From Rufibacter psychrotolerans (GTDB lineage Bacteria; Bacteroidota; Bacteroidia; Cytophagales; Hymenobacteraceae): a DNA stretch of 64,000 nucleotides. Shown here piece by piece: positions 1 through 64,000 of the stretch. Numbering within the stretch: position 1 is the first letter of the stretch; each line of letters starts with the position of its first letter. The stretch is taken from positions 1 through 64,000 of the forward strand of contig NZ_JAFFJV010000014.1 of the NCBI RefSeq assembly GCF_016924645.1, in the 5' to 3' direction. The notes beneath the pieces are model-generated. The model saw nothing but the letters and a program-made list of their open reading frames with translations, was not told the origin of the DNA and ran no database searches. A program made the translations under genes and the position numbers.

Positions 1-70
1 CCCCCCCCACACCCCCCCCCGGGCCCCTTGGGGGTGTTTCTCCCCCCCAAACCCCCCCCACCCGGGACCG
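1..70. other. Low-complexity C-rich contig edge
   Basis: Long runs of C broken by a short GGGCCCCTTGGGGG stretch, unlike anything else in the window. No gene or regulatory signal is visible. It most likely reflects poor base calling or an assembly end rather than biology. Confidence 0.6.
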
Positions 71-91
71 GTGCTTTTTTATCGCGGCGGC

Positions 92-808
92 TTAGGCCAG
101 GGTCAGGCGGGCAATGTAGTGGTCGTCTTCTTCCTGCAACAGGAGTTCGGCGTGGTAACCGGCTTCCTCTGCGTATTGCTGCAGCAGGTCAAAGCTGATG
201 AACAGCCAGGGGAACGGGGCACTTCTCTCCCCTGCAAACTCCATCATGTAGGTCAGTTCGCCGTAATAGGCCCCGTTCAGGTCCAGGAGCACCGAGCCGT
301 CTTCGTCTTCGTACAGGTACAGGATATCAGAAGATTCCAGCAGGATCTGGCCACCGGGCGCCAACCATTTTTTGCAGGTTTCCAGAAAAAGGGGCAGTTT
401 TTCCAGGGTGCCGGCCAGGCCGATGCCGTTCATGAGGAGCAGCAGCGTGTCATGAGGCTGGGCGGGCAGCATAAAGAAATTGCCCTGCAGCACCTGTTGT
501 ACACCCCTGGCCTTCTGCACCCGGCATGCCCGCGCCGAGATCTCCAGGGCAGTGACCTCCAGGCCTCTTTCCTGCAGGGCCAGGGCGTGGGAACCGGCTC
601 CGGCCCCAATATCCAGCACCCGGCCTCTGGCGTGGGATAAGGCAAACTGCTCGCGTTCGGGCATCTGCTCCAACCGCCGGAACAGGTAGGCGGCAGGCAG
701 TTCATCGGCTTCCATCTGGTCTGAGTACACCACCAGGGTAGCGTCCTTGTTTCCTTCCCAGTAGGCCTCAATGGCGGCTCCCATGGGGTCTGGCTGATTC
801 TGATTCAT
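92..808 (-). CDS. Class I SAM-dependent methyltransferase
   Basis: Predicted 238-residue Rossmann-fold methyltransferase; substrate unknown. Motif I is visible as VLDIGAGAGSHALAL (about residues 63-77), followed by an acidic residue ending strand 2 (VTALEIS) and a post-motif region LLLLMNGIGLAG. The region LAPGGQILLESSD matches the usual strand 5 of small-molecule methyltransferases. An ATG ten codons further upstream (838) is possible; the ATG at 808 (MNQNQPDP) is preferred because it leaves more space for a promoter in the divergent region shared with the kinase gene at 969. It is a single cytosolic gene pointing away from the signalling cluster, with no obvious partner. Confidence 0.8.
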   Translation of the reverse strand: MNQNQPDPMGAAIEAYWEGNKDATLVVYSDQMEADELPAAYLFRRLEQMPEREQFALSHARGRVLDIGAGAGSHALALQERGLEVTALEISARACRVQKARGVQQVLQGNFFMLPAQPHDTLLLLMNGIGLAGTLEKLPLFLETCKKWLAPGGQILLESSDILYLYEDEDGSVLLDLNGAYYGELTYMMEFAGERSAPFPWLFISFDLLQQYAEEAGYHAELLLQEEDDHYIARLTLA

Positions 809-968
809 ACAAACAGGGCTTTCGGCGCAAAGGTACACATTCTACAGGGCTTGGAAATCTATTTATTCGGGGCGGGGCCAACCTGCTTCTTGCCAGAAAT
901 AGGAATCTATCGAGGATTACCGCCCGTTCATCGAAATCCCCCAAGCTTGTGATATGATTTATTGAATT

Positions 969-2261
969 TTGAACCGGACCAGACTACTCCTGCTGCCGGG
1001 CAGGAAAGGCCGGTTTCCCCATGAAGGTGTGTCCCTTACCCGAACTCACGTGATAGAAGAAAGCCAAATAGCAGCTGAAGCCAGGCGGGTGGAGTGCCTG
1101 GCCGCTTACCAGATCATGGACACGCCCCCCGAGCCAGCCTTTGACAGCCTGGTACAACTGACGGCCCAGGTCTTCAAGGTTCCGGTGGTGCTGCTCTCTT
1201 TCCTGGATACGCACCGGCAATGGATAAAAGCGGCTTACGGCACCCAACTCACCCACCTGGCCAGGGCTCATTCGTTCTGCCACCACACCATCCAGGGCAA
1301 CGAAGTTTTTGAAGTGCAGGACACGTCCCACCCCCAGGCTCCGGGCCCCGCCCCTGCCTGCGACCAGCCTTACCGGTTCTACGCCGGGGCGCCCCTCATC
1401 ACCAGCAGTGGCCACAGGATAGGTACCCTCTGGCTCCTGGACCTCGTTCCCCGCTCCCTCACTCCGCAGGAGCGAACCATGCTCCAGACCCTGGCCGACC
1501 AGGTCATGCCCCGCTTGGAACTGCAGGTGCGGGAGCAGGAACTGGAGCAGAAAACCCGGCGTACCCAGGCCTTTTCGCAAAAGCTGGACCGGTACCGCGC
1601 AGAACTGGACCAGATTGCGTACGCGGTGTCGCATGAACTGAAATCCCCCTTGCGGGCCATCCACAACCTGGCCGAGTGGGTGGCAGAGGAACTGGAGGAC
1701 AGCGCTTCCCATGAGATCAAAGGCAAACTGGGCCTTATGCGCCACCGGGTGCACCGCCTGGAGAACCTCTTCAACGGCTTGCTGGAACTGTCGGCGGTCA
1801 GTAAAAGCCAGCAGGCCGAGGCCGAGCAGGTAGACACGCGCCAGCTGGTACAGCGCATAGGCGCCCATCTGCAGAAATCCCACGCCTTTACGCTTACAGT
1901 CAGCGGGGCCATGCCCACGCTCTTTACCCAGAAGAAACCGCTGGAGGCCGTATTCCTGCACCTGCTGAAGAACGCGGTGCACCACAATACTAAACCTGGC
2001 CTGCACCTGGAGGTGGGCTGCGAAACCCCGGCCGGAGCGCCACCGCAATTCTACGTGCGGGACAATGGCAAGGGCATTCCGGCGGAGTACCACCAACGCA
2101 TTTTTGACCTGTTTAAAACCGTTCACCCCGCCACCCGGCAGGCGCATACCGGCATTGGCCTTACCCTGGTACGCAAGATGGTAGAGGAGAGAGATGCCCG
2201 GGTGTGGGTTGCCTCCGCGGAGAATCAAGGCGCCACGTTTTATTTTACCTGGAATGCATGA
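969..2261 (+). CDS. GAF-domain sensor histidine kinase
   Basis: Soluble sensor kinase of 430 residues if the TTG at 969 is used. In-frame GTG codons at 1029 and 1050 would give the more usual N-terminus shortly before the conserved YQIMDTPPEPAFD segment, and the GTG at 1050 is attractive. Domains: GAF (about 55-185, ending RFYAGAPLITSSGHRIGTLW), a short coiled coil (about 185-215), HisKA with phospho-acceptor His222 in YAVSHELKSPLRAIHN, and HATPase with N-box LLKNAVHHN, G1 DNGKGIP and G2 GIGLTLV. No membrane segment is seen, so the signal should be cytosolic. It is the first gene of a co-oriented cluster of three kinases that share this H-box, two receivers and a hybrid kinase, which suggests one signalling network. 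Confidence 0.85.
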   Translation: MNRTRLLLLPGRKGRFPHEGVSLTRTHVIEESQIAAEARRVECLAAYQIMDTPPEPAFDSLVQLTAQVFKVPVVLLSFLDTHRQWIKAAYGTQLTHLARAHSFCHHTIQGNEVFEVQDTSHPQAPGPAPACDQPYRFYAGAPLITSSGHRIGTLWLLDLVPRSLTPQERTMLQTLADQVMPRLELQVREQELEQKTRRTQAFSQKLDRYRAELDQIAYAVSHELKSPLRAIHNLAEWVAEELEDSASHEIKGKLGLMRHRVHRLENLFNGLLELSAVSKSQQAEAEQVDTRQLVQRIGAHLQKSHAFTLTVSGAMPTLFTQKKPLEAVFLHLLKNAVHHNTKPGLHLEVGCETPAGAPPQFYVRDNGKGIPAEYHQRIFDLFKTVHPATRQAHTGIGLTLVRKMVEERDARVWVASAENQGATFYFTWNA

Positions 2262-2298
2262 CCCGGCGCTTGTAAATATTACCAAGATACGGCACCTT

Positions 2299-2306
2299 TA
2301 TCTTTG
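2299..2306 (+). promoter_or_regulatory. Bacteroidota -7 element TATCTTTG
   Basis: An exact TAnnTTTG match 48 bases before the ATG of the CHASE3 kinase, so the kinase genes at 2354 and 3859 may start their own transcript here. A TTG lies about 26 bases upstream, slightly far for a -33 element. Confidence 0.55.
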
Positions 2307-2353
2307 CGTAACCAACCCGTCACTCCGGAGCCTCCTGCGGGAGGCAAACACCT

Positions 2354-3856
2354 ATGAAGTTAATTACCGCCATCTACACCGCCATTGGTCTGATCCTGGC
2401 CATGTTCTGCATTGTGACCATGAGCTACCTGCAGCAAACCCAGACCGTTGAGAAAAGTGTAGAAGACGTACTGTATACCACCAACATTATCCGGGAAAGT
2501 GAGCGCGCGCAAAAGCTGCTGGTAGACATGGAAACCGGCCTGCGCGGTTACCTGCTCACCGGCCGCCAAGGCTTCCTGGAGCCCTACCATGAGGGGCAGC
2601 ACCAGTTTTTCCAGAGCATTGCCCGGCTAGACTCCCTCACCCAGATCTACCCCAACCAGAACAAGTTGGTGCACCTCATCAGGGATGATGCCCGCGCCTG
2701 GCTCAAGACCTTCGCGGTGCCGCTCATTGAGAGCCGGGCAGCGGTACACCGTAGCCGGGTAAACCGGGCCTACTATGATTCGCTGTTCTACAACACCGTG
2801 CAGCAGGGCAGCGGTAAAAGAATCACCGACCAGGCCCGTGACCGCTTTGACCTGATCAAGCTGGAGGAGGAGAAGACCAAGGCCGCCCGGGTAAAGGAAC
2901 TTTACTCCTCGCTCACCAGAACCAATGAGATTGCGGTTGGCCTCACGGTCTTGTCTATCCTGGCCGGGGGCTTCATGGCGTTTCTGGTGGGCCGTACCAT
3001 AAAACGGCGCTTCCAGCGGATGAACAACCTGGCCAACAGCATTGCCCAGGGCGATTACAGCGTTTCTTTGGTAGACAACCGGCACGATGAGATCAGCAGC
3101 CTGACCCAGTCGCTGAACGTGATGGCCGAAAAACTGCAGAACAGCTTCACCCACCTCACCAAGGTAAACAAAGAGCTGGACCAGTTTGCCTACGTGGTCT
3201 CGCACGACCTCAAGGCCCCCCTGCGCGCCATCAACAACCTGGCCGAGTGGATTGCCGAGGACCTGAAAACCGATGACCCCGAGATCCTCAAGAATTTTGC
3301 CATCCTCCGGGGCAGGGTGCAGCGCATGGAAAACCTGATCAACGGCATTCTGGACTATTCCAGGGTGGGCCGGCAGACCTTGCCCATGAGTTCGTTTTCG
3401 GTGCAGGAACTGCTCAAGGAAACCCTGGAGAACCTGGCCCCGCCGGCCACCTTTAAGGTAGTTACCCCTACCCCGCTGCCCACCATCACCGGGGAGCGCA
3501 CCCTCTTCTACCAGGTGCTGGCCAACCTGCTGAGCAATGCGTTCAAATACCACCACACCCAGGAAGGCCGCGTGGAAGTGCGGGCCCTGGAAACCGCGGA
3601 CGCTTACCAGTTTGAGGTAAAGGATGACGGCCCGGGCATCCCCAAGGAATACCAAAGTAAGATCTTCGGGATTTTCCAGACCATGGAAGCCCGGGACGTG
3701 AAAGAAAGCACCGGCGTGGGCCTGTCTATTGTCAAGAAGATTGTGGAAGAAAAGGGCGGCCGCATCTGGGTAGAGTCAGAGAAAGGCCAGGGCACCTCGT
3801 TCTTCTTCACCTGGCCTAAAAAACCGGTCAAGACCACACATTCATTCGCCAGATAA
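2354..3856 (+). CDS. CHASE3-HAMP membrane sensor histidine kinase
   Basis: Membrane kinase of 500 residues. A first transmembrane helix (about 5-27) is followed by an extracytoplasmic helical domain of CHASE3 type (about 35-185) containing the typical LLVDMETGLRGYLLTG motif, a second transmembrane helix (about 195-213), HAMP (about 214-268), HisKA with His284 in YVVSHDLKAPLRAINN, and HATPase with N-box LLSNAFKYHH, G1 DDGPGIP and G2 GVGLSIV. The last 40 codons still cover the conserved SFFFTWP end of the catalytic domain. The next kinase begins two bases after its stop codon, indicating co-translation. CHASE3 ligands are generally unknown, and nothing here identifies one. Confidence 0.9.
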   Translation: MKLITAIYTAIGLILAMFCIVTMSYLQQTQTVEKSVEDVLYTTNIIRESERAQKLLVDMETGLRGYLLTGRQGFLEPYHEGQHQFFQSIARLDSLTQIYPNQNKLVHLIRDDARAWLKTFAVPLIESRAAVHRSRVNRAYYDSLFYNTVQQGSGKRITDQARDRFDLIKLEEEKTKAARVKELYSSLTRTNEIAVGLTVLSILAGGFMAFLVGRTIKRRFQRMNNLANSIAQGDYSVSLVDNRHDEISSLTQSLNVMAEKLQNSFTHLTKVNKELDQFAYVVSHDLKAPLRAINNLAEWIAEDLKTDDPEILKNFAILRGRVQRMENLINGILDYSRVGRQTLPMSSFSVQELLKETLENLAPPATFKVVTPTPLPTITGERTLFYQVLANLLSNAFKYHHTQEGRVEVRALETADAYQFEVKDDGPGIPKEYQSKIFGIFQTMEARDVKESTGVGLSIVKKIVEEKGGRIWVESEKGQGTSFFFTWPKKPVKTTHSFAR

Positions 3857-3858
3857 CC

Positions 3859-4572
3859 ATGCAGAACCAAGACCACTCCTGTCAGCAGCAACTGGAAGCG
3901 CTCAGGAAAGAGTATGAGGAGTTTGTGTACATTGTCTCCCATGACCTTAAGGCCCCCTTGCGGGCCATCAGCAACCTGTCCGGCTGGATCAAGGAAGATG
4001 CCGGCAGTCAGCTGGATGAAGAGACCCAGCACAACCTGGAACTGCTCCAGAACCGGGCCGAGCGCATGGAGCGCATGCTCAACGGGCTATTGCTTTTTTC
4101 CCGCGCCACCCGCCAGGACCTGGACGTACGGGAGGTAAACGTGCACGACCTGGTACAGGACCTGGCCCTGCCCTACCAGCAGGAACGCGGCCTGCGGCTG
4201 CACCTGCACAACCTGCCGGTCTTCACCACCTACGCCAAAAAGTTAGAGACGGTGCTCCACCATCTGCTGCAGAATGCCGTAAAGTTCAACGAGCAGGAAC
4301 AGCCTGAGGTCTGGCTGGAGGCCCGGGAGCAGGAAGAAAGCTACCTGTTCACGGTGCGGGACAACGGCGTGGGCATTCCACCCGATGCTCAGGAAAAGGT
4401 GTTCAAGATCTTTTTCTCGGTACAATCCAGAGACCAGCAGGAAAACGTAGGCGTTGGGTTATCCATCATCCGCAAGATCATCCAGTTTGTAGGCGGCACC
4501 CTCCACCTCCACTCAGAGGTGGGGCAAGGCGCCACGTTTTCGTTTACCTGGCCCAAGACCGTTTCGGCTTAA
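3859..4572 (+). CDS. Sensorless histidine kinase (HisKA-HATPase only)
   Basis: A 237-residue kinase made only of a transmitter: His28 in YIVSHDLKAPLRAISN lies at the very N-terminus, followed by HATPase motifs LLQNAVKFN, DNGVGIP and GVGLSII and the ending TFSFTWPK. It has no sensor domain and no membrane helix, so it must take input from a partner or heterodimerise. The gene starts two bases after the CHASE3 kinase, and its H-box and C-terminal signature are very close to those of both upstream kinases, which suggests duplication followed by loss of the sensor. Mixed dimers with the upstream kinase are a reasonable inference. Confidence 0.85.
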   Translation: MQNQDHSCQQQLEALRKEYEEFVYIVSHDLKAPLRAISNLSGWIKEDAGSQLDEETQHNLELLQNRAERMERMLNGLLLFSRATRQDLDVREVNVHDLVQDLALPYQQERGLRLHLHNLPVFTTYAKKLETVLHHLLQNAVKFNEQEQPEVWLEAREQEESYLFTVRDNGVGIPPDAQEKVFKIFFSVQSRDQQENVGVGLSIIRKIIQFVGGTLHLHSEVGQGATFSFTWPKTVSA

Positions 4573-4606
4573 ACCAAGGGCCCTAAGGGCAATTTTCAGA
4601 GTAACC

Positions 4607-4631
4607 GCGGAGGCGCTTTCGGCAACTCCGC
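4607..4631 (+). other. Hairpin between kinase and receiver genes
   Basis: GCGGAG and CTCCGC arms with a 13-base loop, followed by CTTGTTTAAAGTTTT. It could attenuate or end transcription after the third kinase gene. The stem is only six pairs. Confidence 0.3.
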
Positions 4632-4671
4632 TTGTTTAAAGTTTTACCGCCTAGCTGGCATTTACCCTACC

Positions 4672-5085
4672 ATGGAAGAAAAGGAAGTAAGCATTCTACT
4701 GGTTGAAGATGACGAAGTAGATATCATGAACGTGCAGCGCGCGTTCAAAAAGAACAACATCACCAACCCGCTGTACATCGCCCATAATGGCCTGGAGGCC
4801 CTGGAACTGCTCAGGTCTGGCTCTGTTCCCATGCCGCCCATCATCATCCTGGACATCAACATGCCCAGAATGAATGGCATTGAGTTTCTGCAGGAACTCC
4901 GCAAAGACCCCGCCCTCACCCGGATCAGCGTGTTTGTGATGACCACCTCCAACGAAGACAGCGACAAGATCAACGCCTATAACCTCAACGTGGCCGGCTA
5001 CATCCTTAAGCCGCTTTCCTTTGAGAAGTTTCTCTCGGCGGTGGCTACCCTCAACCGGTACTGGAAATTATGCGAGCGGCCGTAG
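4672..5085 (+). CDS. Rcp1-like single-domain response regulator
   Basis: Stand-alone receiver of 137 residues with no output domain. The acidic pair is Glu12-Asp13 in LLVEDDEVD, the phospho-acceptor is Asp61 in IILDINMPRMNG, the switch threonine is in VMTTSNED and the conserved lysine in ILKPLSFEKF. The DEVDIMNVQRAF segment and the NLNVAGYILKP end are typical of the Rcp1 family, whose members pair with GAF or phytochrome-like kinases of the type encoded just upstream. It probably shuttles phosphate between the clustered kinases and the HPt domain of the hybrid kinase, or acts by protein contact. Confidence 0.9.
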   Translation: MEEKEVSILLVEDDEVDIMNVQRAFKKNNITNPLYIAHNGLEALELLRSGSVPMPPIIILDINMPRMNGIEFLQELRKDPALTRISVFVMTTSNEDSDKINAYNLNVAGYILKPLSFEKFLSAVATLNRYWKLCERP

Positions 5086-5146
5086 TTCTGCAGAAAATTT
5101 CGTATGTTTAGGTTCCCCTACCTGAATCCTTACAAATTTTACGGTT

Positions 5147-5575
5147 TTGAAAAGCAAGCAAGCGCACATCCTGCTGGTGATAGACAACCCGCAGGATGTA
5201 GACAAAACAAAACGTGCATTTCAGGCGCAGGGAATAGAGAACCCTATTCATGTGGCCGGCAACGGAAAGGTAGCCCTGGATCTGCTGCAAGGCAGGGGAA
5301 GGCCTGCCCTGCAGCCCACGCCCCAGATTATCCTGCTGGACCTGGACCTGCCCGAGATGGGCGGCCTTGATTTCCTGAAGGAGCTCCGGCAGGACCCGCA
5401 CCTGAAGGCCTGCAGCGTGTTTGTGATCAGCAGCCAGAACCGGCAGAATGACATTCTGGACGCGTACAACCTCAACGTGGCGGGCTTCATTGTAAAACCG
5501 CTGCAGTATGACTCTTTTCTGGACACCATTGCCACCCTTGATTCTTTCTGGAATTTGATTGAACTCCCCAATTAA
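5147..5575 (+). CDS. Rcp1-like response regulator with altered acidic pocket
   Basis: Receiver of 142 residues, clearly paralogous to the preceding gene (shared AYNLNVAGFIVKP block and SVFVI strand). The acceptor Asp65 (LLDLDLPEMGG) and lysine are kept, but the first acidic Mg-binding position is isoleucine: LLVIDNPQD instead of LLVEDDEVD. The conserved switch position is serine (VISSQNRQN). Phosphorylation may therefore be weak or absent. The only start in frame is TTG at 5147, because the upstream ATG at 5104 is out of frame. It is followed after 16 bases by the hybrid kinase ATG. Confidence 0.8.
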   Translation: MKSKQAHILLVIDNPQDVDKTKRAFQAQGIENPIHVAGNGKVALDLLQGRGRPALQPTPQIILLDLDLPEMGGLDFLKELRQDPHLKACSVFVISSQNRQNDILDAYNLNVAGFIVKPLQYDSFLDTIATLDSFWNLIELPN

Positions 5576-5591
5576 TCCCCCTTTTCCCCCC

Positions 5592-7907
5592 ATGGAGCCG
5601 GCAGTTAAGCTACTGATTGTTGACGATGACGAGGTAGACCGCATGATCATTAAACGGTCTCTGCGCACGGCCAACGTGGAGGCCACCATCAAGATCGCCA
5701 CCCTGGGGGCCGAGGCCCTGGAGATCCTGGGCCAGGAACCGTTTGATTTTATCTTCATTGACTTCATGCTGCCCGACATGAACGGGCTGGAGTTGCTGCA
5801 GCAGATCAGGGAAAGGGGCATTAGCACGCCCGTGCAGATTGTAACCTCGCAGGGCGATGAGCGCATTGCCGTAGAGGCCATCAAGACCGGGGCCTCAGAC
5901 TACCTGCCCAAAACCTTGCTCACCCCCGAGGGCATTTCCCAGAGCATCAGGACGGCCATCAGGCTGCACAAGATTGAGCAGGAGCGGCTGCAGACGCAGG
6001 AACAACTGGCGGGCACCCAGAAGCAGCTGGAAACCGTGATCAACGGCGCACCCATTATCCTGTGGGCCGCCGACCAGAACGGCCAGGTGACCATGGCCCG
6101 CGGCCGGGGATTGTCGCTCATCGGCAAGGGAGAGGCGCAGTCGGTGGGGGCGTCTATCTTTGACATTTACGGCGAGTACCCCACCATCATGGAAAGTGTG
6201 CGGCAGACCCTGCAGGGCGAGCAGGCCAAGTGCACCGTGAACATCCAGGGCGTCTGGTTCGACTGCCTCTTCTTCCCCCTGTTGCAGCCCAACGGGAAAG
6301 TATCGGGCATGATTGGGGTGTGCTATGACATCACTGAGCGTATCTTAATTGAGGAAGAGCTTAAAAAAGCCAAGGACGAGGCCCTGAGCATGGCCCAGGT
6401 GAAGGAGCAGTTCCTGGCCAACATGAGCCACGAAATCAGGACGCCCATGAACGGCATTCTGGGTTTAACCGAGGTTTTGGCCAAAACACCCCTGAATCAG
6501 CACCAGAAGGAATTCCTGCAGGGCATCCACACCTCGGCCAACAACCTCATGGTGATCATCAATGACCTGCTGGACTTCTCCAAGATTGAGGCCGGCAAGA
6601 TTACCTTTGAGATCATCCCCTTTGACCTGCGGCAGCTGGTGAAGCAACTGCTGGACATTCTGGAGATCAGGGCCAGGGAACGGAAGAACACGCTCAAGCT
6701 GCTCTTTGACGCCGATATCCCGCCCCTGCTGGAGGGCGACCCCTTCCGGCTCAGCCAGATCCTGAACAACCTGCTGGGCAACGCCATCAAGTTCACCGAG
6801 AACGGCGCCGTGCGCCTGAACGTGGAGGTAGTGGCCCAGGAAGAAGACCAACTGCGGCTGGAGTTCACTGTGCAGGACACGGGCATCGGTATTCCGGCCG
6901 AGAAGCTGGACACCATCTTTGAGAAGTTCACCCAGGGCAGCAGCGATACCACCCGCAAGTTTGGGGGCACCGGGCTGGGCCTGTCCATTGCCAAGGAACT
7001 GGTAGAGGCGCAGGGCGGCACCATTCACGTGGAGAGCGAGACGGGCAAGGGCAGCGCCTTCCGTTTTGTGCTTCCTTTCCGGAAAATAGGCGAAAAACAA
7101 GACCAAGCCGCGGCCGCCTGCCTGCCTGCACAGCCGCACACGCACGCGTTGCGGCACGCCCGGGTGTTGCTGGTGGAAGACAACGCCATCAACCAGATGC
7201 TGGTGAAGAAGGTCCTGTACGACCATGCCGTGGAGGTAACGGTGGCCAGCAACGGGCGCGAAGCCCTGGAGGTGCTCACCCAGCAGTCGTTTGACCTGAT
7301 TCTGATGGACATGCAGATGCCCGAGATGGACGGGTACGAGGCCATGCAGCACATTCGGCAGGAGATGCCCGCCCTGAAGGACATTCCCATCATTGCCCTG
7401 ACGGCCCACGCCTCGCAGGGAGAAACCGCCAAATGCCTGGCCGCCGGGGCTACCTCCTTCCTGTCAAAGCCGTTCAAAGCCGATGACCTGGTGCAGGCCA
7501 TTGGCAGCCTGCTCCAGAAAAAACCTACGGCCCCGGAGCCTGGCCCTGCGGTGGAGATTGACCTAACCTACCTGGAGAACTTCGCCAACGGCAACGTGGA
7601 GTTCATGCAAGACATCCTGCAGTTGTTCATAGAGCAAACGCCGGGGTTGGTGCAGGAAATGGCCCGCGCGGTTTCCCTAGGGAACTGGCCCGAAACCCGC
7701 ACCATCGCCCACAAGATCAAGCCTTCGCTGTCGCTGGTGGGCATCAAACCCCTGGAAGACCTGAACGCCACCATTGAGCAAGCTGCGTTGTACCGCACCA
7801 ACACCGAGCAGCTGCCGGCCCTGGTGCAGCAACTGGTGACGCTGGTGGGCCACTCCATCAAACAGCTGAAGAAAGAGCTCGCCCACCTGCAGGTAAAGCA
7901 AACCTAG
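5592..7907 (+). CDS. Hybrid histidine kinase REC-PAS-HisKA-HATPase-REC-HPt
   Basis: A 771-residue soluble phosphorelay protein. REC1 (about 5-125) has Asp57 in FIDFMLPDMNG. A PAS domain (about 150-262) ends in MIGVCYDITER. HisKA has His280 in MSHEIRTPMNGILG. HATPase (about 390-500) shows LLGNAIKFT, DTGIGIP and GLGLSIA. REC2 (about 520-640) has Asp573 in LILMDMQMPEMDG. The HPt domain has His707 in IAHKIKPSL. The ATG at 5592 is chosen; the in-frame TTG at 5559 lies inside the previous gene. The protein holds all relay steps and could collect phosphate from the neighbouring receivers. The linker between HATPase and REC2 contains a copy of the dispersed palindrome (7063-7098). No DNA-binding output is encoded in the cluster. 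Confidence 0.92.
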   Translation: MEPAVKLLIVDDDEVDRMIIKRSLRTANVEATIKIATLGAEALEILGQEPFDFIFIDFMLPDMNGLELLQQIRERGISTPVQIVTSQGDERIAVEAIKTGASDYLPKTLLTPEGISQSIRTAIRLHKIEQERLQTQEQLAGTQKQLETVINGAPIILWAADQNGQVTMARGRGLSLIGKGEAQSVGASIFDIYGEYPTIMESVRQTLQGEQAKCTVNIQGVWFDCLFFPLLQPNGKVSGMIGVCYDITERILIEEELKKAKDEALSMAQVKEQFLANMSHEIRTPMNGILGLTEVLAKTPLNQHQKEFLQGIHTSANNLMVIINDLLDFSKIEAGKITFEIIPFDLRQLVKQLLDILEIRARERKNTLKLLFDADIPPLLEGDPFRLSQILNNLLGNAIKFTENGAVRLNVEVVAQEEDQLRLEFTVQDTGIGIPAEKLDTIFEKFTQGSSDTTRKFGGTGLGLSIAKELVEAQGGTIHVESETGKGSAFRFVLPFRKIGEKQDQAAAACLPAQPHTHALRHARVLLVEDNAINQMLVKKVLYDHAVEVTVASNGREALEVLTQQSFDLILMDMQMPEMDGYEAMQHIRQEMPALKDIPIIALTAHASQGETAKCLAAGATSFLSKPFKADDLVQAIGSLLQKKPTAPEPGPAVEIDLTYLENFANGNVEFMQDILQLFIEQTPGLVQEMARAVSLGNWPETRTIAHKIKPSLSLVGIKPLEDLNATIEQAALYRTNTEQLPALVQQLVTLVGHSIKQLKKELAHLQVKQT
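7063..7098. repeat. Dispersed 36-bp palindrome, coding copy in hybrid kinase
   Basis: Begins GTTTTGTGCTTCC and ends GGCGAAAAAC around a TTTCCGGAAA centre. It encodes the linker RFVLPFRKIGEKQ between HATPase and REC2, where extra residues should be tolerated. Confidence 0.5.
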
Positions 7908-7918
7908 AGAGTGCCCTT

Positions 7919-7954
7919 GTTTTTGGCTGATTTTGGGAGAAATTGCCCCGAAAC
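7919..7954. repeat. Dispersed 36-bp palindrome copy
   Basis: GTTTTTGGCTGATTTT on the left and GCCCCGAAAC on the right, starting 12 bases after the hybrid kinase stop and ending 26 bases before the DinB ATG. Confidence 0.6.
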
Positions 7955-7980
7955 TTCTTTTCACCCTTATCCATTGGAGC

Positions 7981-8502
7981 ATGCAGCACGCCTTACAACC
8001 CCTGTTTGACCAGCTGGAACGGCAACGGCTGGAGTTTTGCGCCTGGGTGGAAAACGTTCCCAGAGCCCGGCAACACCAGTCCCCGGCCCCGGCCCAATGG
8101 TCGGCGGCGCAGGTGCTCTACCACCTGGCCCTGGTAGACAAACAGGTGCTCACCAGCCTGCAGAAAAAGCTGAACAGCGGCAAACCCTTGCGGCCCCTGC
8201 GGTGGCAGACGCGCCTCAAGTCATTTCTGCTGAACCTGGTGCTGCGGTTGCCGCTCAAGCTCAAGGCCCCGGCCGCACTACCTCCGGTTCCGGCCGACGT
8301 CTCGGTGGAGGAAGTGGTGCGGGAGTGGCAGGCCACCCGCGCCCAGCTCCGGCAGGTACTCGCCAACTATCCCGCCGAGCAACTCAACCGCGAGGTTTTC
8401 TTCCATCCGCGCGCGGGCATGCTCACCATGCCGCAGACACTCCGGTTTATGGCCGCGCATACAGAGCACCACCGCCCGCAGCTAAAACGGCTTCTTTCTT
8501 AG
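7981..8502 (+). CDS. DinB-family protein (DinB_2 superfamily)
   Basis: A 173-residue protein of the DinB/YfiT-like four-helix bundle family. Candidate metal-binding histidines are the one in WSAAQVLYHLALVD and those in the C-terminal HTEHHRPQLKRL motif, a pattern seen in DinB_2 proteins and in thiol-dependent metalloenzymes. Biochemical roles vary within the family, so the substrate cannot be called. The ATG at 7981 (MQHALQPLFDQL) is preferred to the upstream in-frame TTG at 7933, because the latter lies within the palindromic repeat. It is followed closely by the promoter of the guanine deaminase gene. Confidence 0.8.
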   Translation: MQHALQPLFDQLERQRLEFCAWVENVPRARQHQSPAPAQWSAAQVLYHLALVDKQVLTSLQKKLNSGKPLRPLRWQTRLKSFLLNLVLRLPLKLKAPAALPPVPADVSVEEVVREWQATRAQLRQVLANYPAEQLNREVFFHPRAGMLTMPQTLRFMAAHTEHHRPQLKRLLS

Positions 8503-8513
8503 CCCTCCTTTCT

Positions 8514-8521
8514 TATCTTTG
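8514..8521 (+). promoter_or_regulatory. Bacteroidota -7 element TATCTTTG
   Basis: An exact -7 match that places the transcription start near 8525. It supports the ATG at 8579 rather than the in-frame TTG at 8519 as the start of guanine deaminase. Confidence 0.6.
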
Positions 8522-8578
8522 CAGCCCTTTTGCCGTAAGAAAGGACGTTTTGTGTTTTTATATTACCCCCTCCCACTC

Positions 8579-9064
8579 ATGTCAGATTCTACCTCCGCCA
8601 AAGAAAACTTTATGCGCGAAGCCATTCGCCTGTCTATTGATAAAATGAAAGAAGGCAAGGGCGGTCCTTTTGGGGCCGTTGTGGTGAAAGACGGCCAGAT
8701 CATTGCCCGGGGCTTCAACAACGTGACCTCCAGCCATGACCCCACCGCCCACGCCGAAGTAGACGCCATCCGGAAAGCCTGCCAGGCCCTGGGCACCTTT
8801 CAGCTGACCGGCTGCGAGCTGTACACCAGCTGCGAACCCTGCCCCATGTGCCTAGGCGCCATCTACTGGGCCCGCCCCGACAAGGTTTACTACGGCAACA
8901 CCAAGGCCGACGCCGCCGCCATTGGCTTTGACGATGCCTTCATCTACGAAGAGTTGGAGAAACCCATGCACAGCCGCGAGTTGCCCATGGAGCAACTGCT
9001 GCACCAGGAGGCGCTGGAAGGCTTCAAAGAATGGGAAAAGCTGGAAGGCCGGACCGAGTATTAG
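8579..9064 (+). CDS. guaD: Guanine deaminase (CDA fold)
   Basis: A 161-residue zinc-dependent deaminase. The catalytic motifs HAEVDAIRKA and CEPCPMCLGAIYWARP are complete, and GGPFGAVVVKDG near the N-terminus and GFDDAFIYEEL near the C-terminus follow the Bacillus-type GuaD rather than TadA. The expected reaction is guanine to xanthine plus ammonia. The C-terminal EY end is also shared with that family, in which the tail closes the active site of the partner subunit. Together with GMP synthase (26444) and the purine permease (31481) it points to purine salvage capacity, although the genes are not adjacent. A tRNA adenosine deaminase is the main alternative and looks unlikely. Confidence 0.88.
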   Translation: MSDSTSAKENFMREAIRLSIDKMKEGKGGPFGAVVVKDGQIIARGFNNVTSSHDPTAHAEVDAIRKACQALGTFQLTGCELYTSCEPCPMCLGAIYWARPDKVYYGNTKADAAAIGFDDAFIYEELEKPMHSRELPMEQLLHQEALEGFKEWEKLEGRTEY

Positions 9065-9127
9065 TGGCTAGTGGCTAGTTAATAGTTGTTAGTTATTAGT
9101 TGCTAGTTGATAGTTGTTAGTGTTTCT
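9061..9127. repeat. Degenerate TAGTT(G/A)-type tandem repeat
   Basis: Imperfect reiterations of GTGGCTAGT, TAGTTGTTAG and TAGTTGCTAG directly after the guaD stop codon. A related array (TGCTACTTGATACGTGCTAC) lies at 44490-44513. Confidence 0.6.
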
Positions 9128-9191
9128 AGCTGTCAGAAGTTGAGCTCCTTAGTGGGGTTCTCAGGATTACAGACCTTGTTTTAAAGAAACT

Positions 9192-9246
9192 GGCGCGAGT
9201 CTCCGGACTCGTGCCTCCAGATGCCGGGTAGTCCGGAGACTACCGG
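9192..9246. repeat. Two-hairpin palindromic element
   Basis: The first hairpin, GGCGCGAGTC-TCCG-GACTCGTGCC (9192-9215), belongs to the same family as hairpins at 53610 and 53801. The second, GGTAGTC-CGGA-GACTACC (9227-9244), has a loop complementary to the first, so 9198-9209 and 9230-9241 also form a 12-bp inverted repeat. The rest of the 9065-9339 gap holds the tandem repeat before it and a palindrome copy after it. Confidence 0.6.
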
Positions 9247-9274
9247 TCAAACACACCTAGCCAGCACCATTCCC

Positions 9275-9310
9275 GTTTTTAAGCCATTTTCCAGAAAACA
9301 GCCCGAAATC
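9275..9310. repeat. Dispersed 36-bp palindrome copy
   Basis: GTTTTTAAGCCATTTTCC on the left and GAAAACAGCCCGAAATC on the right, between the convergent guaD and GH8 genes. Confidence 0.65.
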
Positions 9311-9339
9311 CAATCAGGAAAATACGCCTGAAACGGGGC

Positions 9340-10689
9340 TTACCGGGGCGGGTAAATCTTGAACTCCCCGCTGCAATGCAGCAGGCTCATGAGGTACAGC
9401 AAGCCGCCGTAGTAGCGCTCCCCCTCATTCTGCGGCACGGGCAGGTTCCAGAGTTCTTCCACAAACTCCCTGGCAACCGGATGGGTGGCCGCCAGGCTGG
9501 CCACGGCGTTGGTGGAGACCAACCCGGCCGAGTGGCTCGGGTTCACCAATTTCCCGTCTAAGGTGTAGATGTTGCCGTACTGCTTGATGCCCTGCCCGGC
9601 GAAGAAGGCCTGGATGCGGTTGCTGAGTTCAGGCTCGCGGGGGTCTTTCCGCCACCAGGCCCAGTCTACGCTCCAGTTCATGGCCGTGCGCCAGGAGTCG
9701 TAGGCAAAAAGGTGCGAGTTGGGGTTGAACGGCGTAGTGACGGGCTTGCCGTCAAAGTGGGCGTAATCGGGCGCCAGGCCGGTGGCCGGGTGCGTGGTCT
9801 TCTGGAAAAAGGCCCGGCTGGTATCGGCGGCGGCGGCCCAGAAGCTGCGGTCCTGCTGCGGTCCCCACTGGGCCCAGAGTTCGTAGAAAGCGGGCAGGTG
9901 GTAAGACGGATCGGTGAACCGGCGGCCCTGGTTGGTGGGCACAAACACGATCATCTTGTGCTGCTCGTTCACCATGGGGCCTGACGTCTGCGGCCCGAAT
10001 TTGGTGGTGCCCGAGGTCTCCAGGTGGTGGCGCATGGTGGTCAGGATCTTGTCGGCCCAGGCGCGGTAGTGGTAGATGCCTTCCCCGTTGCCCCAGCGCC
10101 CCGAGGCAAAGTAAAGCGCCGTCACGAAATACTCCTCCCCGTCGGGCGCGGGCCCTTCTGAGTTCCTGGTGCCGTCGGGCTTCACCGACCAGGCGAAGTA
10201 CCCTTCGGAGGGGTGGCCCGGCTGGTCCAGGTACATGTGCGTGAGGGCGTAGTTCCAGAGGGCGTCAAACTCGGCCTTTTGGTCCAGCTGCACGGCAATC
10301 ATCATCCCGTACGACATGCCCTCGCTGCGCACGTCTTTGTTGTACACGTCATAGATGTAGGCCAGCGGCCCCCGCTCGTTCTTGCCTGCCGCCAGGTAAA
10401 TGGCCTGGGTAGCCGAATCGCCGTGAAATAACTGTTGGTAGGCTTTGTCTATCCGGGCCCTGACCTGCAGGTCAGAATGGCCGTTCTCCTGGAAGAGGTT
10501 GCGGTACTGCCCGGTGGCATAGGCGCCTTTGCCCAGCGCTGCCTTCATTTCTTGGCTGGACTTGGTGCCGACTGCCTGCGGACTACAGGACCACAAACTG
10601 GTACCCAAGGTAATGATGGCGGCTAGGAAAAAGGCGCTCACGGAGCCTTTCCACCGGGAACGAAAGCTGGAAATAAGGTTGGCCTGCAT
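9340..10689 (-). CDS. Glycoside hydrolase family 8 lipoprotein (Rex-like)
   Basis: A 449-residue secreted lipoprotein: basic N-terminus, hydrophobic stretch (18-32) and lipobox ending at Cys35 (SLWSC). The GH8 signature VRSEGMSYGMMIAVQLD contains the expected general acid Glu123, and DGEEYFVTALYFASGRWG, SYHLPAFYELWA and FAYDSWRTAMNWSVDWAWW follow the family. These motifs resemble reducing-end xylose-releasing exo-oligoxylanases more than cellulose-synthase-associated GH8 enzymes, so xylo-oligosaccharides are the likely substrate. Specificity within GH8 cannot be settled from motifs. A GH5 cellulase-like gene at 34755 may act on related plant polymers. No SusC/SusD pair is adjacent, so it is not part of a classical polysaccharide utilisation locus here. 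Confidence 0.85.
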   Translation of the reverse strand: MQANLISSFRSRWKGSVSAFFLAAIITLGTSLWSCSPQAVGTKSSQEMKAALGKGAYATGQYRNLFQENGHSDLQVRARIDKAYQQLFHGDSATQAIYLAAGKNERGPLAYIYDVYNKDVRSEGMSYGMMIAVQLDQKAEFDALWNYALTHMYLDQPGHPSEGYFAWSVKPDGTRNSEGPAPDGEEYFVTALYFASGRWGNGEGIYHYRAWADKILTTMRHHLETSGTTKFGPQTSGPMVNEQHKMIVFVPTNQGRRFTDPSYHLPAFYELWAQWGPQQDRSFWAAAADTSRAFFQKTTHPATGLAPDYAHFDGKPVTTPFNPNSHLFAYDSWRTAMNWSVDWAWWRKDPREPELSNRIQAFFAGQGIKQYGNIYTLDGKLVNPSHSAGLVSTNAVASLAATHPVAREFVEELWNLPVPQNEGERYYGGLLYLMSLLHCSGEFKIYPPR

Positions 10690-10959
10690 AGTTTAGCTGA
10701 GCGGGTTTGAACAGGATGCTGAGCGGAGCATTGTAATTGAAAGTTACACTTATTTTCTACGAAGCGTACCTACCACAAAAGAAATTGGGCGCCCCCTCTT
10801 CCTGCTTCATCGGCTATAAACTCTACTAAAAGGCCTTTTCAGTTTGCCCACAAGATTGCAGGATGACAGGAAAGCGGATGGTTCAGAAATTTAAGAGGAG
10901 TTTGAGCACTGTATAAAATGGCCAACCCAGCAATTTATGCAGCACAAGTCGCGCATGCC

Positions 10960-10994
10960 TTTTACCCCTACTTTCCTGAAAATAGCGCCAAAAC
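10960..10994. repeat. Dispersed palindrome copy upstream of ffh terminator
   Basis: TTTTACCCCTACTTTCC and GAAAATAGCGCCAAAAC. It abuts the ffh terminator hairpin. The rest of the 10690-11085 gap is the leader of the GH8 gene, where no further signal is clear. Confidence 0.55.
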
Positions 10995-11029
10995 AGAAAG
11001 GCCCGAACCAATACGGCTCAGGCCTTTCT
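10995..11029 (-). terminator. Rho-independent terminator of ffh
   Basis: AGAAAGGCC and GGCCTTTCT arms with a 17-base loop, followed on the minus strand by GTTTTGG. It lies about 60 bases after the ffh stop codon. Confidence 0.7.
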
Positions 11030-11085
11030 ATTTACTTACGTTGGCTGATTTTCTAACAACCAACAACTAAACATTCATTACTAAA

Positions 11086-12423
11086 CTACCGGCGGCCCAT
11101 CATGCTGCCCAGCTTGGCCAGGCCACCTTTGGTGCCAGCCATTTTGTTCATGCTGCGCATCATCTTGCGCATGTCGTTGAACTGCTTCATGAGGTTGTTC
11201 ACCTGCTGGATGTTGGTGCCGGAGCCTTTGGCGATACGGTTACGGCGGCTGCCGCTGATGATGTCTGGGTTCTGGCGCTCTTCCTTGGTCATGGATTTGA
11301 TGATGGCCTCAATGGGTTTAAAGGCGGTCTCGTCAATCTCCACGTCTTTCAGCATTTTGCTCACGCCCGGGATCATGCCCACCAGGTCTTTGATATCCCC
11401 CATGCGCTTGATCTGCTCCAGTTGGCTCAGGAAGTCGTCAAAGTTGAACTGGTTCTTGCGGATGTTCTTGTTGATCCGCTTGGCTTCTTCCTCGTCAAAG
11501 GTCTGCTGCGCGCGCTCCACCAGGGAGATCACGTCGCCCATACCCAGGATACGCTGGGCCATCCGGTCTGGGTAGAACAGGTCCAGCGCTTCCATTTTCT
11601 CACCGGTGGAGATAAACTTGATAGGCTTCTCTACCACGGCTCTGATGGAAAGGGCGGCCCCCCCGCGGGAGTCACCGTCCAGCTTGGTCAGCACCACGCC
11701 GTCAAAGTCAATGCGGTCGTTGAAGGTTTTGGCGGTGTTCACGGCATCCTGGCCGGTCATGGAGTCTACCACAAACAGGGTCTCGGTGGGCTTGATGGCC
11801 TCCTTAATGTTGTAGATCTCCTGCATCATGGCCTCGTCCACGGCCAGACGGCCGGCGGTGTCAATGATGACTACTTTCTTGCCGGTTTTCTTGGCGTGGT
11901 CCACGGCGTTCTTAGCAATCTGCACCGGGTCCTTCGACTCGCGCTCGGCGTAGAACTCCACGCCCACCTGCTCGGCCAGTACGTTCAGCTGATCAATGGC
12001 GGCGGGGCGGTACACGTCACAGGCGGCTACCATCACGCCTTTTCCTTGTTTTTTCAGGAAATTGGCCAGTTTACCGGTGAAGGTGGTTTTACCAGATCCC
12101 TGCAGACCGGCAATGAGCACAATGGCGGGTGAGCCGTTGATATTGATGTCTTTCTTCTCGCCGCCCATGAGCTCAGTGAGCTCCTCGTGCACGATCTTTA
12201 CCATCAGCTGGCCCGGCGAAACCGCAATCAGTACATCGCGGCCCATGGCTTCGTCCTTGATCTTGTCGGTCACGGTCTTGGCCACCTTGTAGTTCACGTC
12301 GGCGTCTACCAGGGCGCGGCGCACTTCCTTGATGGTCTGGGCAACGTTGATCTCGGTGATGCTGCCCTGGCCTTTCAGGGTCTTGAAGGCGCGGTCCAGC
12401 TTGGTACTTAAATTCTCAAACAT
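11086..12423 (-). CDS. ffh: Signal recognition particle protein Ffh (SRP54)
   Basis: A 445-residue SRP GTPase, full length for the family. An N-terminal four-helix bundle (1-85) precedes the G domain with P-loop GLQGSGKTTFTGKLA, the DTAGRLAVDEAMM switch and TKLDGDSRGGAALS. The methionine-rich M domain carries the RNA-binding stretch SGSRRNRIAKGSG and ends in MMRSMNKMAGTKGGLAKLGSMMGRR. It binds signal peptides and the SRP RNA, which is encoded separately at about 25240-25343 in this window. It is a single-gene transcript with its own promoter and terminator. Confidence 0.97.
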   Translation of the reverse strand: MFENLSTKLDRAFKTLKGQGSITEINVAQTIKEVRRALVDADVNYKVAKTVTDKIKDEAMGRDVLIAVSPGQLMVKIVHEELTELMGGEKKDININGSPAIVLIAGLQGSGKTTFTGKLANFLKKQGKGVMVAACDVYRPAAIDQLNVLAEQVGVEFYAERESKDPVQIAKNAVDHAKKTGKKVVIIDTAGRLAVDEAMMQEIYNIKEAIKPTETLFVVDSMTGQDAVNTAKTFNDRIDFDGVVLTKLDGDSRGGAALSIRAVVEKPIKFISTGEKMEALDLFYPDRMAQRILGMGDVISLVERAQQTFDEEEAKRINKNIRKNQFNFDDFLSQLEQIKRMGDIKDLVGMIPGVSKMLKDVEIDETAFKPIEAIIKSMTKEERQNPDIISGSRRNRIAKGSGTNIQQVNNLMKQFNDMRKMMRSMNKMAGTKGGLAKLGSMMGRR

Positions 12424-12469
12424 GTGTAGTATATGACTGAGTTAGGTAATTCTCAATAGATGTTACAGA

Positions 12470-12477
12470 CAAAAATA
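12470..12477 (-). promoter_or_regulatory. Candidate ffh -7 element TATTTTTG
   Basis: A TAnnTTTG match read on the minus strand, 47 bases upstream of the ffh ATG. No clear -33 TTTG accompanies it. Confidence 0.4.
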
Positions 12478-12560
12478 AGCAGAATTTGCGGAAGTTCACC
12501 ATCTTTTAGGCGCGGGTACGTATATTCGGACGTAACTCTGCAACGGAGGTCCGCAAATCT

Positions 12561-12597
12561 GTTTTGGGCCTGTTTTCCGTAAAACAACCCAGAAACG
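12561..12597. repeat. Dispersed 36-bp palindrome copy
   Basis: GTTTTGGGCCTGTTTTCC and AAAACAACCCAGAAAC, a near-consensus copy between the divergent ffh and glycosyltransferase genes. Confidence 0.75.
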
Positions 12598-12643
12598 GTT
12601 TCCGTTCGCTCCAGAAGATCTATTACCTGAACCAAAGAAGCTT

Positions 12644-13963
12644 TTGAAATCAGCAGGCCCACTTTCTCTCCAAGATGCTTTACTGATTACCTATTACTGG
12701 CCGCCCTCTGGCGGGGCCGGGGTGCAGCGCTGCCTCAAGTTTGTGAAGCACCTGCCCGAGTTTGGCGTGCAACCCACCGTGATCACCGTAGATGCGCAGC
12801 AGGCCTCTTACCCGGTGCTGGACCAGACCCTGCTGGCCGAGGTGCCCGACGGGGTGCGCGTGATCCGGACGGCTACCCGCGAGCCGTTTGAGTTTTACAA
12901 GAAAATCACCGGCAAGAAAGACATTCCGTTCGGCGGCTTCGCCAATACCGGCCAGGAAACCTGGAAGCAGAAGCTGTTCAAGTTCCTGCGAGGCAACCTG
13001 TTCATCCCAGACCCGCGCGTGGGCTGGAACCGCTACGCCTTTGCGGCCGCCAAAAAGGTAATTCAGCAGCAGCAGATCAAGGCCGTGGTCACGTCTAGCC
13101 CGCCCCACTCCACCCAACTAGTGGGCCTGAAGCTGAAGAAGCAGTTTGGGCTGAAGTGGATTGCCGACATGCGCGACCCCTGGACCGACATTTACTACTA
13201 CCAGGACCTGAACCACACCGCCCTGGCCCAGAAACTGGACGCCCGGTACGAGCGCGAGGTGCTGGAGCAAGCCGATGCCGTGGTGGTGGTGTCTGAGGAC
13301 ATGAAGCGCCTCTTCTTGAACAAGTCTGTCTCGGTTGACCCCAAGAAGATCCACGTGATTCCCAACGGGTACGATGAGGCCGATTTCACGCATCCCTCCA
13401 CCCCTTCTACCGAAGAATTTGTGATCACTTACACGGGCACCATCACCGAGGCCTATAACGTGGAGGGCTTTTTTCAGGCCTTGTGCGAAACCATGACCCG
13501 CAACCCCCTGCTGCGCTACCGGCTCCGGTTTGTGGGCAAGGTGTCTGCCGAGATCAAGCGCCAGATTGAGAATGCCGGCCTGCCCCTCATCACCGAGTAC
13601 ATTGACTACGTGCCGCACGATGCGTCCATCAAGTACCTCATGGCTAGCACCGTGCTGTTCATGGCCATTCCAGACGTGCCCAACAACTTCGGCATTTTGA
13701 CGGGCAAGCTGTTTGAGTACCTGGCCGCCAACAAACCCATCATCTGCGTGGGCCCCATCAACGGCGACGCCGATAAGATCCTGGACGAATGCGGGGCCGG
13801 GCGCGTGTTCCACTACTCAGGCTTTGAGCTCATGCTGGACTACCTCATGCAGCTGAGCAAAACCTGGAAGATCAACCCCAACCTGGATCTGCCCATCATC
13901 AACTACACGCAATACTCGCGCCGCTCCCTCACCGAGCAGCTGGCCAAGCTGATTGTGCAGTAG
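12644..13963 (+). CDS. Glycosyltransferase family 4
   Basis: A 439-residue GT-B glycosyltransferase, probably acting at the cytoplasmic face of the membrane on a lipid-linked glycan. The N-terminal acceptor domain shows ITYYWPPSGGAGVQRCLKF with the glycine-rich turn, WIADMRDPWTD in the middle and a linker VIPNGYDEADF. The C-terminal nucleotide-sugar domain has YTGTITEAYNVEGF, PNNFGILTGKLFEYLAANKPI and the acidic position of the E-X7-E region. The start is TTG at 12644, since the nearby ATG at 12675 is out of frame. It begins a plus-strand set with a polysaccharide deacetylase and a flippase, each separated by a palindromic repeat or a short gap. Confidence 0.85.
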   Translation: MKSAGPLSLQDALLITYYWPPSGGAGVQRCLKFVKHLPEFGVQPTVITVDAQQASYPVLDQTLLAEVPDGVRVIRTATREPFEFYKKITGKKDIPFGGFANTGQETWKQKLFKFLRGNLFIPDPRVGWNRYAFAAAKKVIQQQQIKAVVTSSPPHSTQLVGLKLKKQFGLKWIADMRDPWTDIYYYQDLNHTALAQKLDARYEREVLEQADAVVVVSEDMKRLFLNKSVSVDPKKIHVIPNGYDEADFTHPSTPSTEEFVITYTGTITEAYNVEGFFQALCETMTRNPLLRYRLRFVGKVSAEIKRQIENAGLPLITEYIDYVPHDASIKYLMASTVLFMAIPDVPNNFGILTGKLFEYLAANKPIICVGPINGDADKILDECGAGRVFHYSGFELMLDYLMQLSKTWKINPNLDLPIINYTQYSRRSLTEQLAKLIVQ

Positions 13964-13970
13964 CCGACCT

Positions 13971-14008
13971 GTTTAGGGGCCTTTTTCCCGAAATTGGCCC
14001 CTAAACAG
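13971..14008. repeat. Dispersed palindrome copy with 11-bp perfect arms
   Basis: GTTTAGGGGCC and GGCCCCTAAAC around CTTTTTCCCGAAATTG-type spacer sequence, starting eight bases after the glycosyltransferase stop. Confidence 0.8.
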
Positions 14009-14024
14009 ATACCACCACCCAAGA

Positions 14025-15362
14025 TTGGAGCGTTCTGAACCCGTGAGCAGCCTAGCAGATTACGTACTCTTCCATTTCCGGCGCCTCTACCACCTGCCCT
14101 CCCCCCTGGAGGTAAGCTACGGAGTAGACCACCAGAGCCGAATTCAGATCACGTCCACCGCCAGCACCTTCTTTGAGCGGCAGCAACCCAAACCCGTGCA
14201 GGTAGTCTGGAAAGAATGGCAAGGCCACCCCCTGCCGCTTTTCTTTGACGAGAACACAGACCAACCTTGGTTCAGCCAGAATGCGCAAGGGCACGTGGTG
14301 GTGCACTATGATTTGGTGGCCTCGGCGTTTTACCTTTTGAGCAGCTGGCAGGAGTTTTACGGCCCGGAGCGTGATCCATTTGGCCGGTATCCTTACAAAG
14401 CCTCACAACAGGCGCGGCACCGGTTCATCACCAAACCGTTGGTCAATTATTACCTGGAGATCCTGAAAGAGGCGGTGGAACGGGCGTATGGGCAGGAGAT
14501 TTTGCCCCGGCTTTGGAACGGCAAGCCCTTTGCCGCGTGCCTCACCCATGACATTGACTATTGCCAGAGTGCCTGGAAAGTGGCCGGCAAACCGGCCCTG
14601 CAGAAAGGAAATCTGGGTTTGTTCTTCAGGCTGGCCCAACAAAAGTTTACCGGCGAGGACGCCTGGTTTAACCTGCCGCAGGTGGAAGCGGAACTAGCGA
14701 AACTTTCCGCCAAAGGCACTTTCTTCTTCCTGCCCGAGGCCGCTCCCTACGAGGGCCATCCCAACGCCGATTATGAAGTTACCTCGCCCAAGATCCGGCA
14801 GGAGCTACTGCGGCTCTCCGCGGCGGGGCACGAGATTGCCCTGCATGGCAGCCACGGCACCGGCACCCAGGCCCGCCGACTGCAAGCCGAACGGGAAAAG
14901 CTGCCTCCCCCCATTCAGGGGAACCGCTTCCATTACTTGAGGTTTGATCCGGTGAAAACCCCACACCTGTTGCAGGAGCTGGGTTTCACCTATGACAGCA
15001 CCCTGGGTTTCTCAGAGCATTACGGTTTCCGGAACAGCTTCTGCCACCCGTTCCGGCTGTTTGATTTCAAGTCCCGCCAGATGTCAACGGTCTGGGAAAT
15101 GCCGCTGAACCTGATGGACGTGACCCTTAACCACCCCAGGTACCTGCAACTCACGCCTTCGGAGGTCATGCCCGCCATCACGCCCATGCTGGAAGAGATC
15201 ATCCGGTTTCATGGTGTTTTTACCCTGCTGTGGCACAACGAGAACTTCACACCGTACGGCATGGCCGGCGGCTTGCAGCTGTTCCAGGATATCACCCAGT
15301 TTCTGAAGAACCGCCAGGCTAATTTCTTCACCATTTCCGAGGCGCTGAAGCAACTAGACTGA
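14025..15362 (+). CDS. Polysaccharide deacetylase family protein
   Basis: A 445-residue protein of the NodB-like deacetylase superfamily with a long N-terminal region of the type found in Bacteroidota surface-glycan loci. Metal-binding motifs are CLTHDIDYC (Asp-Asp of motif 1) and HEIALHGSHGTG (His-x3-His of motif 2), with TFFFLPEAAPYEGHPN between them and LLWHNENFTPYG near the C-terminus. No signal peptide is apparent. The start is TTG at 14025 or GTG at 14043 (MSSLADYVLFHF); no ATG is available close by. Its position between a GT4 and a flippase suggests that it N-deacetylates a sugar of an exported glycan. Confidence 0.82.
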   Translation: MERSEPVSSLADYVLFHFRRLYHLPSPLEVSYGVDHQSRIQITSTASTFFERQQPKPVQVVWKEWQGHPLPLFFDENTDQPWFSQNAQGHVVVHYDLVASAFYLLSSWQEFYGPERDPFGRYPYKASQQARHRFITKPLVNYYLEILKEAVERAYGQEILPRLWNGKPFAACLTHDIDYCQSAWKVAGKPALQKGNLGLFFRLAQQKFTGEDAWFNLPQVEAELAKLSAKGTFFFLPEAAPYEGHPNADYEVTSPKIRQELLRLSAAGHEIALHGSHGTGTQARRLQAEREKLPPPIQGNRFHYLRFDPVKTPHLLQELGFTYDSTLGFSEHYGFRNSFCHPFRLFDFKSRQMSTVWEMPLNLMDVTLNHPRYLQLTPSEVMPAITPMLEEIIRFHGVFTLLWHNENFTPYGMAGGLQLFQDITQFLKNRQANFFTISEALKQLD

Positions 15363-15441
15363 AACCGGTACTTCGGCATTTTTCGGGCACATAGCATAAC
15401 CCAAGGCAGAAGCTGTTAATTTCGCGTTTCGGGCCGAGGCG

Positions 15442-15478
15442 GTTTCATGCCTTCTTTCCGGAAAATCGCCCCAAAACG
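15442..15478. repeat. Dispersed palindrome copy at flippase start
   Basis: GTTTCATGCCTTCTTTCC and GGAAAATCGCCCCAAAACG. It contains the first possible ATG (15447), so initiation at 15447 would translate the repeat, while initiation at 15492 would leave it in the leader. Confidence 0.6.
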
Positions 15479-15491
15479 CCGCACGCACTCC

Positions 15492-16991
15492 ATGGATGTC
15501 ATCCGCAAGCAGAGTTACCTGAACACCATCATCTCCACCGTGGGCATGGTAGTAGGGTATCTGAATACCGTTTTAGTTCTTCCTTATTTCCTCGCCGATC
15601 CGGACAAAGTGGGGCTTACCCGTTTCCTGCTGAGCGTTTCGCCGGTGTTCGCGCAGTTTGCTGCGCTGGGCTTCACCAACACCAGCGCCCGGTTCTTCCC
15701 TTACTTCCGCGACCGAGATAAACAGCACAACGGTTTCCTGTTCCTCATGCTGGCTATTCCCATGCTGGGGTTTGCGGTGGTCACGGTGCTGTTTCTGCTG
15801 CTGAAACCGGCGGTGTTTGACTTGTACCGGGTTACCTCTCCGCTGGCGGTAGACTATTACTACTATATTATTCCGCTCAGCTTTTTCACGCTCCTGTTTC
15901 TGTTGCTGGATGCCTACCTGCGGTCACTCTACAAAACCATTGTGCAGACCTTTCTGCAGGATTTCCTGGTGCGGGTGCTCACCATGGCCTGCGCCGCGCT
16001 CTTTTACTGGGGCGTGATTGACTTCCAGTGGTTCGTGATCCTGTTTATTGCCGCCAACTCCAGTACCGCCCTTATCTGCATTGTTTACCTGCTGTGGCTC
16101 AGGCAGTTTTTTGTGCGCCCCGGGCGGAACATGTTCCAGATTGTGCCCATCAAGGAAGTGGTGCAGTACGGCCTGTATGCGTTCCTGGGCAATATTTCCG
16201 GCACCATCATCGCCTTCACCGATACAGCCATGATCATGGCTTACCGTGGTTTGTCTGATGTGGCCTACTACACCACCGGTTACTTCATCACCAGCGCCAT
16301 TCTGGTGCCGTACCGCTCCATGAACAAGATCCTGAGTCCGCAAGTGGCTGATCTGTTCAAGCAGAAAGACATGCCTGCCTTGGCCAGGCTTTACAAGAAC
16401 ATGACGCGCGTGAACCTGCTTATTGGCTTGCTGCTGTTCCTGGGCATCTGGTGTAACGTGGACAATATCTTTGCCTTAATGCCGCCTGAGTACAGCGCCG
16501 GCCGGTACGTGATTCTGTTCATGGGCATCGCCCGTATCTTTGAACTGGCCACCGGCCTGAACGCCATGATCCTGGTGACTTCCCACAAATACCGCTACGA
16601 CCTGATTTTGAACATCCTGATGGTGGCCTTGGTCATTTTCACCAATTACCTGCTCATCCCGCCCTACGGCATCAGCGGAGCGGCGTTCGCCTCCATGCTG
16701 GTGTTCATCTTTATCAACATCTTCCGGGTGGCGTTTGTGGGCTATTTTTTCAAAATGCAGCCTTTTGGGTGGGACTCACTACTGCTTCTGCTGATTGCCG
16801 GAGCCGCCTACCTGGCTTCCTGGCTGCTACCCAGAATGGACGTGCTGTTGCTGGACATAGCCGTGCGGTCTGCGTTGATCACCGCCGTGTACGGAGGCCT
16901 GGCTATCGGGCTGAAAGTCTCTCCGGAGCTGAACAATGGCATTAAGAAGACACTGCTGCGCTTTGGCTTAACTAAGACAAATAGGCTATAG
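15492..16991 (+). CDS. Oligosaccharide flippase family protein (Wzx-like)
   Basis: An integral membrane protein of 499 residues with about 14 predicted hydrophobic helices from residue 13 onward, the size and layout of the MOP/PST flippase family. It should move lipid-linked oligosaccharide across the inner membrane. Family-like segments are YLNTIISTVGMVVGYLNTVLVLPYFL, TNTSARFFPYFRD and the LVTSHKYRYDLILN loop. The ATG at 15492 (MDVIRKQSY) is preferred; an upstream in-frame ATG at 15447 adds 15 basic residues encoded mainly by the palindromic repeat. It is the last gene of the plus-strand glycan set. Confidence 0.85.
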   Translation: MDVIRKQSYLNTIISTVGMVVGYLNTVLVLPYFLADPDKVGLTRFLLSVSPVFAQFAALGFTNTSARFFPYFRDRDKQHNGFLFLMLAIPMLGFAVVTVLFLLLKPAVFDLYRVTSPLAVDYYYYIIPLSFFTLLFLLLDAYLRSLYKTIVQTFLQDFLVRVLTMACAALFYWGVIDFQWFVILFIAANSSTALICIVYLLWLRQFFVRPGRNMFQIVPIKEVVQYGLYAFLGNISGTIIAFTDTAMIMAYRGLSDVAYYTTGYFITSAILVPYRSMNKILSPQVADLFKQKDMPALARLYKNMTRVNLLIGLLLFLGIWCNVDNIFALMPPEYSAGRYVILFMGIARIFELATGLNAMILVTSHKYRYDLILNILMVALVIFTNYLLIPPYGISGAAFASMLVFIFINIFRVAFVGYFFKMQPFGWDSLLLLLIAGAAYLASWLLPRMDVLLLDIAVRSALITAVYGGLAIGLKVSPELNNGIKKTLLRFGLTKTNRL

Positions 16992-17001
16992 TTAGTTCTG
17001 C

Positions 17002-17121
17002 CCTCGCTCGCCTCCGGCGAGTGTGAGTTACCTGCGGCCTCTGGCCGCTTCTTACATTTTGAAGAGCAGAAATCAATACTATCGGCCAAGGTAAGCTACC
17101 ACTCGCCAAAGTGGAGCGAGG
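17002..17121. repeat. Composite inverted-repeat element, degraded copy
   Basis: Left arm: CTCGCTCGCCTCCGGCGAG plus GTGTGAG (17002-17027) and GCGGCCTCTGGCCGC (17034-17048). Right arm, degraded: AAGCTACCACTCGCC and GTGGAGCGAGG (17093-17121). The middle holds ACATTTTGAAGAGCAG, a remnant resembling the 36-bp palindrome. The same layout is better preserved at 46111-46289. It lies between the convergent flippase and GT4 genes. Confidence 0.6.
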
Positions 17122-17138
17122 AACGTATCCAATTTAGC

Positions 17139-18203
17139 TTAAAGGCTTTTCAATAAAAGCAGCAACTCCTGCTCTCTTCTTTCCTCAGGATAGTTTTCGG
17201 CTATAATTGTGCGGGCCTGTTGTCCCAACTCCCGGAGATTGGTGGCCGTCATAGCCTGCCGAACCACCTGCTCCAGCATTTCAACCTTCCGCTCTTTCAG
17301 CACCAAGCCGCTGCTGCCAATCAGGTCGGGCATGGCGGCAACCTGGCTTACTATCGGTACGCAGCCACACAGCATACCCTCACTTAAGGCGTTCGGGAAG
17401 CCTTCTGACATGGAAAGCTGCATGTAAAACGTGTGGGCACTGTAAATGCCTTTCAAATCAGCCAAGGGCATCTTGGGAAGCAGCTTCACGTTGGCCGCTT
17501 GGTTGGGGAATTTGAAACCGTCTGGCGCTCCTACAATGGTGAACGTAGCCTCCGGTACCAGCTGCGCCACTTCCAGAATCAGATCCACGCCTTTCAGCCG
17601 CTGGGTGAAGCGCATGTTCAGACCCGCGCAGACCGTCAGGAAAGAATCGGGCTGCCTCACCACTGATGGGTCTGGCTGCCAGAACGAGGCATCATAACCG
17701 TTGTATACCACCGTATGCGGCGTTTTCAGGTTTGGGCAATGGAACCGGAATCCCTGGTGCGGAAAATCGTTGGCTTGGTAGGTATAGTCCTGCCAGACCA
17801 GCTTTTCGTGCACCGGCGCAATGTGCGCAGCCAACTGGTAAGACCAGCGGGCAAACCTCCCCAGAATTGGATTGGTGAACACCCCGTAACCGATGCTGGG
17901 AAAGGACACGCAGTCGGTGCCACCGGCCACAATGAGGCAGGGTTTACGGGCTATTTTCCCAAAAAGAGCCGGAAAAAAGGAATGGTACCCGGCAAACATG
18001 ACCACCAGGGCTTTGGCTTGCCAGATGTGACGCAATAAAAAGAAAAACTGCCCCAACCACACCAAAGGTGTCTGCCATTTCTTAGAGGGCAGAAAACCCT
18101 GGTGGCGTACCTCATACTGTTGTTCCATCAGGCGCAAGTCTTTCACCACGAAGGAAGATTGGGCCGGATAGAAATAAAGCAGAACGGGTTTACGCGCGGA
18201 CAT
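17139..18203 (-). CDS. Glycosyltransferase family 4/1
   Basis: A 354-residue GT-B enzyme. N-terminal VLLYFYPAQSSFVVKDLRLM and IVAGGTDCVSFPSIGYG, then the C-terminal donor domain with VYNGYDASFWQPDP, LTVCAGLNMRFTQRLKGVDL, FTIVGAPDG and the family signature LSMSEGFPNALSEGMLCGCVPI (acidic pair spaced as E-X7-E). It is last in the minus-strand run aminotransferase, oxidoreductase, methyltransferase, glycosyltransferase and probably adds a sugar to a surface glycan. A coding copy of the dispersed palindrome (17942-17977) encodes FPALFGKIARKP, and a half copy sits immediately upstream of its start codon. Confidence 0.82.
   Translation of the reverse strand: MSARKPVLLYFYPAQSSFVVKDLRLMEQQYEVRHQGFLPSKKWQTPLVWLGQFFFLLRHIWQAKALVVMFAGYHSFFPALFGKIARKPCLIVAGGTDCVSFPSIGYGVFTNPILGRFARWSYQLAAHIAPVHEKLVWQDYTYQANDFPHQGFRFHCPNLKTPHTVVYNGYDASFWQPDPSVVRQPDSFLTVCAGLNMRFTQRLKGVDLILEVAQLVPEATFTIVGAPDGFKFPNQAANVKLLPKMPLADLKGIYSAHTFYMQLSMSEGFPNALSEGMLCGCVPIVSQVAAMPDLIGSSGLVLKERKVEMLEQVVRQAMTATNLRELGQQARTIIAENYPEERREQELLLLLKSL
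17942..17977. repeat. Dispersed 36-bp palindrome, coding copy in GT4 gene
   Basis: GTTTACGGGCTATTTTCC and AAAAAGAGCCGGAAAAA; the two arms match at most positions when folded. It is read in frame as FPALFGKIARKP near residue 80 of the glycosyltransferase. Confidence 0.5.
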
Positions 18204-18223
18204 GGAAAAACAGGCTTAAAACG
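18202..18223 (-). repeat. Half copy of the palindrome before a start codon
   Basis: Minus strand reads GTTTTAAGCCTGTTTTTCC directly followed by the glycosyltransferase ATG; only the left arm is present. A similar half copy precedes the gene at 28000. Confidence 0.5.
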
Positions 18224-18910
18224 CTACAGCCACTTGGAGGACAGATCCTGCAACTTGAGGTCTACTTTAGACTTGGGCTGCACCTTCTCCGGCACCAGGC
18301 GTTGCTTCAAAATGATCCACTGGTAATCTTCTACCTGCGAGAACAAGGAGTAGCTTTCCAGTTTGTGCAGGTACAGTCCGGCCGCGTACGTGTTGCGCAG
18401 GAGTTCATCGGTATGGATGGGCTGGTCAATTACCTGCAGTAACTCCGGCTGATGCTCGCGCACCCAGGTCAGGTACAACGGATGCGGAATGTTGATGGCC
18501 ACCACCGAGTTCTTGTGCAGATGGCGGGAAATCACCTGAAACAAGTTGGGGTGTTGCTCCAGCGGAATATGCTCAATCACATCGGGGAGCACTACAAAAT
18601 CAAACTTCTCCGGCCGGTTGAAATCGGTCATATCGGTCACGCCAAACTCCACGTGGTTGAACTGCTGGTTGAAGCGGCGGGCCATCTCAATACTCTTCGG
18701 GCTGATGTCTACGGCCAGCACTTTCCCCTGTGGCGTGGCTTTGGCCAGCAGGTGCGTCACCGTGCCGATGCCGCAGCCAATCTCCAGCACTTTGGAATCA
18801 GCCTTGAGGCCCGCTTCCTTCAGGTTCTTCAGGATGGTCCGGTGCCGGATGTGGATGCCCTTCTTGAACTGCTGCTCGGTATAGTCGTCGTAAAAATCAG
18901 AAACGCTCAT
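18224..18910 (-). CDS. Class I SAM-dependent methyltransferase
   Basis: A 228-residue methyltransferase. Motif I is VLEIGCGIGTVTHLLA, then VLAVDISPKSIEMA, GVTDMTDF and the post-I strand FDFVVLPDVIEHIP, followed by a conserved NIPHPLYLTWVREHQPELLQ. The VxEHxP pattern is common in glycan-locus methyltransferases acting on sugars, which fits its place 20 bases upstream of a GT4 gene and downstream of a sugar oxidoreductase on the same strand. The actual acceptor is unknown. Confidence 0.82.
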   Translation of the reverse strand: MSVSDFYDDYTEQQFKKGIHIRHRTILKNLKEAGLKADSKVLEIGCGIGTVTHLLAKATPQGKVLAVDISPKSIEMARRFNQQFNHVEFGVTDMTDFNRPEKFDFVVLPDVIEHIPLEQHPNLFQVISRHLHKNSVVAINIPHPLYLTWVREHQPELLQVIDQPIHTDELLRNTYAAGLYLHKLESYSLFSQVEDYQWIILKQRLVPEKVQPKSKVDLKLQDLSSKWL

Positions 18911-18915
18911 ACTTT

Positions 18916-19039
18916 TAATTAGGAATTAAGAATTGGGAATTAGGAATCAATTTAAGAAGGTCAGAAAAGAATTTGAGAAGATGCTTATCCTAAGCTCTCA
19001 CCCAAATTCTTAATTCCTCATTCCTAATTCTTAATTCCT
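18916..19039. repeat. Inverted AATTAGGAATT-type repeat array
   Basis: Left arm with reiterated AATTAGGAATTAAGAATT (18916-18949) and right arm with AATTCTTAATTCC units (19005-19039) can fold back on each other. The array fills the gap between the oxidoreductase stop and the methyltransferase start and runs into the oxidoreductase stop region. A second array of the same type lies at 24209-24297. Confidence 0.65.
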
Positions 19040-20046
19040 TTTAAGGCGTAAATGCGCTCAATGATCTCCACCACTTTGAGACCCTCCAGGGCGTTGGTGG
19101 TGGCGAAGGTCTTTCCTTTCAACGTGTCAATCACATTCTCAAAGATGAAGTGGTGGTTGGCGGCGCTGCCTTTGTAGTGGCCGTAATCGTTGGCGGGGCT
19201 GCTGGGCGGAAGTTCGGGCATCACGTAATCCTGCACGTGGCAATACTCCACCTCGTTCATGTACTGGCCTCCTACTTTGATGCTGCCCTTGTCGCCTATG
19301 ATAGTCATGCTGCTCTCCAGGTTCGTGTCCCATACAGCGGTGGAATAGTTGAGCGTACCGGCGCCACCGTTCATGAAGTCAAAGTGGATAAGGCCGCTGT
19401 CCTCGAAATCGGTGAGGTGCTGGTGGTTGAAATCCATGAACCGGCCGCTGATGTTCTTGATGTCCCCGAAGAGCCAGTACATAATGTCAATGAAGTGGCT
19501 GAACTGGGTGAACAGCGTGCCTCCGTCCAATGCCTGGTTGCCTTTCCAGGTGCCAGGCTTGTAGTAGCGATCGTCCCGGTTCCAGTAGCAGTTGATCTGC
19601 ACCAGGAAAATCTGTCCAAGGCGCTTCTCCATGATCATCTCTTTGAGCCACAGGGAAGGTGGGCTGTACCGGTTCTGCATCACGCAGAAGACCAGTTTAG
19701 ACGTCTGCAGAGATTTGTAAATGATGCGCTCACAATCGGCTTTACTCAACGCCATGGGTTTTTCGCAGACCACATGGCAGCCGTTCTCCAGGGCCAGCAT
19801 GGCCTGCTCGGCATGGAACCCGTTGGGCGTACACACGCAGATGACATCGGCTTTAGGGCCGGTGGCCAGGTATTCTTCCATGCTGGTAAAAAAAGGCACC
19901 CCGAAAGGCTCCACTTCATCCAAACGGGCCGGATCGGAATCCACCATGGCTACCAATTCTCCCTCAGGGTGACGCTGCACCATGGTGGCGTGGCGCTTAC
20001 CAATGTGGCCTGCGCCTATTACGGCAAACTTTATCTTTTCTGACAT
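19024..20046 (-). CDS. Gfo/Idh/MocA oxidoreductase (WlbA/WbpB-like)
   Basis: A 340-residue NAD(P)-dependent sugar dehydrogenase. The nucleotide-binding motif is VIGAGHIGKRHATMV, the family lysine lies in VVCEKPMAL, and the catalytic region is TWKGNQALDGGTLFTQFSHFIDIMYWLFGD. That last block resembles WlbA/WbpB enzymes, which oxidise C3 of UDP-GlcNAc-uronic acid before transamination. The PLP aminotransferase next upstream fits as the WlbC/WbpE partner, so the pair probably makes a 3-amino sugar precursor. The required UDP-GlcNAc 6-dehydrogenase and N-acetyltransferase are not in the window. WlbA-like specificity is an inference. Confidence 0.82.
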   Translation of the reverse strand: MSEKIKFAVIGAGHIGKRHATMVQRHPEGELVAMVDSDPARLDEVEPFGVPFFTSMEEYLATGPKADVICVCTPNGFHAEQAMLALENGCHVVCEKPMALSKADCERIIYKSLQTSKLVFCVMQNRYSPPSLWLKEMIMEKRLGQIFLVQINCYWNRDDRYYKPGTWKGNQALDGGTLFTQFSHFIDIMYWLFGDIKNISGRFMDFNHQHLTDFEDSGLIHFDFMNGGAGTLNYSTAVWDTNLESSMTIIGDKGSIKVGGQYMNEVEYCHVQDYVMPELPPSSPANDYGHYKGSAANHHFIFENVIDTLKGKTFATTNALEGLKVVEIIERIYALKGIKN

Positions 20047-20062
20047 CTAGTGTCCTGTATGC

Positions 20063-20098
20063 GTTTTAGCCTTGCTTTCTGAAAATCAACTCAGAAAC
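20063..20098. repeat. Dispersed 36-bp palindrome copy
   Basis: GTTTTAGCCTTGCTTTC and GAAAATCAACTCAGAAAC, 17 bases upstream of the oxidoreductase start codon. Confidence 0.6.
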
Positions 20099-20183
20099 AA
20101 GAAGTCTTCTATTCTTTAATTATCTCGGTGTTTTCTCTGATACTTCGCCCTTGTTGGTGTTATCACCAACAAGCACAACTACT

Positions 20184-21314
20184 TCACCCCTGGAAAAAGC
20201 TGACCACCGCTTCCGCGATGTAGGTCTGCTGTTCCTCGGTAAGCTCCGTGTGCATGGGCAGGGAAATCACTTTGCCACAGAGTTCCTCTGAAACCGGGAA
20301 ATCGCCGGCTTTGTAGCCCAGATACGCGTAGGCCTCGTGCAGGTGCAACGGCACCGGGTAGTAGACCATGCTGGGGATTCCCTTTTCCTGCAGATAGGCT
20401 TTTAGGGCATCGCGTTTATCGGCGGGAACCTGCAGGGTGTATTGGTGAAACACGTGGCTGCTGTACGGTGCCAGGGTCGGGATTTTGGTCTGCTCCACTT
20501 CCGCGAAATGCGCGTCGTACGCCGCCGCCGCTTTCTGCCGACGCAAGATAAAATCATCCAGTTGGGTTAGTTTCACGTCCAGCAAAGCAGCCTGCAAAGT
20601 ATCTAACCGGGAGTTGACGCCTACGCGGGAGTAATGGTATTTCTTGTGCTGCCCGTGGTTGGCAATCTGCTGCAAAGTGGTGGCCAGTTCCTCATCCTGG
20701 GTGAAAATGGCCCCGCCATCGCCCATGCAGCCCAGGTTCTTGGACGGGAAAAACGACGTGGTCCCGATGTGCCCGATGGTGCCGGCAAACGAGGTTCCGC
20801 CCTCGGCGTCCACGTACTGCGCCCCAATGGCCTGGGCGTTGTCTTCAATCACGAACAGTTCCTGCGCAATAGCCAGGTCCATGATCTCCTCCATAGGCGC
20901 GCATTGCCCGAACAGGTGCACCGGCATAATGGCTACCGTTTTCTCGGTGACAGCTGCCCTGGCTTTGGCCGGATCAATACAAAAGGTATCTGGCAGCACG
21001 TCTACAAACACTGGTTTAAGGCCCAGCAAGGCAATCACCTCGGCGGTAGCCACGTAGTTGAAAGCGGGCACAATCACCTCTCCCCCGGCGGGCAGATCCA
21101 AGGCCATTAAAGCAATCTGCAGGGCATCGGTGCCGTTGGCGCAGGGAATCACGTGGTTGACTTGTAGGTACTGAGCCAGGTTCTGGGCGAAGGTTTTCAC
21201 CTGGGGTCCGTTGATGAAGGCGGTGCTGTCTACCACGGCTTGCATGGCGGCATCTATCTGCGGTTTCAGGCGCTGGTACTGACCTTTCAGGTCTACCATC
21301 TGGAGTTGGTTCAT
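20184..21314 (-). CDS. DegT/DnrJ/EryC1/StrS sugar aminotransferase
   Basis: A 376-residue PLP-dependent aminotransferase acting on a nucleotide-linked keto sugar. Seen: VDLKGQYQRLKPQID at the N-terminus, PCANGTDALQIAL, GGEVIVPAFNYVATAEVIALLGLKPVFVDV, PVHLFGQCAPM, VIEDNAQAIGAQY, and the PLP lysine in TTSFFPSKNLGCMGDGGAI. The start at 21314 (MNQLQMVDLK) matches the family N-terminus and sits just downstream of a TATATTTG -7 element; 35 extra codons upstream in frame would include that promoter. It heads the minus-strand run through the oxidoreductase, methyltransferase and glycosyltransferase. Confidence 0.9.
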   Translation of the reverse strand: MNQLQMVDLKGQYQRLKPQIDAAMQAVVDSTAFINGPQVKTFAQNLAQYLQVNHVIPCANGTDALQIALMALDLPAGGEVIVPAFNYVATAEVIALLGLKPVFVDVLPDTFCIDPAKARAAVTEKTVAIMPVHLFGQCAPMEEIMDLAIAQELFVIEDNAQAIGAQYVDAEGGTSFAGTIGHIGTTSFFPSKNLGCMGDGGAIFTQDEELATTLQQIANHGQHKKYHYSRVGVNSRLDTLQAALLDVKLTQLDDFILRRQKAAAAYDAHFAEVEQTKIPTLAPYSSHVFHQYTLQVPADKRDALKAYLQEKGIPSMVYYPVPLHLHEAYAYLGYKAGDFPVSEELCGKVISLPMHTELTEEQQTYIAEAVVSFFQG

Positions 21315-21331
21315 GGAAACAATCGAAAAGA

Positions 21332-21339
21332 CAAATATA
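21332..21339 (-). promoter_or_regulatory. Bacteroidota -7 element TATATTTG
   Basis: Read on the minus strand, 17 bases before the aminotransferase ATG at 21314. It gives a very short leader and argues against the longer in-frame start at 21419. Confidence 0.6.
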
Positions 21340-21536
21340 GGTTTTGTGCGGGGAACCCTATGCACGTTCATCGGGAATATTCCCTGACGCCGCTTGCCCA
21401 CCAATTCAACCCATTTCACCGTATAGTACCATTACCAACAGCACTCATTTAAAAATAGCGCGAAATGCAACCTCTATAATTCAATCTCGTTTTACAACTA
21501 CACAGATTGTTTGAAGTTTTAAACAATTAAACGACT

Positions 21537-22193
21537 ATGAAAATGTACAATACGTTCAAGAAAAATACGCTGGTGCTGGCGGCTTGCTGCGGACTGGTCT
21601 TCGCGCAATACGGTTGTAGCCGTACCGACAGCCCCAACACGTCCACCGGGGTTTCCTCCGCTGATGTGTCCGGCTCCACTATGATGAGCGACTCCTATGC
21701 GCAGACCAACCAAAGCGCCGGGCTAACCACCAGTGCAGACCTCCATGGCTTAGACGAAAGCAAGATTCCCAATTACACCGCCCTGGACATCAGGCAGGCC
21801 TACGAAGAATTTGTGGCCCATGTGGAGGCGCACAAAGCCGGCTTCAGCAACGACGACTGGGACACCGTAGAGAAATACTGGAACCAGCTGGATGACCGTA
21901 AAAACGCCATCCAGGACCAACTGAGCGACAAAGACAAATGGGAGATTGGCAAGGCGAAAGCCAAATACATTGCCATGAAAAACGCCAACAAAGCCGGCAA
22001 TACTGCCAGCAAAGTTGGGTCTGACCTGAAAGAAGTAGGCAAAGACGTTTCTAACAGCAAGGTGGGCGAAGCCACTAAAGAAGCGGGCAAAGACGTAGCC
22101 GCCGGTGCCAAAAAGGCCGGCAAAGCCGTGGGCAAAGCCGCCAAGAAAACCGCAGAGAAGGTAGAGAAAGCGGTGGAAGAGGATGATGAGTAA
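21537..22193 (+). CDS. Hypothetical lipoprotein with Lys/Ala-rich tail
   Basis: A 218-residue protein not assigned to a known family. A hydrophobic signal is followed by a plausible lipobox ending at Cys27 (FAQYGC). A Ser/Thr-rich linker runs to about residue 75, then a helical middle region (IRQAYEEFVAHVEAHKAGFSNDDWDTVEKYW). The last 70 residues repeat GK-D/A-V and KAGKAVGKAAKKTAEKVEKAV-like units that should form a basic amphipathic helix, similar in style to LEA-like or histone-like tails, ending in acidic EEDDE. It may bind peptidoglycan or nucleic acid or act in stress, but none of this can be shown. It is monocistronic with its own terminator. Confidence 0.75.
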   Translation: MKMYNTFKKNTLVLAACCGLVFAQYGCSRTDSPNTSTGVSSADVSGSTMMSDSYAQTNQSAGLTTSADLHGLDESKIPNYTALDIRQAYEEFVAHVEAHKAGFSNDDWDTVEKYWNQLDDRKNAIQDQLSDKDKWEIGKAKAKYIAMKNANKAGNTASKVGSDLKEVGKDVSNSKVGEATKEAGKDVAAGAKKAGKAVGKAAKKTAEKVEKAVEEDDE

Positions 22194-22216
22194 GATTTTC
22201 TGCCTTTAATTGCGTG

Positions 22217-22247
22217 AAAAGCCTTTCCTGCCGGAGAGGCTTTTTTT
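22217..22247 (+). terminator. Rho-independent terminator
   Basis: AAAAGCCT and AGGCTTTT arms with a 12-base loop and a run of T, 24 bases after the lipoprotein stop codon. Confidence 0.85.
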
Positions 22248-22255
22248 ATGCTCCC

Positions 22256-22291
22256 GTTTTAAGCCTGTTTTCCTGAAAAGCGGCCCAAAAC
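22256..22291. repeat. Dispersed 36-bp palindrome copy
   Basis: GTTTTAAGCCTGTTTTCC and GAAAAGCGGCCCAAAAC, ending three bases before the stop codon of the GT2 gene on the other strand. Confidence 0.75.
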
Positions 22292-22293
22292 CG

Positions 22294-23181
22294 CTACTGC
22301 CGCAGGTACTTCGCCAGCAACAGGAGGCGGTACAGGTCAAAGAGCCGCAGGCTAGGATTTTTAGAGACCAGATTCTTTTTGAGGACCGGAAACAACCAAT
22401 GGCTGTTCTCCACCAGGAGTTTCTCCAGCCCCAGCTTTTTCAGGCGGGCGTACCCCCGCAGCAGTTTGGTTTCGGCGCCTATCCCGAACTGCCGGTAAAG
22501 CCGCACCAGGTTATACACCGCTTGCTGTGATTTGAGCAGGTACACCTCGGCGGGCTCCAGGCCCAGGTGCCACACCGGGTTATCAATGTGCTGGACCGGC
22601 AGGTGGTCCTGCTGCAAGCGCCAGGCGAAAAGGGTGTCTTCGTGCCCGTATCCGGCTACCTCCCGCTGGGGAAAATGGCGCATGAACACAGACCGTTCTA
22701 CCAGCATGTTGCTGCAAAACACCCGCTGATACGGGGCTTTCTGCCGCTGTAGGGCCGGGGCCGTTTCGCGGGCCCGGCCGTACTTCCACCTGAGCTCGGT
22801 GCCGGGGGTGGGTTTCTCGCCGTAGGCCACCCCTCCTACGGTTACTCCGGCAGTGCGGGCTTGCAGGTAGCGGTGCAGAAAGTCTGGGTGCACGGGCAGC
22901 ACATCATTGTCCAGGAAAAGTAGGTGAGCAAATCGGGCCTCCTGCGCCAGCCGGAACCTGATCTGGGAACGCCCCAGGTTCTGGGGCATCTCCTGGTACA
23001 CCACGTGGGGCAGGTTCAGGAGCGGTTGGTGCTGGGTGCGGGTGGCGGGGTTGGAGCCATCGTCGTACACCCTAATCTCAAAAGCAATAGGCAGGGTGCT
23101 TGCCTCCTGGAGCAACCGCTCTACCAGGGCAAGCACATTTTGGTTAAGGACAGGGATGAGAATGGAGATCTCAGAAACCAT
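22294..23181 (-). CDS. Glycosyltransferase family 2
   Basis: A 295-residue GT-A glycosyltransferase. N-terminal SILIPVLNQNV, then VYDDGSNPATR, the DXD metal site in LLFLDNDVLPVHPDFL, and a C-terminal GYGHEDTLFAWRL motif containing the catalytic ED pair. The C-terminal 90 residues are basic and helical, without clear transmembrane helices. It overlaps the end of ftsE by 11 bases, so the two are translated from one message. No functional tie between cell division and this enzyme is known, although Bacteroidota often place a GT2 gene next to ftsE. Confidence 0.85.
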   Translation of the reverse strand: MVSEISILIPVLNQNVLALVERLLQEASTLPIAFEIRVYDDGSNPATRTQHQPLLNLPHVVYQEMPQNLGRSQIRFRLAQEARFAHLLFLDNDVLPVHPDFLHRYLQARTAGVTVGGVAYGEKPTPGTELRWKYGRARETAPALQRQKAPYQRVFCSNMLVERSVFMRHFPQREVAGYGHEDTLFAWRLQQDHLPVQHIDNPVWHLGLEPAEVYLLKSQQAVYNLVRLYRQFGIGAETKLLRGYARLKKLGLEKLLVENSHWLFPVLKKNLVSKNPSLRLFDLYRLLLLAKYLRQ

Positions 23182-23881
23182 CTACCAGCGTGAACTGCTC
23201 GCGCGCCGAGTCCAGCACCCGGCCCCTTTCGCACTTGAGGATACGGCGGGGGTAGCGCTGCAGAATGTGGTGGTTGTGGGTGGCCATGAGCACCGCCGTG
23301 CCGCTGTTGTTAATCTCCTGGAACAGGTCCATGATGCCGTGGGTCACGTCGGGGTCCAGGTTACCGGTGGGCTCATCGGCGAACAAGATCAGGGGCTCAT
23401 TGAGCAGGGCCCGGGCAATGACCACGCGCTGCTGCTCGCCGCCCGAAAGCTGGTGCGGCATTTTGTTGGTCACGGCATCTAGCCCCACGCGCATGAGCAC
23501 CTCAGAGATACGGTTCTTGATGCGGGATTTGTCGCTCCAGCCAGTGGCCTTGAGCACAAACTTGAGGTTGTCGGCCACGGAACGGTCAAACAGCAACTGG
23601 AAGTCCTGGAACACAATGCCAATCTTGCGCCGCAAAAACGGCACCTGCCCCCAGTTGAGCGTATGGATGTTGAAACCGGCCACCTGGGCAGTGCCCGATT
23701 TCAGGGGCAGATCGGCGTACAGCGTTTTGAGGAGTGAGCTTTTCCCGCTTCCGGTGCGGCCCACCAGGTACACAAACTCCCCTTTCTCAATGGCAAAGCT
23801 CACGTCATGCAGAATGGTGTTCACATCCTGAAAGATGGAGACTTTGTGCAGCAGGACAACCGGGTTAGACGAATATTCCAT
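23171..23881 (-). CDS. ftsE: Cell division ATP-binding protein FtsE
   Basis: A 236-residue ABC ATPase. Walker A is GRTGSGKSS, the Q-loop [20 protein letters not shown], signature [16 protein letters not shown], Walker [15 protein letters not shown] and the H-loop MATHNHHIL. The DFQLL Q-loop and the overall length match FtsE better than LolD. FtsE works with the membrane protein FtsX to control peptidoglycan hydrolases at the septum; ftsX is not next to it, as is common in Bacteroidota. It precedes and overlaps the GT2 gene. Confidence 0.85.
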
Positions 23882-23999
23882 AGCGGGGTAAGCGGTAATG
23901 GGCCTTCTGCCTTGTGGGGCAGCAGGGCAGGTTAAGAAAATCGGGAAAGCTTTGGTTGAGGGCCTCTACCGGGCCGGGGCGGGCCCCGTACGCATCAGG

Positions 24000-24203
24000 T
24001 TAAAGGTCCAGTTTCTGAAGTTTCCCAAACTCCAGGCTGGCAATGAGCGAGGCCAGCTCCTCCTCCTTGCTCTCCAGGCCGTAGCGGTCCAGGTTCTTCA
24101 GCGGGCGGTCGGCCCGGAAATAGGCAATCAGCACGAAGTTCTCATCGCGCAGCTGAATGTAATCCGGAATCTTGGCCTTGCCCTTTACTTTGATGATGTA
24201 CAC
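24000..24203 (-). CDS. Conserved small protein, 67 residues
   Basis: A short open frame with a GTG start and a protein-like composition: MYIIKVKGKAKIPDYIQ, then FVLIAYFRADRPLKNLDRYGL and a C-terminal acidic helix (ESKEEELASLIASLEFGKLQKL). No signal peptide or metal motif is seen. It lies between the aldolase gene and ftsE on the same strand, preceded by an AATT-type repeat array. I do not recognise the family. It is called as coding because its strand, spacing and composition fit and no competing frame exists. Confidence 0.6.
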   Translation of the reverse strand: MYIIKVKGKAKIPDYIQLRDENFVLIAYFRADRPLKNLDRYGLESKEEELASLIASLEFGKLQKLDL

Positions 24204-24208
24204 CTTTT

Positions 24209-24297
24209 TTCTAATTAGGAATTAGGAATTGAGAATTAGGAATGATGGTGTTCACTTCTAATTCTTAATTCCTAATTCTCAATTCACAATTAATTAC
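24209..24297. repeat. Inverted AATTAGGAATT-type repeat array
   Basis: AATTAGGAATTAGGAATTG units on the left and CTAATTCTTAATTCC units on the right around a GATGGTGTTCAC centre. It occupies the gap between the aldolase stop and the 67-residue gene and resembles the array at 18916-19039. Confidence 0.65.
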
Positions 24298-24950
24298 AGG
24301 TTGGCTTTTTTGTGGTCTGCCAGGAATTTGGCCAGGCCGCTGTCGGTGAGGGGGTGGTTCAGGAGGCCGGTGATCACGTTGAGCGGACAGGTTACCACAT
24401 CGGCACCAATCTCGGCGCACTGCACCAGGTGCATCACGTGGCGCACCGAGGCAGCCAGCACCTGGGTTGGGTAGCCGTAGTTCTGGTAGATCTGCACAAT
24501 CTGCTCAATCAGGCCCAGGCCATCGGTAGAGATATCGTCTAAGCGGCCCACGAACGGAGAAACGTAGGTGGCGCCGGCTTTGGCGGCCAACAGAGCCTGT
24601 CCGGCCGAGAACACCAGCGTACAGTTGGTTTTAATGCCTTTGTCTGTGAAGTACTTAATGGCCTTTACACCGTCTTTGATCATGGGCACTTTTACCACAA
24701 TGTTGGGGTGCAGCTGGGCCAGCTCCTCGCCTTCTTTCACCATAGAGGCAAAGTCGGTGGAAATCACCTCGGCACTGATGTCTCCGTCCACAATCTCGCA
24801 GATGTCACGGTAGTGCTTCATGACGTTGTCATAGCCTACAATGCCTTCTTTGGCCATGAGCGAGGGGTTGGTGGTTACGCCGTCCAACACGCCTAAGTCA
24901 TGGGCTTCGCGGATTTCGTTCAGGTTAGCGGTATCAATGAAAAATTTCAT
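24294..24950 (-). CDS. fsa: Fructose-6-phosphate aldolase / transaldolase-like
   Basis: A 218-residue class I aldolase of the small transaldolase subfamily. [31 protein letters not shown] at the N-terminus, the Schiff-base lysine in [48 protein letters not shown] and [11 protein letters not shown] are all present. Small transaldolases and FSA-type enzymes share these motifs, so the reaction may be transaldolase (sedoheptulose-7-phosphate plus glyceraldehyde-3-phosphate) or cleavage of fructose-6-phosphate. The ATG at 24950 matches the family start and follows a TAGATTTG -7 element; 34 in-frame upstream codons are ignored. Confidence 0.9.
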
Positions 24951-24971
24951 AGCAGAAATGGTTTTGGAGTA

Positions 24972-24979
24972 CAAATCTA
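24972..24979 (-). promoter_or_regulatory. Bacteroidota -7 element TAGATTTG
   Basis: Read on the minus strand, 21 bases upstream of the aldolase ATG; it supports the shorter protein. Confidence 0.55.
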
Positions 24980-25147
24980 GTTCAATCCGGCAGAAAACCG
25001 AACGGGGGCCCAAGTATTTTGCCCCTGGGCACAAATTGGTTCCTAAACGCAATTTTCTGGGTGGGGTTGCCCCTGGAGCGGTCGGCCGAGGGAAGATGAT
25101 TAGAACGCCTGCCAGACAACCGAACGCCTGAGCTTACAGATGTTTGT

Positions 25148-25183
25148 GATTTCGGCCTGTTTCTAGGAAAATAGCTCTGAAAC
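25148..25183. repeat. Dispersed 36-bp palindrome copy
   Basis: GATTTCGGCCTGTTTCTAGG and AAAATAGCTCTGAAAC, between the aldolase promoter and the SRP RNA gene. Confidence 0.6.
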
Positions 25184-25239
25184 AGCGGGTTGCGTAGGGG
25201 GCGGAAATGAAAACGGCGGAGAACCGTTGGGGTATGGGC

Positions 25240-25343
25240 AAAAAAAAGCGGCAAACCGAGTATCGCGCCGCTCAACCACCTACCCTTGCTCCCTTCCGGG
25301 CCTGGGGGAGTTCAGTAGGAGCTGGCCGTACCGATTTGCCGTT
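25240..25343 (-). ncRNA. ffs: Signal recognition particle RNA (4.5S type)
   Basis: The minus strand carries the universally conserved SRP RNA apical domain: CCAGGCCCGGAAGGGAGCA, with the GGAA tetraloop and the asymmetric internal loop bound by Ffh. Outer strands CGGCAAATCGGTA and TACTCGGTTTGCCG pair to close a single long hairpin of about 95 bases. A run of eight U (plus-strand A at 25240-25247) ends the transcript. A good Bacteroidota promoter lies just upstream. It is the small, Alu-less bacterial form and partners the Ffh encoded at 11086-12423. Exact ends are estimated. Confidence 0.92.
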
Positions 25344-25344
25344 G

Positions 25345-25374
25345 CAAAGATACAAACACATTCTTTGGCTGCAA
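25345..25374 (-). promoter_or_regulatory. SRP RNA promoter (TTG-N19-TATCTTTG)
   Basis: On the minus strand a TTG at 25372-25374 is followed after 19 bases by TATCTTTG (25345-25352), a full match to the Bacteroidota primary sigma factor consensus. Confidence 0.75.
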
Positions 25375-25377
25375 GCT

Positions 25378-25413
25378 ATTTGGGGCAAGTTTTTCAAAAA
25401 AAGTACCCAAAAC
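25378..25413. repeat. Dispersed 36-bp palindrome copy
   Basis: ATTTGGGGCAAGTTTTTC and AAAAAAAGTACCCAAAAC, just upstream of the SRP RNA promoter and overlapping nothing coding. Confidence 0.5.
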
Positions 25414-25441
25414 GTCTTCCCCTGGGCCGTTAAAACAAGTA

Positions 25442-25477
25442 AGCCACAGAAAGCTAATTGGTTAGGCTTCTGTGGCT
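25442..25477 (-). terminator. Hairpin terminator of the lipoprotein gene
   Basis: AGCCACAGAA and TTCTGTGGCT arms; on the minus strand the hairpin is followed by TACTTGTTTTAAC. It lies 26 bases after the stop codon at 25503. Confidence 0.65.
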
Positions 25478-25502
25478 CACGAAAGAAAAGGCAAAAGAAA
25501 AA

Positions 25503-26159
25503 TCAATCGCGCTTTTTCAGGTTGTCAAACACCAGGTTGAGGTTTCGGCTGGAGCCGCTGTTCCGCAGCACGGTGCCCTCGCGGTTGGGGAACGCGTAGG
25601 TGGGCACGTAGTAGTCCAAGCCTAGCTTCAGGTTAGCGATCTGCCCGCTGATGGTTTTGGTGGCCTCATTGATCTGCAGGCTCACGGTGCCGTCTAGCAC
25701 TTTAACAAAGCCCGGCGACATGGCCCCGCTCTCATCGGCAAAGGTCTGGCCGTTCTGCACGCCCACGGCCGTGGCGTCTTTCAAAGACAGCGTGGCGGGC
25801 AGGTTCTGCAGGGTGCGGTTCTTGAAGTGGATGGAAACCCAGGACCGGTTGTCTACCAGTGAAGTGTCTTTGAAATAAAGGGTGATGCCGTTGTTCTCCT
25901 CGTAAAAGTACGCCACCATTTTATCCTGCGCGGCCACCTGGTAGGTCTTGCCCCGCAGTTTCTGGTACGCATCGGGGTAGGAATCCCTGAAAGCGGGGTC
26001 TACCTTCATGCTGTCTACCATGGAAAAGGTGGTATGGGTGGGGCCCACCCCGGAAACAGGGTCAGAGGTGTCTGAGTCTGCTTCACAGCCTACCAGCAGG
26101 GAGGCGGTGAACAGCACCCCCAGCGCGGCCCGTATTGGAAGAAGTAAAGTTTTGAACAT
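25503..26159 (-). CDS. Hypothetical lipoprotein
   Basis: A 218-residue secreted lipoprotein: MFKTLLLPIRAALGVLF is a signal sequence with lipobox ending LLVGC, followed by an acidic, Asp/Ser-rich linker. The body has alternating hydrophobic segments (KTYQVAAQDKMVAYFYEENN, TLYFKDTSLVDNRSWVSIHF, ATLSLKDATAVGVQNGQTFAD) that suggest a beta-sandwich, perhaps a lipocalin-like or immunoglobulin-like fold. I do not recognise the family. The ATG at 26159 is chosen because it begins a proper signal peptide; the frame extends 43 codons further upstream without one. Confidence 0.78.
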   Translation of the reverse strand: MFKTLLLPIRAALGVLFTASLLVGCEADSDTSDPVSGVGPTHTTFSMVDSMKVDPAFRDSYPDAYQKLRGKTYQVAAQDKMVAYFYEENNGITLYFKDTSLVDNRSWVSIHFKNRTLQNLPATLSLKDATAVGVQNGQTFADESGAMSPGFVKVLDGTVSLQINEATKTISGQIANLKLGLDYYVPTYAFPNREGTVLRNSGSSRNLNLVFDNLKKRD

Positions 26160-26300
26160 GGAATATCGTGACGTAACGTTCGTTTCTGTTTTAGTAACCG
26201 GTCCGGTAGCCTGCCAGAATGGCCAGCTACAAGCCGGTCTTGATTGTAAAGGTTGGTTGCAAAATACGTGCCTTGTTTTTGGTTTCATAAAATAGCGCCT

Positions 26301-26336
26301 TTTTTGCTGCTATTTTTTACAAAACCGGAGTAAAAC
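26301..26336. repeat. Dispersed palindrome copy, degenerate
   Basis: TTTTTGCTGCTATTTTTTAC and AAAACCGGAGTAAAAC, in the divergent gap between the lipoprotein and guaA. Confidence 0.45.
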
Positions 26337-26432
26337 GGGTCCTGGGCTTGGCCAGCCTTTACATCAGACAGGCCGTGGCGGGCTCTCCCCTACTCTGCTG
26401 TAAATTCATTTTCATGTTTTAAAACCCGCGTG

Positions 26433-26440
26433 TACCTTTG
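26433..26440 (+). promoter_or_regulatory. TACCTTTG -7 element at the guaA start
   Basis: The element ends three bases before the guaA ATG (26444). If the usual spacing applies, transcription would start at or next to the A of the start codon, that is, a leaderless message. Confidence 0.5.
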
Positions 26441-26443
26441 CAC

Positions 26444-27972
<1,529 letters not shown>

Positions 27973-27973
<1 letters not shown>

Positions 27974-27996
27974 GTTTTAAGGCTATTTTTTAGAAT
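27973..27996 (+). repeat. Half copy of the palindrome before a start codon
   Basis: GTTTTAAGGCTATTTTTTAG lies between the guaA stop and the next ATG; only the left arm is present. Confidence 0.45.
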
Positions 27997-27999
27997 ACC

Positions 28000-29685
28000 A
28001 TGAAAAAACAGATAGTACTTGCCGTTGCCGGATTGGCGCTCAGCTGGACCGTTCAGGCGCAGTCTAACGCCGACTTGAACACCCGCCTGCAAAACGGCCG
28101 CATTTTGGTAGACCAGCAGAAGTATGAACTGGCCATGGCCGAACTCATGCCCCTCACGCAGGCGGCTACCGGCAAAAGCTACGCGCCAGACGCGGCTTTC
28201 CTGTACAGCGTGGCCGCCGCCAGGCAGAAAAGATGGGCCGAGGCCGACAAAATGCTCACCCAACTCATTTCTGAGCACCAAAACTGGGGCGGCTTAGCCG
28301 ATGCGCACTACCTGCACGGGCAAGTACTGTTTGAAAAGAAAGAATACCTGCGGGCGCTCAAGGCGCTGGAACCCATTCAGGATAAGTCCTTACAAGACGA
28401 CGTGGCGGCCATGAAGCGGCATTACATGCTGCTGCTCCAGGACAAAGCCACGTTCCAGTACCTCATGCGCCAGTTTCCGCAGGACGCTACCCTGGCCAAG
28501 GCCTACGCCGACAAGCTGGTGGGCGGCTGGTTCACCGAGCAGGACCGCCCGCAACTGGAAACCCTGGTGCGCCAGTTCAACCTGGACCGCAGCTACCTGC
28601 AGCGTACCTCGGCGGTCAGGAAAGCGGAGTACAACGTGGCGGTGCTCTTGCCCTTCAACGTGTCAGACGCGGGCGTGACGGTAGACAAAAAGAACCTGTT
28701 CATCACTGATTTTTACGCGGGCCTGCTTGCAGCACAGGACTCGCTGCAGCGGCAGGGTGCGCGGGTGAACGTCTACCCTTATGACACCAAAAACGACACG
28801 GCTCAGATCAGAAAAGTGCTGGAGCAGCCCGAACTGGGCACCATGGACCTGGTGGTGGGGCCCATCTACAAAAACAACAGCGCCTACGCCGCCAAAATAG
28901 CCCAGCAGCGCAACCTCAACATGGTGAACCCTTTCTCCGATGACCTGGAGGTAACCAAAGGCAACCCGTACCTGCACCTGCTGGAAACGTCGGTGGCCAC
29001 CCAGGGGCAGCGCGCGGCGGCCTATGCCTACCAGACGTTCCCCAGGAAAACGGCGGCCGTCATTTATGACAGCGAGAAAGATGACACCACCTTTGCCGGA
29101 AGCTTCAGGCGCACCTACCTGGCCCTGGGCGGGAAAGTGGTCCATTTTCAGAAAATCAACGCTAAGACCAGCGCGAACGTGGGCCCTGCCCTGGCCACTG
29201 TCAACCTCAAAGACCTGGGGGTATTAGTAGTGCAGTCCAGCGCTGCCCCCGTGGCCACCAGCACGGTGAGTTACCTGGAGCAACGGGCCGCTAAAGTACC
29301 GGTGCTGGTCTCGCAGAAGTGGCTGGAAATGCCGCAGATCAGCTTCTCGCAGTTTGATTTTCTGGAGATGTACTTCCTGGCGCCCAAGTACATTGACCTG
29401 GAGAACCCAGCGGTGCAGGAGTTTAAACGGGCCTACACCCGGCGCTACAACCTGCCACCATCGGCGTTCACCTACGCCGGTTTTGAGCTCCTCCACTACT
29501 TCGGCCGGCAACTGCAGGAGAACGGGTACGCGGCGCCACCCCGGTTGAGCGGGGTGCAGCCGGGACGGTTCTACCAGGGCATCGGCTACCAGACCACCAC
29601 CGGAACCCAAGCCCAGGACAATCAGTACCTACCCATTTTAAAGCTGGAAAACGGGCATTTTCTGGTGGTAAACCCGGTGCTTTAA
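28000..29685 (+). CDS. Periplasmic protein: TPR-like region plus type 1 PBP fold
   Basis: A 561-residue exported protein with a clear signal peptide (cleavage near VQAQS, residue 21). Residues 25-200 are helical, with repeats resembling TPR units (ARQKRWAEADKMLTQLISEH, ALKALEPI). From about 215 a periplasmic-binding-protein type 1 fold begins: YNVAVLLPFN, DFYAGLLAAQDSL, VYPYDTKND, MDLVVGPIYKNNS, VNPFSDDLEV and FTYAGFELLHYFG. The layout resembles LpoA-type activators of penicillin-binding proteins and Bacteroidota proteins with a PBP1 domain; no LysM is present. Substrate binding versus protein activation cannot be decided. It is probably co-transcribed with guaA. Confidence 0.75.
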   Translation: MKKQIVLAVAGLALSWTVQAQSNADLNTRLQNGRILVDQQKYELAMAELMPLTQAATGKSYAPDAAFLYSVAAARQKRWAEADKMLTQLISEHQNWGGLADAHYLHGQVLFEKKEYLRALKALEPIQDKSLQDDVAAMKRHYMLLLQDKATFQYLMRQFPQDATLAKAYADKLVGGWFTEQDRPQLETLVRQFNLDRSYLQRTSAVRKAEYNVAVLLPFNVSDAGVTVDKKNLFITDFYAGLLAAQDSLQRQGARVNVYPYDTKNDTAQIRKVLEQPELGTMDLVVGPIYKNNSAYAAKIAQQRNLNMVNPFSDDLEVTKGNPYLHLLETSVATQGQRAAAYAYQTFPRKTAAVIYDSEKDDTTFAGSFRRTYLALGGKVVHFQKINAKTSANVGPALATVNLKDLGVLVVQSSAAPVATSTVSYLEQRAAKVPVLVSQKWLEMPQISFSQFDFLEMYFLAPKYIDLENPAVQEFKRAYTRRYNLPPSAFTYAGFELLHYFGRQLQENGYAAPPRLSGVQPGRFYQGIGYQTTTGTQAQDNQYLPILKLENGHFLVVNPVL

Positions 29686-29691
29686 ATTTAA

Positions 29692-29822
29692 TGAGTGAAT
29701 GAATGATGGAGCGAAGGAGTGAATATAAGACATTCCTCCCGTAGAAGTGTAAGCCCATTCACCCACCTTCTCAATCCATCACCCATTCACTCACCCATTG
29801 ATTCACTCAATCACACATTAGA
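29692..29822. repeat. Inverted array of ATTCACCCA / GAGTGAATG units
   Basis: Left side GAGTGAATGAATGATGGAG, right side CATCACCCATTCACTCACCC and GATTCACTCAATC. The arms are imperfect inverted copies filling the gap before hemL. It is similar in layout to the AATT arrays but differs in unit sequence. Confidence 0.6.
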
Positions 29823-29827
29823 AAACC

Positions 29828-31126
29828 ATGTCACTAACCCATACAACCAGCCAGGCGCTCTTTCAGCGGGCTCAGCAATCAATTCCAGGTGGGGTAAACT
29901 CGCCGGTGCGGGCCTTCAGAGCCGTTGGCGGACAGCCCTTGTTCCTTACCTCGGCCAAAGGCGCTTTCCTTTTTGACGAGGACGGCAACCGTTACCTGGA
30001 CCTGATCAACTCCTGGGGTCCCATGATCCTGGGCCACGCCCACGAGGTGGTGGAGCAAGCCGTGCGCGACGCCTTGCCGGGTTCACTTTCGTTCGGGGCC
30101 CCCACGCGCCGCGAGATTGAGATGGCCGAACTCATCATCAGCATGGTCCCCAGCGTGGAGAAAGTGCGCATGGTGAACTCCGGTACCGAAGCTACCATGT
30201 CGGCCATTCGGGTGGCCAGGGGCTATACCGGCCGCGACAAGATCATCAAGTTTGAAGGCTGCTATCACGGCCACGGCGATTCTTTCCTGATTGCCGCCGG
30301 CAGCGGGGCCGTTACCCTGGGCGTGCCCGACAGCCCCGGCGTAACCAAAGGCGTGGCCAATGACACCCTCACCGCCCCTTACAATGACCTGGCCGCAGTG
30401 CAAACGCTGATTGACGCGAACCCGACCCAGATCGCGGCCATCATCCTGGAACCGGTGGTGGGCAACATGGGCCTGGTACCGCCCGCTGAGGGCTTTTTGC
30501 AAGGCCTGCGCGAGCTGTGCACCAAGGAAGGCATCGTGCTTATCTTTGACGAAGTGATGACCGGTTTCCGGTTGGCCAAAGGCGGCGCCCAGGAGCTGTA
30601 CGGCATCATGCCCGACATGACCACCTTGGGCAAGATCATCGGTGGCGGCATGCCAGTGGGGGCCTACGGCGGAAAGGCTGAGATCATGAACGCGGTGGCC
30701 CCGGCCGGTCCGGTGTACCAGGCGGGAACGCTGTCGGGGAACCCCATTGCCATGTCGGCAGGATTGGCGGCTTTGACTTACCTGAACGAGCATCCGGAGA
30801 TTTACGCCCATTTACAGCAAATCACCGACAAACTGGTGAACGGCACCCGTCAGAACCTGCAGCAAGTGGGCCTGAACTACACCGTGAACCAGGTGGGTTC
30901 CATGTTCAGCCTGTTCTTCACCGATGAACCCGTGACCGATTTTACCTCGGCCAAGACTTCTTCATTGCAGACCTTCGGGCGGTATTTCCACGAGATGCTG
31001 CAGCGCGGCATTTACCTAGCCCCCTCGCAGTTTGAGACCCTGTTTGTGTCAGCGGCCATCGCCAACGAGCTTGCCGACGAATACCTGGCAGCCAACCTGG
31101 AAGCCCTGCAAGCAGCCACTGCGTAA
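29828..31126 (+). CDS. hemL: Glutamate-1-semialdehyde 2,1-aminomutase
   Basis: A 432-residue PLP enzyme making 5-aminolevulinate in the C5 pathway of tetrapyrrole synthesis. N-terminal [20 protein letters not shown], substrate segment [36 protein letters not shown], and the PLP lysine Lys269 in [18 protein letters not shown] are diagnostic and separate it from ornithine or GABA aminotransferases. Length is normal for the family. It is followed by a strong terminator, and hemA or other haem genes are not adjacent. Confidence 0.97.
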
Positions 31127-31146
31127 GCCTTATGGCAACCAGCAAC

Positions 31147-31188
31147 AAACAGAAACGGCACCTGAAGGTTCAGGTGCCGTTTCTGTTT
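31147..31188 (+). terminator. Strong hemL terminator, 20-bp stem
   Basis: AAACAGAAACGGCACCTGAA and its perfect inverse complement separated by GG, followed by TTTTC-type sequence. It is the longest perfect terminator stem in the window. The rest of the gap up to 31480 holds a palindrome copy and no gene or riboswitch-like structure that I can see. Confidence 0.85.
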
Positions 31189-31359
31189 TCACCTTACAAA
31201 TGGAAAAGCAGCCTCAAAACCCAAAGGCGGTTTTACGCTTGTATTCATTTGCATGGCTATGATCACTCTTCTTCCCACCTGAAGGTATAGTATTCCTTAG
31301 TCACGGAACGGATCAGAGGTTCAAACTAGATGTACTTTGCTGCTTTGTTGCGGATTTCT

Positions 31360-31395
31360 GTTTCAGGGCCTTTTTCCCTGAAACTGCCCTGAAAC
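31360..31395. repeat. Dispersed 36-bp palindrome copy
   Basis: GTTTCAGGGCCTTTTTCCC and GAAACTGCCCTGAAAC, between hemL and the permease gene. Confidence 0.75.
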
Positions 31396-31480
31396 AGGGG
31401 TACTAGCGGCAGTGCCTTTTACCGCCAACAGCACTCTTCCACGCTTTACGTATACACATCACGCACCCACCAATTGACCC

Positions 31481-32791
31481 ATGACCTCCTTCTTTGACCT
31501 GAAGAAAAACGGCACCACGGTACAGACCGAAATCATTGCCGGTCTTTCTTCTTTTCTGGCTACTTCCTACATCATTGTGGTCAACCCCAGCATCCTGAGC
31601 CAGGCGGGCATGCCCTTCTCGGCGGTGCTCACGGCCACGGTGCTGGTGTGTTTTTTCAGCAGCCTCATGATGGGTCTGTACGCCAAGAACCCCATCCTGG
31701 TGGCCCCGGGCATGGGCCTCAATGCCTTCTTCACGTTTACGGCGGTGCTGGGCATGAAAGTGCCGTGGCCCATTGCGCTGGGGGCGGTGTTCTGGTCGGG
31801 CATCGTGTTTTTGCTGCTGTCGGCGTTCAACATCAGAACGTACATCATCAAGGCTATCCCTCGGCCCCTCCGGTACGCCATTGCGGCGGGGATTGGCTTG
31901 TTTATCTCCCTGATTGGCTTTTCCAACGCCAGGTTTGTGACGGCCAACCCGGCCACCATCATCGGCATTGGCCAGTTAACGCCCGGGGTGCTCACCTTTA
32001 TTGCCGGCCTGTTGGTCACGGCGGTGCTGGTGACCCGGCAGGTAAAGGGCGGCATTCTGATCGGTATTTTGTTCACCACGCTGGCGGCCTACCCTATTGG
32101 GCGGTGGTGGGGTCTGGAGGGAACGACTGGTCCCTTGGTGAATTTGCAGGGTGTCTTCTCGGCGCCTGATTTCAGCCTGTTTTTTCAATTAGACCTGGTA
32201 AACTCCCTGCAGTGGGCGGTGGTGCCGGTGATTTTCGCGTTTGTCTTCACTGATATGTTTGACAGCCTTTCTACCCTGGTGGGCCTGGCCGAAGCCGCCA
32301 ACCTGCTGGACGAGCGAGGCGAACCCCGCAACGTGAAGCGGTCGCTCATGGTAGACGCCATTGCCACCACCATGGCGGGACTGGTGGGCTCCAGCCCGGG
32401 CACGGCCTACATTGAGTCGGCGGTGGGCATTGAGGCGGGCGGGCGCACCGGGCTCACGGCAGTGGTAGGCGCGCTCCTGTTTCTGCCGTTCCTGTTTCTG
32501 GCGCCGCTGCTTTCGGTGGTGCCGGCCATTGCCACCGCGCCGGCCGTGGTGCTGGTGGGCGTGTTTATGGTGCGGCCGGTGACCAAGATCAACTGGGGCC
32601 AACTGGATGAGGCTATTCCCGCTTTTCTGGCCATGGTGCTCATTCCCTTCTCCTACTCCATCACGCAGGGCATTATCTGGGGATTCCTCTCCTGGACCGC
32701 CCTCAAGCTCATCTCCGGGAAGAAGCAAGACGTGACCCTGCCCCTGCTGATTGTAGACGTGTTTTGCATCATCGCCTTAATCTTGCATTAA
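31481..32791 (+). CDS. NCS2 family purine permease (AzgA-like)
   Basis: A 436-residue inner-membrane transporter with about 12-14 hydrophobic helices. The AzgA/PbuG subgroup motifs are VAPGMGLNAFFTFT in helix 3, FVFTDMFDSLSTLVGLAEAANLL in helix 8 and SSPGTAYIESAVGIEAGGRTGL in the substrate region. These point to adenine, guanine or hypoxanthine uptake by proton symport rather than uracil or xanthine. It begins after its own leader of about 290 bases. Together with guaD and guaA it fits purine salvage. Confidence 0.9.
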   Translation: MTSFFDLKKNGTTVQTEIIAGLSSFLATSYIIVVNPSILSQAGMPFSAVLTATVLVCFFSSLMMGLYAKNPILVAPGMGLNAFFTFTAVLGMKVPWPIALGAVFWSGIVFLLLSAFNIRTYIIKAIPRPLRYAIAAGIGLFISLIGFSNARFVTANPATIIGIGQLTPGVLTFIAGLLVTAVLVTRQVKGGILIGILFTTLAAYPIGRWWGLEGTTGPLVNLQGVFSAPDFSLFFQLDLVNSLQWAVVPVIFAFVFTDMFDSLSTLVGLAEAANLLDERGEPRNVKRSLMVDAIATTMAGLVGSSPGTAYIESAVGIEAGGRTGLTAVVGALLFLPFLFLAPLLSVVPAIATAPAVVLVGVFMVRPVTKINWGQLDEAIPAFLAMVLIPFSYSITQGIIWGFLSWTALKLISGKKQDVTLPLLIVDVFCIIALILH

Positions 32792-32795
32792 TCGC

Positions 32796-32830
32796 GTTTT
32801 AGGGGCTTTTTTCGTGAAACAGGTCGAAAC
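32796..32830. repeat. Dispersed palindrome copy
   Basis: GTTTTAGGGGCTTTTTTC and GTGAAACAGGTCGAAAC, five bases after the permease stop codon. Confidence 0.65.
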
Positions 32831-32877
32831 CAAGCCCCACTGCTGCACCTGAGGTAGAGCGGCAGGTACTATCTCTA

Positions 32878-33996
32878 CTAGAGTTTGTAGCCCAACCCAA
32901 ACCTGATGGTTTGATAGCTTCCCTTCTTGCCCGAGGTCTCTATCTCTACCTTCTCAAATGGATGGGTTCTGATTTTGTAGCTTGAGAAGCTGATGCCCAG
33001 CATGTATCTTGCTTTGTAGTCAAGGGAGGCGTTCAGGTTATATCCCACCCCTACTTTCTCAAAATCAACTTTATCCTTAATGCTTTCTTCTGCCTGCAGG
33101 GGGCGTACCTGGCTGTTCAGGTCATAGGATAGACCCAGCCCCGGGCCAATGGAGAAGGTAACAGGTTCATTGATGTAGAATCTGTAAACAAAATGAGGCT
33201 CCACCAACAGATGGTATAATTGCACCTCATTGGCTTGGGATGAGAAAGAAGCCCTTTGATACAGAACCGGGGTGACCAGGAAAAGCTTTCTGTGATACTT
33301 GTAATGTAAGATGGCTCCCACACTCAACGTTGCTGCGGTAGAGAACTCCTTAGATTCATTTTTAAAGGAAAGCGATGAGGCGTTCACAGACCCAAAAGCA
33401 AACACGCCTACCTGCTCGGGGCTCTTGTACCTTTCGGCAACGTATTTATCAGGGTGCTTGTAGGTGTTGTAAGCAGAGACAAACTCAGCCAAGGATTTGA
33501 ACTCATAAAATGGCCTTTTCTGCGTAGATGTCACAAACTCATTGTAATCTGGCAGGTAACCGGCAAAGAAAGCGCTAAGCTGGTACTGGTGGGGTTGCAA
33601 GCTGGTAAATTCTTCGCCTTCCTTTGTTACATAGTAGACCGGTTCTCCTTTCTCAGAGATGGATTGCCCCAACGAAACCGGGCCATGCACCACCACTTCA
33701 ATCAGCTTTTTACCGGCACCTTCCGTAACATGGTAAGTCTTGAAGAATCTTGCACCCAGGGAATAAGAGTGCACAGAACAGGCAGGTAGGGTTGTTTTTC
33801 CCTTATGGTCTATGAAGGTAACTTTATCCTCATTCGTCCAATTCTGATTCTCAATTATTCTAATGTTTGCCAGGGTGTCTTGAGAGGCTAGGATGATTTC
33901 GTTATCACCCTTTTGAGCTGTCGACTGCCCGTTTGCCACTTGGATAATGAGAAAACAAAAGAAAGCAATGAGAGTGCGCTTGGCGGTACAGAACAT
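32878..33996 (-). CDS. Hypothetical exported beta-barrel-like protein
   Basis: A 372-residue protein with a signal peptide (MFCTAKRTLIAFFCFLIIQV, cleavage near NGQS). The first half is soluble and strand-rich (DTLANIRIIENQNW, KTYHVTEGAGKKLIEVVV). The second half, from about residue 195, has alternating strands with aromatic girdles (VGVFAFGSVNASSLSF, FYINEPVTFSIGPGLGLSYDL, ARYMLGISFSSYKIRTH) and ends TIRFGLGYKL, with a terminal hydrophobic residue as in outer-membrane barrels. It resembles the many PorT-like or OmpW-like Bacteroidota outer-membrane proteins, but no exact family is assigned. Its codon usage looks more AT-rich than its neighbours. Confidence 0.7.
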   Translation of the reverse strand: MFCTAKRTLIAFFCFLIIQVANGQSTAQKGDNEIILASQDTLANIRIIENQNWTNEDKVTFIDHKGKTTLPACSVHSYSLGARFFKTYHVTEGAGKKLIEVVVHGPVSLGQSISEKGEPVYYVTKEGEEFTSLQPHQYQLSAFFAGYLPDYNEFVTSTQKRPFYEFKSLAEFVSAYNTYKHPDKYVAERYKSPEQVGVFAFGSVNASSLSFKNESKEFSTAATLSVGAILHYKYHRKLFLVTPVLYQRASFSSQANEVQLYHLLVEPHFVYRFYINEPVTFSIGPGLGLSYDLNSQVRPLQAEESIKDKVDFEKVGVGYNLNASLDYKARYMLGISFSSYKIRTHPFEKVEIETSGKKGSYQTIRFGLGYKL

Positions 33997-34030
33997 AGAT
34001 GTAATACGTAGATAGAGAGGCTATAAATCT

Positions 34031-34038
34031 CAAATGTA
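34031..34038 (-). promoter_or_regulatory. Bacteroidota -7 element TACATTTG
   Basis: Read on the minus strand, 34 bases before the start codon of the barrel-like protein gene. Confidence 0.5.
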
Positions 34039-34204
34039 CACAAAAGCACAGCAGCTTCGCTATAAGATAAAAACCTTCTTGCATTGGAATAATGCGCGTA
34101 GTAGTCTTATAATGGATACCACAAGGGTTTAGAAGGAAAAGGTGGGACGAGTAGCAATCAACTTCTGAAACATCCGTTCCTGCTATACACCACAAATCGC
34201 TACA

Positions 34205-34594
34205 ATGTCACGAAAATTCAGCCTGAACATTCCCGTTTCCGAAACCGATATTGACGCCCTGGGCCACGTGAACAACGTGGTGTACCTGCGCTGGGTGCAG
34301 GAGGTGTCTGCCGCGCACTGGGGGCACGTGGCTCCCAAGGAGCTGCAGGAGAAGTTTCTGTGGGTAGTGCTGCGGCACGAGATTGACTTCCACAAACCTG
34401 CTTTTGCCGGGGAAACGGTGACCGGAGTTACCTGGGTGGGCGGTTACCAGGGAGCCAAGTTTGAGCGGTTTGTGAGTTTGTACCGGGCCGGCACCGAGGA
34501 ACTCCTGGCCGCCGCCAAGACCACCTGGTGCCTGTTAGACGCCAAGACCCTCCGGCCCAAACGGATTGAACAGAACCTGCTGGATCTGCTGTAG
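34205..34594 (+). CDS. Acyl-CoA thioesterase, 4HBT hotdog family
   Basis: A 129-residue single hotdog domain. The catalytic-helix motif is TDIDALGHVNNVVYLRWVQE, with the conserved Asp and the HVNN turn, and the strand VVLRHEIDFHKPAFAGETV follows the YbgC/FadM type. It should hydrolyse acyl-CoA or acyl-ACP, but chain specificity is not predictable. It is monocistronic; the GH5 gene starts 160 bases downstream. It differs from the MenI-type hotdog protein at 50079, which belongs to the PaaI branch. Confidence 0.88.
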   Translation: MSRKFSLNIPVSETDIDALGHVNNVVYLRWVQEVSAAHWGHVAPKELQEKFLWVVLRHEIDFHKPAFAGETVTGVTWVGGYQGAKFERFVSLYRAGTEELLAAAKTTWCLLDAKTLRPKRIEQNLLDLL

Positions 34595-34754
34595 CCCCCT
34601 CCCGCAGCCCCGTAAACCTTCTCCGCTTGTGGTCCTTGCTGCGTTGAAAGTGCGCTGGGTGCGAGATTCAGGTCAAAGAATTGCTAAAGGAGTGTTATGC
34701 CGGTTCAGGGAATTCTGCCTTACTTTAAGGACCAACTTTCTTCTGTTAAGTTAT

Positions 34755-35735
34755 ATGATGCTCAGAAAAATACTTCCTGCCCTGCTGCTGATGGGGGGCA
34801 GTTTGGTGGCCTCTGCCCAGACCGTGAAAGAGCACGGCGCGCTGCACGTAGAAGGAACCCAGCTAAAGGATAAAACGGGACAGCCCCTAATGCTACGGGG
34901 CATGAGTTTTGGCTGGCACAACTTCTGGCCTCGCTTCTACACCCCAGAAACCGTGAGCTGGCTCAAGAAAGACTGGAAGATCAACGTGATCAGGGCGGCC
35001 ATGGGCATTGAGCCAAAGGACGGCTACAAAGAAAAACCCGACTGGTCCAAAGAGAAGATCAAGGCGGTGGTAGACGGCGCCATCAAGGAAGATCTCTACG
35101 TGATCATAGATTGGCACAGCCACAACATCAACCTGCCCGAGGCCAAGGCCTTTTTCACCGAGATGGCCCAGACCTACGGCCAGCAACCGCACGTGATCTA
35201 CGAGATCTTCAACGAGCCCGATGAGGAATCCTGGGCCGAGGTAAAAGCCTACTCCGAGGAACTTATCAAGACCATCCGGGCCATTGACCCAGACAACCTC
35301 ATTCTGGTAGGTACGCCCCACTGGGACCAGGACGTGCACCTGGCCGCTGATGACCCCATAAAGGGAGAGAAGAACCTCATGTACACCCTGCACTTCTACG
35401 CGGCTACCCACAAGCAGGAACTCCGCAAACGCGGCGATTACGCCCTGCGCAAAGGCCTGCCCCTCTTCATCTCAGAGTCGGCGGGCATGGAAGCCACCGG
35501 CGACGGTCCCTTGAACGAGGCCGAGTGGCAGAAATGGATTGACTGGGCCGAAAAGAACAAAATCAGTTGGGTGACCTGGTCGGTGTCAGACAAAGATGAA
35601 ACGTGCTCGGTCCTGCTGCCCACCGCTTCCTCCACCGGCAACTGGAAAGACAGCGACCTGAAACCATCGGGCCTCAAGAGCCGCGAACTGATCAGGAAAT
35701 ACAACAGCCAACCCCAGAAGAGAGCCCAGAAGTAG
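34755..35735 (+). CDS. Secreted cellulase-like glycoside hydrolase family 5
   Basis: A 326-residue exported GH5 enzyme. MMLRKILPALLLMGGSLVASAQ is a signal peptide, so the ATG at 34755 (or 34758) is chosen over the longer frame beginning inside the thioesterase gene. The (beta/alpha)8 domain shows LMLRGMSFGWHNFWPRFY, YVIIDWHSHN, the acid/base Glu in VIYEIFNEPDEESW, HFYAATHKQELR and the nucleophile Glu in LPLFISESAGMEATG. These match GH5 subfamily 2 type endoglucanases. No carbohydrate-binding module or T9SS C-terminal sorting domain is attached, so export is probably to the periplasm or by another route. Confidence 0.9.
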   Translation: MMLRKILPALLLMGGSLVASAQTVKEHGALHVEGTQLKDKTGQPLMLRGMSFGWHNFWPRFYTPETVSWLKKDWKINVIRAAMGIEPKDGYKEKPDWSKEKIKAVVDGAIKEDLYVIIDWHSHNINLPEAKAFFTEMAQTYGQQPHVIYEIFNEPDEESWAEVKAYSEELIKTIRAIDPDNLILVGTPHWDQDVHLAADDPIKGEKNLMYTLHFYAATHKQELRKRGDYALRKGLPLFISESAGMEATGDGPLNEAEWQKWIDWAEKNKISWVTWSVSDKDETCSVLLPTASSTGNWKDSDLKPSGLKSRELIRKYNSQPQKRAQK

Positions 35736-35791
35736 ACCCGCTATTTTTGGTAGTCATAAATTTAAAGGGTTACCGCCGCTTTGCTAAACCA

Positions 35792-35829
35792 GAACGCCCG
35801 AGCCTTTTCAAAGGGCTGCGGGCGTTTTC
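35792..35829 (+). terminator. Hairpin terminator after GH5
   Basis: AACGCCCG and CGGGCGTT outer arms with an inner AGCC-TTTTCAAA-GGGCT stem, then TTTTC. It is 57 bases after the GH5 stop codon. Confidence 0.7.
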
Positions 35830-35918
35830 TGTTCAAGCCAGTTTGGCCGTTAGCGCAGCAGATTGCCCTTACCCTAGGAAGATTGTAAAGCCGGCTCATG
35901 GTAAGCAGAAATCAGCGG

Positions 35919-35953
35919 GTTTCTGCGCTGTTTTCGGCAAATTAGTCCAAAAG
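35919..35953. repeat. Dispersed palindrome copy, degenerate
   Basis: GTTTCTGCGCTGTTTTCGG and CAAATTAGTCCAAAAG. A further hairpin, GGTGAAAAC and GTTTTCACC (35962-35991), follows before dcd. No gene is visible in the 35736-36050 gap. Confidence 0.5.
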
Positions 35954-36050
35954 TAAAATCTGGTGAAAACAGCGATTCTGCCGTTTTCACCCGTGGCAAG
36001 AACCGGATTTTACCCGTACCTTGCGTTCTAAATTATACCAACGCATTCGT

Positions 36051-36587
36051 ATGATCCTCACCGACCTACAGATATTGGAAGAGATTGAGAAAGGCACCAT
36101 CTTGATTGAGCCTTTTGACCGCGCTTTTCTGGGCACCAACTCCTATGACGTACACCTGGGCAAATACCTGGCCTCTTACAAAGACGAGGTGCTGGATGCC
36201 CGCCAACACAACCAGATAGACGTTTTTGAGATACCTGAGGAAGGCTACGTGCTGGAGCCGGGCAAGCTGTACCTGGGCGTGACCGAGGAGTACACTGAGA
36301 CCCACGCCCATGTGCCGTTCCTGGAAGGCAAATCCAGCGTGGGTCGCCTGGGCATTGACATCCACGCCACCGCGGGCAAAGGCGACGTAGGCTTCTGCAA
36401 CCACTGGACCCTGGAGATCTCGGTAAGCCAGAAGGTGCGCGTGTACCACAACATGCCCATTGGCCAGCTCATTTACTTTGAGGTGAAAGGCGGTATTGAG
36501 AACTACTACAACCAAAAAAGCAGCGCCAAATACAACCAGCGGTCCGTGCTTCCGGTGGAGTCTATGATGTGGAAGAACAAGTTCTAA
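36051..36587 (+). CDS. dcd: dCTP deaminase
   Basis: A 178-residue trimeric nucleotide deaminase converting dCTP to dUTP for thymidylate synthesis. MILTDLQILEEIEKGTILIEPFD and SYDVHLGKYL at the N-terminus, the active-site block FLEGKSSVGRLGIDIHATAGKGDVGFCNHWTLEI with the catalytic Glu, and the PIGQLIYFEV strand match Dcd. The Ala in the HATAG motif favours a Dcd rather than a dUTPase assignment. The ATG at 36051 fits the family; ten in-frame upstream codons are ignored. It is monocistronic. Confidence 0.95.
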   Translation: MILTDLQILEEIEKGTILIEPFDRAFLGTNSYDVHLGKYLASYKDEVLDARQHNQIDVFEIPEEGYVLEPGKLYLGVTEEYTETHAHVPFLEGKSSVGRLGIDIHATAGKGDVGFCNHWTLEISVSQKVRVYHNMPIGQLIYFEVKGGIENYYNQKSSAKYNQRSVLPVESMMWKNKF

Positions 36588-36813
36588 GGGGTTCATGCTC
36601 AGCGCAGATCAGACTACCCAAACATCCTTTTGGAGTTATCTTAGAACGCCTTTGTAGTACAAAAAGAAGTTTAGGGAAGGCGTTTCAAAAGCGGTAAAGA
36701 GGGAAACAAACCACCCCAAATCACGTTCTTTTTTAAGCAAAGTCAACTATTTTGCTTTGGGTTTTGTTACGGAATAGATGGCACGGGAATTGCAATTTAA
36801 AACTCAAAACTCT

Positions 36814-37299
36814 ATGACTATGAAAAGATTCGTGTATACGTTGGCCCTGGTTCTGTTCGCTAGCCTTGCTTCTTTTGCCCAGAACGGCGGCAGTGCAGAA
36901 CAACGCGCCAAGAACCTGTCTGATAAGATGATCCGTGATTTGCAGCTGAACAACTACCAGTCCCGCAAGCTCAGAGAGATCAACCTGAAGAACGCCCAGA
37001 AGATGGTGGATTTTGAGACCAAGTACGCCAACAATCCGGCGGAATTGGAGAAATGTATTACCGGCGTTTGTAAAGAGCGGGACAGAGAACTGGAAGCCCT
37101 GTTGAGCACTGCCCAGTACTCACAGTACTACAGCGCACGCAAAGCCCTCAACAGCTATGACCGGGACTACGCCCTTAAACTGCAGAAAGACAATGCCCGG
37201 GTAGCCAAAACGCTGGTAGCCCAGGACAAAGCAGACGCCAAGCGTACCTTCCCTGCCACTGCCCCGGCCATCATCAAGGAGGCACCTGCCAAGAACTAA
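36814..37299 (+). CDS. Hypothetical exported protein, Spy/DUF-like helical
   Basis: A 161-residue protein (ATG at 36814 or 36820) with a signal peptide ending LASFAQN. The mature part is predicted all-helical and charged (EQRAKNLSDKMIRDLQLNNYQ, SRKLREINLKNAQKMVDFE, KERDRELEALLSTAQYSQYY). This pattern of a basic helix, then a repeat with ELEALLSTAQYSQY, is common in Bacteroidota periplasmic proteins related to the LTXXQ/Spy fold (the LSxAQ segment corresponds to LTPEQ). A chaperone-like or envelope stress role is possible but unproven. Confidence 0.72.
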   Translation: MTMKRFVYTLALVLFASLASFAQNGGSAEQRAKNLSDKMIRDLQLNNYQSRKLREINLKNAQKMVDFETKYANNPAELEKCITGVCKERDRELEALLSTAQYSQYYSARKALNSYDRDYALKLQKDNARVAKTLVAQDKADAKRTFPATAPAIIKEAPAKN

Positions 37300-37316
37300 T
37301 CACACTTGCCTATAAC

Positions 37317-37347
37317 AAAAAAGCCGCTCTTTGGGAGCGGCTTTTTT
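37317..37347. terminator. Bidirectional terminator between convergent genes
   Basis: AAAAAAGCCGCTC and GAGCGGCTTTTTT arms with a five-base loop; it serves both the Spy-like gene and gldC, which converge here. Confidence 0.9.
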
Positions 37348-37364
37348 GTTATAGGGGAAACCCA

Positions 37365-37718
37365 TTACTGCGGGTTCTGGGCGGCATTGCGCTTCTGCTG
37401 GTCTTCTACGTGCTTCATCAGTTCCTGGCAAAGCGCGCGCATTTTCTCAGCCATCAGTTTGTCGCTGGTGGCGGTCTCCAGGCTCTGGGCCATGGCCCCC
37501 AGGGTATCAATGTAGAAGTACTTCATCTCATCCACGGGCATGTCTTTGGTCCAAAGGTCAATCTTCATGGTTCCGGTGTCGTTGCGGTCCCAGAGCGAGA
37601 TGTTGATGGCTTTGGCGAAGTGGATGTCGTCTCCGGCATCGGTGGCGCGCCAGCTAATGGCTTCGGGTACGCGCTGGTCATCCAGGGCAATGCTGAAGTG
37701 TATCTCTGATTTTTTCAT
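37365..37718 (-). CDS. gldC: Gliding motility protein GldC
   Basis: A 117-residue cytoplasmic protein. MKKSEIHFSIALDDQRVPEAI, ISWRATDAG, AKAINISLWDRNDTGTMKIDLWTKDMPVDEMKYFYIDTLGAMA follow GldC of flavobacteria closely. GldC supports gliding in Flavobacterium, but its biochemical role is unknown, and many non-gliding Bacteroidota keep it. The start at 37718 is chosen; an ATG three codons upstream (37727) is equally possible. The longer frame is rejected because the promoter lies at 37761-37768. The type IX secretion plug gene at the window end is another part of the same machinery class. Confidence 0.88.
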   Translation of the reverse strand: MKKSEIHFSIALDDQRVPEAISWRATDAGDDIHFAKAINISLWDRNDTGTMKIDLWTKDMPVDEMKYFYIDTLGAMAQSLETATSDKLMAEKMRALCQELMKHVEDQQKRNAAQNPQ

Positions 37719-37760
37719 CTGTTTCATGGCTTTCACGCCGTGGCTTGTGGGTTCAAAACA

Positions 37761-37768
37761 CAAAGGTA
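37761..37768 (-). promoter_or_regulatory. Bacteroidota -7 element TACCTTTG
   Basis: Read on the minus strand, about 40 bases upstream of the gldC start. It excludes the longer reading frame. Confidence 0.6.
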
Positions 37769-37856
37769 AAACGTTTTTTGCAGTTCGCCACCTGTTGGGC
37801 CCGCACTCTCCCCCATTTGCCGGTAGGCAACGGGAAACCAACCTGCCCCAAAAACC

Positions 37857-37892
37857 GAAAAGCCTGCCAGCAAAATGCTGTGCAGGCTTTTC
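37857..37892 (-). terminator. dnaN terminator
   Basis: GAAAAGCCTGC and GCAGGCTTTTC arms with a 14-base loop, followed on the minus strand by GGTTTTTGG. Confidence 0.8.
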
Positions 37893-37912
37893 TATTTGAC
37901 ACTAGTAATTCC

Positions 37913-39037
37913 TTATACGTAGTTGTTCAGCATCACAGGCATCACCAGCATGAGAATATTTTCATCTTCGTCATTGGTGGTGGGCATTAACAGACCCGCC
38001 CGGTTAGGGGTAGAAAGCTCCAGGGAAATCTCCTCAGAGTCAATGTTGCTCAGCATCTCCGTGAGGAACTTGGCGTTGAAGCCAATCTCCATGTCCTCTC
38101 CGTCATACTGGCAGGTCAGGCGCTCGCTGGCCTCGTTGGAGAAATCCAGGTCCTCGGCAGAGATCTGCAGTTCGCTGCCGGTAATGCGCAGGCGCACCTG
38201 GTGCGTGGTTTTGTTGGAGTAGATGGAGATACGCTTCACCGAGCTCAGGAAGTCATAACGGTCAATGGTGAGTTTGTTGGGGTTCTGCACCGGAATCACG
38301 TTCTCGTAATCTGGGTAGCGCTCGTCAATGAGGCGGCAGATCATCCTGATGTTGTCAAAGCTGAAGAACGCGTTAGAGGTGTTAAACTCCACGCGTACCG
38401 CCGTGGCCTCGTTGGGCAGGGTAGACTTGAGCAGGTTGAACGCCTTCTTTGGGATGATGATGGAGGCGGTATTGTCGCTGCTCACATCCTGGCGACGGTA
38501 GCGCAGCAGGCGGTGTCCGTCGGTGGCCACAAACGTGATGTTGCCGCTGTTCAGCTGCACAAAGATACCCGTCATGGCCGGACGCAGCTCATCATTGCTC
38601 ACCGCGAAGATGGTTTTGTTGATGGCGCGGCTCAGCACGTTGGAAGGAATCTCAATGGCGTTGCCCCCGCGCACCACCGGTACCTTGGGGAAATCGGTGG
38701 CGTTCTCGCCAGACAGTTTGTAACGGCCGTTAGACGAGCTGATCTCAATGGTGTAGGTTTCCTCGTCAATGGTGAAGGTCACCGGCTGGTCGGGCAGGTT
38801 CTTCAGCGTATCAATCAAGATACGGGCTGGAGCGGCAATGCGCCCGTTCTCGCGGGCCTCTACGTGTATCTCCGTGATCATAGAGGTCTCCAGATCACTG
38901 GCCGTGATGGTCAAGACGCCGTCGTTGATCTCAAACAAGAAGTTCTCCAAGATCGGCACCACCGGGTTGTTGGCCACTACCCCGTTGATGCTGGTAAGCT
39001 GCTTCAGCAGCGCCGTAGAAGATACAATGAATTTCAT
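37913..39037 (-). CDS. dnaN: DNA polymerase III beta subunit (sliding clamp)
   Basis: A 374-residue clamp, with the expected three pseudo-repeated domains. The N-terminus MKFIVSSTALLKQLTSINGVV, the SDLETSM motif, NGRYKLSGENATDFPKVP, VSNDELRPAMTGIFVQ, FVATDGHRLLRYR and the C-terminal MLVMPVMLNNYV are typical of Bacteroidota DnaN. It tethers DNA polymerase III to DNA. It is not next to dnaA or recF here, as usual in this phylum, and forms its own transcript. Confidence 0.97.
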   Translation of the reverse strand: MKFIVSSTALLKQLTSINGVVANNPVVPILENFLFEINDGVLTITASDLETSMITEIHVEARENGRIAAPARILIDTLKNLPDQPVTFTIDEETYTIEISSSNGRYKLSGENATDFPKVPVVRGGNAIEIPSNVLSRAINKTIFAVSNDELRPAMTGIFVQLNSGNITFVATDGHRLLRYRRQDVSSDNTASIIIPKKAFNLLKSTLPNEATAVRVEFNTSNAFFSFDNIRMICRLIDERYPDYENVIPVQNPNKLTIDRYDFLSSVKRISIYSNKTTHQVRLRITGSELQISAEDLDFSNEASERLTCQYDGEDMEIGFNAKFLTEMLSNIDSEEISLELSTPNRAGLLMPTTNDEDENILMLVMPVMLNNYV

Positions 39038-39073
39038 CCGCTATAGTAGGTTTGGATAAGGTCGTTTATCGGG

Positions 39074-39081
39074 CAAAGTTA
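39074..39081 (-). promoter_or_regulatory. Candidate dnaN -7 element TAACTTTG
   Basis: An exact TAnnTTTG match on the minus strand, 36 bases upstream of the dnaN ATG. Confidence 0.55.
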
Positions 39082-39140
39082 ACCAAAAAAGCGTTTTTTC
39101 CTATTGATGCAGGCGGTTTTTGTTTCTTTGCTCCCCGCCT

Positions 39141-39175
39141 GTTTTTCGCCTGTTTTCGGCTAAATAAGTTAAAAT
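39141..39175. repeat. Dispersed palindrome copy, degenerate right arm
   Basis: GTTTTTCGCCTGTTTTCGG and TAAATAAGTTAAAATC. The remaining gap up to 39490 holds CTGGCGCCAG (39232-39241), a short palindrome followed by GCGTTTTCCTGTAC, which resembles sequence at 53094-53108. No gene is visible in 39038-39552. Confidence 0.5.
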
Positions 39176-39491
39176 CAGGGCCGCAGCTTTTTAGACTTTG
39201 CTTAGAGGTTGGGCAAGGTTGCTCAACGGCTGGCGCCAGCGTTTTCCTGTACGGCCTTGCAGTATTCCCTCTACGTTATTAGTCCTGATTCAGCAGAACT
39301 AACTCTGGCAGCGTTTCGCAAACGGAGGTTGGCCCTGGTGTTTCAGCGTTATCTGCTTTTTCCAGAAACTGCAAAAACGGGATTGATCTCCCCCAATCTT
39401 CTGGAGCAGGGAAACTGCTAACAATGCAATTTTCCTTTCGGCCCCGGCCGAAGAAGAGAAATCCGTCCTGAACGGAAGTAAGGCTTGGCAC

Positions 39492-39530
39492 AAAAAAAGC
39501 CCGTTCCCCCTGGATGGGACGAAACGGGCT
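39492..39530 (-). terminator. Rho-independent terminator of lipoprotein gene
   Basis: AGCCCGTT and AACGGGCT arms; the minus strand then reads TTTTTTTG. It is 22 bases after the stop at 39553. Confidence 0.85.
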
Positions 39531-39552
39531 CTGGATACAAGTAAGGGCTTGC

Positions 39553-40320
39553 TTATTTTTTAGGGGCTTTCTTCTGCTTCCATGCTTTGAAATGCCCTGC
39601 ACCTTTGGTCTTGGCGGTCTCGTTACTTCCTTCCTCAATGCCAGTGTCTGGGATGTGGTAAATGGTGTTGGGTTCGGCCACGGTGATGAAAGGCTGCTGG
39701 TTGAAAATAGTGCAAATCCTGAGCACGTCGCCGGTAGAGTTTTTATCGGCGCGCAGCACATGGATGTCCTCAGTGAAGGAGAAGACCAGCTTGGTCTTGG
39801 TTTGGGCCATGAGTTGTTCCAGTTGGGCAAAGGTTCCGCTGCCCTCGGTAGAAACCATGAACTCATTGGACAAGCCTACCCAGGGTTCTGTGGGGTCTGC
39901 CGAGGCAGATTCAAAGAACGGATAGGCGAACTGCACGGCCGGCTCCCGCTCCAGCTTCTCTAACAGCTTCTCCACCTCTTCACAGGTAGAGCCCGGGTAC
40001 AGGGCCACTCGGGTAATAAGGCCAGAATCCATGTAGACGTCCCCGTCTATGCTATGGAACTGGGGAAAACGGGCCAAGATGCGGTGCCGGTCCTCTGCTG
40101 ACAAACCCTCGGCAAACCCCACCAGAATCTTCTCCCCTCTCACAGCCCCAAATTGCACGGTACCGTAGACTTTGTTGAAGTAGGAGTAATTGCGGCAGTC
40201 TGCTACCCGGGCGTCTGACATGGAGGTCACTTCCCGGCTGGGCCTGGCCTCTTGCGTTTCACAAGAAAAAAGGAAAACAGAAAAAGCGGAAAGATAGAGA
40301 AATGGTAAGATCTGTTTCAT
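39553..40320 (-). CDS. Hypothetical lipoprotein
   Basis: A 255-residue protein with signal MKQILPFLYLSAFSVFLFSC, lipobox Cys20. The body has a repeated strand-helix layout (ILVGFAEGLSAEDRHRILARF, YPGSTCEEVEKLLEKLEREPAVQFAYPFF, then KLVFSFTEDIHVLRADKNST) reminiscent of inhibitor-I9 / subtilisin-propeptide-like alpha-beta folds, since the SAEDRHRIL...VQFAYPF pattern appears in such domains. The C-terminus is basic (HFKAWKQKKAPKK). No catalytic residues are apparent. A protease-propeptide-like role is only a hint. Confidence 0.7.
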   Translation of the reverse strand: MKQILPFLYLSAFSVFLFSCETQEARPSREVTSMSDARVADCRNYSYFNKVYGTVQFGAVRGEKILVGFAEGLSAEDRHRILARFPQFHSIDGDVYMDSGLITRVALYPGSTCEEVEKLLEKLEREPAVQFAYPFFESASADPTEPWVGLSNEFMVSTEGSGTFAQLEQLMAQTKTKLVFSFTEDIHVLRADKNSTGDVLRICTIFNQQPFITVAEPNTIYHIPDTGIEEGSNETAKTKGAGHFKAWKQKKAPKK

Positions 40321-40515
40321 AGCAACTAAGAATCATTAACAGGATGCTACTACTAATACGTCATTACCAGAAAAAAGAAATAAAAATATGACTAATTCTA
40401 CCGCTAACTTTTGCAACAAACACGCTTGCAACATTTTACCAGCTTCCAGCCTTATAGTAGAAATAGTTAACACGTGCCGCGAGTAGGACTTAAAGGGACT
40501 ACGCTTGCCCGCAAA

Positions 40516-40569
40516 GTTCACTGCCTTTTGGGCCTGTTTTCCGGAAAACAGGCCCAAAAGGCAGTGAAC
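40516..40569. repeat. Perfect 54-bp palindrome, best copy of the family
   Basis: Both 27-base arms match with no loop; the core left arm is TTTTGGGCCTGTTTTCC, flanked by GTTCACTGCC and GGCAGTGAAC. It lies in the 40321-40725 gap between the lipoprotein promoter region and the amidohydrolase stop. The rest of that gap shows nothing recognisable. Confidence 0.95.
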
Positions 40570-40725
40570 AACAAACCAAGCAATGGCAGTAGCTTATGGG
40601 ATCATGAATCGTACCCAGGGCACGCCGCTTCCCTCCCGTTAAGTATGGCCAGCTTAAATTGTGTCTTCCCTCTTCAGGATGGATTGTTAACGGCCAGTTC
40701 TCTATTTTTCCCAGTCCCTGGCCGC

Positions 40726-42273
40726 TTAGAATTTCCTCAGCACTTTCCCGTTCTTCTGCACCAAGCGGCCGTTCTCTACGCTCACCTTCCCGTTGACCAA
40801 CACGGTCTCAAAGCCGGTGGCCAGCTGAAACGGATTTTCATACGTGGTGGTCTCGTGCACCTGGGCAGGGTCAAACACCAGCAGATCGGCTTTCTTGCCC
40901 ACGGCGATCTCTCCGCGGTCTGCAAGGCCCATGGTGCGGGCAGAAAGGGAGGTCATCTTCCGGATGGCTTCCTCCAGGGAGAGCTGTTTGGTCCTGACCA
41001 CGTACGCTTCCAGGATGCGGGCGAAAGAGCCGTAGCCCCGGGGGTGCCGCATGTCTGGGCCGCCGTCTGAGCAGATCATCACCGTGGGGTCTACGATAAA
41101 GCGGGCCTGCAGTGCCTCGTCCATCACAAAATAAGCCGCGGAGGCCCCTCCCGGCCCGATGTCTTCCAGCAGCACCTCCTCAAAGGGCTTCTGCTTTTCC
41201 TGGGCCAGTTGCGCCAGGGTTTTGCCGGCAAAGGGAGCGGTGCCCAGCAGAGTGGCCTGCGGCCCGTTGCGCTTGTTCACCCTGTTGCGGAGGTACTCCA
41301 ACAGTTCCTGGCGGCGGGTGGCCACTACCTGCTCGTAAGAATGAGGCGGCAGCGCCCACTCCGGGAACAGGATACTGATGCCGGTGAAGCTGGCAGTGTA
41401 AGGATACACATCGGCGGTGACCCGGATGCCCCGCTGGCGGGCCTGCTCCAACTGGTCCAGGATCTGCTCGGCGCGAGCCTTGCCCTTCCCAAACACCACC
41501 TTGAGGTGAGACACGTGCACGGGGCAGTGCTTCCCCTGCAGCAACAGCTCGTTCAAGGAGGCTTCAATGGCCTGGTCGTCTTCGTTGCGCACGTGGCTGG
41601 TGATTAACTTGCCCTTAGCTCCCACCTCTTTGGCCAGGTACTCTAATTCATACGGGGGCGCGTAGAACCCGGGCAGGTACTCCAACCCGGTAGACAGGCC
41701 CAGACAGCCCAGGTCCAGCTTCTCCCGCAGCAGCTGGCCCATTTTCTCTAGTTGGGCCTGGGTGGGCAAAGAGTCATAGTTGAGGCCCGCCTCCTGGCGC
41801 AGGGTGCCGTGGCCCACAAACAGGGCAATGTTCACCTCACTGCCGGCCTGGTCTACCCGTTGCATCCAGCTTTGCAGGTTCTGGGGGTGCGCTCCGTCGT
41901 TGCCCAGCGTGACGGTGGTGGCGCCCTGGGCCAGGAAGTTCAGGAAACCTCTTTCGCCCAGTGGGTCGCCGTGCGCGTGGGTATCAATGAAGCCGGGCGA
42001 AACCACCTTGCCCCGGGCGTCAATGGTTTTCTGTACCTGCACCAGGCGGGGGTCTACCTCGCCCACAAAGGCAATGGTATCGTGCCGGATGAGCACATCG
42101 GCGGCGAAGGCTTTCTGACCGGTGCCGTCAATGACCTGTCCGTCCAGGAGCAACACGTCAAAGGTGTTTTGGGGCTGTTTTGCCAGAAACCGCCCAAAAT
42201 CGCGGGTGGCCTTGGGGGCGCAGCCGGTAACCAGTGAAAAGAGGGCAAGGGCAAGGGTGGGCAGCGGGCGCAT
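40726..42273 (-). CDS. N-acyl-D-amino-acid deacylase family amidohydrolase lipoprotein
   Basis: A 515-residue exported metal-dependent amidohydrolase. MRPLPTLALALFSLVTGC is a signal with lipobox Cys18. The domain begins FDVLLLDGQVIDGTGQKAFAADV, with the metal motif PGFIDTHAHGD, later TLGNDGAHP, LSTGLEYLPGFYA, SHVRNEDD, VHVSHLKV, RVTADVYPYTAS and the catalytic Asp region ICSDGGPDMRHPRGYGSFARIL. These match D-aminoacylases and related dipeptidases, so it may trim N-acyl-D-amino acids or peptidoglycan-derived compounds. The ATG at 42273 is chosen because it begins the lipoprotein signal. The linker ATRDFGRFLAKQPQNTF is encoded by a copy of the dispersed palindrome. Confidence 0.87.
   Translation of the reverse strand: MRPLPTLALALFSLVTGCAPKATRDFGRFLAKQPQNTFDVLLLDGQVIDGTGQKAFAADVLIRHDTIAFVGEVDPRLVQVQKTIDARGKVVSPGFIDTHAHGDPLGERGFLNFLAQGATTVTLGNDGAHPQNLQSWMQRVDQAGSEVNIALFVGHGTLRQEAGLNYDSLPTQAQLEKMGQLLREKLDLGCLGLSTGLEYLPGFYAPPYELEYLAKEVGAKGKLITSHVRNEDDQAIEASLNELLLQGKHCPVHVSHLKVVFGKGKARAEQILDQLEQARQRGIRVTADVYPYTASFTGISILFPEWALPPHSYEQVVATRRQELLEYLRNRVNKRNGPQATLLGTAPFAGKTLAQLAQEKQKPFEEVLLEDIGPGGASAAYFVMDEALQARFIVDPTVMICSDGGPDMRHPRGYGSFARILEAYVVRTKQLSLEEAIRKMTSLSARTMGLADRGEIAVGKKADLLVFDPAQVHETTTYENPFQLATGFETVLVNGKVSVENGRLVQKNGKVLRKF
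42166..42201. repeat. Dispersed palindrome, coding copy in amidohydrolase
   Basis: GTTTTGGGGCTGTTTTGCC and AGAAACCGCCCAAAATC. It is translated on the minus strand as DFGRFLAKQPQN, exactly between the lipidated cysteine and the first domain strand. Confidence 0.75.
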
Positions 42274-42370
42274 AACGATGGGGTTGGGGCAAGAGATGGG
42301 CTGTAAATTACAAATTGCCCCGGCTCCCGCCAAGCCTCCCTGCCGCTACTTTTCCATAGAGTGGCCGCTT

Positions 42371-42406
42371 GATTTTAGGGAGTTTCGGGCAAAGCAACCG
42401 TAAAAC
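42371..42406. repeat. Dispersed palindrome copy, degenerate
   Basis: GATTTTAGGGAGTTTCGGG and CAAAGCAACCGTAAAAC, in the divergent region between the amidohydrolase and the gene at 42484. Confidence 0.5.
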
Positions 42407-42456
42407 GAGGCCCCCGAGATTGGGGCAAGAGGGTGCCAGGGATCACGGAATCGGTT

Positions 42457-42464
42457 TATCTTTG
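42457..42464 (+). promoter_or_regulatory. Bacteroidota -7 element TATCTTTG
   Basis: 20 bases upstream of the ATG at 42484; it rules out the longer in-frame start at 42433. Confidence 0.6.
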
Positions 42465-42483
42465 GGTTTGTAAAATTCGAAGT

Positions 42484-43134
42484 ATGAAAAAAACGTTACT
42501 CCTTCTCACCCTGGCTGCGTTTGGGTTGGCGCCCACGCTTCAGGCCCAGGACATGCGCGCCGTGAACGCGGCCCTGAGCCGACACAACCTGCACGACCTA
42601 CAGATGCGCCAGATGCAGCAGATGACCTACCTGAGCATGTCCAGAAGCAGCGGCGCCCTGTACAATCCCAAGGCGGTGTACATGGTGCTGCTGCAGGACA
42701 GCACGGTCAAAGAAGTCAAATCCAAAATGCTGTTTGACGAGCGCAAGCGCTCTTACCTGGAACTGGAAGACAAAACCCTGAAGAAAACCGACCCCAGGCG
42801 CGTGCAACGCATTTACCCCACCGATACCCGCTCCATCTACAAGATTGACATGAACGGCAACCCCTCGCCCCTGGGCCAACCCGCCGATAGTTGCTGGCTG
42901 TTCAAAGTGGTGCACGGCAAGGTAAACGGCTACAGTTTCCTGCCCGCTACGGCTAACCTGCACTCGGGCTATCTCAAGTTTGTGCAGAAAGGCGACGGCG
43001 CCCTGGAGAAGGTGGACAAAGAGGTAATCAAATCCATGCTGAGCGACAACCACAAGGCCGTGATGCTGGTGTATGACGATAAATTCTACGATGCGCTGGT
43101 GGAGTACAACAAGGTGAAGCCCGCCAAAAAGTAA
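42484..43134 (+). CDS. Hypothetical exported protein
   Basis: A 216-residue protein with signal peptide MKKTLLLLTLAAFGLAPTLQAQ. The mature part has a helix-rich start (RAVNAALSRHNLHDLQMRQMQQM), then strands (LYNPKAVYMVLLQDSTVKEVKSKMLFD, RSYLELEDKTL, ARRVQRIYPTD-like RVQRIYPTDTRSIYKID), a cysteine-containing DSCWLFKVVHGKVNGYSFLP, and a C-terminal helix with a basic tail. No catalytic motif is seen and I do not recognise the family. The start was chosen from the signal peptide and the promoter. Confidence 0.72.
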   Translation: MKKTLLLLTLAAFGLAPTLQAQDMRAVNAALSRHNLHDLQMRQMQQMTYLSMSRSSGALYNPKAVYMVLLQDSTVKEVKSKMLFDERKRSYLELEDKTLKKTDPRRVQRIYPTDTRSIYKIDMNGNPSPLGQPADSCWLFKVVHGKVNGYSFLPATANLHSGYLKFVQKGDGALEKVDKEVIKSMLSDNHKAVMLVYDDKFYDALVEYNKVKPAKK

Positions 43135-43164
43135 ACGGCTGCTCCCCTTGCCGAGGTTATAAAC

Positions 43165-43200
43165 GTTTAGGGCCTGTTTTTGAAGAAACAGGCCCTAACT
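43165..43200. repeat. Dispersed palindrome copy with 13-bp perfect arms
   Basis: TTAGGGCCTGTTT and AAACAGGCCCTAA around TTGAAG; it lies between convergent genes and ends three bases before the menE stop codon. It could also end transcription in both directions. Confidence 0.85.
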
Positions 43201-43202
43201 GT

Positions 43203-44333
43203 TTACAGCAGGCTCATTCCCGCGCGCCGGTTGATCTTGCCGGTGGCGGTTTCAGGAAGGCGGGGCAAGTACCCGAACCGCTTGGGGATTTCGTATTTAG
43301 CGAGCGTTTCGCTCAATTTTCCTTTCAGGTTGGTTTCCTCCAGATCGGTGAGGGGGCTGCCTTCCAGCACGGCGATGAGGCGTTCGCCCAGGGACTCGTC
43401 GGGCAGTGCGGCGGCAAAGTAGCGGCGTGTGATGCCCAGGGCCGCCAGCGCCTCGCCCAAGGCCGTCTCTACCTTCTCCAGCTGCACCTTCACTCCTCCC
43501 GAGTTGATGGTGTTGTCGGCCCGGCCCAGCCAGCGGAAGGAGTTATTGCCCAGCAGTTCCACCAGGTCGTTGGTGACCAGCGTTTCGCCGCCCGTCACGT
43601 CCGCGGCAATGGTGAGGCAGCCCCGCTCGTCTTGGCCCAGGGTCACCTCGGGCGGCGCGGTATAGTACTCTTGTTTCTCGGCTCCGTTGAGGCGGCGCAC
43701 CGCCACGTGCGAAATAGTCTCGGTCATGCCGTAGCTCTGGTACACGGGCACCTCCAGCTCCTGCACGGCTTCTTCCAGGCCCTTGCTCACCGCGGCCCCG
43801 CCCAGCAGAATGGCTTTCATGCGGTTCAGCTTGCCCTTTTTCTCCGGTGTCTGCTCCAGAATGGTCTGTAGTTGCAGGGGCACCATGGCAATGAAATCAA
43901 ACTCGGCGTCTGGGTCTACGCTGGCCAGCGGATTGCCGATGGGCTCCACTATGGTCAGGTGCAGGTTACCCACCAGGCCGCGCACCAGCATCATCAGGCC
44001 GGCAATGTACTCGGTGTTCATGCACACCAGCACGCGGTCTTCGGGTTGCAGGTTGAAAAGGCGCAGGGTGCGTCTGGCGCTGGCCTCCATCCTTTCCCTG
44101 GACAGTTCTATGAGCTTGGGGGTGCCGGTACTGCCCGAGGTCTGCACCGGAAACTCCTGCACGCCCTGTAACCAGTTTTTGCAGAACTCTAGCGTTTTGG
44201 CCTCATACCCGTCAATGGGAATGCTTTCCCGGAAGGAGTAATGCTGGATTTCATCTAGGAAGAACTTTTTACCGTTCAGGAGCAGGTGGTCGGGCATGGG
44301 ATTGGGTAGCACGTAGTGCGTATCAGGTATCAC
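43203..44333 (-). CDS. menE: o-Succinylbenzoate-CoA ligase
   Basis: A 376-residue adenylate-forming enzyme, compact like Bacteroidota MenE. The AMP-binding P-loop is VQTSGSTGTPK, followed by ILLGGAAVSKG, QSYGMTETISHVAVR, FRWLGRADNTINSGGVKVQLEKVE and the C-terminal lysine in ATGKINRRAG. It activates o-succinylbenzoate for MenB. The gene lies 180 bases downstream of menB on the same strand, though a terminator-like hairpin intervenes. An ATG 12 codons inside (44297) is an alternative start. Confidence 0.88.
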   Translation of the reverse strand: MIPDTHYVLPNPMPDHLLLNGKKFFLDEIQHYSFRESIPIDGYEAKTLEFCKNWLQGVQEFPVQTSGSTGTPKLIELSRERMEASARRTLRLFNLQPEDRVLVCMNTEYIAGLMMLVRGLVGNLHLTIVEPIGNPLASVDPDAEFDFIAMVPLQLQTILEQTPEKKGKLNRMKAILLGGAAVSKGLEEAVQELEVPVYQSYGMTETISHVAVRRLNGAEKQEYYTAPPEVTLGQDERGCLTIAADVTGGETLVTNDLVELLGNNSFRWLGRADNTINSGGVKVQLEKVETALGEALAALGITRRYFAAALPDESLGERLIAVLEGSPLTDLEETNLKGKLSETLAKYEIPKRFGYLPRLPETATGKINRRAGMSLL

Positions 44334-44394
44334 GATAAAACAAAGTAAGATACAATCTTCTTACCAATGCCTTCTCTTTACTATAGAGGGCCCT

Positions 44395-44440
44395 AAAAAA
44401 GTTACGGAGCAGCCCTGAAGTTTATTTTCAGAACTGCTCC
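44395..44440 (-). terminator. Terminator-like hairpin after menB
   Basis: GGAGCAG and CTGCTCC arms with inner TTCTGAA-AATAAAC-TTCAG pairing, then TAACTTTTTTAG on the minus strand. It may reduce read-through from menB into menE. The adjacent 44457-44513 stretch carries TGCTACTTG-type repeats. Confidence 0.6.
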
Positions 44441-44515
44441 GCTAACTAATTAACTGTCATACGTCCAAGCACCACTACTTATGTCTTGCTACTTGATACG
44501 TGCTACTTGCTACCA

Positions 44516-45340
44516 TCAAGGAAACTTCGGATACTTAGAGAAGTCTGGTTTGCGCTTCTCCAGGAAGGCGTTCTTGCCTTCTTTGGCTTCGTCAGACAGG
44601 TAATAGAGCAGGGTGGCGTCGCCGGCCAGTTGCTGCACCCCGGCCTGTCCGTCCAGCTCGGCGTTGAACGAGGCTTTGAGCATGCGCAGGGCCAGCGGGC
44701 TTTTCTCCAGAATTTTCTGGCACCACTCCACGGTGGTTTCCTCCAGTTGTTCCAGCGGCACCACTTTGTTCACCAGGCCCATGTCCAGGGCTTCCTGGGC
44801 ATTGTACTGGTCACACAGGTACCAGATTTCGCGGGCTTTTTTCTGCCCCACAATGCGGGCCAGGTAAGACGCCCCGAAGCCTCCGTCAAACGATCCAACC
44901 TTAGGTCCGGTCTGGCCGAAGCGGGCATTCTCGGCGGCAATGGAAAGATCGCAGACCACGTGCAGCACGTGCCCGCCGCCAATGGCCCAGCCGGCCACCA
45001 TGGCAATTACCGGCTTGGGAATGCGGCGGATCTGCATCTGCAGGTCCAGCACGTTCAGGCGCGGCACGGTGTCTTCGCCGATGTAACCGCCGTGGCCCCG
45101 CACGCTCTGGTCACCGCCCGAGCAGAAAGCCTTGCCGCCCTCGCCGGTGAAGATGATCACCCCAATGTCTGCGTTGTCGCGGCAAATGTTCATGGCATCA
45201 ATCATCTCGGCCACGGTGCGGGGCGTGAAGGCGTTGTGCACGTGCGGGCGGTTGATGCTGATCTTGGCAATGCCGTTGTAGAATTGAAACAGTATCTCTT
45301 GGTATTCTTTAAGTGTAGTCCAGTTGAATTTGCTTTGCAT
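44516..45340 (-). CDS. menB: 1,4-Dihydroxy-2-naphthoyl-CoA synthase
   Basis: A 274-residue crotonase-fold enzyme closing the naphthoquinone ring. [35 protein letters not shown] (oxyanion hole and bicarbonate-type loop), [59 protein letters not shown] and the C-terminal [12 protein letters not shown] are diagnostic of MenB. Expected partners MenE, MenD and MenF are in the same block. It has its own TACCTTTG promoter element upstream. Confidence 0.96.
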
Positions 45341-45401
45341 GAACCTTGGTTTTGGTTAAAACATTGTGGGCATAAAGGTACAGTGCCCATGCAGGATAAT
45401 G

Positions 45402-45409
45402 CAAAGGTA
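45402..45409 (-). promoter_or_regulatory. Candidate menB -7 element TACCTTTG
   Basis: Read on the minus strand, about 60 bases upstream of the menB ATG and close to the stop codon of the first DoxX gene. Confidence 0.5.
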
Positions 45410-45441
45410 TACGCAGAATTCGGTCTTAAGGGATGGTTTCC

Positions 45442-45918
45442 TCAATGCAACGCCTCCAGCCTTTTGCGCCGCTGCCGTTTTTCCTGCTTTTCTACTTTCC
45501 TGAACTTGTGGTCCACCGAATAGTAACCCGGCCCGCCTATAAAGTACACGATCAGGGCAAGGAGGGTCACCAGCGAGATCCCAAACTGTGGATTAACCGA
45601 GAAAAAGCCCTGGTCCTGGTTAAAGAAAAACACCGCCCCAAACAGGATAGGTAGCTGAAAACCAATGGCTACCCGGGTAATCAGCCCCATGGCAATTAAG
45701 GGGCCGCCCACCAGGTGCGCAAAGGCCACATAATGGGCCAAACCCAACGCCACAAACTGGAACTGGCTGTTCTCCAAGATCTGCGCCAGCCCCGAGGTGT
45801 CGGAGATAAAGGTGACGCCTTTGTAGAAAATGAACAGCCCCAACACAGCCCTGCCAATGTCATACACCATGGGGTGGTGCTTGCGTTGCCACTTGTCAAC
45901 TTGCTGTACCCACTGCAT
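45442..45918 (-). CDS. DoxX family membrane protein (paralog 1)
   Basis: A 158-residue protein with four predicted transmembrane helices in the DoxX pattern: VYDIGRAVLGLFIFYKGVTFI, YVAFAHLVGGPLIAMGLITRVAIGFQLPILFGAVFFF and ISLVTLLALIVYFIGGPGYYSVDH, with a basic cytoplasmic tail. The start at 45918 is chosen because it aligns with the neighbouring paralog (MQW..VDKWQRKHHP against MEF..VEKWHHKHRV). DoxX-type proteins were first linked to quinone-dependent thiosulfate oxidation, and others are of unknown function; lying among menaquinone genes, a quinone-related role is plausible. Confidence 0.8.
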   Translation of the reverse strand: MQWVQQVDKWQRKHHPMVYDIGRAVLGLFIFYKGVTFISDTSGLAQILENSQFQFVALGLAHYVAFAHLVGGPLIAMGLITRVAIGFQLPILFGAVFFFNQDQGFFSVNPQFGISLVTLLALIVYFIGGPGYYSVDHKFRKVEKQEKRQRRKRLEALH

Positions 45919-46110
45919 TTTTTTTAACGCCTTTAACAATAGCGCCTCCAAGTATTTATACGTTGAATACCAAGATTTTATAAACAAACTGCAAGACTAT
46001 TTTTAGTTGGTCTCGTAGCTGAGCTCCTCTAAACCATACCGGTATTTACAAGAATGGCTTAAAAGATAGAAAGCATTTAGTAGTCGCAGGTAGCCAGCTC
46101 CCACCTTATT

Positions 46111-46289
46111 CCTCGCTCGCCTCTCGGACGCGTGTGAGAAATTAGGCGACCTCTGGCCGCGTGGCGGTATCACATTTTGGCTTGTTTTTGAGAAAAGAGG
46201 CCTGAAACGGAAGCTCAAGCATTGCCAAAGTCTACCCCAACGTGGCCAGAGGCCGCCCCATAGCTCACACTCGCCTGAGGCGAGCGAGG
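46111..46289. repeat. Composite inverted-repeat element with palindrome centre
   Basis: Left: CCTCGCTCGCC..GTGTGAG (46111-46138) and GCGACCTCTGGCCGC (46146-46160). Centre: a 36-bp palindrome copy. Right: GTGGCCAGAGGCCGC (46242-46256) and CTCACACTCGCC..GGCGAGCGAGG (46264-46289), the inverse of the left. It occupies the 45919-46516 gap between the two doxX genes. Apart from this the gap holds only a short GTTAGCGGGCATTGTGG / CCACAATGCCCGCTAAC inverted pair near 46330-46385. Confidence 0.7.
46174..46209. repeat. Dispersed palindrome copy inside the composite element
   Basis: ATTTTGGCTTGTTTTTGAG and AAAAGAGGCCTGAAAC, centred between the inverted arms. Confidence 0.6.
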
Positions 46290-46329
46290 GATGAGAGCAC
46301 AGGAATATCCGGATTACCACTTGCCTAAA

Positions 46330-46385
46330 ACCACAATGCCCGCTAACCAAGGGCAGCAGGCGCCTGGTTAGCGGGCATTGTGGTT
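46330..46385. other. 17-bp inverted repeat hairpin
   Basis: CCACAATGCCCGCTAACCA (46330-46348) and TGGTTAGCGGGCATTGTGG (46366-46384) pair almost perfectly around a GGGCAGCAGGCGCC loop. It is a strong hairpin, possibly the terminator of the upstream doxX gene. Confidence 0.7.
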
Positions 46386-46516
46386 CGCTGCGTTCTGGTG
46401 TTACCTGGCAGCTAGTAAATCTCTTTCAGAAATGCCTGAAGCACATGGGATCAATAGGATTCAGACCTTGTAGCTTGGCAGAGCCGCCCTTTGCTGAGGC
46501 AGCGCCGGCTGGTGGC

Positions 46517-47032
46517 TTATAGTTCCTGTAATTCTCTGTCAGTGGTAGTTTGGGGTCTGTTGGGTTGCAGTCGGGCCTTGGCCTGTTCTTTCATGGCATG
46601 TTTTCTGGCCTTCATATTTTTATGGTCAACGGAGTAGTACCCTGAGCCACCCACAAAATACAGGGTCAGGAAGATAAGGGTGTAAAGAGCCACAGCGAAT
46701 GGGGAGTAAATGGAAAACAGATCATGCCCGGGGCTGAAGAACAAAACCGCACACATGACAATGGGGATCTGCACCGCGCAGGCAAACCTGGTGTGCCACC
46801 CTACTGCGATCATAACGCCCCCAATCAGGTGGATGGCAATGATCACGTACGCCAGGAAAGTGGCGATGGAGTAAAGTTTACTTTCCAGCAGGATCTGCTC
46901 CAACGCCGTGATGTTGAACAGAAACTGCGCCCCTTTGAACACAAGAAAGCATCCTAAGGCGATTCTCCCATAATCATAAAGCACTACCCTATGCTTATGA
47001 TGCCATTTCTCTACTTCTCTGGTAAACTCCAT
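46517..47032 (-). CDS. DoxX family membrane protein (paralog 2)
   Basis: A 171-residue paralog of the preceding protein: VLYDYGRIALGCFLVFKGAQFLF, AYVIIAIHLIGGVMIAVGWHTRFACAVQIPIVMCAVLFF, LYTLIFLTLYFVGGSGYYSVDH and a basic tail. The ATG at 47032 gives the N-terminus that aligns with paralog 1; thirteen in-frame codons upstream are not needed. Both copies have HPx-type pre-helix segments and a GGxGYYSVDHK motif. It follows menD by 109 bases on the same strand. The pair arose by tandem duplication. Confidence 0.8.
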   Translation of the reverse strand: MEFTREVEKWHHKHRVVLYDYGRIALGCFLVFKGAQFLFNITALEQILLESKLYSIATFLAYVIIAIHLIGGVMIAVGWHTRFACAVQIPIVMCAVLFFSPGHDLFSIYSPFAVALYTLIFLTLYFVGGSGYYSVDHKNMKARKHAMKEQAKARLQPNRPQTTTDRELQEL

Positions 47033-47141
47033 GACTGTAACGCAGTTTATAAGTTGCGCCTCCTCAAGCAATTACGCTTTATTTTAAGGCTTTGTCAATG
47101 GAGCAGGCGTTAAAAGTTTCCTAAAATTTAGCCTTTTTCTG

Positions 47142-48854
47142 CTATAGCTGTATGTTTTGGGCCACTTGTTCGCGGTAAGCGGAAAAAACGGCGTAGTTCC
47201 GGGCGCTGTGGGTCTCCACTTCCAGCAATTGCGGCCCGGCCGAGGGATCAAAAAAGCCCGGGAGCAGGCAATCCAGCGAAGCCTCATCCGTAGCGCTCAA
47301 GTACCGGAAACCCATCTGCTCGGCGGTCTTTTGGGCGGTTTGGCGCTGCTCGGTCTCAAAGAAAGGTTCCAGCTCGGGTTGGTTGCGGGGCCCTTCAATC
47401 ATCCGGAAAATGCCGCCCCCGTGGTTGTTGAGCACCACCACCCGCAGGTTCTGGGGCAGGTAGTTGTGCCAGAGCGCGTTCCGGTCGTAGAGGAAGGCCA
47501 TGTCGCCGGTAATCAGGACCACCAACCTGGAGGTAGACAGCGCGGCGCCCACCGCCGTGCTGGTGCTGCCGTCAATGCCGCTGGTGCCCCGGTTGGCGAA
47601 CACCTCCACCCCTTCTGCCCCGGCTACCCCAATCAGGTTGGCGTACCGCACGCTCATGCTGTTGGCCAGGTGCAGCAGGCTGTGGGCCGGCAGGCTGCGC
47701 ATGACCCTGTGGCACACCTTGAACTCTGAAAAAGGGCTGTTTTCCTGAAAACTCTCCAAAATCAGTTTCCCCTGGGCTTCCAGCCGGTGCCAGGCGTGGG
47801 TAAAGCCGGGGGCCACTGCCAGCCCATGCTCCTGGGTAGCCAAGGGCGCGAAGAAATCCAGGGGAGTCGTCCGGATAATGCGGGTGAGGGCCTGAAAGGT
47901 GTCGGCGACGGGGCCGGCGGGCTGCACGTGCCAATGGCACATGCCCTGCTGCTTCCTCAGGAACAGCTTTAGGTTTTTAGAAATCAGTGATTTATGAAAG
48001 GTGATCACCAAATCGGGTTTAATCCCTTCAGCAGCGTGCAGGGACTTGGCGCCCAGGAACACATCATGGAAATTGATGGTTTCCCCCTCCTTTTGCTGGT
48101 TGCTGATGGCGTCGGTGACGAACACGGCGCCGGTGGCCTGGCAAAACCGCACAATCTCCTTGTGCAGCGCTTCCTCCCGCTTGCCCTGACCGGCCACTAC
48201 CAGCACTCTTTTGTACCGCCGAAGCTCGTTTTTGAGGTGTTCCCAGGCTTTATCGGTCAAACCAAAGGCAGAAGGTAACTCTTCTATGATCTTTACGTTA
48301 GGGGAATACGCAAACTCCTCGCCCGGCTCTGGGTAGAAAGGCTCCCGCAAAGGGATGTTCACGTGCACCGGCCCCTCCGGAAACGCCATCACCTCATTCA
48401 AGGCTTCGTTTAACTGCCGCGCAGCATACCACTGGGCATCATCATGTTTAGTGTCTACCGGAAAGTCAAAGCTCCTTTTCACGTGCCCGCCGTAGATGCG
48501 CGACTGCCGGATGGTTTGTCCGTCCAGTTGGTCGATCCACTCGGGGGGTCTATCGGCGGTGAGTACCAGCAGCGGAATGTTCTGGTAGAAGGCTTCGGCC
48601 ACGGCCGGGGCGTAGTTATAGGCGGCCGTGCCGGAGGTACACACCAGCACCACCGGCCTACCCGTCTGCTGCGCAATGCCCAGGCCAATGAAGGCGGCGC
48701 TGCGCTCGTCGGGCACGGTGCGCACCCGCAGTTGCGGATGGCGGGCAAAGGCCAGGGTCAGGGGCGCGCACCTGGAACCCGGCGACAGTATTATATCCTG
48801 CACTCCTTTGCGGGCACAGATCTCAGCGATATCAATAACGGCTTGTAGAATCAT
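47142..48854 (-). CDS. menD: SEPHCHC synthase MenD
   Basis: A 570-residue thiamine-diphosphate enzyme adding a succinic semialdehyde unit from 2-oxoglutarate to isochorismate. IILSPGSRCAPLTLAFARHP, TVPDERSAAFIGLGIAQQTGRPVVLVCTSGTAAYNYAPAVAEA and LLVLTADRPPEWIDQLDGQTIRQ at the N-terminus are characteristic, and the ThDP site is ITGDMAFLYDRNALWHNYLPQNLRVVVLNNHGGGIF. The start at 48854 overlaps the menF stop as ATGA, so translation is coupled. A coding copy of the dispersed palindrome gives ESFQENSPFSEF in the central domain. Confidence 0.95.
   Translation of the reverse strand: MILQAVIDIAEICARKGVQDIILSPGSRCAPLTLAFARHPQLRVRTVPDERSAAFIGLGIAQQTGRPVVLVCTSGTAAYNYAPAVAEAFYQNIPLLVLTADRPPEWIDQLDGQTIRQSRIYGGHVKRSFDFPVDTKHDDAQWYAARQLNEALNEVMAFPEGPVHVNIPLREPFYPEPGEEFAYSPNVKIIEELPSAFGLTDKAWEHLKNELRRYKRVLVVAGQGKREEALHKEIVRFCQATGAVFVTDAISNQQKEGETINFHDVFLGAKSLHAAEGIKPDLVITFHKSLISKNLKLFLRKQQGMCHWHVQPAGPVADTFQALTRIIRTTPLDFFAPLATQEHGLAVAPGFTHAWHRLEAQGKLILESFQENSPFSEFKVCHRVMRSLPAHSLLHLANSMSVRYANLIGVAGAEGVEVFANRGTSGIDGSTSTAVGAALSTSRLVVLITGDMAFLYDRNALWHNYLPQNLRVVVLNNHGGGIFRMIEGPRNQPELEPFFETEQRQTAQKTAEQMGFRYLSATDEASLDCLLPGFFDPSAGPQLLEVETHSARNYAVFSAYREQVAQNIQL
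47728..47763. repeat. Dispersed palindrome, coding copy in menD
   Basis: AAAAAAGGGCTGTTTTCC and GAAAACTCTCCAAAATC. On the minus strand it is read as ILESFQENSPF, in the poorly conserved region between the central and C-terminal MenD domains. Confidence 0.55.
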
Positions 48855-50071
48855 GATTGGGAAGCTTGAAATAAGCGGAGCACGGTCTGCATCTTGAGCT
48901 CGGTTTCCTGCCACTCCTTGGCGGGCACCGAGTCGGCGGTCATGCCGGCTCCGGCGTAGGCGGTGACCGTGTCCTGCCCCAGTTCCACGCAGCGCAGGTT
49001 CACGAACAGGTTGGTCTCCTGCCCCAGTTGCACCGGCCCCAGAAAACCGCTGTAGTACCGCCGGTCATGCAGCTCCAGCTGGTGGATCATTTTCAGGGCA
49101 TCGGCCTTGGGCATCCCTCCTACCGCCGAGGTAGGGTGCAGCAACTCCAGCATCTGGGTGCCCAGCTTGGGGAAGCCCACTTCGTCCATGGCGGCGGAGA
49201 AGTCGGTTTTGAGGTGCAGCAGGTTGCCGGCCATCACGGTGCGGGGGCCCATCTCCACGTACTCCCGCAGGCGCAGGTGCCGGAAGCAACTCACAATATA
49301 GCGCTGAACCAGGGCCTGCTCCTCAATCTCCTTCTGCCGCCAGATGGCATCGGCGGGCGTAAGGCCGTCGGTCACGGGTTGGGTGCCGGCCAGCGCCACC
49401 GTGCGGAACACCTTGTGCCGGTCAATCTGCACCAGCAACTCGGGCGACGCGCCCAGCCAGGTGCCCAGGCCCGGAATGGCCACCAAGGAAACATAGGCGG
49501 TGGGGTACAGTTGGGTGAGCTGGGTAAACGCCTTGAGCAACCCGAAGCCCTCAAACAAGGGCAGGGTCTTGGTACGGGACAGCACCACTTTCTCCAGGCA
49601 GCCTGCCTGCATGGCTTTCACCGCGTGGGCCACCGTCTGTTCAAAGGCGTCGCGGGCAATGGCTTTCACCGGCCCGGCGGGGTGCGTGGGCCAGGGCAGT
49701 TCTGGTGGGCGTTTAGGGGCTGTTTCCTGTAAATTGGCCCAGAAACGGGCGGGCAGTTCCCGCTCCCCCAACTCCAGAGAAGCTCCGGCCTTTCCGCTGT
49801 AGTACAGGTCGGCGGGCAGGAAGGTGCCGGGAGCTGCCTCTGAGGCCTGGAAGGGGCAGAAGGCAAAGCCCTGCTTGGGGCCTTCCAGGGGCGGCACGGC
49901 ATGGGTCACCTGCGCGGCTACTACCACCTGCACCTCACTGGTGTGGGGCAACCGCCACAGCGCCACGGGCAGTTGGGTAGCCAGGGCCGCCCTGAAAATC
50001 TTGAAAGCTGTTTCCTCCGGCGCGGAGGCAACAGAAAGGGATGCTATGGAGGAAGGGGTTGCGAGGGACAT
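48851..50071 (-). CDS. menF: Isochorismate synthase MenF
   Basis: A 406-residue chorismate-binding enzyme converting chorismate to isochorismate. The C-terminal catalytic domain shows VEKVVLSRTK-like LEKVVLSRTKTL, LGASPELLVQ, RTVALAGTQPVTD, IVSCFRHLRL, LLHPTSAVGGMPKADAL and YYSGFLGPV, ending AYAGAGMTADSVPAKEWQETELKMQTVL. The N-terminal third is variable, and within it a palindrome copy encodes FWANLQETAPKR. The start at 50071 fits the menI spacing (eight bases); a longer frame would overlap menI. It is the second gene of menI-menF-menD. Confidence 0.92.
   Translation of the reverse strand: MSLATPSSIASLSVASAPEETAFKIFRAALATQLPVALWRLPHTSEVQVVVAAQVTHAVPPLEGPKQGFAFCPFQASEAAPGTFLPADLYYSGKAGASLELGERELPARFWANLQETAPKRPPELPWPTHPAGPVKAIARDAFEQTVAHAVKAMQAGCLEKVVLSRTKTLPLFEGFGLLKAFTQLTQLYPTAYVSLVAIPGLGTWLGASPELLVQIDRHKVFRTVALAGTQPVTDGLTPADAIWRQKEIEEQALVQRYIVSCFRHLRLREYVEMGPRTVMAGNLLHLKTDFSAAMDEVGFPKLGTQMLELLHPTSAVGGMPKADALKMIHQLELHDRRYYSGFLGPVQLGQETNLFVNLRCVELGQDTVTAYAGAGMTADSVPAKEWQETELKMQTVLRLFQASQS
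49711..49746. repeat. Dispersed palindrome, coding copy in menF
   Basis: GTTTAGGGGCTGTTTCC and AAATTGGCCCAGAAAC. It is translated as RFWANLQETAPKR at the junction of the variable N-terminal region and the chorismate-binding domain. Confidence 0.75.
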
Positions 50072-50078
50072 GTACAGG

Positions 50079-50498
50079 TTATCTATCCAAAACGGCCATG
50101 GTGATGCGGCTGATGCACACCAGCTCACCGGCTTCTGAGGTAATACGGATTTCCCAGACTTGGGTCTTGCGGCCCACGTGCAACGCGGTGGCCTTGCCGT
50201 ACACGTACCCGCTGCGCACGCTCTTGATGTGGTTGGCGTTGATCTCCAGGCCCACGCAATACTGCTTCTCCAGGTCCAGGAACAGGGTGGCCCCCACGCT
50301 TCCCAGGGTCTCGGCCAGGGCCACCGAAGCGCCGCCGTGCAGCAGGCCCATGGGTTGGTGCGTGCGGTGGTCTACCGGCATGCGGCCCACCAGGAAATCG
50401 TCGCCAATCTGGGTGTACTCCATGCCCAGGTGCTCGCCCATGGTGTTCTTGTTCCAGCTATTGAGTTGCTCCAGCGTCACATCTGCGCGTCTTTTCAT
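50079..50498 (-). CDS. menI: Hotdog thioesterase, MenI/YdiI-like
   Basis: A 139-residue PaaI-branch hotdog enzyme. GRMPVDHRTHQPMGLLHGGASVALAETLGSVGA closely follows E. coli MenI (YdiI), including the His-Gly-Gly motif and catalytic Glu in ALAE. MenI hydrolyses 1,4-dihydroxy-2-naphthoyl-CoA, the step after MenB. Its position directly before menF and menD supports this assignment over a general acyl-CoA thioesterase. It is the first gene of the minus-strand menaquinone operon and is divergent from the phosphatase gene. Confidence 0.88.
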   Translation of the reverse strand: MKRRADVTLEQLNSWNKNTMGEHLGMEYTQIGDDFLVGRMPVDHRTHQPMGLLHGGASVALAETLGSVGATLFLDLEKQYCVGLEINANHIKSVRSGYVYGKATALHVGRKTQVWEIRITSEAGELVCISRITMAVLDR

Positions 50499-50550
50499 CC
50501 GTAGTTCTCGTATTTATGGCCTATCTTAGGGCCTGCAAATTAGCGTAAAA

Positions 50551-51165
50551 TTGAGCCTCAAAAAAATCTACCTCGTCCGCCACGGCCAGACCGACCTCAA
50601 CCTGCAGGGGATTGTGCAGGGAAGCGGCGTGGACAGCTCCCTCAATGAAACCGGCCTCTGGCAGGCCGATAAATTCTTCCAGGCCTACCAGGACGTTCCG
50701 TTTGACAAGGTCTATACCTCGGCCCTGCAGCGCAGTGTGCAGAGCGTGCAGGGCTTTATTGACCGGGGTATCCCGCACGAGCGGCACGCGGGCCTGAACG
50801 AGATCTGCTGGGGCGCACGGGAGGGCACCCGCATTACCCCCGAGGAAGACGCCTACTACTATGACATGCTCCGGCGCTGGCAGGAGGGCGAAACCGACGT
50901 ACCTATAGAAGGCGGCGAAAGCCCCCAGGACGTGGCCAACCGCCAAAAACCCGTCATAGACCTCATCCTCTCCCGCCCTGAGGAAAAGACAATTTTGGTG
51001 TGCATGCACGGCCGGGCCATGCGGGTGCTGCTGGCGCAACTGCTGCATTACCCCCTGCACCAGATGGATAGGTTTGAGCACCAGAACCTTTGCCTGTACC
51101 TGCTGCACTACACCGGCTCCATGTTCTGGGTAGAGCGTTTTGCCGATGTGTCACATCTTACCTGA
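50551..51165 (+). CDS. Histidine phosphatase superfamily protein
   Basis: A 204-residue phosphoglycerate-mutase-like phosphatase. The catalytic RHG motif is at YLVRHGQTDLN (His11), the second arginine in KVYTSALQRSVQSV, the acid LNEICWGAREG, and the C-terminal His in VCMHGRAMRVLLA. It could act on phosphosugars, cobalamin-pathway or nucleotide substrates. The start is TTG at 50551, since no ATG or GTG is near; this start is uncertain. The gene diverges from menI with only 52 bases between them. Confidence 0.85.
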   Translation: MSLKKIYLVRHGQTDLNLQGIVQGSGVDSSLNETGLWQADKFFQAYQDVPFDKVYTSALQRSVQSVQGFIDRGIPHERHAGLNEICWGAREGTRITPEEDAYYYDMLRRWQEGETDVPIEGGESPQDVANRQKPVIDLILSRPEEKTILVCMHGRAMRVLLAQLLHYPLHQMDRFEHQNLCLYLLHYTGSMFWVERFADVSHLT

Positions 51166-51184
51166 GAATAAAACCAAGATTCCT

Positions 51185-51220
51185 GTTTTAGGCCAATTTT
51201 TTTAGAAACCCGCTAAAAAG
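51185..51220. repeat. Dispersed palindrome copy
   Basis: GTTTTAGGCCAATTTTTTT and AGAAACCCGCTAAAAAG, between the phosphatase and the E2 promoter. Confidence 0.6.
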
Positions 51221-51245
51221 GGCCACAGAATCTCTTAAAACCTTA

Positions 51246-51277
51246 TTTGTATTACAGCATTTTTGCCTCTATTTTTG
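51246..51277 (+). promoter_or_regulatory. Full promoter: TTTG-N20-TATTTTTG
   Basis: The -33 TTTG (51246-51249) and -7 TATTTTTG (51270-51277) fit the Bacteroidota consensus with ideal spacing, 25 bases before the E2 start codon. Confidence 0.75.
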
Positions 51278-51302
51278 AGGCCTTAAAACCGAGCAAAAAA
51301 CT

Positions 51303-53015
51303 ATGGCCGAAATCATCCGAATGCCCAAGATGAGCGATACTATGACCGAGGGGGTCATTGCCTCTTGGTTGAAGAAAGTTGGTGACTCTGTGAAATCTGG
51401 GGACGTTCTAGCTGAAGTGGAAACCGACAAGGCAACCATGGAATTGGAGTCTTACGAAGACGGGACGTTACTGTACATCGGCCCGAAAGATGGTGAATCT
51501 GTACCCGTAGATGGCGTGTTGGCCATCATCGGGAAACAAGGCGAAGATATTACTGGCCTGCTGGGCCAGGTAAACGGCGGCGCTGCTGCCCCTGCCCAGG
51601 AAGCTCCCAAAGCCGAAGCGCCCAAGGAAGCCCCTAAAACTGAATCTGCCCCTGCCGCCCAACCAGCCGCTGCCGCCAACGTGAACGCTGAGATTGTTCG
51701 CATGCCTAAGATGAGCGACACCATGCAGGAAGGCACCATTGTGGCCTGGCACAAAAAGGTGGGCGACAAAGTGAAATCCGGTGACCTGCTGGCCGAAGTG
51801 GAGACCGACAAAGCCACCATGGAGTTGGAGTCTTACGAAGACGGTACTCTTTTATATATAGGCGTGGAAGCCGGTGCTTCTGTGGCCGTGGACGGCGTAC
51901 TCTGCATCATCGGCGAAGCCGGTGCCGACTACCAGGCCCTGTTAAACGGCGGTGGCGGAAGCAAAGCCCAAGCCCAAGACAAAGGCCCGGATGTGCTGAG
52001 TGGCTCCATTGAAGAGGTTACCCGCGCCGAGAACCATAAAACCGATACCCAGTCGCAGTCGGGCGACGGCGTGAACCCAACTGCCGGTGGTCCGGTACCA
52101 GGCGCAGGCACGCAGGCCGCTGCCGCTGAGAACCAAGGCCGCATCCTGGCTTCTCCGCTGGCCAAGAAAGTAGCCCAGGAAAAAGGCATCAGCCTGTCCC
52201 AGGTGAAAGGCTCCGGCGAGAACGGCCGTATTGTGCTGCGTGACGTGGAGAACTTCACGCCAACTGCCGCCGCGCCGCAAGCCCAACCACAAGCCGCTCC
52301 CGCTCCGCAGGCTGCCGCTCCGGCTGCTCCGGGCGTAGAGTACACCGAGGTGAACGTGTCGCAGATGCGCAAGGTGATTGCCCGCCGTCTGGCCGAAAGC
52401 AAGTTTGGCGCGCCGCACTTCTACCTCACCATGGAGATTGACATGGACAACGCCATGAAAGCCCGCACCAGCATCAACGAGGTGTCTCCGGTGAAGGTAT
52501 CGTTCAATGACCTGGTGATCAAGGCCACCGCCGCTGCCCTGCGCAAGCACCCTGCCGTGAACTCTTCCTGGTTAGGCGACAAGATCCGGTACAACAACGT
52601 GGTGAACATTGGCGTGGCCGTAGCCGTGGAAGAAGGTCTGTTGGTGCCCGTGGTGCGCAACGCCGACCAGAAAACGCTTTCTGCCATTGCCTCTGAAGTG
52701 AAAGACCTGGGCGGAAAAGCCAAGTCCAAGAAACTGCAGCCCGCCGAGATGACCGGTAATACCTTCACCATCTCTAACCTCGGCATGTTCGGGATTGAAG
52801 AATTCACCGCTATCATCAACCCACCAGATGCGTGTATCCTGGCCGTAGGCGGTATCAAGCAAACTCCAGTGGTGAAGAACGGACAAATCCAGATCGGCAA
52901 CGTAATGAAAGTGACCTTGTCCTGTGACCACCGCGTGGTAGACGGAGCCGTAGGTTCTGCCTTCCTGCAGACCTTGAAAGGCTTCCTGGAAGATCCAGTG
53001 AGAATCTTAGTGTAA
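51303..53015 (+). CDS. pdhC: Pyruvate dehydrogenase E2 (dihydrolipoamide acetyltransferase)
   Basis: A 570-residue E2 with two lipoyl domains (about 2-75 and 129-205), each carrying the lipoylation lysine in ETDKATMELES (Lys43 and Lys170). Flexible Ala/Pro-rich linkers separate them from a peripheral-subunit-binding domain (ILASPLAKKVAQEKGISLSQVKGSGENGRIVLRDV) and a catalytic domain (about 345-570) with His543 and Asp in DHRVVDGAVGSAF. It transfers the acetyl group to CoA in the pyruvate dehydrogenase complex. The E1 and E3 genes are not adjacent in this window. A branched-chain E2 is less likely given the two lipoyl domains and linker style. Confidence 0.92.
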   Translation: MAEIIRMPKMSDTMTEGVIASWLKKVGDSVKSGDVLAEVETDKATMELESYEDGTLLYIGPKDGESVPVDGVLAIIGKQGEDITGLLGQVNGGAAAPAQEAPKAEAPKEAPKTESAPAAQPAAAANVNAEIVRMPKMSDTMQEGTIVAWHKKVGDKVKSGDLLAEVETDKATMELESYEDGTLLYIGVEAGASVAVDGVLCIIGEAGADYQALLNGGGGSKAQAQDKGPDVLSGSIEEVTRAENHKTDTQSQSGDGVNPTAGGPVPGAGTQAAAAENQGRILASPLAKKVAQEKGISLSQVKGSGENGRIVLRDVENFTPTAAAPQAQPQAAPAPQAAAPAAPGVEYTEVNVSQMRKVIARRLAESKFGAPHFYLTMEIDMDNAMKARTSINEVSPVKVSFNDLVIKATAAALRKHPAVNSSWLGDKIRYNNVVNIGVAVAVEEGLLVPVVRNADQKTLSAIASEVKDLGGKAKSKKLQPAEMTGNTFTISNLGMFGIEEFTAIINPPDACILAVGGIKQTPVVKNGQIQIGNVMKVTLSCDHRVVDGAVGSAFLQTLKGFLEDPVRILV

Positions 53016-53036
53016 TTTTTTCCTATAAGAGTTTAC

Positions 53037-53076
53037 AAGGGCCGATGATTGAGTTCATCGGCCCTTTGTTTTTTTG
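53037..53076 (+). terminator. E2 gene terminator
   Basis: AAGGGCCGATGA and TCATCGGCCCTT arms, six-base loop, then TGTTTTTTTG. Confidence 0.9.
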
Positions 53077-53399
53077 TGGAGGCGCTGGCGTGGTGCCGTT
53101 TTCCTGTACTCATACTACTATTTATGTTTTGGCTTTTTGCTGGCGTAGCTGCGGCTTACCTATGGACTTATAGGCTAGGTTGTTTCATAGTTTACTTAGT
53201 GCGCTCACGGCCGCGGGGCCCCGTCTTTGCCCCTCGCACTGCCCTTGCGGCCCACCTCTGTAGTTTATGCTTAGCTTCTGTCATTCAAGGGCCACAAGCG
53301 AGGCGCTCGAGCCAAAGACTGGAATCAGGATCTTCCAACTGTGGACTTGCATAGCAACCGAGTTGCTAATCCTTCTGTAATTGCCCCCTACATTGTTCT

Positions 53400-53463
53400 C
53401 TATGGCGCGGATTTACTTCTGTGACTTACATTCTAAAGGCACGGAAGTAAATCCGCGCCATAG
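53400..53463. repeat. 20-bp perfect inverted repeat
   Basis: CTATGGCGCGGATTTACTTC (53400-53419) and its exact inverse complement (53444-53463) around a 24-base loop. Pairing continues for about four more bases with one wobble. A fragment CTATGGCGCATATTT recurs at 53662-53676. Confidence 0.9.
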
Positions 53464-53534
53464 TTCGGGGTCCATAGTTCGGGGCTTAGTACAGGCATCC
53501 GTCCGTTCCTTCCTTCCCTTTCAAGATAGGTACA

Positions 53535-53632
53535 CATGGTTCAAGTCTGTGACTTGGACCAACCATGACTGGCAGTTTGCAACTGCCATGATCCACCTTG
53601 CCGGACGCTGGCGCGAGCTTGCAGCTCGTGCC
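53535..53632. repeat. Three-hairpin module, copy 1
   Basis: Hairpin A: CATGGTTCAAGTC...GACTTG...AACCATG (53535-53567). Hairpin B: GGCAGTT-TGC-AACTGCC (53571-53587). Hairpin C: GGCGCGAGCT-TGC-AGCTCGTGCC (53610-53632). The same order recurs at 53704-53823. Confidence 0.75.
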
Positions 53633-53703
53633 TTCAGTGCTGATTTTTTCAAGTTATCCCTCTATGGCGCATATTTCAATATAGTATGGTTCAAGCAATA
53701 GAC

Positions 53704-53824
53704 TATGGTTCAAGTCTATGACTTGGACCTATCATGAGGGCTGTTCGCAACTGCCGTAAGACGAATACATCAACAGAAATCCAAGCACAACAAATCCGCT
53801 GGCGCGAGCGTCCCGCTCGTGTCC
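53704..53824. repeat. Three-hairpin module, copy 2
   Basis: Hairpin A: TATGGTTCAAGTC..GACTTGGACC (53704-53737). Hairpin B: GGCTGTTCGCAACTGCC (53739-53755). Hairpin C: GGCGCGAGCG-TCC-CGCTCGTGTC (53801-53823). Loop bases differ from copy 1 and stem changes are partly compensated. A partial hairpin A (TATGGTTCAAG) precedes it at 53686-53696. Confidence 0.75.
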
Positions 53825-54015
53825 GCACGCATTGCCGAACTTCTGCCAACTGTCCAAGTGCTTCAGCATCACTTCCACTTCTTACCACTCAACCCTACTG
53901 AAACAAGCCTATTTTTTGTATGTGATGTACCGAAGCCAAGTACCTTCTTTTCAACCCGTTTATCAGAATACAGGCAAAAAACGGAGTTCCGACAATACCA
54001 CAAGGGGTAAAACAA

Positions 54016-54047
54016 CAAGGCCGTTCCAGTTTCCTGGAACGGCCTTG
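54016..54047 (-). terminator. nagB terminator
   Basis: CAAGGCCGTTCCAG and CTGGAACGGCCTTG arms, four-base loop, then TTGTTTTACC on the minus strand. Confidence 0.85.
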
Positions 54048-54069
54048 CGGATGGGGTAATAAAGAAAGC

Positions 54070-55992
54070 TTAGTATCTGAAACGTACGAAGGCTTCCATG
54101 GCTTCGTAGTCGGCGAGGCCCAGGCGGTCGTAGCGGCGGGCGGTCTCGCGGTTGCGCTCCTGGGCGCGCACCCAGAACTCGCGCTCGTCGTCGCCGGGGA
54201 ACACGGGGCGGTCCTTCTGGCTCTGGTGCTTGAAGATGGCCATCTTCTTGCGCTCCACCTCCTGCGGAGACAGCGGCACGGCCATCTCTATCTCGTGGGT
54301 CGCGAACTCGTGCCAGGCGCCGCGGTACATCCACAGCCAGCAGCCCATCACCCAGTCCTCTCCGGCGGCCTTCAGCCTCCGCAGTGCCTCCACGATAATG
54401 TTGAAGCACACAATGTGGGTGCCGTGCGGGTCCTCGAAGTCCCCGGCCGCGAACACCTGGTGCGGCTTCACGCGCTGCAGCAGTTCCATGGTGAGGCGGA
54501 TGTCCTCGTCAGTGACGGGGTTCTTGTTGGTCTTGCCGCTTTCGTAGAAGGGCAGCGCCTGGAAGTGGATGTTCTCGTCGGGCAGGCCGGCGTAGCGCGC
54601 CCCGGCGATGGCCTCGCTCTTGCGGATGAAGGCCTTCACGTTCTGGATCTCGCGGGTGTCCACCTGGTTGGGCTGCTTCTGTTCAATGAAGGTGCGCATG
54701 CCCTCGTAGATAGCGGTGAGCTGCTGCCCGTCCTGCCCAATGCTCTTGCTAAAGTCGATGGCGAACTCCACGTAGCGCAGCACGTCGTCGTCCCACACGG
54801 CCGTGTTGCCCGAGGTCTGGTAGGCCACGTGCACCTCGTGCCCCTGGTCCACCAGGCGGATGAACGTGCCCCCCATCGAGATCACGTCGTCGTCGGGGTG
54901 CGGCGAGAAGATCAGGGCGCGTTTCTGCGCGGGCAGGGCGCGCTCTGGTCGGTCAGTATCGTCTGAGTTGGGTTTGCCGCCGGGCCAGCCGGTGATGGTG
55001 TGCTGCAGACGGTTGAAGATGTCAATGTTGATGTTGTAGACCGGCCCGCGGTCCACGGCCAGCTGCGCCATGCCGTGAGCGTTGTAGTCATCCTCGGTCA
55101 GCTTGAGGATGGGCTTGTTCACCTTGCCCGAGAGCCAGATGACCGCCTTGCGGGTAAGGGCCGCGTCCCACACGCAGTCTTTCACCAGCCAGGGCGTGTC
55201 GAAACGGGTCAGCTCGGCCGCGGCGTCCTGGTCCAGCACGAACTCCACGTTGTCGGAGAGCTGCAGGTAGGTGGCGGGCACCTCGCCGGAGATTTCCCCC
55301 TCCACCGCTTTCTTGATGATGGGCGCCTTCTTGCCGTTCCAGGCCATGAGCACGATCTCGCGGGCCTTGAAGATGGTCCCGATGCCCATGGTGATGGCCT
55401 TGGTGGGCACGTTCTCCTTGCCCCCGAAGTCGCGGGCGGCGTCGCGGCGGGTCAAATCGTCCAGGGTGACCAGGCGGGTACCGGAGTTGGGCGCCGAGCC
55501 AGGCTCGTTGAAACCGATGTGGCCCGTACGGCCGATGCCCAGCACCTGCAGGTCTATGCCGCCCAGCGCCTCTATTTTGCGCTCGTAGGCCAGGCAGAAC
55601 GCCGGGATCTCCTCCAATGCAAGCGTCCCGTCCGGGATGTTGATGTTGGCGCGGTCAATGTCAATGTGGTTGAACAGCTGCTCGTCCATGAAGCGCACGT
55701 AGCTTTGGGGCGCCTCGGGCTGCATGGGGTAGTACTCATCCAGGTTGAAGGTGATCACGTCCCTAAAGCTCAGCCCCTCCTCGCGGTGCAGGCGCACCAG
55801 CTCAGAGTAAACGCCCACCGGGGTGGCACCGGTAGCCAGGCCCAGCACCGTTTTCTCGCCTGCCTGCTGTTTGCTTCTGATGAGCTCCGCGATGCGGCGC
55901 GCCACGGTCCTGGAAGCTTCGTTCTTGTCGGGGTAAACGGTTACCGGGAGCTTCTCGTAACGGGTCTCCTCCAATAGGTTAAGCCTAATCAT
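54070..55992 (-). CDS. nagB: Glucosamine-6-phosphate deaminase fused to PIG-L domain
   Basis: A 640-residue two-domain protein. The NagB domain (about 15-285) has GLATGATPVGVYSELV, ITFNLDEYYPMQPEAPQSYVRFM with the active-site Asp and LQVLGIGRTGHIGFNEPGS with the catalytic His. It converts glucosamine-6-phosphate to fructose-6-phosphate. The C-terminal domain (about 355-600) is of PIG-L/LmbE type with the zinc motif SPHPDDD (His365) and a later FEDPHGTH. PIG-L enzymes deacetylate N-acetylglucosamine derivatives, so the fusion could couple deacetylation and deamination. This arrangement is common in Bacteroidota. Codons look more G/C-ending than in neighbours, and the downstream side is the repeat-rich gap. 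Confidence 0.92.
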   Translation of the reverse strand: MIRLNLLEETRYEKLPVTVYPDKNEASRTVARRIAELIRSKQQAGEKTVLGLATGATPVGVYSELVRLHREEGLSFRDVITFNLDEYYPMQPEAPQSYVRFMDEQLFNHIDIDRANINIPDGTLALEEIPAFCLAYERKIEALGGIDLQVLGIGRTGHIGFNEPGSAPNSGTRLVTLDDLTRRDAARDFGGKENVPTKAITMGIGTIFKAREIVLMAWNGKKAPIIKKAVEGEISGEVPATYLQLSDNVEFVLDQDAAAELTRFDTPWLVKDCVWDAALTRKAVIWLSGKVNKPILKLTEDDYNAHGMAQLAVDRGPVYNINIDIFNRLQHTITGWPGGKPNSDDTDRPERALPAQKRALIFSPHPDDDVISMGGTFIRLVDQGHEVHVAYQTSGNTAVWDDDVLRYVEFAIDFSKSIGQDGQQLTAIYEGMRTFIEQKQPNQVDTREIQNVKAFIRKSEAIAGARYAGLPDENIHFQALPFYESGKTNKNPVTDEDIRLTMELLQRVKPHQVFAAGDFEDPHGTHIVCFNIIVEALRRLKAAGEDWVMGCWLWMYRGAWHEFATHEIEMAVPLSPQEVERKKMAIFKHQSQKDRPVFPGDDEREFWVRAQERNRETARRYDRLGLADYEAMEAFVRFRY

Positions 55993-56101
55993 AGTTCTGG
56001 ATGATGTGGGGTTTAGGTTAAGTATGGAGCCTGCAAAGGTAGGAAGACTAACTATTAGTCAAAATCTATACTTAATTAATTTTTTATAAAAGTTTTTGGC
56101 C

Positions 56102-56147
56102 GTTTTGGGGCTGTTTTCCGCAGAATAGCGCAGAAACAGCCCCAAAA
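56102..56147. repeat. Dispersed palindrome copy with 14-bp perfect arms
   Basis: TTTTGGGGCTGTTT and AAACAGCCCCAAAA with a 17-base loop, in the divergent gap between nagB and hslV. The rest of the 55993-56334 gap is AT-rich next to nagB and otherwise featureless. Confidence 0.85.
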
Positions 56148-56334
56148 TTTCTTAGGCAGATGGGTTTTTAACTGGTACTACCTTCCGGCCCTGCAATCAG
56201 TAAAACGCTCCTGCCCGGAGCCTCCGGTCACTGGGCCCGGCCTGGTTTGGGGAGCCAGGTTCGGGTATTAGCAAAGATTGTCGTACTTTCGTGCCCGCAG
56301 ACCAGACCGGCTCTGTGCCTTAACTTGATTGAGC

Positions 56335-56874
56335 ATGACTAAAATACGTTCTACCACCGTGCTGGGCGTGTACCACAACGGTGAGGTGGCCTTGGGGGCC
56401 GATGGCCAGGCCACCATGGATAAATACATTGCCAAGAGCAACGTGCGGAAAATCCGGAAACTGCAGGACGGCAAGATTGTGACCGGCTTCGCGGGCTCCA
56501 CCGCCGATGCCTTTACCCTGCTGGAGCGCTTTGAGGAGAAACTGGCCGCCTACAGCAACAACATGAAGCGCGCGGCCATTGAGCTGGCCAAAGACTGGCG
56601 CAAAGACCAGTATCTGCGCAAGCTGGAGGCCATGATGGTGGTAGCCAACAAAGAGGAACTGCTCATCATCTCGGGCACCGGCGACGTGCTGGAACCCGAC
56701 CACCAGATTGCCGCCATCGGCTCGGGCAGCACCTACGCCCAGTCGGCCGCGCTGGCCCTGAAGAAGCACGCTCCGCACCTCACTGCCGAGGAGATGGTGC
56801 GCGAGGCCCTCACCATTGCCGCCGATATCTGTATCTACACAAATCATAATTTCATTATTGAGAAACCGAACTAA
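56335..56874 (+). CDS. hslV: ATP-dependent protease peptidase subunit HslV
   Basis: A 179-residue Ntn-hydrolase of the HslVU (ClpYQ) protease. The mature N-terminal nucleophile is the threonine of RSTTVLGVYHNGEVALGADGQATM (Thr7 in the precursor). KIRKLQDGKIVTGFAGSTADAFTLLERFEEKL, AIELAKDWRKDQYLRKLEAMMVVA, IAAIGSGSTYAQSAA and CIYTNHNFIIE match HslV throughout. The partner ATPase gene hslU is not adjacent. The ATG at 56335 is used instead of an in-frame TTG two codons earlier. Confidence 0.96.
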   Translation: MTKIRSTTVLGVYHNGEVALGADGQATMDKYIAKSNVRKIRKLQDGKIVTGFAGSTADAFTLLERFEEKLAAYSNNMKRAAIELAKDWRKDQYLRKLEAMMVVANKEELLIISGTGDVLEPDHQIAAIGSGSTYAQSAALALKKHAPHLTAEEMVREALTIAADICIYTNHNFIIEKPN

Positions 56875-56984
56875 GCCGGGAGTATCTCTGTTTGCATTTT
56901 GAACCTCAGAAAATGGGAAACTAAACGCCCTGCAAAGGTTTAAATTGCTTTATTTCAAGCTTTTTTTAAACATCAAAGAACAGA

Positions 56985-57956
56985 ATGAAGGTAACTCAGT
57001 TCCTGAAAGACCATTACAAGCACTTCAACGCTGCTGCGTTAATTGATGCCGCCGATGCCTACAAAGCGCACCTGGACAACGGTGGTAAAATGATGATCAC
57101 CCTGGCCGGTGCCATGAGTACCGCCGAACTGGGAATCATTTTAGCCGAAATGATCCGTCAGGACAAAGTGCAGGCCATTACCTGTACCGGTGCCAACCTG
57201 GAGGAAGACATCTTCAACCTGGTGGCCCACGATTTCTACGAGCGCATCCCCAACTACCGCGACCTGACCCCGCAGGACGAGCAAGCCCTGCTGGACCGTC
57301 ACCTGAACCGCGTAACTGATACCTGTATTCCGGAAGAGGAGGCCATGCGCCGCCTGGAGCACACCGTATTAAAATACTGGCAGAAAGCTGACCAGGCCGG
57401 TGAAGCGTACTTCCCGCACCAGTTCTTCTACCAGATTCTGTTATCCGGCGATTTGGAGCAGTATTACCAAATTGACCCAAAAAACAGCTGGATGCTGGAA
57501 GCGGCCAAGAAAAACCTGCCCATCTTCGTGCCGGGCTGGGAAGATTCTACCCTGGGCAACATCTACACCGGCCACGTGATCTCCGGCGACGTGAAGAACG
57601 TGCACACTGTGAAAACCGGTATCCAGTACATGATGGAGCTGGCCGAGTGGTACACCAACACCGCCAAGGAAGAGTCTACCATTGGTTTCTTCCAGATTGG
57701 CGGCGGTATTGCCGGTGACTTCCCCATCTGCGTGGTGCCTATGCTGCACCAGGACCTGCAGCGTACCGGAGTTCCGTTGTGGGGCTACTTCGCGCAGATC
57801 TCTGACTCTACCACCAGCTACGGTTCTTACTCTGGCGCGGTGCCTAATGAGAAAATCACCTGGGGCAAACTGGGCATCGACACGCCTAAGTTCGTGATCG
57901 AGTCAGACGCTACCATTGTGGCACCACTTATCTTCGCCATTGTCTTAGACAAATAA
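56985..57956 (+). CDS. Deoxyhypusine synthase-like protein
   Basis: A 323-residue protein of the deoxyhypusine synthase fold. MITLAGAMSTAELGIILAEMIR, ITCTGANLEEDIFNLVAHDFY, FVPGWEDSTLGNIYTGH, GFFQIGGGIAGDFPICVVPML, GYFAQISDSTTSYGSYSGAVPNEKITWGKLG are NAD- and spermidine-site blocks, and Lys295 in TWGKL matches the enzyme-imine lysine. Bacteria lack eIF5A, so the product is probably a polyamine such as homospermidine or an aminopropyl-agmatine derivative, as reported for bacterial homologues. It lies 110 bases after hslV with its own terminator. Confidence 0.9.
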   Translation: MKVTQFLKDHYKHFNAAALIDAADAYKAHLDNGGKMMITLAGAMSTAELGIILAEMIRQDKVQAITCTGANLEEDIFNLVAHDFYERIPNYRDLTPQDEQALLDRHLNRVTDTCIPEEEAMRRLEHTVLKYWQKADQAGEAYFPHQFFYQILLSGDLEQYYQIDPKNSWMLEAAKKNLPIFVPGWEDSTLGNIYTGHVISGDVKNVHTVKTGIQYMMELAEWYTNTAKEESTIGFFQIGGGIAGDFPICVVPMLHQDLQRTGVPLWGYFAQISDSTTSYGSYSGAVPNEKITWGKLGIDTPKFVIESDATIVAPLIFAIVLDK

Positions 57957-57982
57957 GCGGATCTTACCTTATCATACAGTAG

Positions 57983-58012
57983 AAAGCGGGATGTACCATC
58001 CCGCTTTTTTTA
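57983..58012 (+). terminator. Rho-independent terminator
   Basis: AAAGCGGGAT and ATCCCGCTTT arms, five-base loop, then TTTTTA; 27 bases after the deoxyhypusine synthase-like stop. The rest of the 57957-58276 gap is AT-rich leader for the DUF4136 gene, with a CGGCCGTTGGCCGCAT fragment near 58078. Confidence 0.9.
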
Positions 58013-58276
58013 TGCCCTTTCGGCCGTACTTTCCTCCCTCAAAAGGTACTAACCACTTCCCTTTCCCCCTCGCCGCTCGGCCGTTGGCCGCATAAACCTA
58101 TCTGACATCCAGGGCAGGCAGAATATTATGTAAATAATTTGGTGTTTTCTTATACAATAGCTATATTGATATTCTAATAAGGGTATTTCAATTTTCTTAT
58201 AATTTTTTCCAACCACTTCGCCTCCAAGTCTCGTAAGTAGCGGAACACCAGTTCATTAAATTAGAGAGATTGAGCC

Positions 58277-58870
58277 ATGAAAAACAACTACCTCTTTTCC
58301 AAGTTTGTTATTTTGATGTTGGCGGTGGCATTAAGCGGCTGCCTGGGGTTTGGGCACCGAAAGTTTGGATCTGACTATAGTTATTCGGGGGCTTTCCACA
58401 AGTACAAAACCTTTAATTTCATTACCCACGCCTCTGAGGAAGATAGCCTCACCCTGCGCAACTACGAGGTGCTCAAGAAGTACATCAAAGAACGGCTGGA
58501 GATACAGGGATACCAGTTCAGCGACAAGAAGCCCGATCTGCTGGTCAGCTACTACCTCTACTACAATGACCTGAACATGAAGGGCTATGAGCAGGAAGAG
58601 TTTGATATCTGGTTGGTCAACAATGAGGAGCCCAACCCAGAGCACGAGGCCTACAAGCCCATTAAGATGTACATGAGCCAGGGCACCCTGCTGGTCACCC
58701 TGCTGGACCACAAAAAGCAGAACGCAGTATGGCAAGGCTACACGTCTGGGGTGCTCTCAGACCCCAACACTGAAAACACCGCGTACCTCAACCGGGCCGT
58801 AAGGACCATCTTTGACCAGTACCGGGTATTCCGGAAAGGCTACCTGCGCGAGAACGCCTCGGCCAACTAA
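58277..58870 (+). CDS. DUF4136 domain lipoprotein
   Basis: A 197-residue lipoprotein: signal MKNNYLFSKFVILMLAVAL with lipobox LSGC (Cys22). The DUF4136 pattern is seen as SDYSYSGAFHKYKTFNFI, LKKYIKERLEIQGYQFSDKKPDLLVSYYLYY, YMSQGTLLVTLLDHKKQNAVWQGYTSGVL and the C-terminal RAVRTIFDQYRV. The domain occurs in many proteobacterial and Bacteroidota envelope lipoproteins of unknown role. It is monocistronic, followed by a long hairpin that also carries a repeat copy. Confidence 0.88.
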   Translation: MKNNYLFSKFVILMLAVALSGCLGFGHRKFGSDYSYSGAFHKYKTFNFITHASEEDSLTLRNYEVLKKYIKERLEIQGYQFSDKKPDLLVSYYLYYNDLNMKGYEQEEFDIWLVNNEEPNPEHEAYKPIKMYMSQGTLLVTLLDHKKQNAVWQGYTSGVLSDPNTENTAYLNRAVRTIFDQYRVFRKGYLRENASAN

Positions 58871-58892
58871 CCTTTCCCACTTCCTTTTTACC

Positions 58893-58956
58893 AAGCCTTG
58901 GCCCGATTCAGGGGTGTTTCCCGCAAAACACCCCCGAATCGGGCCAAGGCTTTTCA
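58893..58956 (+). terminator. 27-bp stem hairpin overlapping a repeat copy
   Basis: AAGCCTTGGCCCGATTC with GGGGTGTTT pair with AAACACCCC and GAATCGGGCCAAGGCTT; one mismatch, tip CCCGCA, then TTTTC. It probably ends transcription of the DUF4136 gene. Confidence 0.8.
58905..58940. repeat. Dispersed palindrome copy within the terminator
   Basis: GATTCAGGGGTGTTTCCC and AAAACACCCCCGAATC, the inner part of the hairpin just described. Confidence 0.65.
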
Positions 58957-59037
58957 CTTGCTGGCTGTTTCTTTTGTACCTTGGGAGCCTTATTTCGGGC
59001 AGGCACCCCTTGCCCGGCAAACTCTACCCTCAGCCAG

Positions 59038-60474
59038 ATGAAGCAACCTTCTTATCCTTTGGAGCCCACCCAACAAGCGCGTGCGGCGGTACAGCAGGCC
59101 ATTGACACCTATATACAGACGTTTCTCACCCAACTCCCTTCCCTGCCTGCCTTTGTGGACTCGCCCGCCAAAGGGGCCGGCCTGCTGGAAAGCCCCATCG
59201 CGGAGCACCCCATGGCGGTAGATGAGGCTTTGGCCCTGCTCAAACAGGAAGTGGACACCCCAGGTATCAACTCTGCGTCGGGCGGGCACTTGGGCTATAT
59301 TCCGGGCGGCGGGCTCTACTACTCCGCCCTGGGCGATTACCTGGCGGCGGTGACCAACAAGTACGCGGGCATCTTCTTCTCGGCCCCGGGCGCGGTACGC
59401 ATGGAGAACCAACTGCTGCGCTGGATGGCTGGTTTAATCGGTTTTCCGGAAAATGCGGCCGGAAACCTGACCTCGGGCGGCAGCATTGCCAGCCTTATTG
59501 CCCTGGCCACCGCCCGTGATGCCCAGAAGATTACTTCCCGCCAGATTCCGGATGCCGTGGTCTATACCACCGCCCACGCGCACCACTGCCTGGACAAAGC
59601 CCTGCGCATAGCCGGCCTGGGCGAATGCCCGGTGCGCCACATCGCCATGGATGCCCAGTACCGCATGCAACCCGAGGCCTTGGACCAGGCCATTCTCCAG
59701 GACCAAGCCGCCGGACTGAAGCCCTGGCTGGTCATCGCCTCGGCCGGCACCACCGATGTAGGCGCCGTGGACCCGCTGACCGCCATTGGCCGCGTAGCCC
59801 AAACGCACGGGCTGTGGTACCACGTAGACGCAGCCTACGGCGGCTTCTTCGCGCTGGCCCCCTCGGGCAAACCCAAACTACAAGGCATTGAACTCGCCGA
59901 CTCGGTGGTGATGGACCCGCACAAGGGGCTGTTCATTCCGTATGGCTCCGGGGCGGTGCTGATCAAGGACCGGCAGCAGACCGCTGAGACCCACCACTAT
60001 CTGGCCAATTACATGCAGGATGCCCTGTCGGCTATTGAGGAGGCCTCGCCCGCGGACCTTTCGCCCGAGCTGAGCAAGCACTTCAGGGGCCTGCGGCTAT
60101 GGCTGCCGTTGAAACTGCACGGCGTGGCCGCTTTTAGGGAGGCGCTGGAAGAGAAGCTGGAATTGGCGCAGTACGCCTACGGACAGTTGCAGCAGATGCC
60201 CGGCTTTGAGGTACCGGTAGCGCCGGCCTTGTCGGTGGTCATCTTCCGCTACGCGCCGGCCTCGGGTGAGATTGACGCGAATGCCTTTAACCAAAGGCTG
60301 ATCAAGGAGGTGCAGGCCGATGGCCGGGTTTTCCTGTCCTCTACCCTGCTGGACGGGGCGTTCATGCTCCGCATGGCCATCCTGTCGTTCAGGACCCACC
60401 GGCCCACCATTGACCTGGCGCTCACCATCCTGCGGCAGAAAGTCACGGAACTGGAAAAGAGCTGGGAAGCCTAG
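59038..60474 (+). CDS. PLP-dependent group II amino acid decarboxylase
   Basis: A 478-residue fold-type I PLP enzyme. N-terminal SASGGHLGYIPGGGLYYSALGDYLAAVTNKYAG and LLRWMAGLIGFPENAAGNLTSGGSIASLIAL, VYTTAHAHHCLDKALRIAGLG, IASAGTTDVGAVDPL, WYHVDAAYGGFFAL and the PLP lysine Lys296 in MDPHKGLFIPYGSGAVLI follow aromatic-L-amino-acid or diaminobutyrate-type decarboxylases. Substrate cannot be fixed; aromatic amino acids or a diamino acid are candidates. The ATG at 59038 is used because the longer frame contains the promoter-like TACCTTGG (58977). It ends close to the convergent 2H gene. Confidence 0.88.
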   Translation: MKQPSYPLEPTQQARAAVQQAIDTYIQTFLTQLPSLPAFVDSPAKGAGLLESPIAEHPMAVDEALALLKQEVDTPGINSASGGHLGYIPGGGLYYSALGDYLAAVTNKYAGIFFSAPGAVRMENQLLRWMAGLIGFPENAAGNLTSGGSIASLIALATARDAQKITSRQIPDAVVYTTAHAHHCLDKALRIAGLGECPVRHIAMDAQYRMQPEALDQAILQDQAAGLKPWLVIASAGTTDVGAVDPLTAIGRVAQTHGLWYHVDAAYGGFFALAPSGKPKLQGIELADSVVMDPHKGLFIPYGSGAVLIKDRQQTAETHHYLANYMQDALSAIEEASPADLSPELSKHFRGLRLWLPLKLHGVAAFREALEEKLELAQYAYGQLQQMPGFEVPVAPALSVVIFRYAPASGEIDANAFNQRLIKEVQADGRVFLSSTLLDGAFMLRMAILSFRTHRPTIDLALTILRQKVTELEKSWEA

Positions 60475-60505
60475 AGCCTGCCTCGGTTAGGAGACCTTCA
60501 GGAAT

Positions 60506-61072
60506 TTAGGAGAGTTTGATGGTGCCTTTCCTGGCAACTTCCACCAGCTTGAAGACACCGTCTTTCAGGAATAGGTCTCCGTGCCGGGTCAAGAGCGTGA
60601 TGTTGTCCAGCTCAATCTGCCAGGAATAGGATTCGCGGTTCAGGTACAGGATGGCCTGTGAGACCAGTTCGGGCGTGGTGTCGCCCAGGGCCAGCGAAAG
60701 GTGGGGCACCCAGGTATTGGGGTGGTAGTAGGTCCCAATCTCCTGGCAGATGAGGCTTACCGCCTTGTAGAGCTGGTGGTGGAAGTGGTTCACGGCGGGA
60801 GTGCGCAGCACCGGGATGTAGAGCACCGGCTTCTCCCCAGGGAAAATGCCCAGGCCCGTGGTAAAGATCCTGAACCGGCAGCAGATACCCGCCGCGTGGC
60901 CCAGCGTTTCCTGCAGGTGCTGCAAACTTCCGTCGTTCACGGTTAGCCAGGTAATGTGCGGGAAGGGGGTCATCTGCACGCCCTTTATCCCAAACTCCTG
61001 TTCCAGGCTGTAGATTAGCCCGTTCAATTTGTCAGAATGCTCTGCATCCAGTAGAGAAACTATTGCCACCAT
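60506..61072 (-). CDS. 2H phosphoesterase / 2'-5' RNA ligase-like protein
   Basis: A 188-residue protein with the two HxS/T motifs of the 2H superfamily: FPHITWLT and VPHLSLAL, about 85 residues apart. The region between them (RFRIFTTGLGIFPGEKPVLYIPVLRTPAV) is strand-rich, as in LigT-like folds. Family members act on 2'-5' linkages or cyclic phosphates, and many have unknown substrates. The start at 61072 (MVAIVSLLDAEHS) is preferred because it matches the first strand of the fold. Confidence 0.78.
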   Translation of the reverse strand: MVAIVSLLDAEHSDKLNGLIYSLEQEFGIKGVQMTPFPHITWLTVNDGSLQHLQETLGHAAGICCRFRIFTTGLGIFPGEKPVLYIPVLRTPAVNHFHHQLYKAVSLICQEIGTYYHPNTWVPHLSLALGDTTPELVSQAILYLNRESYSWQIELDNITLLTRHGDLFLKDGVFKLVEVARKGTIKLS

Positions 61073-61089
61073 AGCGGGTAAGTTGACGC

Positions 61090-61123
61090 TTTTTGGCCTG
61101 TTTTCCAAAATTGGGCCAAAAAC
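61090..61123. repeat. Dispersed palindrome copy
   Basis: TTTTTGGCCTGTTTTCC and AAAATTGGGCCAAAAACG, just upstream of the 2H gene. Confidence 0.75.
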
Positions 61124-61217
61124 GGCACGGCCCCGTTAAAAACGAAGATGTGGTTGGGTGACACGGCCGAGGCCGGGGGCAACCATAGGTGCCCTTTGTC
61201 TGATTAGGCGCTAAGTT

Positions 61218-61254
61218 GCTTTTGGCCTCTTTCGCCGGAACCCTGGCAAAAACG
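61218..61254. repeat. Dispersed palindrome copy, degenerate
   Basis: GCTTTTGGCCTCTTTCGCC and GGAACCCTGGCAAAAACG, 95 bases after the previous copy in the same divergent gap; two copies in one gap is unusual. Confidence 0.55.
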
Positions 61255-61282
61255 CTGCCTCTCAGGTTTCTTTAGAATTGCG

Positions 61283-61290
61283 TACCTTTG
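61283..61290 (+). promoter_or_regulatory. Bacteroidota -7 element TACCTTTG
   Basis: 21 bases upstream of the ABC-F ATG at 61311. Confidence 0.6.
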
Positions 61291-61310
61291 CGGTTTGAGA
61301 AGAAGCAACC

Positions 61311-63239
61311 ATGATCTCCATAAATAACCTCAACTTCCACTTCGGGAGCCGCACCCTGTACGAAGACGCCAACCTGCACATCAAGCCCAAGGACAAGATT
61401 GGGTTGGTGGGGCTCAACGGCACGGGCAAATCTACCCTGCTGCGCCTGCTGGTGGGCGAGTACAAGCCAGACGCGGGCAGCATCCAGATGAGCCGCGAAA
61501 CCACGCTGGGCTTCCTCAACCAGGACTTGCTGTCATACGACACCCACGAGAGCATCCTGAAAGTGGCCATGCAGGCGTTTGAAGAGGCCATTCAGCTGCA
61601 GCACAAGATTGACCAGGTGCTGCACCAAATGGAAACCGATTACCAGGACGAGCACATTGACCAGCTGGCCCGGCTGCAGGAGCAGTTTGAGGCCCTGGAC
61701 GGGTATAACATCCAGGTGAAGGCCGAGGAAATCCTGGAGGGGCTTGGTTTTACCACCGAGGAGTTGCAGCAGCCCCTGCGCACCTTCTCGGGGGGCTGGC
61801 GCATGCGCGTGATGCTGGCCAAGATCCTGTTGCAGAAGCCTTCGCTCCTGCTCCTGGATGAGCCTACCAACCACCTGGACTTACCTTCCATTAAATGGCT
61901 GGAGCAGTACCTGAGTGCCTATGAAGGGGCCATCGTGATTGTCTCCCACGACCGCGAGTTCCTGGACAAAACCACCAACACCACCGTGGAAGTATCGGGC
62001 GCTAAGCTGAACGTGTACGCCGGCAACTACAGCTTCTACCTGGAGGAAAAAGAACTGCGCAACGAGATTCAGAAAGGGGCCTACGAGAACCAGCAGCAGC
62101 AGATCAAGCAGGCCGAGCAGTTTATTGCCCGTTTCAAGGCCAAGGCCACCAAAGCCAAGCAGGCCCAGAGCCGCATGAAAATGCTGGAGAAAATGGACCG
62201 CATTGAAGACGTGGCCGCCGATGCGCCCGTGGTCAACTTCAAGTTCCAGTTCACGGTGCAGCCGGGCCGCCATATCCTGCGCCTGGAGAACATGAGCAAA
62301 AGCTACGGCGAGAAACTCATCTTCAGAAACACCCACGTGAACATTGAGCGCGGCGACAAGATCGCCCTCATTGGGGCCAACGGCAAGGGTAAATCTACGC
62401 TCATGCGCATCATCGCCGGGGATGAGTCCATCCAGGGCAACCGCCAGTTGGGCCACAACGTGATCATGGCCTTCTACGCGCAGCACCAGTTGGAGAGCCT
62501 CAACGTAGAGAACGAGATCCTGCAGGAGATGGTGCAGGCGGGCAGCAAGCGCACCGAGATGGAGTTGCGCGGCGTGCTGGGCTCGTTCCTGTTCACCGGC
62601 GACACGGTGTTCAAGAAAATCAAAGTGCTCTCCGGGGGCGAGAAAAGCCGCGTGGCCCTGGCCAAGACCCTGATCTCAGAGGCCAACTTCCTGCTGCTGG
62701 ATGAGCCCACCAACCACCTGGACATGCAATCTGTGAACATCCTCATCCAGGCCCTGCAGCAGTTTGAGGGAACCTTCGTGGTCATCTCCCACGACCGCTA
62801 CTTTGTGGAGAGCGTGGCCAACAAGATCTGGTACATTGAAAACCACGAGCTCAAGGAATACCCCGGCACCTACCACGAGTACGAGTACTGGATGGAACAG
62901 CGCGAAAAAGACGCCAAGCGGAACCCCGTGGCGGCGGTTACCCCGGCCAAGGCGCAGCCCAAACCCAAGCCTACCGCCAACCAGCAGCAGGAACTGGAGC
63001 AGGAACTGAAACGCGCCAACCAGAAACTGAAGCAGGTAGAAGGCCTGGTAAACGAGCTGGAAAGCAAGCTGAAGAGCTGCGAGAACAAACTGGCCCTGCC
63101 CGCTACCTACGCCGACCCCGGCGCCCTGGAAGAGGCTACCCAGCAGTTCAACAAGATCAAAGCCCAGCTGGACAAAGAGCAAGCCGCCTGGGAACAGCTC
63201 ATGGAACAGGTAGACGAACTGGAAAACCAGTTGAAATAG
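61311..63239 (+). CDS. ABC-F family ATPase (Uup/YheS-like)
   Basis: A 642-residue soluble protein with two ABC domains. First: Walker A GLNGTGKSTLLRLL, signature FSGGWRMRVMLAKILL, Walker B LLLLDEPTNHLD. An interdomain linker rich in Gln/Lys (about 245-300, QKGAYENQQQQIKQAEQF) is the P-site tRNA-interaction motif type. Second: GANGKGKSTLMRII, LSGGEKSRVALAKTL and LLLDEPTNHLDMQSV. A C-terminal coiled coil (about 560-640) resembles Uup. Such proteins act on the ribosome; some confer antibiotic protection. The housekeeping Uup/YheS type is likelier here because no resistance genes are nearby. Confidence 0.92.
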   Translation: MISINNLNFHFGSRTLYEDANLHIKPKDKIGLVGLNGTGKSTLLRLLVGEYKPDAGSIQMSRETTLGFLNQDLLSYDTHESILKVAMQAFEEAIQLQHKIDQVLHQMETDYQDEHIDQLARLQEQFEALDGYNIQVKAEEILEGLGFTTEELQQPLRTFSGGWRMRVMLAKILLQKPSLLLLDEPTNHLDLPSIKWLEQYLSAYEGAIVIVSHDREFLDKTTNTTVEVSGAKLNVYAGNYSFYLEEKELRNEIQKGAYENQQQQIKQAEQFIARFKAKATKAKQAQSRMKMLEKMDRIEDVAADAPVVNFKFQFTVQPGRHILRLENMSKSYGEKLIFRNTHVNIERGDKIALIGANGKGKSTLMRIIAGDESIQGNRQLGHNVIMAFYAQHQLESLNVENEILQEMVQAGSKRTEMELRGVLGSFLFTGDTVFKKIKVLSGGEKSRVALAKTLISEANFLLLDEPTNHLDMQSVNILIQALQQFEGTFVVISHDRYFVESVANKIWYIENHELKEYPGTYHEYEYWMEQREKDAKRNPVAAVTPAKAQPKPKPTANQQQELEQELKRANQKLKQVEGLVNELESKLKSCENKLALPATYADPGALEEATQQFNKIKAQLDKEQAAWEQLMEQVDELENQLK

Positions 63240-63248
63240 CGTACCCAG

Positions 63249-63282
63249 AAACCTCACAGGTCTTAAAGGCTTGTGAGGTTTT
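63249..63282 (+). terminator. ABC-F gene terminator
   Basis: AAACCTCACA and TGTGAGGTTT arms with a 13-base loop, ten bases after the stop codon. Confidence 0.8.
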
Positions 63283-63284
63283 GC

Positions 63285-63320
63285 GTTTGGGGGCTGTTTT
63301 TCGTAAATGGAGCCCTAAAC
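63285..63320. repeat. Dispersed palindrome copy
   Basis: GTTTGGGGGCTGTTTTTC and AAATGGAGCCCTAAAC, directly after the ABC-F terminator; the arms extend outward as TTTTGC and GCAAAA. Confidence 0.8.
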
Positions 63321-63438
63321 GCAAAAATCAGGCGCAAGCATCGGCTTGTTACCTCGCCCACCGGTCTTTCCAACTGCGGGCCGGTACAAGCAGCAACTTG
63401 CCTCACTTACAAGAGAACCTACACCTTATTTGACCTAC

Positions 63439-64000
63439 ATGACACAAAAGATAAACTGGAGAAAAGCCCTGCTGGGCGTGGCCCTGGCCGCTGCCACCCT
63501 TACCGGCTGCGTTCCCGTGGAGGGTACCGGCGCTGGCGCGGGGGCAACGGGTTCGGGCGTTTCCTTGCGGTACGAAGACGCGGTGTACACCGCAGACGTG
63601 CGCTCGGTGCAGCTCTACACCCGCAACTTAAACGTGGCCGATGTCTTGGCGCCGCCCCTGGTGTCCATTGACCAGTCCAGCCCACTCCTCCTGGAGTTCG
63701 ACCGTATGTCGGCTCCCCGGGCCCGTGCGGTGGTCAAGCTCCACCATTGTGACGTGAACTGGCAGCCCTCGCAGCTGCAGGCCATGCAGTTTGTGCAGGA
63801 CTACAACGAGTTCTTCATCATGGAAGTGGAGCCCTCGGCGGGGACCAAGGTTCCCTACTGGCACTACCGTTTCCAGCTACCGCGCGTGAAACTCAGCGGA
63901 AATTACTTACTGGAAGTGGCCGAGGAAGGCGGTAACCTGTTGCTGAGCCGCCGTTTTGTGGTGTTTGAGGAGCGCGTATCGGTGGGGCTCAGGCCGGTGG
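63439..64000 (+). CDS. Type IX secretion system plug protein (DUF5103), partial
   Basis: An open frame from ATG 63439 runs off the window after 187 codons, so no stop is seen. MTQKINWRKALLGVALAAATLTGC is a lipoprotein-like signal with Cys24. The DUF5103 pattern follows: TADVRSVQLYTRNLNV, PLVSIDQSSPLLLEFD, ARAVVKLHHCDVNWQPSQLQAMQFVQDYNEFFIMEVEPSAGTKVPYWHYRFQLPRVKLSGNYLLEV. DUF5103 proteins include Plug, which occludes the periplasmic side of the SprA translocon of the type IX secretion system. Along with gldC this indicates a T9SS or gliding apparatus. The rest of the gene lies beyond the window. Confidence 0.85.
   Translation, partial: MTQKINWRKALLGVALAAATLTGCVPVEGTGAGAGATGSGVSLRYEDAVYTADVRSVQLYTRNLNVADVLAPPLVSIDQSSPLLLEFDRMSAPRARAVVKLHHCDVNWQPSQLQAMQFVQDYNEFFIMEVEPSAGTKVPYWHYRFQLPRVKLSGNYLLEVAEEGGNLLLSRRFVVFEERVSVGLRPV

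Follow-up and report, generated by a model that had tools for sequence, protein, structure and literature searches.

Between two genes of Rufibacter psychrotolerans, in the 64,000-nucleotide stretch of DNA analysed here (the window), lies a perfect palindrome of 54 bp. Is it a young copy of a mobile repeat, as the original prediction supposed, or a structure of another kind? The palindrome that was described, without mismatch or loop, was confirmed: positions 40516-40569 are their own reverse complement, with 27-base arms, 0 mismatches and a spacer of 0, whereas the longest arms in five simulated first-order Markov sequences of the window's length (spacer of up to 20) were 10, 10, 11, 10 and 11 bases. 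In E. coli, it is palindromes several times as long as this one that cause severe trouble. The locus comprises the following features.

40516-40569, no strand assigned: perfect 54-bp palindrome with 27-base arms and without a loop
40526-40559, no strand assigned: core common to the Rufibacter hairpin family (covariance-model match of 62.2 bits at 40522-40563)
40516-40525, no strand assigned: left outer arm GTTCACTGCC, unique to this copy
40560-40569, no strand assigned: right outer arm GGCAGTGAAC, unique to this copy
40726-42333, minus strand: amidohydrolase gene preceding the hairpin (the longest open reading frame; our script's start is at 42273; PF07969 and PF01979)
39553-40320, minus strand: lipoprotein-like gene following the hairpin (without a Pfam match)

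The product of the gene at 39553-40320 is predicted to be a lipoprotein from its N-terminus. The palindrome lies 156 nt past the amidohydrolase stop codon, and both flanking genes are on the minus strand. Among 187 palindromes in an 862-kb sample of the 5.18-Mb genome (the window and 40 stretches chosen round known copies of the repeat), it is the longest that is both perfect and loopless; the runner-up, with 23-bp arms, falls outside the hairpin family. Its RNA fold, computed with 10 flanking bases at either end, reaches -46.1 kcal/mol (z = -8.5). The core reads TTTTGGGCCTGTTTTC/GAAAACAGGCCCAAAA, and an exact match to it occurs nowhere else in the genome. A 26-mer taken from it occurs at 9 other genome places at a difference of 1 base and, with up to 3 mismatches, at 30 places in this genome against 0 for the reversed control, and in 15 of the 16 genomes of the genus.

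The outer arms behave differently from what had been proposed, namely that they extend the family consensus and that this copy may show the full-length element. A whole-genome search with GTTCACTGCC joined to the core (up to 2 mismatches) found no place besides 40516-40569, and GTTCACTGCCTTTTGGGCC with up to 3 mismatches found, besides the palindrome's own two arms, two further places, both with 3 mismatches; its reversed control found one. A weak BLAST match at C22:95487-95540 (80%) spans the left outer arm. Because the outer arms are particular to 40516-40569, this copy displays no full-length element. The interval 40330-40725 contains no larger repeat, and its matches elsewhere in the genome concern the palindrome region only. 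Rfam models run against the window gave no match at the hairpins, their sole match being a small SRP RNA gene (RF04183) at 25245-25348 on the minus strand.

The family to which the palindrome's inner 34 bases belong has the consensus nCnGTTTnGGGCCTGTTTTnnnGAAAACAGGCCCnAAACGGn, drawn from 81 copies in four genomes, and a covariance model of the family was built from these copies. For the genus and the taxonomic family the model was applied with strict filters, and per-genome counts that reach 54 stand for at least 54. It detects the family in 16 of 16 Rufibacter genomes. Outside the genus the signal is weak: 6 of the 104 remaining genomes of the taxonomic family have 1-6 matches each, and among 58 other genomes sampled from the order a single one gave one match. 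Judged by these sequences, the hairpin family is almost confined to the genus Rufibacter. It appears undescribed in the titles and abstract openings of the literature on Rufibacter and palindromes and on Bacteroidetes and palindromic repeats. The 440 model matches at E ≤ 1 in the 862-kb sample (both strands counted) grade from perfect to badly decayed. All other copies had been thought degenerate, which is true of the window's other three palindromes of this type, all mismatched, but not of the sample: perfect arms are present in 25 of 64 family palindromes (this copy included) that pass a filter drawn up after the sequences had been seen and missing some members. Arms of at least 20 bp are found in 11 of the 25; in the same sample, three family members have longer arms than the 40516 copy (35, 31 and 29 bp) and one more reaches 27 bp. 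The further copies in the window, none with a strand assigned, are as follows.

13969-14008: diverged copy, 5 nt past a stop codon, at a site common to G002, G006 and R. ruber
43160-43205: diverged copy between convergent genes
58893-58952: diverged copy with long outer arms, 22 nt past a stop codon
56099-56151: weaker copy, model match
31357-31398: weaker copy, model match
12558-12599: weaker copy, model match

Arms identical to the consensus (one position being G or C) number 79 in R. ruber (taken to be G010, whose interval between the two genes is that of the R. ruber record, a relative with 73% protein identity in the best segment), 24 in G005 and 0-5 in each of the other 14 genomes. The 24 copies in G005 carry 19 different loops, a diversity that fits a constrained stem better than fresh copying. 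Of the 47 copies listed for R. ruber (of 79), 25 have one of just two loops, which leaves room for some recent copying. The half motif GGCCTGTTTT occurs 100 times in intergenic and 5 times in coding sequence of the 862-kb sample. At L044 9998-10048, GGTTTTGGGCCTGTTTTC stands directly before an intact family palindrome, a half-arm duplication that looks as if an arm had been copied in tandem.

Other repeats were seen alongside the family. A second palindromic family, with arms like TATGGCGCGGATTTACTTCCGTGACTT, is present at 53400-53463 of the window and at L045, L063, L066, L069, L074 and L077, with a variant in G005 (L080). An inverted A+T-rich repeat of AATTAGGAATT-like units occupies 24213-24291 of the window, and a similar one exists in G006. 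Also in G006, a hairpin with 37-bp arms and a different sequence (L153 1703-1779, g6b 101703-101779) lies in an interval that exceeds its G002 counterpart by about 200 bp.

What the family copies have in common, besides the stem, is their position at gene ends. Genes were called with a purpose-written hexamer script; 7 copies at the ends of stretches, and those farther than 120 or 150 nt from a stop codon, were left out of the placement, T-tract and wobble counts. In tandem gene pairs from four genomes, the upstream gene's stop codon is the nearer one for 76 of 84 copies (P = 5e-15), at a median distance of 23-36 nt. Convergent regions hold 49 of 140 copies against 14% of intergenic bases (P = 4e-10), while divergent regions hold 7 of 140 against 25% (P = 8e-10). 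We also compared the family with other hairpins (A-outer and unclassified) in intervals of 60-600 bp. Of the convergent intervals, 10 contain both kinds, 32 the family only, 89 other hairpins only and 33 neither (odds ratio 0.12, P = 3e-8); the corresponding tandem counts are 5, 61, 102 and 471 (odds ratio 0.38, P = 0.04). Family hairpins take the place of other gene-end hairpins.

The features of the transcript strand are less uniform. A T-tract is present on this strand in 35 of 74 family copies and on the opposite strand in 19 of 74 (P = 0.01), the oriented copies in this count all lying within 120 nt of the stop codon, unlike the 40516 copy at 156 nt; a clear T-tract is present in 64 of 71 A-outer hairpins. 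G-U wobbles and A-C mismatches stand at 25:18 in the family (P = 0.36), so that selection on the RNA strand is not demonstrated, against 34:14 in A-outer (P = 0.006) and 22:7 in unclassified hairpins. The terminator reading of the family is therefore supported by its position and by its exclusion of other gene-end hairpins. It is weaker for the 40516 copy, since only TTT follows the stem on the transcript strand, where the sequence is TTTGCGGG, and a terminator scan of the interval found no canonical intrinsic terminator. Like intrinsic terminators, the family hairpins are strong GC-rich stem-loops tens of bases past a stop codon that avoid divergent promoters, and many copies are T-rich at the end. 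The stable hairpin shortly past the stop codon is in place, with the fold and median distance given above, although the 40516 copy lies 156 nt away, and at this copy the T-tract directly past the stem is missing. The family further differs from intrinsic terminators in that its stem sequence is conserved and T runs lie inside the 5' arm, and in having a clear T-tract in only the 35 of 74. These are genus-specific, sequence-conserved gene-end hairpins that are terminator-like by placement, the 40516 copy having failed the T-tract test.

Several known systems resemble the family in part. REP elements tagged GTAG or CGTC are short, high-copy extragenic palindromes that are shared and decayed in relatives, as passages of PMC3733652 describe them. 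The Rufibacter family has these properties, too, but in addition its outer arms are copy-specific and complementary, a difference from REPs as those passages portray them. GTAG and CGTC tags occur in 4 and 2 of 147 family palindromes, not above the chance level of 7% given by a rough formula, and identity with these REPs was rejected on this count. The genome carries two Y1_Tnp genes, each amid other repeat families. A RAYT/REP origin is not favoured by the position of these genes among other repeats or by the lack of a tag excess; given two family-type palindromes behind one of the genes, a tie of the family to the genome's Y1 transposases is possible. Behind one Y1 transposase gene, L100 2452-2611 is a repeat of some 160 bp that carries a family palindrome and recurs at 93-98% identity at L048, L050 and L068. 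The window itself has short matches, at 53791-53844 (L100) and 9187-9244 (L101), to repeats round Y1 (RAYT-like) transposase genes.

A DNA uptake sequence is a single motif that is spread through coding sequence too. Spread of such motifs into coding sequence is suggested in part of PMC2346458. In Neisseria, inverted DNA uptake sequences act as terminators, according to passages of PMC2397512, and the Rufibacter family is like them, as described there, in being a genus-specific sequence that forms an inverted pair at gene ends. It differs in that its half motif is almost only intergenic, and with GGCCTGTTTT at 5 coding against 100 intergenic places, identity with an uptake motif was rejected.

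Does the perfection of the arms date an insertion? We compared G002 and G006, which align at 86% identity, over 600 kb of each. The set holds 226 family sites, both genomes' sites being counted and many sites therefore entering from both; 175 could be anchored and 51 could not. At 171 of the 175, aligned sequence with fewer than 10 gap columns is found at the site, and, as the alignment is forced, such shared sites can include very degenerate ones. The remaining sites have 13, 15, 38 and 42 gap columns. One is a clean presence/absence of 38 bp with matching flanks, close behind a stop codon, which shows that family copies do come or go; the 42-column case failed the flank test. A scan for long gaps between the two genomes gave 40 runs of 22-110 bases, of which 2 passed a palindrome/motif filter and neither was a family insertion; it missed the clean 38-bp case. 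A smaller count covered 41 anchored G002 sites; 28 of them had a model match in G006, and the pairs had 80% of bases in common against 65% for random pairs. Five consensus-armed R. ruber copies were also compared with the same surroundings in G000, G002 or G006. At L164, L169, L170 and L173 a diverged family member occupies the site in the compared species (by model or palindrome search), and at L178 a decayed member was recognised by eye only. Consensus-armed copies at such old common sites indicate that arm perfection does not date insertion.

The arms change together. Between G002 and G006 we counted 39 double Watson-Crick paired changes in 28 G002 hairpins and 39 in 20 G006 hairpins; the slid controls gave 8 and 0. 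Changes on one side only that produced a mismatch numbered 73 and 28. The covariation argument rests on this comparison, because an earlier covariation set had been selected as palindromes. In R. ruber, 21 consensus-armed copies, whose loops are an unfair sample because the copies were picked by high model scores, continue to pair outward over 1-14 bases. T predominates at the first three outer positions. At positions 4 and 5 no base exceeds a frequency of one third among the arms, but 13 of 21 copies pair there (P = 4e-4, with one quarter expected), and pairing falls to about chance by the ninth position. Outer arms specific to the single copy are a trait of the family.

At the locus itself, the gene pair is retained in four relatives (G004, G007, G009 and G010), where the protein matches lie 135-245 bp apart and a family hairpin is lacking; in the window genome they are 408 bp apart. 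The comparison of orthologous intervals that had been suggested thus shows the hairpin to be absent from the four, but their intervals cannot be aligned with the palindrome-bearing part, and neither an empty site nor a target duplication is demonstrable in them. The gene pair was not seen in the other 11 genomes of the genus, which are silent on the site for that reason. The proposal that this may be the most recent insertion mostly fails: perfect arms do not mark the newest insertion, being found at old common sites. The four relatives do make a gain in the window's lineage possible. The hairpin may have been gained there or lost in the other lineages, and the sequence is compatible with either route.

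On balance, we regard it as slightly more probable than not that 40516-40569 belongs to a Rufibacter-specific family of gene-end hairpins that replaces ordinary intrinsic terminators, its arms matched by template switching. The stem would fold in the minus-strand transcript of the amidohydrolase gene in front of it, and the folded stem would end or protect that transcript, which the hairpin may in this way separate from the lipoprotein gene behind. The inner stem sequence is common across the genome, and the outer arms are peculiar to each site but kept complementary, most likely by stalled DNA synthesis that copies one arm onto the other (quasipalindrome template switching), with selection retaining the hairpin. 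The perfect arm match at 40516-40569 probably arose by template switching at an imperfect palindrome. Template switching perfects quasipalindromes in E. coli, in the portion of PMC7202029 that bears on this, and has been proposed as creator and keeper of RNA stems in parts of PMC8794818 and PMC8604942. As these sources present it in part, the process perfects arms, makes multi-base paired changes as seen here and can invert loops; it is a mutation process rather than an element, and one that we infer for the Rufibacter family. A search for one-flank copying of outer arms (of 39 hairpins scored, 29 had 4 or more outer pairs) gave no clear one-sided signature, the largest difference being 0.33; as no single event was pinned down in it, template switching is proposed rather than observed. 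The one-sided changes to mismatch, common between G002 and G006, also count against this explanation, as does the half of the counted family copies without a clear T-tract, compared with 7 of 71 A-outer hairpins. An unlikely variant is a factor-dependent hairpin class ending many Rufibacter genes, in which a dedicated protein would read the stem, with arms kept to a genome-specific consensus, a free loop, matched outer drift and new or repaired sites arising by template switching, not transposition.

Other readings have to be set beside the gene-end hairpin with matched arms. That the palindrome is a miniature mobile REP-like repeat that inserts at gene ends, the perfect copy being recent and any hairpin function incidental, seems to us somewhat unlikely. 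Such a repeat is consistent with a high-copy, genus-restricted family graded from perfect to decayed, with the 79 consensus-armed R. ruber places and the two loops that dominate those listed, with the clean 38-bp difference between G002 and G006, with the absence of the hairpin from four relatives that have the gene pair, and with two family-type palindromes that follow one of the Y1 transposase genes at 230 and 515 bp, one of them within the repeat of some 160 bp. Yet of the 175 anchored sites 171 do not qualify as clean insertions, R. ruber copies with consensus arms are found where other species have the site occupied too, the outer arms vary from copy to copy, 19 loops occur among the 24 G005 copies and neither GTAG nor CGTC is in excess.

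A target, at the level of DNA, of a DNA-binding or chromosome-organising protein, tolerated at gene ends, is quite improbable. The conserved stem with its free loop and the lack of a significant G-U over A-C bias would suit it, but bases change in matched pairs between species, which a protein reading the sequence would not need, and the exclusion of other gene-end hairpins together with the one-sided T-tract points to transcription. An assembly artefact by inverted collapse, which the division of the assembly into 35 contigs might bring to mind, is very improbable indeed: unique non-palindromic sequence flanks 40516-40569 on both sides, and many perfect family palindromes exist elsewhere and in other genomes, of which G005 is a single contig.

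A perfect palindrome in a bacterium thus need not be a young mobile copy, and the counts given here speak against that tempting inference. The gene-end hairpins of this one genus constitute a natural experiment on how stems stay paired, by template switching or by selection. The family also bears on whether a genus can swap its ordinary terminators for a sequence-specific class of hairpins.
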